Shown here one piece after another: positions 1 to 28,506 of a stretch of DNA of 28,506 nucleotides. The stretch is from a virus: positions 1 through 28,506 of IMG/VR virus record IMGVR_UViG_3300048438_000210; one strand, 5' to 3'. Made by a program: the position numbers and the translations under genes. The notes under the pieces were generated by a model. That model did not search any database. It was not told where the DNA came from and saw only the letters and a list, made by a program, of their open reading frames with translations. The stretch's first letter is position 1; each line of letters begins with the position of its first letter.

Positions 1-1
1 A

Positions 2-199
2 TCAAAAGGGTCATCTGTTGCAGTCGACGGAAGGCTCGATGTCAGTAATTGGGAAGATAAAAACGGTAATAAAAGAAATAAGATTTTCTGCACGGCAGAT
101 AGTGTTCATTTTTTAAAAAGTAAAAACACAGAGGCCGACCAAAATCCAAGCCCAATGCGAGAAGAAATCGAGGAAGACCCAGACGAGGTGCCATTTTAA
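2..199 (+). CDS. ssb: Single-stranded DNA-binding protein, C-terminal part (5' end outside window)
   Basis: The open frame runs in from the left edge and ends with TAA at 197-199. The visible 65 residues begin KGSSVAVDGRLDVSNWED, which matches the OB-fold strand region of bacterial-type SSB (compare KGSQVYIEGQLRTRKW in E. coli SSB). They continue through a hydrophobic strand (FCTADSVHFL) into a short disordered linker and an acidic tip ending DPDEVPF. That acidic tip with terminal Pro-Phe is the SSB signature for binding partner proteins such as helicases and recombinases. The linker is much shorter than in E. coli. This is a bacterial-type SSB, not a T4 gp32. Its stop codon overlaps the next start by one base (TAATG), so the glycosyltransferase downstream is probably translationally coupled. 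The role is replication and recombination, fitting the RecA- and DnaB-like genes at the other end of the window. Confidence 0.85.
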   Translation, partial: SKGSSVAVDGRLDVSNWEDKNGNKRNKIFCTADSVHFLKSKNTEADQNPSPMREEIEEDPDEVPF

Positions 200-1287
200 T
201 GAAAGAATTAATAATTAAATGCCCTATTAATCACCTTTCGTTTGGCAACATATCATACAACCTACTAAAAGCAGTATATAAAAAAAATATCAATGCATAC
301 ATTTTTCCCGTAGGCAATAAAGTAGACCTGGGGGTTTTTGATAAAACTGATCAAGGGTTCTCTGAGTGGTTGCAAAACTCAATAAGCAATAGATACAGCA
401 AGCTTAATAGAGATGTCCCTTTCTTAAACATATGGCATATTTCAGGCGCAGAGGAAAGAATTTCAGATAATTGTGTTTTATATACATTTCACGAAACCAG
501 TCATTCAACAGAGGCAGAGGAGAATATCTGTAAACTTTATAATAAAGTTATATTCAGTAGTAGCTATTCATTTAATATATTCAATAATACTAATAACAAT
601 TACTCCTTCTCAAATCCTGGATTCGATCAAGATTTCTATATAAATAACAATTATAAACTTGAAAATAAAATACATTTCGGGTTAATGGGAAAGTGGGAAA
701 AACGAAAAAACACCGCACAAATCATTAAAACATGGATAAAACTTTTTGGAAACAATCATAACTATCAACTTTCCTGTTGCGTAGGTAATGATTTTTTATC
801 AAAAGAAACTATAGATCATCTAAAGCATTCTGTGCTAGAGGGTAGAAGCATCACAAATATAAATTTCCTTGATTTTATTCCAAAAAATTCGCAGGTCAAT
901 ACATACTTAAATTCAATAGATATTGATCTAGGAGGTATGAGCGGGGCAGAAGGCTGGAACCTTCCATCCTTTAATGCAACGTGTTTAGGTAAGTGGAGCA
1001 TCGTACTGAATGCTACAGCGCATAAAGACTGGGCAAATGAAAGTAATTCAATCTTAGTACAACCAACTGGAGAAGAACCTATAAAGGACGGAATCTTTTT
1101 TAAGAAAGGCGCTGATTTTAATCAAGGGAATAAAGCTTCATTTAAACAAAGTGACCTTGAGGAGGCTATGCTAAAAGCAGTAAATAAAATAGAAAATAAT
1201 ACAATAAATACAGAGGGAATAGAATTATCTAAAAAATTCACATACGAAAAAACTGCGAATAATATATTAAAATATTTTGATTTATAA
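199..1287 (+). CDS. GT-B type glycosyltransferase (GT4-like)
   Basis: A 362-residue protein whose ATG overlaps the ssb stop codon. The N-terminal half has the look of a GT-B acceptor domain, with YTFHETS near residue 94 and KVIFSSSYS near 115, as in family 1/4 glycosyltransferases. The second Rossmann domain starts near residue 157 with IHFGLMGKWEKRKN, the typical strand-loop-helix that opens the nucleotide-sugar domain. Near residue 248 GAEGWNLPSFNATCLGKW resembles the donor-binding E-x7-E region of GT4 enzymes, with the second acidic residue not clearly kept. No signal peptide or membrane segment is seen, so it should act in the cytoplasm. It lies just upstream of a fibre gene cluster, so virion protein or surface glycan modification is a plausible but unproven role. 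Donor sugar and acceptor cannot be read from the sequence. Confidence 0.75.
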   Translation: MKELIIKCPINHLSFGNISYNLLKAVYKKNINAYIFPVGNKVDLGVFDKTDQGFSEWLQNSISNRYSKLNRDVPFLNIWHISGAEERISDNCVLYTFHETSHSTEAEENICKLYNKVIFSSSYSFNIFNNTNNNYSFSNPGFDQDFYINNNYKLENKIHFGLMGKWEKRKNTAQIIKTWIKLFGNNHNYQLSCCVGNDFLSKETIDHLKHSVLEGRSITNINFLDFIPKNSQVNTYLNSIDIDLGGMSGAEGWNLPSFNATCLGKWSIVLNATAHKDWANESNSILVQPTGEEPIKDGIFFKKGADFNQGNKASFKQSDLEEAMLKAVNKIENNTINTEGIELSKKFTYEKTANNILKYFDL

Positions 1288-1311
1288 TTTCTTTTTATAT
1301 ATTATAAGTAT

Positions 1312-1650
1312 ATGCCAATTTATTTATTCCAGCATCCAGAATCAGGTGAGCAAGTTGAAGTTCTCCTGGGCATGAATGATGATAAGTTCTATATAGATGA
1401 ACACGGGACAGAATGGCAAAGGGTATTTCTTGCGCCAAATGCAACTATTGACGGAGAACTTGACCCTTTTTCATCCAGAGGCTTCGTAGATAAAACAAAT
1501 TCCAAGGGTTCAATGGGAGACTTAATGGAGAGATCTAAGGAGATGAGCGAAAAAAGAAAGAATAAACTAGGTTACGATCCCGTACAGAAGAAATATTTTC
1601 AAGAATATTCTAAAAAAAGAAGAGGAATCAAGCATACACTTGATAGATAA
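1312..1650 (+). CDS. Small FmdB-like phage protein lacking zinc-binding cysteines
   Basis: A 112-residue protein beginning MPIYLFQHPESGEQVEVL, which has the layout of the FmdB/zinc-ribbon family start (MPIYEYxCxxCG) but contains no cysteine at all, so it cannot bind zinc that way. The middle (residues 30-60) has an EWQRVFLAPN stretch, and the C-terminal half is basic and helical (SKEMSEKRKNKLGYDP, then QEYSKKRRG). Similar small proteins occur in marine tailed phages near structural genes, but I know of no established function. An AT-rich stretch with a possible TATATT -10 at 1298-1303 sits 8 bases before the start, and there is no Shine-Dalgarno. Identification of the family is by N-terminal pattern only. 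Confidence 0.6.
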   Translation: MPIYLFQHPESGEQVEVLLGMNDDKFYIDEHGTEWQRVFLAPNATIDGELDPFSSRGFVDKTNSKGSMGDLMERSKEMSEKRKNKLGYDPVQKKYFQEYSKKRRGIKHTLDR

Positions 1651-1669
1651 ATAATTTCTCTCAATTCCT

Positions 1670-1679
1670 GGTGTAATAG
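1670..1679 (+). promoter_or_regulatory. Candidate phage promoter (GTGTA class) before the 749-aa fibre gene
   Basis: GGTGTAATAG followed by exactly 5 bases and the ATG at 1685. It is one of about eight GTGTA-type elements in the window that directly precede a start codon. No -35 box and no Shine-Dalgarno are visible in the 34-base gap between genes. Promoter activity is inferred from recurrence and position. Confidence 0.45.
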
Positions 1680-1684
1680 TATAT

Positions 1685-3934
1685 ATGCCGGACTATCAAA
1701 AGAACCCTTTATTCACCTCTGAGATTAATAAAATCCAGAGTCATGAGCCAAATATATCATTTGGTTATTCCTGGGATGGCATTTCAGGAAAATGGGTACC
1801 AACACCCAAAGATATCAATGTAGTTGCAACTGTTGACATGACCTCTACGGATGCTATATTAGAGGGAATATCTGGTGAGCTTTCAAATATACACGTAGAT
1901 GTCGCTCTAGATAGCGATACTCGTGCACATGAATTACTGGAATCTATATCTGGATCTCTTACTGGTGTAGCAGAAGTAGGAGATACAGCTACTCATGAAT
2001 TATTATCAGGTATCTCTGGACAATTATCAGGAATACATGTAGATGTCGAAATTGACAAAGATGAAAGAACACATGAACTTTTAGAGTCAATATCAGGGTT
2101 CTTGGGTGGAGTTGGAGAGGTTAATGATAAAACTAGTCACGAACTATTAGAATCTATATCTGGATATCTCGGGGGAGTAGGTAAAGTTAATGACCAAATT
2201 AGTCATAGCTTACTCAGTGGAATATCAGGTCAACTTAACGACATTCACGTTGATGTTGAAATTGATAGTGATACGAGATCTCATGAATTACTTGAATCTA
2301 TATCTGGATTTCTAGGTGCCGCAGGTAAGGTTGACGACGAAACAACGCATCATTTACTAGAAGGGATATCCGGTCAACTTGACAGCATTCACGTTGACGT
2401 TGAAATTGATAGTGACACTAGGTCTCATGAATTACTCGAATCGATATCAGGATTCTTAGGTGAAGTAGGGAAAGTTGATGATGAAACAACACATGAATTA
2501 CTAGAAAAGATATCTCAAGACTTGCAAGAAATACATGTGGACGTAGCGATTGATAGCGATACTAGATCGCATGAGCTACTGGAGTCAATATCTGGCTACG
2601 CTAAAGCTTTTGATAAAATAGATGATGGCACCACACATGAAATATTATCTGGCATCAGGGGTGATTTACAAAATACTGAAGCAGGTTATATAAATATCCT
2701 AGAAGAAATTTCCTCTAAGCTAGATTCTGTAGAACAAGCGGCACTACAAGATCATGATATAAAAACACATAACCTCATAGAAGCTTTTTCAGAACAAAAC
2801 ACACAAGACTTACAAGTTATAAATGAAAGCCTGCAGAATGTCACTGTAGATATTCGAGGAAACGACCTCTCTGATAGCAAAACGCACGAATTATTATCTG
2901 GAATATCTGGGCATAGCGATTGTCACTACAAACAAAATCATAGAATGCTTGGGGCAATTAAAGATAATGCTGAAAATTTAAGCTTATCCGTAGAAGAGCT
3001 CAAGAAAGATTTTAGAGAAACAACCTACCATAAAAAAGTTTACGAAAAACACGTACTAATGCCAGAAGAATCTCCAGAGCCGTCACAAACCGAACCTCTT
3101 TCTTTTGAGGAGAAAATATTTAAACTAAGAAAAGATAGGCAGAATAATGAGTTTTTATTTATGAAAGAATCCTATGATGGAGTGCAACTAGAAAGAATAG
3201 AAGACATGGAAGAGTCTATGGCTTTTGCTATATACGGAGAAAAATATATCGGAGACGATTCTGATTGGCACAGCTTTTTTCCATTAGCAAAACGAATGGG
3301 TAATAGCGATAGGGTTAATTTATTTAATAATGACATATACCCCCTAGAAATAAAATTTCAAGGGGGAGATCCTACCTGGATTGATCCTGGTTACAAAGTA
3401 GAAATGTCTAAAGAAGAAGCGTCTCAGCTATTTATAAGGAACCAGTTTGCCATATCAAAATTTGAAATAGAATACTCCCTACAAAGACTTTATACCCCAG
3501 AAGAAGAATTTACAAGAAATGACGAACATCCTTATACTGCAGGCCATCAATCTTACGGTAGAATTGGATTAACTTCTGTAGCAATCAGCGAAAGCTTCCT
3601 ATATGTAAAATACTTAAATAAATGGAAGCGTGTCGCTATAGCCAGCTGGGAAGATATAGACGTAAGAACACAGCATGCCTTCCCAATATCTTATTTTAAT
3701 GCATACTCTACAGAAAACTATTTATACCTAGATGCAAACGATGGAGAAAGAAGAGTATTAATCGCAGACTGGGAAATTACAGATAAAATACCATTAGATA
3801 GTCATAATAAAATATGGGCGGACAGTAATTATATATATGCCAAACTCCCAAGTAGGCTAGATTCATTATGTGACGACAGATTAGGCCACTCATCCTGGAA
3901 AAGATACCCACTAACAATTTACAATAAGTCATGA
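1685..3934 (+). CDS. Repeat-rich structural protein, probable fibre
   Basis: A 749-residue protein in three parts. Residues 1-55 form a unique N-terminus. Residues 56-330 are a tandem array keyed on HELLxSISG, in which units of 22 and 26 residues largely alternate. The longer units carry an extra IHVDVEID strand-like segment, so the array looks like helix segments interrupted by short beta elements, as in trimeric fibres. Residues 330-460 are helical and charged. The last 150 residues contain two or three related segments (FLYVKYLNKWKRVAIASWE, YLYLDANDGERRVLIADWE, then YIYAKLP with SWKRYPL) that look like a beta-rich head. There is no signal peptide. It overlaps the next gene by ATGA. A virion fibre or tail-associated role is inferred from the architecture and neighbours; the attachment site and receptor are unknown. 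Confidence 0.7.
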   Translation: MPDYQKNPLFTSEINKIQSHEPNISFGYSWDGISGKWVPTPKDINVVATVDMTSTDAILEGISGELSNIHVDVALDSDTRAHELLESISGSLTGVAEVGDTATHELLSGISGQLSGIHVDVEIDKDERTHELLESISGFLGGVGEVNDKTSHELLESISGYLGGVGKVNDQISHSLLSGISGQLNDIHVDVEIDSDTRSHELLESISGFLGAAGKVDDETTHHLLEGISGQLDSIHVDVEIDSDTRSHELLESISGFLGEVGKVDDETTHELLEKISQDLQEIHVDVAIDSDTRSHELLESISGYAKAFDKIDDGTTHEILSGIRGDLQNTEAGYINILEEISSKLDSVEQAALQDHDIKTHNLIEAFSEQNTQDLQVINESLQNVTVDIRGNDLSDSKTHELLSGISGHSDCHYKQNHRMLGAIKDNAENLSLSVEELKKDFRETTYHKKVYEKHVLMPEESPEPSQTEPLSFEEKIFKLRKDRQNNEFLFMKESYDGVQLERIEDMEESMAFAIYGEKYIGDDSDWHSFFPLAKRMGNSDRVNLFNNDIYPLEIKFQGGDPTWIDPGYKVEMSKEEASQLFIRNQFAISKFEIEYSLQRLYTPEEEFTRNDEHPYTAGHQSYGRIGLTSVAISESFLYVKYLNKWKRVAIASWEDIDVRTQHAFPISYFNAYSTENYLYLDANDGERRVLIADWEITDKIPLDSHNKIWADSNYIYAKLPSRLDSLCDDRLGHSSWKRYPLTIYNKS
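1846..2670 (+). repeat. In-frame tandem repeats of 66 and 78 bp (22/26 aa) in fibre gene
   Basis: At least eleven units in frame, each starting near HELLESISG or HELLSGISG. The spacing between successive HELL motifs is 22 or 26 codons. The 26-codon units add IHVDVEID. The DNA has diverged between units more than the protein, which suggests selection on the repeat protein and an old array. Confidence 0.8.
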
Positions 3935-4587
3935 AAATAAGCAAGTTTAAAGAAATAAGTAACTATAAAGAAGTTAAAGATAAAAATGATGTCAAGAACT
4001 TATTAACTAATATTCAGGATTCCAATGAAAATATATCAATAAATACTGAAGGCTTGCAGGAAATAAAAACATCAATCGAAAACCTGCCAACTAGAACTGA
4101 CAAAACAACCATATTTAACCAAAAAGTTGAAGAGGATTTAATCATCATGGAAACTCCAGATGATCTATTCTCAATACCCCAAGAATGCAAAGACTTCTTT
4201 AATGAAACTACGCAGCTGCCAGAAATCAGCCAGTTCTTCATACTTTCTGAGGAGGCAAAGGATGATAGGTGCGTTAAAAGAAAATACAACTTTGACCTAG
4301 AGCAACCTCTGGGAATTCGACAAGATACCTATATGGGCGATCCAGATGGGTTTGTTAAAATTTCAGGCGATGTACAAAATCAATTTACAGATATAACAAT
4401 AGTAAATGATACATACTATAAAGTAAAACTAAGAATAGATGACGACCAGTCTGAGATCTCAGTAGAAGACGGTTTTAGTTTAACCCTCAATGATATAGAA
4501 AAAGAAAATGAAATTTTATTTAAAAGAGATCACACGATATCAGGATATACATTAAATTATGTTGTTGAAGGTAAACTAAATAAATGA
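3931..4587 (+). CDS. Unknown structural-cluster protein, 218 aa
   Basis: The start overlaps the previous stop (ATGA), and its own stop overlaps the next start the same way, so it is the middle of a three-gene translationally coupled set. The first 70 residues are polar and probably helical (for example NISINTEGLQEIKTSIENLP). Residues 70-130 hold a mixed region with PDDLFSIPQECKDFF. The last 90 residues look beta-rich (FTDITIVNDTYYKVKLRID, then SGYTLNYVVEGKLNK), like a small beta-sandwich tip. I do not recognise a family. The position between two repeat-rich fibre-like genes suggests a virion protein such as a fibre tip or adaptor, which is inference only. Confidence 0.6.
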   Translation: MKISKFKEISNYKEVKDKNDVKNLLTNIQDSNENISINTEGLQEIKTSIENLPTRTDKTTIFNQKVEEDLIIMETPDDLFSIPQECKDFFNETTQLPEISQFFILSEEAKDDRCVKRKYNFDLEQPLGIRQDTYMGDPDGFVKISGDVQNQFTDITIVNDTYYKVKLRIDDDQSEISVEDGFSLTLNDIEKENEILFKRDHTISGYTLNYVVEGKLNK

Positions 4588-5342
4588 AAATACGTAGGCA
4601 TAAAAACTTAATCCGCGAGATTGCTCCTGGTGAGATAGTCATTGGAAATAATCCCTTTGCGCCTACATTAAAACTTGACGAACTAACAAGAAAAGCTGAA
4701 TTAGACAATAATACTGTTTTAGTCGAACCAGATTTATTACATATATCTGGTAAAAGTATAAATTATGAAACCCTAAGCATAATATCAGGATCCTTCGAAA
4801 ATAGACCTCAAGCAGAAAACAGAGACATACTACTAGAAGGAGATCTAGATCCAGACTTGAATGAATTAAGAAGCGAGGATATATCAATTAGAAGCGATTT
4901 ACAAAATGCTAGTGGCATATTAAATGATCAAATAATTAATGAATCCCAAACTAGGCAACTAGAAGACCATAACTTAAGCTCTTCAATCCTTCTTTCAAGC
5001 GGAATCCTCGATCAAGAGATATCTGAACTTGAAACAGATCTCATTACGGCAAGCGGAATCCTCAATCAAGAGATGTCTAACATTGAAACAGATCTCATTA
5101 CGGCAAGCGGAATCCTCAATCAAGAGATATCTGACCTTGAGGCAGATCTCATTACGGCAAGCGGAATCCTCAATCAAGAGATATCTGACCTTGAGGCAGA
5201 AAGCCAAGAATTAAATACAAAAATCAATCAAGCTAGCGGCGATTTAGCAACGCAAATAGAAAATATTGAATTAGAGGGTGGCGCAGTAACTTATCAGCAA
5301 GCTAGTGATTTAGCTAAAAAATGGGCAATAATTCTAGGTTAA
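4584..5342 (+). CDS. Coiled-coil repeat protein, probable fibre, 252 aa
   Basis: The start overlaps the preceding stop by ATGA. Residues 1-90 form a mixed N-terminal domain beginning MKIRRHKNLIREIAPGEIVI. Residues 90-230 are coiled-coil-like with four near-identical 18-residue units of the form DLITASGILNQEISDLEA. The last 25 residues end in YQQASDLAKKWAIILG. Eighteen residues equal five alpha-helical turns (or a heptad plus a hendecad), fitting a straight, rod-like bundle. The same 18-residue period is used by the two fibres at 18265-20754, although the sequence differs. The stop codon abuts the stop of the convergent minus-strand gene with no base between them. Probably a virion fibre or chaperone-like stalk; the exact role is unknown. 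Confidence 0.65.
   Translation: MKIRRHKNLIREIAPGEIVIGNNPFAPTLKLDELTRKAELDNNTVLVEPDLLHISGKSINYETLSIISGSFENRPQAENRDILLEGDLDPDLNELRSEDISIRSDLQNASGILNDQIINESQTRQLEDHNLSSSILLSSGILDQEISELETDLITASGILNQEMSNIETDLITASGILNQEISDLEADLITASGILNQEISDLEAESQELNTKINQASGDLATQIENIELEGGAVTYQQASDLAKKWAIILG
4999..5208 (+). repeat. 54-bp tandem repeat, about four copies
   Basis: GCGGAATCCTC recurs at 4999, 5053, 5107 and 5161, exactly 54 bp apart. The intervening sequence (GATCTCATTACGGCAA, CAATCAAGAGATATCTGA) is almost unchanged between copies. The period is 18 codons, in frame with the coiled-coil protein, so copy-number change would alter stalk length without a frameshift. Confidence 0.9.
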
Positions 5343-7469
5343 TCAAGAGGCCACTTCAGGCTCCTCGTCAGAATAAGGACTTAACGTTAAGTTTAGATTA
5401 GCAGCGGTACCTTCCGGCATAGATGATCCATGCCCCCATTCTTGGCCCTCCACCCCAGTTGCTATATCACTATTTAACATATAGTAAGTTTTGCCATTCA
5501 AATCATGGGTATGATAATCGCTAATACCTTCAGTTGATAAATAAAGCGGCCAATAATAACCAACCCCAGCAACATATGTGTAGAGCGAATCATTAGTTGA
5601 AAGATTCGGGTCGAGTGGTAATTCATCTGAATTGTCTCCAACTCCATCACCATCACTATCAACTGTTTCAGATGAGTCGTTCGGCAATGCGTCAGCATTG
5701 TCGCCAGTGCCATCTCCATCGGCATCAGCTGTTTCGGCTGGGTCATCTGGGAATTCATCCGCATTATCACCTACCCCATCTCCATCTGAATCTACAGTTT
5801 CAGTAGCATCATTAGGAAACGCATCCTTATGATCCCAAACTGTGTCGCCATCAGTGTCAACTGGCTCTCTAATTAAATCAAAATTTAACCTTAGTGGTGT
5901 TTCGTTTAATTTTGCAGCATCAAAACCCTCATTAATATGCAAAACTCCTCGTTGTGCATGAGAAAATGTTTGAAAATTCAATACATCAGATTTAAGCTCA
6001 AAATCATTAGCCAATATAGGGTCGTAAATTTTAAACTGTAAAGATGAGCTAGTTATCGTATCAGACTTGTGACCCGCAACATGGAAATTCACAGAATCAA
6101 TTTTACTAAAAATCTTTTGATCTAGATTAGATATAGCTATGTTATCATATTCTAATGGATCAATATCCATACTCAAACTAGCAAATTCAGACTCCGCAGT
6201 TACTTCTTGATTAGGTTGAAATGTATTATTAAAATTTGATTGATCATAACCTTCCCTCAATCTTTCATAGTGTCCATGCCAAGTCGAAACAAGGCGATCT
6301 GGCGACCAACTTGGAAAATGACTAGGATCATCAACCAGTTCTATATAAGTATTTTCAGGGTAATTATTAACTAGGTCAGCCACTTGTTGTTGAGTTATCG
6401 TATTAAGCGCGGCTTTAAACTGAAAGTCAAAGTAATGATTCCTACCGCTAAATGACTGAACCATTCTTAAATCTGCTCCATCATCATGATTATAACCGTA
6501 GGACAACCTAACATTATAATTATTAGGGATGGCTCCAGGAGTCTTAGCTCTATATAGCCACCAAGTGCTCCATTGATCGTATGCGTAAGTTTCAGGAAAA
6601 CTTGGTATTTGAAAATTAGTGTTCGAATTTAATTTTAAATTTGGATTCAATGGAATAGCCAAAATCGGGCGGGGCAGAGAATTATCAACGCCCCCGCTTC
6701 CATCATTCACAGCCCAGTTAGAACTTGTAATCTGGCTAGCGTTGTGAGTTGAAGAAGGAAAGCAATACAAGTTACTCAAACTAGAAAAACTTTTATTAAA
6801 ATCATAATTAATAACTGCACCAGAATATTGAAATTTTATACTACAATTATCATCTATACCGACTGAGCAATTCCTTGTTTCAACAGTAGATTGAATTCTA
6901 TTAAAAGGTTCCTCTACTAATAATGTTTTATTTTCATGATCCTTCAACCTTAGGGTATTATGCAATCTATTAATAGACAATGCGTAACTTTTCCCATCTA
7001 TATCAAATCTACAAACTTCTGACTCATTTCGGTTCGCGTGGGAACTATAATAAAATGTTATCCACCAATTACAAAAAAAACCAGACTGAAATTCATCTAG
7101 ATTTATTCCATACAAAACAGGGGTAGAACTATTTGCCCCAACAGGCATGGAAGCATAAGATTTTAGATTATTGCCATTATACAGATCATTGTCATGCAGT
7201 ATGTCCCTAGAATAAACAGGCGAGCCATATTGATAAGAACTAGCATTTTGCACTCCGAAATTAACACCATTCGACATTTCAGTTTCCCAGTTGGGATTTT
7301 CGTCCTTCCAGATTAAATCATCATCAATAGGCCAGACTCTCTTCATGCTTCCATTTATTATATTATTCGTGACTTCTTTAAAATGCTCCTCAGACAGAAT
7401 GCTTGTGCTAGACCCAGCTTTAGGCCAGATAGCTTTAATATGAAAACCTGTTCTAAGCTTCCTTGCCAT
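5343..7469 (-). CDS. LamG-like adhesin with C-terminal TSP3 repeats
   Basis: A 708-residue protein, last gene of the minus-strand block. It starts MARKLRTGF, close to MAKKIRLGF of its upstream neighbour, and both then have a concanavalin/LamG-like beta-sandwich. This region includes SGFFCNWWITFYY near residue 130 and the phage LamG-type signature NWAVNDGSGGVDN near 250. Residues 290-530 are beta-rich and unassigned. Residues 538-625 hold four thrombospondin type 3 calcium-binding repeats (DSDGDGVGDNADEFPDDP type). Residues 627-708 form the YTYV/YYWP module also found twice in the 841-aa protein. The ATG is 2 bases after the upstream stop, with a GAGG about 13 bases before it. Likely a calcium-stabilised receptor-binding or tail-fibre protein. 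No signal peptide is seen, consistent with assembly into a virion. Confidence 0.7.
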   Translation of the reverse strand: MARKLRTGFHIKAIWPKAGSSTSILSEEHFKEVTNNIINGSMKRVWPIDDDLIWKDENPNWETEMSNGVNFGVQNASSYQYGSPVYSRDILHDNDLYNGNNLKSYASMPVGANSSTPVLYGINLDEFQSGFFCNWWITFYYSSHANRNESEVCRFDIDGKSYALSINRLHNTLRLKDHENKTLLVEEPFNRIQSTVETRNCSVGIDDNCSIKFQYSGAVINYDFNKSFSSLSNLYCFPSSTHNASQITSSNWAVNDGSGGVDNSLPRPILAIPLNPNLKLNSNTNFQIPSFPETYAYDQWSTWWLYRAKTPGAIPNNYNVRLSYGYNHDDGADLRMVQSFSGRNHYFDFQFKAALNTITQQQVADLVNNYPENTYIELVDDPSHFPSWSPDRLVSTWHGHYERLREGYDQSNFNNTFQPNQEVTAESEFASLSMDIDPLEYDNIAISNLDQKIFSKIDSVNFHVAGHKSDTITSSSLQFKIYDPILANDFELKSDVLNFQTFSHAQRGVLHINEGFDAAKLNETPLRLNFDLIREPVDTDGDTVWDHKDAFPNDATETVDSDGDGVGDNADEFPDDPAETADADGDGTGDNADALPNDSSETVDSDGDGVGDNSDELPLDPNLSTNDSLYTYVAGVGYYWPLYLSTEGISDYHTHDLNGKTYYMLNSDIATGVEGQEWGHGSSMPEGTAANLNLTLSPYSDEEPEVAS

Positions 7470-7471
7470 AA

Positions 7472-8725
7472 TTAGGTATACCTCAAGTTAATTGTAGCTA
7501 ATTCAGCAGTTAAATCCGAAAGTCCTAAATCAAGACTTGTTGACGCAGAAACGTAATAGTCTGACGTTAAACTTAAATAATGATCAGTAGAAACTAGAGT
7601 GTTAGTGTTAGATTCTTTCAGCTCTGTTGTAAGTACTTGATCGACTGTGGATGCTCGCGTATCTGACAATATGCAGAATAAATCAGTAACCTTAGGTTCA
7701 ATCATCCCGTGCCCTTCGTCTGGTAGAAAATCTTCAGCTTTTATAGAAAATTTTAAGTTTCCAGATTTATTTAACTCTAAGAAAGTTGCAGATTGACCAT
7801 CTGTCAAGACTCCGACTTCATCAAGAGGGTTTTCTCCAGAATTAAAATTATTTACCACTCCAGATGATTCTGCAGGGGCATATTGCATTATTTTTTCCGC
7901 CGCATAACACCTGACCTCCCCGGGCATTCCATTGTCTTCCAAGCCGGTTCCATCATTAATTGCAACATCATCCATTGAATCACCCCTAGAGGTTCCCAGT
8001 ACATTCATTGTTTCCCACATATCAAATGATCCATCGGTCACCCAAGATAAATTTTTAAGATCGTAAGATACGCTCTTACCGTTAACCTCCCCAGTAATAA
8101 TACCCGCATTATCTAGCGACATTTTAACATTAATAAATTGGCTATAAGGAATTGTCAATAATTCACTTTCTGCCAAAATTGATCCATTGGAGTAAATATA
8201 TAATCTCTTATTAGCGTACTCACTTTGTGATACATATTCTGCTGCATCAGGTGCGATGTATACATGAACATGATTATCTGCAGTATTAGCAGTAGCAGAC
8301 GCATCAACTCCATTAAATGCAGAAAACAGTACTGCGCCTCCATAGGATGATCCATCCGATCTTGTATGCATGGGTGTCATATTCTGCCAATAATTTAAAA
8401 AGATGCCCTCATTAATATTATCAAGCTTTAAAGCTAATGATCCGTATTGACCGTTATACATATAAGATATCCCACCTTTTCCGTCAGGCCCTATTGTCCT
8501 GGCGCTAGTGGAAGAGGTTATACCAAAGCTCGATGTTGTGCTATACCTATAAGGCTTACTTAGCCAGTTAAGTTCAGAAACTTTGTTTCGATGAGTTATA
8601 TTGTCACTACTAGGATTATATCTTAAATAGTTAAAATGATTATTTCCATCGCAGCTACAAAACTTCCCGTCTATCGCAGCATACGGAGGGATAAACTCAA
8701 AGCCTAATCTAATTTTTTTTGCCAT
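7472..8725 (-). CDS. LamG/concanavalin-like phage structural protein
   Basis: A 417-residue protein. The N-terminus MAKKIRLGFEFIPPYAAIDG parallels the downstream 708-aa paralogue. The region 100-260 reads as a LamG-like jelly roll: GIFLNYWQNM, LYIYSNGSILAES, INVKMSLDNAGIITGEVNG, then DDVAINDGTGLEDN followed by MPGEVRCYAAE. The last pattern is typical of LamG-type domains in phage virion proteins. The C-terminal 150 residues are Ser/Thr-rich and beta-prone, with no TSP3 repeats. A GTGTATATA element lies exactly 5 bases upstream of the ATG, suggesting its own promoter and a leaderless start. Probably a carbohydrate-binding or decoration protein on the virion. The domain call rests on pattern recognition, not a search. 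Confidence 0.68.
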   Translation of the reverse strand: MAKKIRLGFEFIPPYAAIDGKFCSCDGNNHFNYLRYNPSSDNITHRNKVSELNWLSKPYRYSTTSSFGITSSTSARTIGPDGKGGISYMYNGQYGSLALKLDNINEGIFLNYWQNMTPMHTRSDGSSYGGAVLFSAFNGVDASATANTADNHVHVYIAPDAAEYVSQSEYANKRLYIYSNGSILAESELLTIPYSQFINVKMSLDNAGIITGEVNGKSVSYDLKNLSWVTDGSFDMWETMNVLGTSRGDSMDDVAINDGTGLEDNGMPGEVRCYAAEKIMQYAPAESSGVVNNFNSGENPLDEVGVLTDGQSATFLELNKSGNLKFSIKAEDFLPDEGHGMIEPKVTDLFCILSDTRASTVDQVLTTELKESNTNTLVSTDHYLSLTSDYYVSASTSLDLGLSDLTAELATINLRYT

Positions 8726-8730
8726 AGAAT

Positions 8731-8740
8731 TATATACACT
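8731..8740 (-). promoter_or_regulatory. Candidate GTGTA-class promoter before the 417-aa gene
   Basis: On the minus strand AGTGTATATA ends 5 bases before the ATG at 8725. It nearly matches the elements before the portal gene and the first DUF2827 gene (GTGTAAA core). It sits in the only gap of more than a few bases inside the adhesin run. Confidence 0.4.
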
Positions 8741-8746
8741 ATTTAA

Positions 8747-11272
8747 TTAGGTTTCCTCCAAAATAATAGCTGCACTTAAACTCGATATACTAGTTTTGCC
8801 TGAAACTATATCACCCAATTCCTCTGCAACTAGAGCGGAGTCTAGCCTTGGAAGTGTCATTTTTTGAGGCAACGAACCTTCTGCCTCAATAATAATTGAC
8901 GCACTTTTAGATGTTATGTACAAAGTATTATCAACCGTTTCTAGAATTAATTCGGGACTAATAAAATCAAAAGACATAAACTTTTCAGGTAGAGCTAATA
9001 TTAACTCTGGAGATAAAACATCAAACTCCACAGGAGACCACTGCAAAGCGGGGTCTTCAGGGTAGTCATCTCGATTATCCCCAACTCCATCTGAGTCGGC
9101 ATCTTTATTTTCATAAGGGTCTTCGGGGAATTCATCAGAGTTATCACCCACCCCATCACTATCAGTATCACTAATTTCTGTCGGATCGTCGGGGAAAGCG
9201 TCAAAAATATCTGGGTATCTATCTCCATCAGAATCTACAGGAACAGTGTCAGAATAGTAGTCTTGTATTAAATCTGAAGGCAAGTCAGGCATTTTTATTG
9301 AAGCGACTCCGTAATCCTCGCCCTCTATTCCGGTAGATAAAATATTATCAGGTATGTAATAAGTTCTTCCTTTTAAATCGTAAGCAGTGCTTTCGCCTAT
9401 GCCTTGTTCAGAAAGATAAACTGGCCAGTAGAATCCTTGGCCTTCAACATAAGTATACATTGGATCGTTTGCGGATAGGTTAGGATTATCAGGGAATTCA
9501 TCAGAATTATCCCCTACACCATCATTATCACTATCAGCAAATTCACTAGGATCGTTAGGGAATGGGTCAAACACATCAGGATAACCATCTCCATCCGAGT
9601 CAACAGGCAGGTCATCTGAATAGTAATCGACAGTTAAGTTCAAAGAATCAGAAGGATACTTAAGAGTGGCAATTCCATAATCCTCTCCCAAATCTCCGGA
9701 GGATACGACATCATTCGGCATATAGTAGGTCCTACTGTTCAAGACGTACGGGGTGCTTTCACCAATATCCTGGTCAGAAAGATAAACTGGCCAGTAGAAT
9801 CCTTGACCTTCAACATAAGTATAAAGAGGGTCATTGGTGGATAAATTAGGATTATCAGGAAAATCGTCTGAGTTATCACCAACTCCATCTCCATCACGAT
9901 CGGAGCTTTCGCTTGGATCTTCAGGAAAAGCGTCAGAATTATCCCCGACACCATCTTGATCGGTATCTATTGCTTCTGTCGCATCATCTGGAAACGCGTC
10001 TACATTTTCTCCATATTGATCCCCGTCTGTGTCAGCCCAATTTATATCCAATGAAGATATATCATTCTCTCCGTTAACCTTAACTTTATCAATTGTTATT
10101 ACAGACCCGCTACTTGTGCTATATGTTCCAGCCAAGATATTCCTAACAGAACCACCGTCATTAGCATAATAGGTATCGTCAATATAATAACTAGAAGCAG
10201 TTTTATCCTCACTCCAGTTGCCGTCGTGAGAGAATGTAATTTCCCCAACGCTAGAATTAACTCTTATTTCAGAAATATGCGGCTCTCCAGATATGCTAGT
10301 AGATTGAAGCTTAACAGAAGGATCTAAATTTATTTTAGATAAGACATTCTTCTTTCTGATTACGGCGCCCTCCGAATGAGTATTAATAAGCGGCGCAGTC
10401 AATATTAACGAGCCAAACCCGGCGACAACCCCTTCTTCCTCAAACGGAGACCCTTCATCTATTATAACTTCATCTCCTATCTCAAAATCTCCTTCATTAT
10501 CAACGATCAATCGATTATTGCCATCATTAGCGTCAACCACGAGTCTTGTCATGTTATCAAAAGTTGAAACAAGAGTAAACGGGGTATCTACATCAAATTC
10601 ATTTGGCACGCCGTCGCCATCAATATCTGTGTCTGAATTGTCACCTACCCCATCGCCATCAGTATCTACAGATTCTAGAGGATTCAAAGGAAACGCGTCA
10701 GTATTATCCCCGATGCCGTCTCTATCACTATCCGTTGTTTCGGTTGGGTCCAACGGAAACGCATCTTGACTATCAGTTACTCCATCACCATCAGTATCAG
10801 GGTCAATGTAACTCTTAGCAAATATGTGAACCTTAAACCCTTCTTCCCTTATTTCATCACTAAGGTAAAAATCAAATTCATCCTTTTTAATATTCGCAAC
10901 ACCTGTTACATAAAAATTAAAATCAACCCCAACCGGGGATTCTAATTGAACAAAAACTGAGACCAAGTCTCCTGCTAATGTTTTACCATAAGAAATTGTA
11001 GAAGAGGTGAAGCCTATTGGCAATCGATAAGTTGTAATTGCCTCTGAGGCAGAAGCCTCTTGCGCGACAAAAGTATCCCTAACAGGCTTCCAATATAACT
11101 GCTGAGACTGGTCAAAATCAGAAATAAAAAATTGACCACTTTCATCAGATGCTACGGCCCCCTCAAAGGGAGGGGTTTGCTGTTGGAGAAACGCTTTGTC
11201 TACTTTTTGCAGCTTTAATGGCATTGCTGCCAATATATTACCTAATTGGGCTTGTACATTTTGTAAGCTCAT
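8747..11272 (-). CDS. Large modular adhesin with TSP3 repeats and two YTYV/FYWP modules
   Basis: An 841-residue protein. Residues 1-77 form a virion-type N-terminus. Residues 78-153 are a beta-sandwich (YRLPIGFTSSTISYG, FDFYLSDEIREEGFKVHIF) like the C-terminal domains of the two fibres at 18265 and 19543. TSP3-type Asp-rich calcium repeats lie at 157-229, 413-473, 557-597 and 679-742. Two copies of the YTYV/GFYWPVYLS module lie at about 480-555 and 602-676, and a beta-rich C-terminus carries twin SPELIL motifs. Residues 235-410 hold a further beta domain. A GGAGG lies 12 bases before the ATG. It is probably a calcium-stiffened tail fibre or receptor-binding protein. TSP3 proteins in bacteria are usually outer surface proteins, so the repeats may have been acquired from a host adhesin. 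Function is inferred. Confidence 0.7.
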   Translation of the reverse strand: MSLQNVQAQLGNILAAMPLKLQKVDKAFLQQQTPPFEGAVASDESGQFFISDFDQSQQLYWKPVRDTFVAQEASASEAITTYRLPIGFTSSTISYGKTLAGDLVSVFVQLESPVGVDFNFYVTGVANIKKDEFDFYLSDEIREEGFKVHIFAKSYIDPDTDGDGVTDSQDAFPLDPTETTDSDRDGIGDNTDAFPLNPLESVDTDGDGVGDNSDTDIDGDGVPNEFDVDTPFTLVSTFDNMTRLVVDANDGNNRLIVDNEGDFEIGDEVIIDEGSPFEEEGVVAGFGSLILTAPLINTHSEGAVIRKKNVLSKINLDPSVKLQSTSISGEPHISEIRVNSSVGEITFSHDGNWSEDKTASSYYIDDTYYANDGGSVRNILAGTYSTSSGSVITIDKVKVNGENDISSLDINWADTDGDQYGENVDAFPDDATEAIDTDQDGVGDNSDAFPEDPSESSDRDGDGVGDNSDDFPDNPNLSTNDPLYTYVEGQGFYWPVYLSDQDIGESTPYVLNSRTYYMPNDVVSSGDLGEDYGIATLKYPSDSLNLTVDYYSDDLPVDSDGDGYPDVFDPFPNDPSEFADSDNDGVGDNSDEFPDNPNLSANDPMYTYVEGQGFYWPVYLSEQGIGESTAYDLKGRTYYIPDNILSTGIEGEDYGVASIKMPDLPSDLIQDYYSDTVPVDSDGDRYPDIFDAFPDDPTEISDTDSDGVGDNSDEFPEDPYENKDADSDGVGDNRDDYPEDPALQWSPVEFDVLSPELILALPEKFMSFDFISPELILETVDNTLYITSKSASIIIEAEGSLPQKMTLPRLDSALVAEELGDIVSGKTSISSLSAAIILEET

Positions 11273-11273
11273 A

Positions 11274-13655
11274 TTACTTAGGTTCCTCCACTGTAATAAA
11301 AACGTCTTTAACGTTTCCTGCGTTTGTTATGACTTGATTATCAATGACAATTTTATTACCATCGACTATTCCAAATGCGGACTCTAAATTACTAACCCCA
11401 TCTTGCTTTGCCCCGGTAATAGTCGAGTCATAATCTACTGAAAAAGAATTACCTCCATCAGGCTGAACAGAAACAATTAATTTATTCACATCATAAATTT
11501 CAACACCTAAATCTACAGGCTCGTAAGCTGTAGCTAAGGCAGTCACGGTCCTTTGATTAAAACCTCTTACCGTAGCAATATCTGAACCTGGGAAAGTATC
11601 CCCAATAATCTTAGTTCCTGTAAAATTAATCGTAAAAGGCCCTCTAGGGGTAGAATCATCTACGGATATTTGCATAGAATAATTTTTATTACCATTTCTG
11701 GTTAAATTTGAAACAGATATACTCGCGTCAGAAACAGAATCAACAATCAAATCTGAAATTTCTTCCCCTATACTTATGCTTATATTATTTAGAACCGCTC
11801 CAGAATTAGAAGAGCTAAAAGTATTTGGAGAAAAACTTAAAGAGGGAATTGTACTGAACGATTGTACCTGAACCGAAGAGCTTGAGAAGCTAGAGGTCCG
11901 CCCGTTAGAAGCCTTCCATAGCGTCACAGACATGGAGCCGCTAGTTCTATTTGTCGCATTTTCGGCTGAAACCAAAAACGGTTCTTGCGTTAAATCTGAA
12001 GCAGGTCTTTCATTGGGGGGTGTCGAGTTGCTATCGGCGGGTGTAGAAATAAACTTCAATATAGAACTTTTAGAAAAACTGTAATAATCAAAATTACTCG
12101 CTGACACATTAAAATTCACTCTATCAGTTGTATTATTAATTATACCTGTAGTATTTGGAACCTGAACAGTATTGACATGGGTTGAAATTTGATATGAAAG
12201 TAAATTATGTCCATTTGAAATGCCAGATCCTGCACTTCCATTATAATAATGTGTTCTGCCCGCAGATGCATCAGCAATTGACCCATTAACCCAATTCTCA
12301 AACCAACTAACTTGAGGGTTAGATGAAGAAATTTTTATAGAAAGGGTTTTACCATCACCGCTTAAAGAAAATTGATTAGAAGGCTGGCTAAAACTAATAT
12401 TTGCAGATGTTACGCCTAAATAAACACCCGTTAAGTTAACATAAACATATCGACTCGGCCACCGTCCGTGCCCAGTACCTATTCTAACCTGCACACTACT
12501 TACGACAGTAGTTGGAGCTATAGATGAAGATATACTACCAGACGGAGATTGATTATTAGTGGTAATCGTATTAGAAGAAGTCAATGTTGTAGATTGGTTG
12601 CCAACTAAATCCCAGGTTTTTGCTGTAAATGTTTTATCAGAAGGAGAATTTCCTGCTCCAGATATATTTACATTAGCTTCGACAGTAAAAGTGCCATCGC
12701 CATTATCATTAAAACCACTATAAATATATTTTGATGATATTGCTGATCCAGCCAATAAAATCCTATTAGACTGCTTTCTGACGGTCACCCTAACTCTCGC
12801 AGTGTCTCCATTTTTTGCTTCCGTCTGTTGAGATGATACGTTACCAGCTGTCGCAGAATTAAAAGATGAAGTTCCATAAAAACTTGAAGAGCCTTGTAAA
12901 TTAATGAACTCTGCACTAAGAACTTCTGGAGGGGTGTCTCTTTCTATAGAGATAAATGTTGTACGCGAGCCATTTTTAAATATGTATGTATTAGGAACGG
13001 AGGAATCAACCCTTACAGATGTATTAAAAGAATAACCATTATAGTGGGTAGAAAGACTGCTATCTGGTATTTCTACTGCATTATCGGGGTCGCCGCTCAC
13101 ATAGTAAGAAATCTTTGGCTTGTAAGTTTGAGCGTCTCCCCTCTCTACCATTAAGTTAACATCTACTAAATCGCTTGCTGTTCTAATTTTTCTTATTATC
13201 GCTCCCCCATAATCAGATTCTAATATTTCCTGAACTCCGCCAACCGCGCTAGTGCTAGTCACAAAAACTGGTCCGGTATCCAAACCTCCAGATGATTCAC
13301 CTCCTGTACTAGAACTATCCGCGCTTATTTGCCCAACGACAATTTCATCAAAATAACCCGTTTGACCAACGAAAACAGAAGAGCCTATCTGAGAATTAGC
13401 TCCGCCAATAGTTGTCTCGCCGACAACTAGTTCATCAAAAAACCCGGTCTCGCCCCTGAAAACATAACCACTAATATCCCCAGATTCAGAAGTAAAATCT
13501 ACAATTTGGGACACTCGCATGTTACCAGAAATTTCTAAATCCCCACGAATCGTTACGTCATTAATAAAATCTTTATGACCAAAGACCTCTTCGTCTCCAC
13601 TCAACCTCATGTATAGGCCAGAAATTGCTTCTTCTTTTGGTATGAATCCTGCCAT
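11274..13655 (-). CDS. Large beta-rich tail-fibre-like protein, 793 aa
   Basis: The start codon overlaps the upstream stop (TGATG), and the stop lies one base before the next start. Residues 1-130 form a shaft-like region. It has DVTIRGDLEISGNMRVS followed by two copies of a GxTGxFDExVVGxT motif, a pattern seen in beta-structured trimeric phage fibres. Residues 130-790 are rich in Ser, Thr and Asn with Ig-like segments, for example FTAKTWDLVGNQSTTLTSS near 340, which resembles bacterial Ig-like repeats. The C-terminus (VIVDGNKIVIDNQVITNAG-type strands) is also beta-rich. No signal peptide, transmembrane helix or enzymatic motif is seen. Probably a long tail fibre or side fibre with an extended Ig-like region. 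Which end binds the virion is not certain, but the N-terminus is usual. Confidence 0.65.
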   Translation of the reverse strand: MAGFIPKEEAISGLYMRLSGDEEVFGHKDFINDVTIRGDLEISGNMRVSQIVDFTSESGDISGYVFRGETGFFDELVVGETTIGGANSQIGSSVFVGQTGYFDEIVVGQISADSSSTGGESSGGLDTGPVFVTSTSAVGGVQEILESDYGGAIIRKIRTASDLVDVNLMVERGDAQTYKPKISYYVSGDPDNAVEIPDSSLSTHYNGYSFNTSVRVDSSVPNTYIFKNGSRTTFISIERDTPPEVLSAEFINLQGSSSFYGTSSFNSATAGNVSSQQTEAKNGDTARVRVTVRKQSNRILLAGSAISSKYIYSGFNDNGDGTFTVEANVNISGAGNSPSDKTFTAKTWDLVGNQSTTLTSSNTITTNNQSPSGSISSSIAPTTVVSSVQVRIGTGHGRWPSRYVYVNLTGVYLGVTSANISFSQPSNQFSLSGDGKTLSIKISSSNPQVSWFENWVNGSIADASAGRTHYYNGSAGSGISNGHNLLSYQISTHVNTVQVPNTTGIINNTTDRVNFNVSASNFDYYSFSKSSILKFISTPADSNSTPPNERPASDLTQEPFLVSAENATNRTSGSMSVTLWKASNGRTSSFSSSSVQVQSFSTIPSLSFSPNTFSSSNSGAVLNNISISIGEEISDLIVDSVSDASISVSNLTRNGNKNYSMQISVDDSTPRGPFTINFTGTKIIGDTFPGSDIATVRGFNQRTVTALATAYEPVDLGVEIYDVNKLIVSVQPDGGNSFSVDYDSTITGAKQDGVSNLESAFGIVDGNKIVIDNQVITNAGNVKDVFITVEEPK

Positions 13656-13963
13656 CAGATATCTGTATAAGTTACGGTAACAGTCACTCTGCCACCTACT
13701 TGGGCCTCAACCCATAAAGAATCTCCGGCCTCAAAAATCAACTTCTCTTCTAAAGAAAAAGTTTGCACGGGCGGAATATATAACTTCGCTATAACCTTAT
13801 TAGAAGCAGAAGGAGCTTCTCCGTTTTTAACCACATAAACATCAACTACGTCTGCGTTCTTAGTGTCAGCATTGCACAAAAATATGGCTAGATTTGCAAT
13901 CTTTTGCTGGCCAGTATTCAATACTTCAGTTAAGCCATTAATAGTAGTTTTATTTTCAATCAT
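13655..13963 (-). CDS. Small beta-rich virion-type protein, 102 aa
   Basis: I start this gene at the ATG at 13963 (MIENKTTINGL), because GGAGGCAGGA lies just before it; a GTG at 13981 would add six residues that only encode the Shine-Dalgarno. It overlaps the portal stop by 8 bases. The protein alternates strands throughout: IANLAIFLCNAD, VVDVYVVKNGEAPSASN, LYIPPVQTFSLEEKLIFEAG, and GGRVTVTVTYTDI at the end. This looks like a single beta-sandwich. Proteins of this size and pattern sit near portal or fibre genes in several marine phages, possibly as decoration, neck or fibre-attachment proteins. I do not know a defined function. Confidence 0.65.
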   Translation of the reverse strand: MIENKTTINGLTEVLNTGQQKIANLAIFLCNADTKNADVVDVYVVKNGEAPSASNKVIAKLYIPPVQTFSLEEKLIFEAGDSLWVEAQVGGRVTVTVTYTDI

Positions 13964-15956
13964 TCTCCTGCCTCCGCTCACTATGATAATAAAGTGCCGC
14001 AGGATATAGTGGCATTTCTTTACTCTGGCTAATATCTAAAATGCTTTCAATGCAATTTAAATTAGATATTTTATTATTATCATCTATGCAAGCCTCGGCT
14101 AAAGATTCCCACGATTCTGATTCAGCGGAACAAATAATAGACTCACATAAATCTTCTGCAGCTTTATTCTGAGACTTGTTTAATTTCTTTTTATATTTAG
14201 AACTCAAGCCTTTCTTAATAAACTCGCTTAAACTTTCAGCTTTATATATAATCTGCTGAATATCTTCTTTTGAAATTTTATCACCTGAACTCTGCTGGGG
14301 AATACCCTTGGTTCCTGTAGGCCTGCCGGTCTCTCCCCCGCCTCCGCTAGGAGCAGGAGTTTCCTCAGATCCAGCGGGCGCAATCATGGGAACTCCGCCA
14401 ACCAAAGGGTTATAAAGACCTTCTTCTCTTTCTTTAGAATAATTCTCTTGAGCACCCTTTAGGTCTAAAGTCTGAGGGTATATTCCAGTTTTAATAGCAT
14501 CAATTCCCTGCTCTGGAGTCAGGACTCCTAACTCTAGCAACCTAGTCACTACTCTCTGAAACTGAACTTCATCCTTGATGTCGATTTCCTCAAACTTAGC
14601 CCTAGGATAATCTCTTAACCCTAGATTTTGACAAACCAATTTAATTTGAGGTTGAAGAAAATCATTCAAAAAAGCATTCCGCGCCTCTTTTAATCTTTCT
14701 AAAAATATTTCAGCCTTAACCTGGGTATTACTATAACGCTCGTCGCCAACGATAATATTTTGAAGGCCTTCTTTAATATCTTGATTAACAATTTGGTATT
14801 TATCGGGACCGACAACCTTTCTTAGGTCGGGTATGACAAAATCAGCTTTAGTGGTATAGTCGCTAACTAAAACCCTACCAACACTTTCATTCATAAAGAG
14901 AGACTGCATGGCCTCTAAATTCTTAGGATTAATCCCACCCTTATCAGGCTCGGCGCCCATAGTTATTAAAAGTATTACATTTTCTATTGTCCTGCAAATA
15001 GCTTGATCAATTTTTTTAAGCTCTATCTTATAGTTTATATCATCTAAAACAGGGTAACCAAACGGCACAGCGAATGGTTCATAGTCTTGTTTTTTATAAA
15101 AAGAATATATCAACCTCTTAGGGTCCAAAGGTATTTCAACCCCATCTCTAGTGAACGAGCCAGACTTAATCTTGTTTCTTAATTCTGAGTCCAAGCTTTT
15201 AAAAACTTGCTCGTCATACTCTGTTTTAGGGTCAGCCAAGCGCTCGAGATCATATTCGGATAAAACCTTAAAATAAGCCCCATCAGAAAATGAAGTTGAT
15301 CTTTTAGCTGTAATATCATAAGGGTTTAAAAATATATATTTTAAAGGTATCATTCCGGGCCTAATAGAAGACCCATAGATTTTAGAAATTTTATTAAAAT
15401 CTTCCTGAGAAAACCTTCCATCAACTCTATACATAAAAATATTTCCAGAGCGATAATACTCCCTGAAATATTGATCTCTCACCTTCCATAAAGATATCTT
15501 ATCGAACCATTTAAGGCAAAAATCTCTGCCTTTCTGATTTCCGCCTTCGAGAATTATATCTGAATTAGCAAACTCAGACATTACATCTACAGCATTCCTA
15601 AATATAGATATATTAGCATAGGCCTTCTGGCATAACTCAACTGCTTGTCTAATATTTATACCAGTAGAGCTAGAATCATAAGGCAAAAGCCCAGCTTCTA
15701 TATTTGAAAACTGGCTTTTCTTGCTAGAGTTATGAATCTTATTCTTTCTTCTTGCTCCATCAATTGCATCAGACTCTGCTCTAGATCTGCTTGCAAGAGA
15801 TTCTATAGCAAAAGAATGAGTGCCCTGTGTATAATAATTCTCACCAGCAAATATTGGAGGAATAGATTGTTCTTGGGGTTTTTCAATATTACCTTGAGAT
15901 GATTTGTCAAACTTTTTCCAATAGTCAGACTTTTTATTATACTTTCTTTTCTTCAC
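13956..15956 (-). CDS. Portal protein with C-terminal extension
   Basis: A 666-residue protein. It has the hallmarks of a tailed-phage portal: an N-terminal basic tail, SIFRNAVDVMSEFANSDI near residue 117, a wing region with YREYYRSGNIFMYRVDG-like sequence near 165, IPLKYIFLNPYDI near 205, the stem/crown helix region LEAMQSLFMNESVGRVLV near 345, and EARNAFLNDFLQPQIKLVCQN near 435. Portals form the dodecameric vertex through which DNA is packaged. Most are about 450-550 residues. Here a Gly/Pro-rich linker (about 529-558, including GGGGETGRPTGTKG) leads to an extra helical, Lys- and Ser-rich domain of about 108 residues. The start is GTG at 15956, preceded by TGTGTAAAGT and 5 bases. It heads the minus-strand operon that continues into fibre genes rather than into prohead protease and capsid. 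Confidence 0.85.
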   Translation of the reverse strand: MKKRKYNKKSDYWKKFDKSSQGNIEKPQEQSIPPIFAGENYYTQGTHSFAIESLASRSRAESDAIDGARRKNKIHNSSKKSQFSNIEAGLLPYDSSSTGINIRQAVELCQKAYANISIFRNAVDVMSEFANSDIILEGGNQKGRDFCLKWFDKISLWKVRDQYFREYYRSGNIFMYRVDGRFSQEDFNKISKIYGSSIRPGMIPLKYIFLNPYDITAKRSTSFSDGAYFKVLSEYDLERLADPKTEYDEQVFKSLDSELRNKIKSGSFTRDGVEIPLDPKRLIYSFYKKQDYEPFAVPFGYPVLDDINYKIELKKIDQAICRTIENVILLITMGAEPDKGGINPKNLEAMQSLFMNESVGRVLVSDYTTKADFVIPDLRKVVGPDKYQIVNQDIKEGLQNIIVGDERYSNTQVKAEIFLERLKEARNAFLNDFLQPQIKLVCQNLGLRDYPRAKFEEIDIKDEVQFQRVVTRLLELGVLTPEQGIDAIKTGIYPQTLDLKGAQENYSKEREEGLYNPLVGGVPMIAPAGSEETPAPSGGGGETGRPTGTKGIPQQSSGDKISKEDIQQIIYKAESLSEFIKKGLSSKYKKKLNKSQNKAAEDLCESIICSAESESWESLAEACIDDNNKISNLNCIESILDISQSKEMPLYPAALYYHSERRQEND
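13966..13975 (-). promoter_or_regulatory. Shine-Dalgarno deciding the start of the 102-aa gene
   Basis: GGAGGCAGGA on the minus strand, ending 2 bases before the ATG at 13963 (the GGAGG core is 7 bases upstream). It lies inside the portal reading frame. It supports the internal ATG over the upstream GTG and shows that SD initiation is used inside this operon. Confidence 0.7.
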
Positions 15957-15961
15957 GGATT

Positions 15962-15971
15962 ACTTTACACA
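15962..15971 (-). promoter_or_regulatory. Candidate GTGTA-class promoter for the portal operon
   Basis: TGTGTAAAGT on the minus strand ends 5 bases before the GTG start of the portal gene. A TTGCAC 18 bases upstream of TAAAGT could act as a weak -35. No Shine-Dalgarno fits in the 5 bases between, so the transcript would be leaderless or nearly so. Confidence 0.5.
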
Positions 15972-16054
15972 TATAATATTGAAAAGTGCAAGTAAAGTCT
16001 AAAGTTAACTTTTAACATTTATTTTTTTTATTTAAATCTAGTTTAGATGCGGAT

Positions 16055-16064
16055 GGTGTAAATA
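16055..16064 (+). promoter_or_regulatory. Candidate GTGTA-class promoter for the DUF2827 genes
   Basis: GGTGTAAATA followed by 6 bases and the ATG at 16071. It lies in the 114-base divergent gap between portal and DUF2827 genes, opposite the minus-strand element at 15962-15971. The gap also holds the 12-base palindrome AAAGTTAACTTT at 16001-16012, which could be an operator, and is otherwise AT-rich with nothing else recognisable. Confidence 0.5.
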
Positions 16065-16070
16065 TTTTTA

Positions 16071-17180
16071 ATGAAAATAGGTATTACTTCAAAATTCTCT
16101 TGCAGCTTCTTTTCCAATGGATTAAATCAAAACCTTGTGCTACTATATGAATGCTTAGAAAGCGTTGGATTTGAAGTTTACTTCCTTGACTTTACAAACA
16201 AAGTTAAGGGTGAAGAATTTAATAATCACTTCTTCATAAATGGTAAAAATATAATAAATTGGTGGGACTTCAATGACTCAAGTTTAAAATTTGATATTTT
16301 ACTTTGCCCAGGAGTTGCGTGCAATGATGATATACGAAACTCAATAAAACAAAAAAATAAAAAATGCAAAATTATATCAATAAAATATGGAAACAATTTA
16401 TTTACAGATTCACACAAATTATCGCTATCAAACATACCTAGTTATTATTCAATTAATATGAACAGGCAACATGACCATGTGTTGTATTCTCCTCATTATA
16501 AGTTTTCAAAGCAATATTTAGAATTTACTGAAAAATGTAGCAGCTCAGAGATTCCATATATTTGGGATCCAAAATTTATTAACCACGAATCCGAAAGCTT
16601 ATCAATCGATCCTACTTTTAAGCCTAATGCAAAACCTAACATTGCGGTGATGGAGCCAAACTTAAACTTCTCAAAGACAACAACTATACCATTCCTTGCC
16701 TTAATAAATTTAATAGAACAAGGCAACGCAGACAAATTTAATGAAGCTTATATTTTTAACAACAATAATAATCTAGATTTCTCGGAGCTATCAGACTATT
16801 TATATAAAGATACAATATTAAAAGAACATAGGAATCGAATCTTTTTTGACCCCAGGCAAAAAACCCCTTCAATCTTAAATAGAGACAACCCAATAATATT
16901 ATCACATCAATTTTATAATGAACTTAATTATCTTTATCTAGAAGCTATATATTACAACTTCCCATTAATACATAACAGTGAACCATTCAAAGATTACGGT
17001 TACTACTACGAAGCTTTTAATATTTTTGACGCAACCAACATGATATTGAAATGCATCAAAGATCAAGACCACTGGCCAGAAACAACTCCAGACAAAGGAC
17101 TCGAGATAATCCATACGTATAGTATAGAAAATAATAAACATAAAATTAAAAATTTAATTGTTTCAATCATCAATGATTAA
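16071..17180 (+). CDS. DUF2827 family protein, putative glycosyltransferase (copy 1)
   Basis: A 369-residue protein beginning MKIGITSKFSCSFFSNGLNQ, the typical DUF2827 start (xIGIT, then a W/FSNGxxQN motif). Other family-like blocks are IAVMEPNLNFSKTTTIPFLA near residue 190, and near 280 ILSHQFYNELNYLYLEAIYY leading to PLIHNSEPFKDYGYYY. The C-terminal block resembles the nucleotide-sugar binding side of GT-B enzymes. DUF2827 has no assigned biochemical function that I know of; many members lie in glycan or phage clusters, so a glycosyltransferase role is inferred. No signal peptide or membrane segment is seen. It overlaps the second copy by 8 bases and precedes two Ser/Thr-rich repeat fibres, making those fibres the natural candidate substrates. 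Confidence 0.7.
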   Translation: MKIGITSKFSCSFFSNGLNQNLVLLYECLESVGFEVYFLDFTNKVKGEEFNNHFFINGKNIINWWDFNDSSLKFDILLCPGVACNDDIRNSIKQKNKKCKIISIKYGNNLFTDSHKLSLSNIPSYYSINMNRQHDHVLYSPHYKFSKQYLEFTEKCSSSEIPYIWDPKFINHESESLSIDPTFKPNAKPNIAVMEPNLNFSKTTTIPFLALINLIEQGNADKFNEAYIFNNNNNLDFSELSDYLYKDTILKEHRNRIFFDPRQKTPSILNRDNPIILSHQFYNELNYLYLEAIYYNFPLIHNSEPFKDYGYYYEAFNIFDATNMILKCIKDQDHWPETTPDKGLEIIHTYSIENNKHKIKNLIVSIIND

Positions 17181-18252
17181 CATAGGTATAACATCTCAGC
17201 TCTCAAAATCTATATGGTCTGGCAGCTTAAAGCAGTCGGCGATAAATTTATATGAATGCCTAAGTGCCTGCGGGTTTAACCCATTCTACCTATCAAATAA
17301 TTCTCAAATTAGCGACTTTAATAAAAATCATAAAGCTTATAATATAAACCAAATCCTTTTTGATAAATTCCCAGATTTACATGTATTAATAATGCACGGC
17401 TTCTCAATAAATGATAAAGAATTAACTGAAATTAAAAAAAGGCATAAAAAATGTAAAATAATATTATATTATAATAATAATAGAATTGATATTGACCAAC
17501 AAAATCTACTTTCAGGAAAAAGCTTTCAACCTAGAATTGATAATTTAGACGAAGTATGGATCTATGGTCATCACACTGAATCAGCACAGTACGTAAAGGC
17601 TTACCACGCCACGGACGCAACCGTAAAAAACGTTCCATTCCTTTGGTCTCCTTACTATATTAATCTAGCAAAGAAAAAAAGAGATATAGAATTCAATCCC
17701 GACAAACCCGTGCAAATATTAGTCATGGAACCTAATGAAAATTCTTCAAAGACCTGCCTTTTACCCTTATTGATATGCGAAAACTTTAATAGAAGTTTTG
17801 GCAAATTTTGTGCCAGCTTTAGTTTCTTTAATACAGATAAGATTAAAGTCAATAAAGGAGCCAAACAATTAATCTCAAAATTTTCCTCTAGCCAGCAAAA
17901 TAAAATCTTTTTAAATAAATCATGGAAATCTATAGACGCAATAGATAGATTAGGACAGTTTGTATTATCCCATAATTCTTCCGAAGAAATAAATTACCAA
18001 TTCATGGAGTGTCTGCATCTCGGACTGCCCCTTATACATAACTCAAAAATAATTAAAGAGTACGGATATTATTATCCAGAAAACGATATATATACTGCTT
18101 CAAACCAAATTTTTAATGCCATACAAAACCACAAAGAAAATCTGCCATATTACAAAGCAGAAAATCAAAAATTAATTAATAGTTTATTACCTTCTACTGA
18201 GGGTAATATTAACTTTTTCAAAAAAAATATTTCCCATTTAATAAATTCATGA
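17173..18252 (+). CDS. DUF2827 family protein, putative glycosyltransferase (copy 2)
   Basis: I start at the ATG at 17173 (MINIGITSQLSKSIWSGSLK) because it aligns with the start of the first copy (MKIGITSK) and gives an 8-base overlap; a TTG at 17158 would add five residues. The 359-residue product shares with copy 1 the VMEPNxNxSKT block (near residue 182), the LSH-x-NY block and PLIHNSKIIKEYGYYYP (near 285-300). The two are diverged paralogues in tandem, so they may act in sequence on one glycan or on different donors. In copy 2 the family SNG/Q motif reads SGSLKQS. Function is inferred as for copy 1. Confidence 0.68.
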   Translation: MINIGITSQLSKSIWSGSLKQSAINLYECLSACGFNPFYLSNNSQISDFNKNHKAYNINQILFDKFPDLHVLIMHGFSINDKELTEIKKRHKKCKIILYYNNNRIDIDQQNLLSGKSFQPRIDNLDEVWIYGHHTESAQYVKAYHATDATVKNVPFLWSPYYINLAKKKRDIEFNPDKPVQILVMEPNENSSKTCLLPLLICENFNRSFGKFCASFSFFNTDKIKVNKGAKQLISKFSSSQQNKIFLNKSWKSIDAIDRLGQFVLSHNSSEEINYQFMECLHLGLPLIHNSKIIKEYGYYYPENDIYTASNQIFNAIQNHKENLPYYKAENQKLINSLLPSTEGNINFFKKNISHLINS

Positions 18253-18259
18253 GTATATA
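18231..18259 (+). promoter_or_regulatory. Weak candidate promoter before first 18-mer fibre
   Basis: GAGTATATA at 18251-18259 is one base from the GTGTATATA element at 8731 and is also exactly 5 bases before the ATG (18265). A TTCCCA at 18231, 17 bases before TATATA, could serve as a poor -35. It overlaps the end of the second DUF2827 gene. Confidence 0.3.
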
Positions 18260-18264
18260 GTTTC

Positions 18265-19521
18265 ATGCCTAGAAGTACAAACTTCGAGGAGCTAGTACTA
18301 AATGGAACTTCGCTCAAAAAGAGCGCTTCAGATAAACTTGGAGTTAATTCCGTAGTACTTGCCGATTCAGACGATATAACCAGTGTTGATTTAAGAATCC
18401 AAACTCAGGAAGCTGGACGCTCTACTAATGTAGATAGTTTAGATACTAGGATTTCTCTTGAAGAAATCGGGGAAACTGAAAATGCTGGAAGCATTGATTC
18501 TAGAGTTGGAACTCAAGAAGCAGATCGTTCAATCAACGTAGATAGCTTAGACACTCGTGTAAGCATTGCAGAAACTACTCGCTCCGGTAATATATCCAGT
18601 ATTGACTCAAGGGTCTCAACAGATGTCTCAGGTAACTCAGACGGAATTGAAAGTCTTGAAGTTGATATATCTATTGAAGAAAGCACAGAAACCGCAAAAG
18701 TTTCAAGTGTTGACTCAAGAGTCGCAGCCCAGGAAACTGAACGCTCTACTAACGTAGATAGCTTAGATACCAGGGTTTCTCTTGAAGAAAGCACAGAAAC
18801 CGCAAAAGTTTCAAGTGTTGACTCAAGAGTCACAGCCCAGGAAACTGAACGCTCTACTAACGTAGATAGCTCAGATACCAGGGTTTCTCTTGAAGAAAGC
18901 ACAGAAACCGCAAAAGTTTCAAGTGTTGACTCAAGAGTCGCAACCCAGGAAACTGAACGCTCTACTAACGTAGATAGCTTAGATACCAGGGTTTCTCTTG
19001 AAGAAAGCATAGAAACCGCAAACTTCGCCAGTATCGATTCCAGGATATCAACTGACGTATCAGGAAACTCAGACAAGATTGAGAGCCTTGATATAGAAAT
19101 ATCCGTAGAAGAAAGTACGGAAATTGCACAAGTTTCTAGCATTGAGACAAGAGCTTCTACTCAAGAATCTAAACAGTCAACAGAAGTTGACAGTATTGAC
19201 TCTAGATTACAGCTAGAAGAAGCAACCACTACAATATCTTTAGATATACCCGTAAGCGGTAATGCCTCTCATCTTGATGTTAATTTCAGTAGCGCTGGAT
19301 ATAGCTCAAATGATACAATTATTGTATATGGAGCCTTAAGAGATGCAGCAGATAATGCAAACAACCCTATTATTATGCCACAGATTTCTGGAGCAAATAG
19401 CCATAATAGCGTTACATTTATTTTCTCGGATTCAATTCCAGAAAATCAAAACAGTATTATACATGATCAAAACAGTGATTATGTTATGGACTGTATATTC
19501 AAACAAGAAAACCAAAACTAA
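18265..19521 (+). CDS. 18-residue-repeat coiled-coil fibre protein (copy 1)
   Basis: A 418-residue protein. The N-terminal 35 residues begin MPRSTNFEELVLNGTSLKKS, a plausible virion anchor. Residues 36-315 are a tandem array of 18-residue units alternating between types such as SSVDSRVAAQETERSTNV and DSLDTRVSLEESTETAKV. Hydrophobic residues recur at helix-compatible spacing and Ser/Thr residues recur at fixed positions in each unit. Residues 320-418 form a beta-rich head (ASHLDVNFSS, NSVTFIFSDSIPENQNS). The head resembles the ends of the next gene product and residues 78-153 of the 841-aa adhesin. The layout (anchor, helical rod, beta tip) is that of a tail or whisker fibre. It lies 12 bases after the second DUF2827 gene, so it may be made and modified in the same operon. 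Confidence 0.7.
   Translation: MPRSTNFEELVLNGTSLKKSASDKLGVNSVVLADSDDITSVDLRIQTQEAGRSTNVDSLDTRISLEEIGETENAGSIDSRVGTQEADRSINVDSLDTRVSIAETTRSGNISSIDSRVSTDVSGNSDGIESLEVDISIEESTETAKVSSVDSRVAAQETERSTNVDSLDTRVSLEESTETAKVSSVDSRVTAQETERSTNVDSSDTRVSLEESTETAKVSSVDSRVATQETERSTNVDSLDTRVSLEESIETANFASIDSRISTDVSGNSDKIESLDIEISVEESTEIAQVSSIETRASTQESKQSTEVDSIDSRLQLEEATTTISLDIPVSGNASHLDVNFSSAGYSSNDTIIVYGALRDAADNANNPIIMPQISGANSHNSVTFIFSDSIPENQNSIIHDQNSDYVMDCIFKQENQN
18673..19010 (+). repeat. 108-bp near-perfect tandem repeat in fibre gene
   Basis: TTGAAGAAAGCA-type units recur at 18673, 18781, 18889 and 18997, exactly 108 bp apart, with only a few base changes per copy. Each unit codes for 36 residues, two 18-residue coiled-coil segments. 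Weaker copies extend on both sides. Near-identity suggests recent duplication or gene conversion. Confidence 0.9.
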
Positions 19522-19542
19522 TTTTGGTTAGAAAGTTAAAAG

Positions 19543-20754
19543 ATGCCAAATAAAGTAGCATTAGAAACGCTCGCCTTAAACAATGTTGACATTGTTATCT
19601 CCACAGATAACAAACTTTTTGTCAACGACATAAGGCAAGCAGATAGCCTAAATATCGACAGCGTCGATACTCGCGTTTCTCTTGAAGAAAGCACTGAAGC
19701 CGCAAAGGTTTCCAGCATTGACTCAAGAGTTGCAGTAGAAGAAACTGCTCGTTCCGAAGACGTAGACAGCGTCGACACTCGCGTTTCTCTTGAAGAAAGC
19801 ACTGAAGCCGCAAAGGTTACCAGTATTGACTCAAGAGTTACAACAGAAGAAACTGCTCGTTCCGAAGATATAGCGAGCCTCGACACAAGATTAGCAAGTG
19901 CTGGGTCTTCAGACTCAACAAGCATCGCTAGTCTTGACACTAGAGTCGGCGCAGAAGAAACTGCTCGTTCCGAAGACGTAGACAGCGTAGACACTCGCGT
20001 TTCTCTTGAAGAAAGCACTGAAGCCGCAAAGGTTTCCAGTATTGACTCAAGAGTTGCAGCAGAAGAAACTGCTCGTTCCGAAGACGTAGACAGCATCGAC
20101 GCTCGCGTTTCTCTTGAAGAAAGCACCGAAGCCGCAAAGGTTTCCAGCATTGACTCAAGAGTTGCAGCAGAAGAAACTGCTCGTTCCGAAGACGTAGACA
20201 GCATCGACACTCGCGTTTCTCTTGAAGAAAGCACCGAAGCCGCAAAGGTTTCCAGCATTGACTCAAGAGTTACAACAGAAGAAACTGCTCGTTCTACTGA
20301 CGTAGACAGTATCGACACAAGATTAGCAAGCGCTGGATCTTCGGATTCAACTAGCATTGCCAGCTTAGATACTCGATTCGGGATAGAAGAAACTGCTCGT
20401 TCCGAAGACGTAGACAGTATCGACACTCGCATTTCTCTTGAAGAAAGCACCGAGGCTAACAAAATTGCAAGTATAGATACCAGGCTTGGACTGGAAGAAA
20501 AAACGACCCAAGTCGCAACACTAGCGCTCACTTCTGGAGCGGAGTCTGTTGAAATTAATTTCAGCAGCGATCTCTCCATGGAAGGATTCACTTCAACCCC
20601 AGCGGTTGCAGCGATGATGAGAAATACGGACGCTAGCGCTTCAATTATCATACCTATGTTAGTTGGAACAGTATCAAGTACAGGATGTAAGTTTGTATTT
20701 TCTGATAACATTGTTGGAAATAATTACAAAATGGACATCATCGTCACAGACTGA
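19543..20754 (+). CDS. 18-residue-repeat coiled-coil fibre protein (copy 2)
   Basis: A 403-residue paralogue of the preceding gene. The N-terminus MPNKVALETLALNNVDIVIS is the anchor-like part. Residues 40-315 repeat SSIDSRVAAEETARSEDV and DSIDTRVSLEESTEAAKV, again 18 residues per segment. The array is interrupted twice by a SLDTRLASAGSSDSTSIA variant that may be a break in the helix. Residues 320-403 form the same type of beta head (ESVEINFSS, CKFVFSDNIVGNNYKMDII). It has no GTGTA element or clear Shine-Dalgarno before it (AGTTAAAAG precedes the ATG). It follows the first copy by 21 bases and is closed by a strong terminator. Two different heads on similar rods could allow two receptor specificities or a heteromeric fibre. 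Confidence 0.7.
   Translation: MPNKVALETLALNNVDIVISTDNKLFVNDIRQADSLNIDSVDTRVSLEESTEAAKVSSIDSRVAVEETARSEDVDSVDTRVSLEESTEAAKVTSIDSRVTTEETARSEDIASLDTRLASAGSSDSTSIASLDTRVGAEETARSEDVDSVDTRVSLEESTEAAKVSSIDSRVAAEETARSEDVDSIDARVSLEESTEAAKVSSIDSRVAAEETARSEDVDSIDTRVSLEESTEAAKVSSIDSRVTTEETARSTDVDSIDTRLASAGSSDSTSIASLDTRFGIEETARSEDVDSIDTRISLEESTEANKIASIDTRLGLEEKTTQVATLALTSGAESVEINFSSDLSMEGFTSTPAVAAMMRNTDASASIIIPMLVGTVSSTGCKFVFSDNIVGNNYKMDIIVTD
19660..20440 (+). repeat. 108-bp tandem repeat array in second fibre gene
   Basis: GTTTCTCTTGAAGAAAGCAC and GAAGAAACTGCTCGTTCCGA recur through the gene in 54/108-bp register, in frame. Two copies are replaced by the related variant around 19880-19940 and 20310-20370. 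The array resembles, but is not identical to, that of the preceding gene. Confidence 0.85.
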
Positions 20755-20780
20755 TATTTTAGCTTAGCTAAATTCTCTAA

Positions 20781-20806
20781 GGAGACTCTTCGGAGTCTCC
20801 TTTTTT
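20781..20806 (+). terminator. Rho-independent terminator with UUCG loop
   Basis: GGAGACTC (20781-20788), loop TTCG, GAGTCTCC (20793-20800), then six T. The stem is a perfect 8 bp with a stable UUCG tetraloop. It ends the DUF2827-fibre transcript and lies 27 bases after the fibre stop codon. It is the only classical terminator I see in the window. Confidence 0.92.
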
Positions 20807-20807
20807 G

Positions 20808-20817
20808 TGTGTAAAAA
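20808..20817 (+). promoter_or_regulatory. Candidate GTGTA-class promoter directly after terminator
   Basis: TGTGTAAAAA begins immediately after the terminator T-run and ends 5 bases before the ATG at 20823. The pairing of terminator and promoter marks a transcription unit boundary. Confidence 0.5.
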
Positions 20818-20822
20818 TATAC

Positions 20823-21458
20823 ATGTTCAATATGTTTGAAAATTGGAAAAGAGATAATATTGATAAATATAATCACATGAATAAAAAAAATAACACAAAA
20901 AAAGAAATAGACCCAGAAAAGGCCAAAATAATAAGAAAGCTTAAGCATAAAACAAAATACCTGGATATAGAATATGAAGAAGTTCTAGATTTACTTAGCG
21001 AAGCCAAACTAAACTTCTTTAATACAATACGAGAATATTGCACAAAAAACCCTACGGCAGAAAACCCACTTCAACCAATAGAGCAAGAAAGAGAAAAAGG
21101 TGACAATAATAAAAATGTAGATTCTGAAGAGGTAAAGTCTATCTATAGGGAGATTGTTAAGGCAACGCACCCAGACAAAAACCCTGGGACAGAAGAAGAG
21201 GCTAAAGAAATATTTATTAATGCATCTCAAGCTAAAGAACAAAATAAAATTGAAGATCTCATAAACATATCCTTTGATTTAGATATTGATATATCTGACA
21301 TAAGTATTGGCTTAATAGAAGAAATAGAAAATTCATTATTAGAAAAAGAGCTTGAAATACAAAAAATGAGAAAGGACACCGCAATTCAATGGTATAATTC
21401 TCCACAGGATATTAAGAATAAATTAATCGAACAAATATGTCCAACCCCAGATAAATAA
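20823..21458 (+). CDS. J-domain (DnaJ-like) phage protein
   Basis: A 211-residue protein when started at the ATG at 20823; an upstream TTG at 20805 lies in the terminator T-run, and an ATG at 20832 is also possible. Residues 30-75 form a charged helix. Residues 100-145 hold the J-domain core, KSIYREIVKATHPDKNPG, with the HPD motif at 116-118 that stimulates DnaK ATPase, followed by EEEAKEIFINASQAKEQNK matching helix III. Residues 146-211 are a helical tail (LIEEIENSLLEKELEIQKM). There is no Gly/Phe region or zinc finger, so it is a type III J protein. It could recruit host DnaK to phage assembly or replication complexes; the client is unknown. Confidence 0.75.
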   Translation: MFNMFENWKRDNIDKYNHMNKKNNTKKEIDPEKAKIIRKLKHKTKYLDIEYEEVLDLLSEAKLNFFNTIREYCTKNPTAENPLQPIEQEREKGDNNKNVDSEEVKSIYREIVKATHPDKNPGTEEEAKEIFINASQAKEQNKIEDLINISFDLDIDISDISIGLIEEIENSLLEKELEIQKMRKDTAIQWYNSPQDIKNKLIEQICPTPDK

Positions 21459-21472
21459 TAGTGATCTTTTTC

Positions 21473-21501
21473 TTGACTATTATCGTTATAAATGCTAGTA
21501 T
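21473..21501 (+). promoter_or_regulatory. Sigma70-type promoter for nrdB
   Basis: TTGACT (21473-21478), a 17-base spacer, TAGTAT (21496-21501). The ATG follows 8 bases after the -10, so the transcript would start at or within about 2 bases of the start codon. No Shine-Dalgarno is present (CATAAAAA before ATG). Confidence 0.65.
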
Positions 21502-21509
21502 CATAAAAA

Positions 21510-22526
21510 ATGAAAGATAAAACAGGAGAACTATTAACAAAGAATATCGCTGGAGTAAACAGGATATTACCCCACAAACACAAATATGCATGGGACCTCT
21601 TTATTAAGAGTTGCGCAAACAATTGGATGCCAACAGAGATTTCAATGCAGAACGACATAAAACAATGGAAGAATAATGAAATTACAGAAGATGAAAAACT
21701 ACTTGTCAAACGCTGCCTTGGGTTTTTTGCTGGATCTGAGTCTTTGGTTGGTAATAATCTTTTGCTTAGCGCCTTTAGATTTATTACTGACGCTGAGTGC
21801 CGCCAGTACATCCTTCGTCAAGCGTTTGAAGAAAGCCTTCACAACTTAACGGTTGTTTATGTGTGCGACAGCTTAGACTTAGATATTGATGAAGTCTTTA
21901 CTGCATATGAAACTATTCCAAGCATTAAAGCTAAAGACGATTTTCTAATGAGTATTACAAACGACATTAGCAGGCAAGACTTCGACCCGTACACAAAGGA
22001 AGGTAAGCAAGAAATATTAAGAAATTTCCTAACATATTGGATCGTTTGCGAAGGAACCTTTTTCTTCAGTGGTTTTGCTATGTTACTTGCTTTAGGAAGA
22101 CAAAATAAATTACAAGGTATTTCTGATCAAATTAAGTATACTTTAAGAGACGAAAGTTCTCATATTGCATTCGGAACATATTTAATCAACACTTTAATCG
22201 AACAAAACCCATCGATTTGGACAAAATCAATACAAGAGGAATTTGTAGAACACATGAAGAAAGCAGTAGAGCTAGAAATAGCTTATGCTCATGATGTTCT
22301 TCCAACAGGTATTTTAGGTTTAAACGCCGAAATGTTTGTGGATTACATGTACTACATTGGAAATCGCAGGTTGCAAGGAATAGGTCTAGACTGGTACCAA
22401 TTCCCTAGTGACACAAACCCCTTTCCATGGCTTAGTGAAGTTGTGGATGTGCAAGCCATGGGTAATTTCTTTGAGAGAAGAGTAAGAGAGTACCAACAAA
22501 GTGGGTCCTTAGAGGATGATTTCTGA
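21510..22526 (+). CDS. nrdB: Class I ribonucleotide reductase small subunit without radical tyrosine (class Ic-like)
   Basis: A 338-residue NrdB/R2. The enzyme makes deoxyribonucleotides from ribonucleotides with the large subunit NrdA, which is not in this window. The six metal ligands fit E77, E108, H111, E181, E215 and H218 (seen in GSESLV, EESLH, CEGTF, RDESSH). The residue four after H111, where class Ia/Ib enzymes carry the radical Tyr, is V115. Y117 (His+6) and W39 match residues of the Chlamydia Mn/Fe class Ic enzyme, which also has Glu as first ligand and Phe in place of Tyr. The C-terminal tail QQSGSLEDDF is the typical NrdA-binding peptide. A Mn/Fe or other non-tyrosyl cofactor is inferred. 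Expression from its own sigma70-type promoter suggests early or middle timing. Confidence 0.92.
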   Translation: MKDKTGELLTKNIAGVNRILPHKHKYAWDLFIKSCANNWMPTEISMQNDIKQWKNNEITEDEKLLVKRCLGFFAGSESLVGNNLLLSAFRFITDAECRQYILRQAFEESLHNLTVVYVCDSLDLDIDEVFTAYETIPSIKAKDDFLMSITNDISRQDFDPYTKEGKQEILRNFLTYWIVCEGTFFFSGFAMLLALGRQNKLQGISDQIKYTLRDESSHIAFGTYLINTLIEQNPSIWTKSIQEEFVEHMKKAVELEIAYAHDVLPTGILGLNAEMFVDYMYYIGNRRLQGIGLDWYQFPSDTNPFPWLSEVVDVQAMGNFFERRVREYQQSGSLEDDF

Positions 22527-22531
22527 TATCA

Positions 22532-22541
22532 TGTGTAAATT
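22532..22541 (+). promoter_or_regulatory. Candidate GTGTA-class promoter before the 64-aa gene
   Basis: TGTGTAAATT, then 5 bases and the ATG at 22547. It lies in the 20-base gap after the nrdB stop codon; no -35 or Shine-Dalgarno. Confidence 0.5.
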
Positions 22542-22546
22542 ATTAC

Positions 22547-22741
22547 ATGAAACATTTTGGACAATATCCTCGATCCTGCATTTATATATGCAGGGGTTCG
22601 AATAAAAAGGGTTTTATTATAGATGAATATATAGAATCTGGTGGCCCTCTAGACGGGCAACATTTCATAGTGATTCAAGATAAAGACACTCATGAAGAGG
22701 TTCATGTTAAAAAAGAAGATGTTCTAGAAACCATTGATTAA
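22547..22741 (+). CDS. Small unknown protein, 64 aa
   Basis: A short protein beginning MKHFGQYPRSCIYICRGS, with a likely beta-rich middle (GFIIDEYIESGG, HFIVIQDKD) and an acidic-basic end (EVHVKKEDVLETID). The pattern suggests a small beta-barrel-like fold, but I recognise no family. The start is supported by the TGTGTAAATT element 5 bases upstream and by the tight fit between nrdB and the next gene. Confidence 0.55.
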   Translation: MKHFGQYPRSCIYICRGSNKKGFIIDEYIESGGPLDGQHFIVIQDKDTHEEVHVKKEDVLETID

Positions 22742-22751
22742 TGTGTAAATA
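22742..22751 (+). promoter_or_regulatory. Candidate GTGTA-class promoter before the 74-aa gene
   Basis: TGTGTAAATA, then 8 bases and the ATG at 22760. It starts at the last base of the previous stop codon region, and no other sequence fits in the gap. Confidence 0.5.
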
Positions 22752-22759
22752 ACATCAAT

Positions 22760-22984
22760 ATGAGCGAAATAGATTACCCAAATAATAATAATCCATCTAA
22801 CCTAAATAAACCAAATTATTCTAACCAAACAGTCCACGACCCCTCGAAGACTAAATCGGATAGAGGTTACTATGGAAATGATAACACCGAGCACTATTAC
22901 TCGAATTGCAATAATGGCTTAGGCCAAAATAATAAGCAAGCGCACCCTAACGCTTTTCCAAACTCAAACAAGGAAGGTAAGTAA
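22760..22984 (+). CDS. Asn-rich low-complexity small protein, 74 aa
   Basis: A polar protein full of Asn, Ser, Tyr and Lys (for example NNNNPSNLNKPNYSNQT and GNDNTEHYYSNCNNG), with no hydrophobic core, so it is probably disordered. The stop codon overlaps the next start by one base (TAATG), coupling it to the membrane coiled-coil gene. I recognise no family. It could be a disordered partner or scaffold for the downstream protein. Confidence 0.5.
   Translation: MSEIDYPNNNNPSNLNKPNYSNQTVHDPSKTKSDRGYYGNDNTEHYYSNCNNGLGQNNKQAHPNAFPNSNKEGK
22970..22977 (+). promoter_or_regulatory. Shine-Dalgarno for membrane coiled-coil gene
   Basis: AAGGAAGG ends 6 bases before the ATG at 22984, inside the preceding gene. 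It supports this start and contrasts with the SD-less starts that follow promoter elements. Confidence 0.6.
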
Positions 22985-24930
22985 TGTTTTTTTGTATACT
23001 GTATTTACTATCCGCGTTAAGTATATCTGCTGTTGCTGCATACTTTAGCGTCATAGGTTTAGCTACAATATTCCCAGGGTCAATTACCTCCGTAGTTATT
23101 ATGGGTGGAGTTTTAGAAATTGGAAAAATTGTTACTGCAATATGGCTGCATAGAAATTGGAAAAGCTCTCCTTTTCTGGTAAAAACTTATTTAAGTTTTG
23201 CGACGCTTGTACTCATGGGTATTACAAGCATGGGTATCTTTGGGTTCCTATCAAGGGCTCATATAGAGCACGAAACAAACACTCAAAGAGCTGTTGCAAT
23301 GTCAGAAACAATTGACAGTAAAATCCAGAGAGAGCAAGATTTTATCGAGAGGCAGAAGCAGCAAGTGGCAAACCTTGAAAACCGAAGTAGTAAAACAGCA
23401 GATACAGCAAGGCTAGACATTGATCAAGAAACACAAAAAATTAAAGATATTACAGAACAATTAAATAAAGATATGCAATTTGAGCAATCTAGAATATCTG
23501 ACGAAAAGAAACAGCTAGAAGAGCTAGATGCTGCCGTGCAAGCTTTAGAAAATTCTAATGGAGGATTATTCTCTAATAAGAAAAAAAAGCTGGAAGAACT
23601 ATATAAAAATCAAAAAACTTCTAGAGATCTAATATTAGCAAACATTGAAAAATATAATAGCAATATATCAACTTTCAGAAATAAGGCGAATGAAAAAATC
23701 AAAGAGATAGAAAATAAGATAACTGAATTCAGAAATAGAAGTAATGAAAAAGATACGACAACTTTACCCCAAATAGAGCAGTTCTCTAAAAACATTGCAG
23801 ATGCGCATGGAAGGATTGACATATTAGAAGTAGAAAAGATAGGCTTTACAGATAGCGCTAGAGAACTAGAGGCTGAAGTTGGGCCTGTAAAATATGTAGC
23901 AGAAGCAATCGCAGATTTTACTGGGAAAGAATTCGACATATCTCAGGCAGTCAGGATAGTTATTATCATTCTTGTATTGGTATTCGACCCACTCGCCATA
24001 TTATTGGTGATCGCGGCAAATATTAGTATAGAAAAATATCTACCTAAAAGTCAGCCAGAATACAAACAAGCAAAGGAGCATCTTTATGAAATTAATGCTA
24101 AAATCAAATCATCTCAAAAAGAATTAGATTACAATAAAAAAGCCTGCAAATCAATGCAACAAACAATAGAAGATAACCAAAACTGTTTATCAGAATCTGA
24201 AGATGAACTAAGATGCATCAAGATTGAAGTAGAAAATAAAAACGAATCACTATCTAATCTTAAAAAAGAAATAAAAAATACCCAATCTATTGAAAAAGAA
24301 ATAAAGAAATCAATAAAATTGATTGAAGAAGATTTAGTAAATCAAAAAAATCAATATGATGCAGAAATAAAAGAACTTAAATCGCTGCAGCAAAAATTAA
24401 AAGAAGATCAAGAGCGATTTAAAGTTGAACGAGGAGATCTAGACAAAGAAAAGAAAGATAAGTTTGATCAAGTTAAAAACGCTAAAAAAATTCTTGAAGA
24501 AAAAGAAAAAGATATTAAATTAATATCTAGCGATTTAAATAAAATAAATAAAAATATTGAGCAGAACAAAGTCAAAATACAAAACCAAGATAAAGAAATA
24601 GAGCAAAAAGAAGAAATGATTGAAGCTCTTAAAAAATCCTACCAAAAAGCTGTAGATAATTCTAGCGTAATAGATATATTAAAAAATACAAACATAAATG
24701 AAATTTGCCAAAAGCAAGAAAAAGGCAAACTACTATCAATAAAAGAAGGCAAAAGGATTCATCAATTTTTGATCCCTGAAAATCATTGCAAATTATCAAA
24801 TCAATATTTTCATGAAATAGTAAATGAACTTAAAGACGTTAAAAACGAAGACCTTGAGCATGAGTATAAAGTTTCAGTTAAAAAGTTTATAAACTATAAC
24901 GTTCCAAAATATAATGTCTTGACTACTTAA
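22984..24930 (+). CDS. Membrane-anchored coiled-coil protein, 648 aa
   Basis: The N-terminus has three hydrophobic segments (about residues 4-30, 33-56 and 66-90, including MGGVLEIGKIVTAIWLH). A long, charged coiled coil follows at about 100-290, then a fourth hydrophobic helix at 323-347 (VRIVIIILVLVFDPLAILLV), a second coiled coil at about 355-560 rich in Lys and Glu, and a C-terminal domain of about 80 residues. Similar four-helix proteins with a conserved EIGK/EIAK in the second helix occur in marine tailed phages, but I know of no tested function. It should sit in the host inner membrane with two large rods, which could tether replication or assembly sites, reshape the membrane or block superinfection. 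Its promoter context is shared with the two small genes upstream. Confidence 0.75.
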   Translation: MFFCILYLLSALSISAVAAYFSVIGLATIFPGSITSVVIMGGVLEIGKIVTAIWLHRNWKSSPFLVKTYLSFATLVLMGITSMGIFGFLSRAHIEHETNTQRAVAMSETIDSKIQREQDFIERQKQQVANLENRSSKTADTARLDIDQETQKIKDITEQLNKDMQFEQSRISDEKKQLEELDAAVQALENSNGGLFSNKKKKLEELYKNQKTSRDLILANIEKYNSNISTFRNKANEKIKEIENKITEFRNRSNEKDTTTLPQIEQFSKNIADAHGRIDILEVEKIGFTDSARELEAEVGPVKYVAEAIADFTGKEFDISQAVRIVIIILVLVFDPLAILLVIAANISIEKYLPKSQPEYKQAKEHLYEINAKIKSSQKELDYNKKACKSMQQTIEDNQNCLSESEDELRCIKIEVENKNESLSNLKKEIKNTQSIEKEIKKSIKLIEEDLVNQKNQYDAEIKELKSLQQKLKEDQERFKVERGDLDKEKKDKFDQVKNAKKILEEKEKDIKLISSDLNKINKNIEQNKVKIQNQDKEIEQKEEMIEALKKSYQKAVDNSSVIDILKNTNINEICQKQEKGKLLSIKEGKRIHQFLIPENHCKLSNQYFHEIVNELKDVKNEDLEHEYKVSVKKFINYNVPKYNVLTT

Positions 24931-24947
24931 GTTTAGTATGCTATACT
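24919..24947 (+). promoter_or_regulatory. Sigma70-type promoter for the recombination block
   Basis: TTGACT (24919-24924), a 17-base spacer and TATACT (24942-24947), the best -10 in the window. The -35 overlaps the end of the preceding gene. The GTG start follows 6 bases after the -10, exactly where transcription should begin, so the mRNA is predicted to be leaderless. Confidence 0.8.
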
Positions 24948-24953
24948 CAACAA

Positions 24954-25274
24954 GTGAATAAGAAAAAGGTAATAGAAAGACTTGTCTCAAAAGAACTAAT
25001 TCAAAACTCGAAAGCTTATTTCAAGCAGGTCTCAATACTAAAGAGTTTGCTCAAAGATTATCCAGATGAGTTATTCTGGAGTAATATAAAATTTGACTTT
25101 CCGTTGACAAGTCTCTTTTTCTTTAAGACAAAAAAGGGCGGCAATATACTATCCCTTAAATATAAAGATTATACTTCTAGCCAGCAAAAGCAGGACACCT
25201 TCTCTTTTTCATGGGGCGAAGATTTCAAAATACAAACTAAGACGAAAAATATTAAGGATTTTTTAAATGAATAA
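24954..25274 (+). CDS. Small unknown protein of the recombination operon, 106 aa
   Basis: A GTG-start protein with a basic N-terminus (MNKKKVIERLVSKELIQNS), a helical first half, and a beta-like second half ending FKIQTKTKNIKDFLNE. The start is fixed by the promoter at 24919-24947 and by the absence of other in-frame starts close by. It overlaps the RecA-like gene by 8 bases, so it is translated with it. No family is recognised. A role as recombinase loader or accessory factor is possible from position only. Confidence 0.6.
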   Translation: MNKKKVIERLVSKELIQNSKAYFKQVSILKSLLKDYPDELFWSNIKFDFPLTSLFFFKTKKGGNILSLKYKDYTSSQQKQDTFSFSWGEDFKIQTKTKNIKDFLNE

Positions 25275-26358
25275 TACTCAAGAACAAATAGAACAGTTTT
25301 TAAACGATAAAGACAATAAAAAATATCATTTCAATAATTTTGAAGAGCTTAATTATAGAATTCCATCAGGAAGCTTAAATTTAGATATAGCAATGGGCGG
25401 AGGCTTGACATCTGGTGCTCATAGATTTACAGGGATAAATGAAGGCGGTAAAACTAGCTGCGCTCTTTCTTTTGCCAAGAACTTTCAAGATCACTTTGGA
25501 AAAAAAGCGATGGTTATCGTTGTTAAGTCAGAAGGCAGGTTAAGTCAAGATATCCTAGAAAGAAGTGGTATAGATACAGATCCTAATAGGTTTTTTGTAT
25601 TTGACTGTAATGTATTCGAGAAAGTCTTTGAGCTCGTCAGGAATCTAGTGATGGAAAATAAAGATGATAGAAGATATATGTTCATTATTGATAGCGTAGA
25701 TGCGTTATGCAGGATCAATGATTTAGATAAAGGTTTCGATGAGCCAGAGCAGGTCGCTGGAGGAGCTTTAATAACTTCTGTTTTTCTTAAAAAAATGGTT
25801 CTACCAGTTAGTAAAATGGGCCACTTAATGATCTTAACTAGTCAGGTGAGGGTTGAAGTCTCAACAAACCCCTATGCCTCGAGAGGAGGACCTAAAACAA
25901 AACAAGCGGGCGGAAACGCTGTAAAACATTATGCAAATTTCATACTAGAGTTTGAAGAAAGATATACATCTGATATCATGTTTACTAATCCATCTGCAAC
26001 CAGAATTGAAGATAAGGGAGATCCTATTGGTCATTATTGTAAAATAAGGTTCAGAAAAAGTGTGAATGAAAAAACTGGAGCCCAAGTAAGATATCCAATA
26101 AGATACGGAAGGACTGGTGGTAATTCTGTCTGGAAAGAAAAAGAAGCCCTAGATATGATGTTTGTATTTCAGATGGCAATTAAAAAGGGTGCATGGATAT
26201 CGTTCTCAGAAGACTTAATCGCAGAACTTGAAAGCAATTCAATCGAATACGAAAGTAAGTTTCAAGGAGAACAAAAACTACTGAACTACTTAGAATCCAA
26301 TCAAGAGCTGTCAAATTTTCTTTACGAAGAATTTAAGAAATTTAGTAATGCGATTTAA
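25267..26358 (+). CDS. RecA/UvsX-like recombinase
   Basis: A 363-residue ATPase that should form filaments on single-stranded DNA and drive strand exchange in phage recombination and repair. Walker A is GINEGGKTS (residues 56-64, K62, T63). The catalytic Glu region is VVKSEGRLS (E90). Walker B is FIIDSVDAL (D142). A RecA-like TSQVRVEV lies near 193, corresponding to the NQLRxK segment, and near 213 QAGGNAVKHYANFILEF matches the TGGNALKFYAS motif of RecA. The length is close to RecA (about 350) and to T4 UvsX (about 390). It lies in an operon with the nuclease-like and helicase genes and in the same genome as the SSB at the left edge. UvsX is a functional comparison; I do not claim orthology. 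Confidence 0.88.
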   Translation: MNNTQEQIEQFLNDKDNKKYHFNNFEELNYRIPSGSLNLDIAMGGGLTSGAHRFTGINEGGKTSCALSFAKNFQDHFGKKAMVIVVKSEGRLSQDILERSGIDTDPNRFFVFDCNVFEKVFELVRNLVMENKDDRRYMFIIDSVDALCRINDLDKGFDEPEQVAGGALITSVFLKKMVLPVSKMGHLMILTSQVRVEVSTNPYASRGGPKTKQAGGNAVKHYANFILEFEERYTSDIMFTNPSATRIEDKGDPIGHYCKIRFRKSVNEKTGAQVRYPIRYGRTGGNSVWKEKEALDMMFVFQMAIKKGAWISFSEDLIAELESNSIEYESKFQGEQKLLNYLESNQELSNFLYEEFKKFSNAI

Positions 26359-26761
26359 GACATTATTCGGTGTCCTTAAAAGAGTACCTAAAGCTCATAA
26401 ATATAAAATTAATTGGACAGGCTCAAGCAGAAGCAAGATACAATTTTCTGTAAAAAAGATTCTTCAAGAACTATGGGAAGAGCATGTAGTATTTGAAGAG
26501 TTTCCTGTGGTTGGCTCTAAAATGACTTTAGATTTCTATAATGCTACAAAAAAAATTGCAATAGAAGTTCAAGGTAAACAGCATACTAAATATACCCCCT
26601 TCTTTCATGGAAAGAATAAAATAAATTACATCTCTCAGCTAAGGCGGGATCATCAAAAAAGAGAGTTTTGTGAAAAAAATAATATCAAGCTAGTAGAGAT
26701 ATACTATAATGACGAAATCTCAAAAAGCAGTATTTCTAGTGTAATTAAAGATAATGAGTGA
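26348..26761 (+). CDS. PD-(D/E)XK-type nuclease-like protein
   Basis: A 137-residue protein overlapping the recombinase by 11 bases. The core reads VFEEFPVVGSKMTLDFYN, then AIEVQGKQHTKY. This fits a PD-(D/E)XK active site with D62 and E73-x-Q75, the Gln replacing the usual Lys as in some Vsr- and homing-nuclease-like members. A conserved-looking second half (SQLRRDHQKREFCEKNNIK, then LVEIYYND) is also typical of this fold. It may cut or trim DNA during recombination, or act as a small free-standing homing nuclease. The tight overlap with the recombinase favours a role in the same pathway. The family is inferred by motif. Confidence 0.65.
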   Translation: MRFKTLFGVLKRVPKAHKYKINWTGSSRSKIQFSVKKILQELWEEHVVFEEFPVVGSKMTLDFYNATKKIAIEVQGKQHTKYTPFFHGKNKINYISQLRRDHQKREFCEKNNIKLVEIYYNDEISKSSISSVIKDNE

Positions 26762-27011
26762 AGAAATTAATCCAGACTCTCTTCCTGAGTTTTCTATGCC
26801 AAGTAATTTGCTTAGTAAAATATACGAATTCTCGGGCTCTTCTGAAGAAAACAAAGGTTTCATTTTAATCTTTGCAGATCAATCAGGTACTCCACAAATA
26901 ATATCTCAATCCTGCTCTCCCGTTATAGATATGGGTTTAAGAAAAGCTGCGGAAGACTACCTCGAGGAGTGCTCTTTATTGACGAGGCCTGATATAAATC
27001 CAGGGGAGTAA
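26754..27011 (+). CDS. Small unknown protein, 85 aa
   Basis: Overlaps the nuclease-like gene by 8 bases. The acidic N-terminus (MSEEINPDSLPEFSMPSN) is followed by a short mixed domain (GFILIFADQSGTPQIISQS) and a helical acidic end (KAAEDYLEECSLLTRP). I recognise no family. Its size, acidity and place between recombinase and helicase suggest an accessory of replication or recombination, without direct evidence. Confidence 0.55.
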   Translation: MSEEINPDSLPEFSMPSNLLSKIYEFSGSSEENKGFILIFADQSGTPQIISQSCSPVIDMGLRKAAEDYLEECSLLTRPDINPGE

Positions 27012-27023
27012 AAAGTTAATTAC

Positions 27024-27052
27024 TTGACAAAAAAGCCCTAAGCTGGTATATT
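27024..27052 (+). promoter_or_regulatory. Sigma70-type promoter for the helicase gene
   Basis: A perfect TTGACA (27024-27029), a 17-base spacer and TATATT (27047-27052). The ATG begins 8 bases after the -10, leaving no room for a Shine-Dalgarno (TATACCAT). A leaderless or 1-2 base leader transcript is predicted. Confidence 0.8.
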
Positions 27053-27060
27053 TATACCAT

Positions 27061-28506
27061 ATGATATATTCTTACGAATGCGAACAACAACTTTTAGCTG
27101 GGTTAATTAAATTCCCAGGGGCTTACGCTGAAATCGCACCATTTATATCTGATGAAGATTTCTTTGATCTGTCTAGTCAGGTAAATAAAACAATCTTTTG
27201 CGTTTTAAGGCAGGCCTTGTCTTCTGGAGAAAAGATAGACGAGGTAATTTTAGCAGAAAGAGTAAATTCCCTAGGCATCTCTTTTGAAGATAATTTAAAC
27301 ATATTTGACTACATCAAATCTCTTTCCATGAGAAGAGTATCTGAAGACTCCTTAATGGTGTCTGCAAAAGAATTAAAAAAATTAACCGTCAAAAGAACAC
27401 TGTGCAGTGCATCTTCTGAAATGGCTAAAAAAATACAAGAACTACCAAACACCGCAACATATTCAGAAATAGTCGAAACTGCAGATGAAATTTATAATAA
27501 AAAAATAGATCTATTCCAAGAAGGCGATGATCTTCCAAGCAATATATTTGAAGACATGGAAGAAGTTATAGAGGAGCGTGGAGAAAACCCAGTTGAAGAA
27601 TACGGCTTCTTAGGTCCGCATAAAACAATAAATAATCTATATGGCTCGCTCCTAAGGCCAGGCAACATAACAGTTATTGTGGCGCGTTCTGGAGTGGGTA
27701 AAACTCAATTCTGCATGGACTTCTGCACTAAAACATCTATGTCATATGAAAACGCGCCAGTATTACACTTTGACAACGGAGAAATGAGCAGGGAAGAAAT
27801 CATGAATAGGCAATGCGCAGCAATATCAGGCGTACAGTTGCATTTAATTGAAACAGGAAAATGGCGCAGAGCAGGAGAAGAAACTGTTCTAAAAATGAGA
27901 CGAGCCCTTAAGCAGGTGAAAGACATGAAGTTTTACTATTACAATGTCGGGGGAATGTCCGTAGACAACATGATTAATGTGGTTAAGAGGTTTTATTATT
28001 CCAAAGTCGGAAGAGGCAACAGAATGATTCTAAGCTTCGATTATATCAAAACTACATTCGAAAATTTTAACACAAAAACCGAGTGGCAAGTCGTAGGAGA
28101 AATGGTAGATAAGTTTAAAAGGTTAGTTCAAAAGGAAATCGTTTACGAAGGAGAACCTATGATTGCAATGATGACAAGTGTGCAGAGTAATAGGTCAGGA
28201 ATCGTTGGTAGTAGAAATTCGGATTCTGTAGTTGATGATGAAAGCATAGTTTCTCTCAGTGATAGAATTATTCAATTCTCTTCTCACCTTTTAAGTTTAA
28301 GGCAAAAAACTTTAGATGAACTACAAAACGAGCCAACTGATTTCGGAACCCATAGATTAACATGCATAAAGCATAGGCATCTTGGTCCAGATGTCTACAG
28401 GGCGTTAAGTCCTGTGGAGATGCCAGATGGTTCAAGGAGAAAAAATTCAATCAACTTAGAGATTAATAATTTTAATGTGACAGACAAAGGGGATCTTAAG
28501 GATCTT
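27061..28506 (+). CDS. DnaB-like replicative helicase (3' end outside window)
   Basis: The frame is open for 482 codons to the window end. The N-terminal 110 residues (MIYSYECEQQLLAGLIKFPG start, DEDFF near 31) match the DnaB primase-interacting domain. The linker and helical region run to about 185. The RecA-type motor then shows Walker A VARSGVGKTQ at about 207-216, a DnaB H1a-like FDNGEMSREE near 237-246 with Glu241, Walker B-like MILSFDYIKT near 322-331 (D327), and TSVQSNR near 372-378 as the H3/sensor motif. It should unwind DNA ahead of the phage fork in the cytoplasm, with host or phage primase. The full protein is probably only slightly longer. The start is fixed by the promoter directly upstream. 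Confidence 0.88.
   Translation, partial: MIYSYECEQQLLAGLIKFPGAYAEIAPFISDEDFFDLSSQVNKTIFCVLRQALSSGEKIDEVILAERVNSLGISFEDNLNIFDYIKSLSMRRVSEDSLMVSAKELKKLTVKRTLCSASSEMAKKIQELPNTATYSEIVETADEIYNKKIDLFQEGDDLPSNIFEDMEEVIEERGENPVEEYGFLGPHKTINNLYGSLLRPGNITVIVARSGVGKTQFCMDFCTKTSMSYENAPVLHFDNGEMSREEIMNRQCAAISGVQLHLIETGKWRRAGEETVLKMRRALKQVKDMKFYYYNVGGMSVDNMINVVKRFYYSKVGRGNRMILSFDYIKTTFENFNTKTEWQVVGEMVDKFKRLVQKEIVYEGEPMIAMMTSVQSNRSGIVGSRNSDSVVDDESIVSLSDRIIQFSSHLLSLRQKTLDELQNEPTDFGTHRLTCIKHRHLGPDVYRALSPVEMPDGSRRKNSINLEINNFNVTDKGDLKDL

Follow-up and report, generated by a model that had tools for sequence, protein, structure and literature searches.

Four consecutive genes in the viral DNA analysed here (28,506 nt, referred to as the window) probably form a fibre-glycosylation cassette, in which two DUF2827 glycosyltransferases sugar-coat the helical stalks of two co-transcribed fibres. 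This reading is built on the genes, a fold prediction, the geometry of the fibre repeats and a conserved association, all of which are seen here. Taken with the adhesin neighbourhoods of the same family in bacteria, the marine phage operon suggests a widespread and so far unrecognised sugar-coating system for long helical fibres. It would give a function to an uncharacterised family that is mentioned just once in the full-text literature searched, would connect phage fibre biology with Gram-negative adhesins through one enzyme family, and comes with a concrete prediction of which fibre stretch and which residues carry sugar. If true, phages own protein O-glycosylation systems for their fibres, in modular cassettes with a constant priming pair and swapped sugar-tailoring enzymes alongside, and this would bear on the understanding of receptor binding, virion stability and recognition; the Ser/Thr-rich trimeric adhesins that are suspected to be O-glycosylated would gain candidate enzymes as well.

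The four-gene set and its fibres

The set runs on the + strand in the order DUF2827-1, DUF2827-2, fibre 1, fibre 2 and terminator (Table 1). DUF2827-2 as listed begins at a TTG (17158), and the ATG start of its orthologues aligns with 17173, which we take as the start, with the TTG as a possible alternative; because of this alignment we give the overlap of the two genes as 8 bases (17173-17180) and not 23, an 8-base overlap being also present in L003 and L004. The sequence-only reading had described an overlapping pair, gaps of 12 and 21 bases before fibres 1 and 2 and a single closing terminator; all of this was confirmed from the coordinates and a terminator scan. The hairpin has a 10-bp stem, a TTCG loop and a T tail, and no other intergenic terminator-like site was found on the + strand of the whole 28,506-nt stretch, the remaining sites lying inside genes at 15513-15532 (portal ORF) and at 17798-17816 and 18185-18208 (DUF2827-2). 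A distant glycosyltransferase-like gene is, on its sequence match, a possible accessory of the cassette.

Table 1. Features of the window, numbered from its first base
Feature	Position	Strand	Basis
DUF2827 protein 1 (DUF2827-1), 369 aa	16071-17180	+	PF10933, 171 bits; AlphaFold2; Foldseek BshA; conserved columns
DUF2827 protein 2 (DUF2827-2), 359 aa from ATG	17173-18252	+	PF10933, 170 bits; start by L003/L004 comparison; tree; residues
Fibre 1, 418 aa: N-terminal module of ~39 aa, stalk of 18-residue repeats (residues 40-327), C-terminal module	18265-19521	+	
Fibre 1 stalk: 16 in-register 18-residue units, Ser1 invariant	18382-19245	+	
Fibre 2, 403 aa, architecture as fibre 1	19543-20754	+	
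Fibre 2 stalk: 16 in-register 18-residue units, Ser1 invariant	19660-20523	+	
Fibre 2 C-terminal beta module, common to the fibre family	20467-20751	+	Alignment; Foldseek
Intrinsic-terminator-like hairpin ending the four-gene set	20779-20802	+	
Glycosyltransferase-like gene, PHROG 2170 (possible accessory)	199-1287	+	phrog_2170, E=3.6e-10; 15 kb away

Self-identity of each fibre is highest at a lag of 36 residues, followed by 18 and 54. Over the 32 units of both fibres, position 1 is always Ser (32/32), Asp3 and Arg5 are each present in 30/32 and position 4 is Ser or Thr in 28/32, in agreement with the earlier description of Ser/Thr at fixed positions of 18-residue units. In helical projection Ser/Thr lie in the direction of 299 degrees and hydrophobic residues in that of 129 degrees, the stalk Ser/Thr pointing away from the hydrophobic face of the helix, and Ser+Thr account for 30-31% of the stalks compared with 11-15% of eight other window proteins. 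A single-chain model of fibre 2, of moderate confidence (pLDDT 62), has helix at residues 40-119 and 131-316 and ends in a beta domain. Searched with Foldseek, the C-module gave weak matches to R-type pyocin fibre tips (R1), tailspikes and H-type lectins (best E=0.009, prob 1.00); the PHROGs and NCBIfam searches of the window fibres returned weak repeat matches and nothing else. All 17 members of the fibre family have the N-module and the C-module in common. Their stalks change completely in sequence, but the 18-residue period persists, with Ser+Thr of 0.22-0.39.

Long open reading frames also run antisense across the fibres (18513-19142 and 19536-20711), and these are by-products of the repeats. 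The converse notion, that the fibres are the chance reading frames, was ruled out by the conservation of their N- and C-modules across phages.

Predicted fold and conserved residues of the DUF2827 pair

Both DUF2827 copies are full-length matches to PF10933 (profile positions 12-354 and 8-361 of 362), scoring 171.4 and 169.8 bits against a gathering cut-off of 25, and neither received an assignment from PHROGs or NCBIfam. The DUF2827 profile matched nothing among PDB sequences, and the evidence for the fold therefore depends on structure prediction. The AlphaFold2 model of DUF2827-1 (pLDDT 92.5, pTM 0.91) found BshA as its best PDB match in Foldseek (E=6e-10), with further matches to MshA, PimA, WaaG and SdgB with SD peptide; nearly all of the PDB matches listed are GT-B glycosyltransferases, the best having TM values of 0.6-0.66. 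From this model DUF2827 is predicted with high confidence to be a GT-B glycosyltransferase. The Pfam family Glycos_transf_1 is weakly matched by 3 of 66 DUF2827 members (best E=0.0019) and by neither window copy, so that this profile does not make them members.

Across the same 66 members K202 and P298 are each conserved in 65 and E291 in 59, with Asp in the others; in the E-x7-E motif, which together with an R/K pair marks the nucleotide-sugar site of GT4-like enzymes, the first Glu is replaced by Asn in most. The GT4-like conserved positions are N197/K202, E291 and P298, accompanied by a family motif, H301-N302; comparison with GT-B folds, which had been proposed as a check on the enzymatic role, found both the fold and GT4-like positions. 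DUF2827-1 retains 29 of 31 family-conserved columns. DUF2827-2, a paralogue from an ancient pair according to the tree, is without G17, N21, G107, P141, R262, N283 and L285 and still has E195, N197, K202, E291, H301 and N302 (all in protein-1 numbering). Because DUF2827-2 has lost several residues conserved throughout the family, the two proteins may not be equivalent enzymes.

The fold matches could also be read in other ways. The T4 alpha-glucosyltransferase, a GT-B DNA glucosyltransferase, is in the Foldseek list (1y8z, E=9e-7), as would suit enzymes that act on nucleotides or DNA to give hypermodified bases and that adjoin fibres by position only; in the window, however, no neighbour of DUF2827 was recognised as a base-modification gene, and the bacterial adhesin neighbourhoods and Ser/Thr bias described below have no connection with DNA modification, which makes this the most improbable of the alternatives that we considered. 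The top matches BshA and MshA make low-molecular-weight thiols and act on malate or inositol phosphate, and an unrelated small molecule might similarly be the DUF2827 substrate, the proximity to fibres then being a coincidence within structural regions full of repeats. In phages, generic repeats do adjoin DUF2827 at a rate within local expectation, but chance does not account for the link seen in bacteria (P about 2e-16) or for the outcome of the unbiased surveys by fibre and by portal, and we consider it quite improbable.

Association with serine-rich fibres and adhesins

The alignment of the C-module varied too much to serve in a pattern scan, and the reverse survey was therefore made with one fibre and with the portal. 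All six of the loci that were found without DUF2827 as bait and that have upstream sequence, whether through the fibre (L166, L168, L169, L173) or the portal (L176, L207), carry the DUF2827 pair. L207 had at first counted as a fibre without DUF2827 on the basis of a 10-kb flank, an assignment overturned when a search of the whole record located the pair just upstream. Among 21 portal-family records of at least 45 kb, 4 have DUF2827, and the only 2 with the N-module fibre are among these 4 (P=0.029). The co-occurrence of DUF2827 with 18-mer fibres that had been put forward for survey recurs in other phages, and it extends, unexpectedly, to Ser/Thr-rich trimeric autotransporters of bacteria. Other phages also have GT25, GT34, Gly_transf_sug, WbsX, pyruvyl- or sulfo-transferase genes inserted between DUF2827 and the fibre, which speaks for the cassette.

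What DUF2827 accompanies is the Ser-rich fibre family and its setting rather than repeats of any kind: generic repeat genes within two genes of phage DUF2827 numbered 10 against 8 expected (p=0.2, local permutation). Adjacency of 18-mers is modest, at p=0.009 over all ORFs and 0.085 among repeat ORFs. The phage DUF2827 genes of L046, L047 and L056 have no adjoining fibre, and in L044 the fibre is on the strand opposite to the pair. Arthrobacter phage Atuin and E. coli phage mEp010 also encode 18-mer proteins, with no glycosyltransferase annotated alongside, and tblastn with four diverse members found no DUF2827 in 50,697 records of isolated phages.

In several DUF2827 phages the adjoining fibres are of a non-18-mer type, as might be expected if the 18-mer fibres were bystanders in a late operon and the enzymes had a different virion protein as their target (the capsid, the tail tube or large structural proteins by the portal). 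PMC12363180 and PMC12619734, citing Freeman et al. 2023, describe capsid and tail-tube glycosylation by phage glycosyltransferases as established in mycobacteriophages. Against this, the Ser-rich fibre is the tightest and most conserved neighbour of DUF2827 within the lineage of the window (13-37 bp in the window, L003, L004 and L011; about 40 bp in L176), and what bacteria share with phages beside DUF2827 is a Ser-rich fibre or adhesin and not a capsid. We regard another virion target as unlikely, marginally more so than the host-directed role considered below.

In bacteria, a YadA-anchor trimeric autotransporter adhesin lies within ~2.5 kb of DUF2827 in 7 of 8 genomes (P about 2e-16), although the genomes are often related and such counts overstate independence. 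The anchor scan was made on C-termini without the HMMER bias filter, which probably hides true anchors. Stalks of the DUF2827-adjacent adhesins have a Ser+Thr fraction of 0.34, compared with 0.19 for others of the same genomes (P=6e-4). An adhesin is present within the inspected stretch in 15 of 20 bacterial DUF2827 genomes, the other 5 showing none, and in 28 of 30 further loci of that family. One genome (G173) has three DUF2827 genes with no adjoining adhesin; its one Ser/Thr-rich trimeric adhesin (L127, Ser+Thr 0.35) lies elsewhere, which is consistent with action in trans and proves nothing.

Phage glycosyltransferases that act on host surface glycans are well known, and DUF2827 could add sugar to the surface polysaccharide of the host, for seroconversion or superinfection exclusion, its adjacency to fibres reflecting co-evolution of receptor and receptor-binding genes. 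Such a role would suit the resemblance of the C-module to carbohydrate-binding fibre tips and the polysaccharide-type genes near DUF2827 in other phages (GT25, WbsX, pyruvyl transferase). It is nevertheless unlikely, given that bacterial DUF2827 adjoins trimeric autotransporters of the cell's own surface, preferentially Ser/Thr-rich ones, that the window genes have no recognisable membrane flippase or anchor protein next to them, and that it is the Ser-rich stalk fibre that tracks with DUF2827, whereas the C-module by itself is also found in loci without DUF2827.

Proposed mechanism and known glycosylation systems

In the fibre-glycosylation reading, both DUF2827 proteins would act as GT-B enzymes in the infected cell and transfer sugar to Ser/Thr of the stalks, Ser1 of every 18-residue unit being the most likely main acceptor and the outward-face Ser/Thr coming next. 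An alpha-helix has 3.6 residues per turn and 18 residues make five turns, so that the acceptors would form a straight outward-facing row on the rod. DUF2827-1 would be the likelier catalyst, and DUF2827-2, with several family-wide residues missing, may extend the glycan or aid protein 1 (cf. GtfA/GtfB and SdgB/SdgA). The cassette first proposed from the sequence is supported in part, having gained a GT-B fold and co-occurrence in phages and bacteria, so that neither of the computationally testable results named beforehand as refuting it went against it; enzyme activity and sugar transfer, the sugar donor, the acceptor residues, the fibre glycan, the incorporation of the fibres into the virion and the benefit to the phage are what we infer from these. 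Its suggestion that fibre sugars alter receptor binding or host recognition is speculation.

More tentatively, the DUF2827 family as a whole might consist of O-glycosyltransferases devoted to long trimeric helical fibres, serving phage fibres and bacterial trimeric autotransporters alike and recognising the regular Ser/Thr rows on the outside of an 18-residue helix (3.6 per turn), with an active enzyme and a degenerate partner in several lineages. Candidates for such partners are protein 2 of the window and the first copies of L018 and L059.

The layout had been likened to serine-rich repeat adhesins encoded beside their own glycosyltransferases, and the comparison is apt. SdgB and SdgA are a paralogous GT-B pair that O-glycosylates the long repetitive serine-rich stalk of staphylococcal Ser-Asp-repeat adhesins (PMC8561734, PMC3794999), and the window likewise pairs paralogous enzymes of predicted GT-B fold with a serine-rich stalk, SdgB itself being among the fold matches. 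The Sdg enzymes differ in having an extra inserted domain, ~500 residues and cell-wall protein targets, whereas DUF2827 has ~360 residues, an alpha-helical phage fibre as partner and no Pfam or NCBIfam assignment to SdgB/SdgA. GtfA/GtfB form a priming glycosyltransferase-like pair of a catalytic member and a chaperone, encoded together with a serine-rich substrate, variable extending glycosyltransferases and an accessory Sec system (PMC6973325). The window and the six loci obtained without DUF2827 as bait likewise couple a pair of predicted glycosyltransferases to a serine-rich repeat protein, and variable further glycosyltransferases complete the likeness. The DUF2827 setting, however, is Gram-negative or phage and without accessory Sec genes (SecA2/SecY2 and Asp families were absent among the window proteins), and a catalytic/helper split is hinted at by the residues lost from DUF2827-2.

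Mycobacteriophages Che8, Corndog and Myrna have virions glycosylated by phage glycosyltransferases, with capsid and tail-tube targets (Freeman et al. 2023, through PMC12363180 and PMC12619734). By those descriptions the likeness lies in phage enzymes acting on the phage's own structural proteins, and DUF2827 differs in that its candidate targets are helical fibres. Gram-negative autotransporter adhesins are glycosylated in the cytoplasm by NGT-type and other enzymes, the NGT modification being N-linked (PMC5303269, PMC3835316); these enzymes belong to families other than DUF2827, which adjoins trimeric Ser-rich adhesins. For one such protein, the Ser/Thr-rich trimeric autotransporter BCAM2418 of Burkholderia cenocepacia, the authors suggested that the repeats may be O-glycosylated and left the enzyme unnamed (PMC7142374), and it is adhesins of the BCAM2418 kind that the bacterial DUF2827 clusters adjoin.

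DUF2827 proteins: predicted fold, conserved residues and divergence of the pair

Both DUF2827-1 (protein 1) and DUF2827-2 (protein 2) match Pfam DUF2827 over their full length, and sequence profiles alone scarcely reach known glycosyltransferase (GT) families. Comparison of a predicted structure with GT-B folds, proposed in the sequence-only reading as a check on an enzymatic role, is consistent with that role. Given 66 aligned members drawn entirely from the window and from loci fetched from other phage and bacterial sequences, AlphaFold2 gave a confident model of protein 1 (pLDDT 92.5, pTM 0.91) with two Rossmann-like domains, and Foldseek matched it in the PDB to GT-B fold glycosyltransferases (BshA, 6e-10; glycogen synthase, MshA, PimA and WaaG), the serine-repeat glycosyltransferase SdgB also being among the matches. 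Across the 66 members (protein 1 numbering), N197 and K202 at the beginning of the second domain and E291 and P298 inside an E-A-x-x-x-G/N-x-P motif are conserved family-wide, and P162, W165, H301, N302 and G310 are invariant. These positions are compatible with a GT4-like site, in which the residues may serve the donor. DUF2827 is so far assigned to no named GT family, and its provisional placement relies on the predicted fold.

In a tree of the 66 members, the first and second genes of pairs mostly form distinct groups with good support; the pair is therefore an old one rather than a recent duplication. One phage record (L011) retains both kinds ∼55 kb apart, and three loci (L166, L168 and L173) carry an extra gene between the two. 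Protein 1 of the window deviates at 2 of 31 conserved columns, against 7 for protein 2 (G17S, N21S, G107N, P141G, R262S, N283E and L285I), with overlapping sites changed in the relatives of protein 2 in L003 and L048 and, on other branches, in one partner each in L018 and L059. Such residue loss suggests that some lineages combine an active enzyme with a degenerate one; most L005-type pairs have two copies that appear intact. The diverged copy of the bacterial pair L059 has probably become a pseudo-enzyme, its partner being better conserved.

Fibres and cassette in the window and in other phages

The spacings read from the sequence alone (fibre 1 starting 12 bases after the DUF2827 pair, fibre 2 a further 21 bases on, one terminator closing the set) were confirmed except for the start of the second DUF2827 gene. 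The overlap of the pair is present, its extent being 8 bases, since DUF2827-2 most likely begins at the ATG at 17173, as in two relatives. The 28.5-kb record is a portion of a larger phage genome, which also encodes a UvsX-like recombinase, a ribonucleotide reductase small subunit and an ORF recognized, by eye only, as replicative helicase-like.

Coordinates of the cassette and of other features observed
Feature	Location	Strand	Observation
Cassette	window 16071-20802	+	DUF2827-1, DUF2827-2, fibre 1, fibre 2, terminator, in this order
DUF2827-1	window 16071-17180	+	
DUF2827-2	window 17173-18252	+	
Fibre 1	window 18265-19521	+	
Fibre 2	window 19543-20754	+	
Terminator	window 20779-20802		
GT-like gene	window 199-1287	+	PHROG 2170, E=3.6e-10; 15 kb from cassette
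Structural-region ORF	window 8747-11272	-	thrombospondin type 3 repeat match, E=9e-7
DnaJ-domain gene	window 20805-21458	+	follows fibres
L003 tandem	L003 8877-12179		three DUF2827 genes, not two, then fibre 1 and beginning of fibre 2
L059 bacterial pair	L059 2476-3618 and 3634-4803		one copy lacks 11 of 31 conserved residues, including K202 equivalent
L081 trio	G173:C1:543638-547036		three DUF2827 genes without adjoining adhesin

Each stalk comprises sixteen in-register 18-residue units, and Ser/Thr does recur at fixed unit positions as had been proposed, Ser-1 being present in 32/32 units, with Asp-3 and Arg-5 each in 30/32. Eighteen residues correspond to exactly five helical turns of 3.6 residues each, so a given stalk face recurs without drift; the Ser/Thr vector lies at 299 degrees in an ideal helix, and its hydrophobic counterpart at 129 degrees. 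An AlphaFold2 model of fibre 2, of moderate confidence, places helix at residues 40-119 and 131-316 and beta structure beyond 322. Ser plus Thr makes up 30-31% of the stalks, compared with 11-15% of other window proteins. Weak matches of the C-module are to R1 pyocin fibre tips, phage tailspikes and H-type lectins.

The N-module is common to 17 fibres from 16 loci, a set biased because most were located via DUF2827, as is the C-module where the fibre is complete; the C-module on its own also occurs in loci without DUF2827. Stalk sequences differ wholly between fibres ('SLDTRVSLEES', 'SSLQAEDVKNESDLSVDV', 'RRSAVKLNKSHIDLQTSY'), although the 18-residue period and Ser/Thr richness are retained. 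In all six loci found without DUF2827 as bait, four via the fibre (L166, L168, L169 and L173) and two via the portal (L176 and L207), the DUF2827 pair is present. Among 21 portal-family records of at least 45 kb, 4 contain DUF2827; the N-module fibre is present in 2 of these 4 and in no other (hypergeometric 6/210=0.029). Co-occurrence of DUF2827 with 18-mer repeats, which the sequence-only reading had proposed to survey, does hold in other phages: the 18-residue class is modestly enriched (p=0.009 over all ORFs), whereas repeat genes of any kind are no more frequent near phage DUF2827 than expected locally (p=0.2), since structural regions are already repeat-rich. Proteins with 18-mer repeats also occur in phages without a GT annotated nearby. 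Elsewhere among phages, the pair is followed by GT25, GT34, DXD-type GTs, WbsX, a pyruvyl transferase or a sulfotransferase, often ahead of the fibre, an order to be expected of a glycan assembly line whose beginning is fixed and whose end varies.

Most relatives (L013, L043, L166, L168, L176 and L207) have an apparent homologue of the window DnaJ-domain gene after the fibre. A contig binned as bacterial (L057, Halobacteriovorax MAG contig PBIO01000004.1) carries the fibre and DUF2827 pair of the same phage group, with apparent homologues of window structural genes, and hints at a Bdellovibrionota-like host for this group.

Bacterial DUF2827 genes and trimeric adhesins

DUF2827 is rare in Pseudomonadota (6/398 genomes) and common in the family of the bacterial genome G327, which we take to be Burkholderiaceae (86/299). 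Of the 8 genomes that have DUF2827 together with YadA-anchor (trimeric autotransporter) adhesins, 7 have such an adhesin terminating within 2.5 kb upstream of a DUF2827 gene, co-directionally; the chance of this proximity, computed from anchor counts and genome sizes, is ∼2e-16, to be read with the counts as not independent because many of these genomes are closely related. Median stalk Ser plus Thr is 0.34 for DUF2827-adjacent adhesins versus 0.19 for others in the same genomes (5 versus 22 measurable, P=6e-4). Scored by anchor or signal-extension motif, an adhesin lies within the examined stretch in 15/20 genomes and at 28/30 further loci, and the L058 adhesin stalk has 18-residue units resembling the phage fibre style ('SLSTAASTEASTRGSADT').

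DUF2827 substrates may vary, because one phage lineage (L046, L047 and L056) carries a single DUF2827 gene distant from the fibre genes and followed by a small conserved protein, and no adhesin was found in the stretch inspected for five bacterial clusters (L153-L157). Three of these (L153, L154 and L155), from small bacterial genomes, hold DUF2827 trios amid GT-like and methyltransferase-like genes, and possibly act on another substrate. The genome of the L081 trio, G173, does encode a single trimeric adhesin rich in Ser/Thr, at a distance of 2 Mb.

Proposed fibre glycosylation and known systems

Gene order, fold prediction, repeat geometry and conserved association are features of the cassette as observed. 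The cassette is real and conserved, and we think it quite likely that it serves fibre glycosylation. The DUF2827 enzymes would act on nascent fibre chains in the host cytoplasm, priming Ser/Thr in every 18-residue unit, and the glycan would remain on the assembled rod, shielding it or tuning binding.

Accessory-Sec export genes were not found among the window proteins; the likeness to serine-rich-repeat adhesins drawn in the sequence-only reading extends to a comparable proposed enzyme-plus-substrate working, but not to membership of the accessory-Sec systems. The closest precedents, all of which the proposed cassette would resemble in its working, are SdgB/SdgA (PMC8561734), GtfA/GtfB with serine-rich-repeat adhesins (PMC6973325) and the glycosylation of capsid and tail-tube proteins in mycobacteriophages (PMC12363180, PMC12619734). 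The concept of an enzyme paired with a serine-rich repeat is already known; relative to the literature searched, novelty seems to lie in the enzyme family, in a helical fibre as its substrate and in phages and trimeric adhesins having DUF2827 in common.
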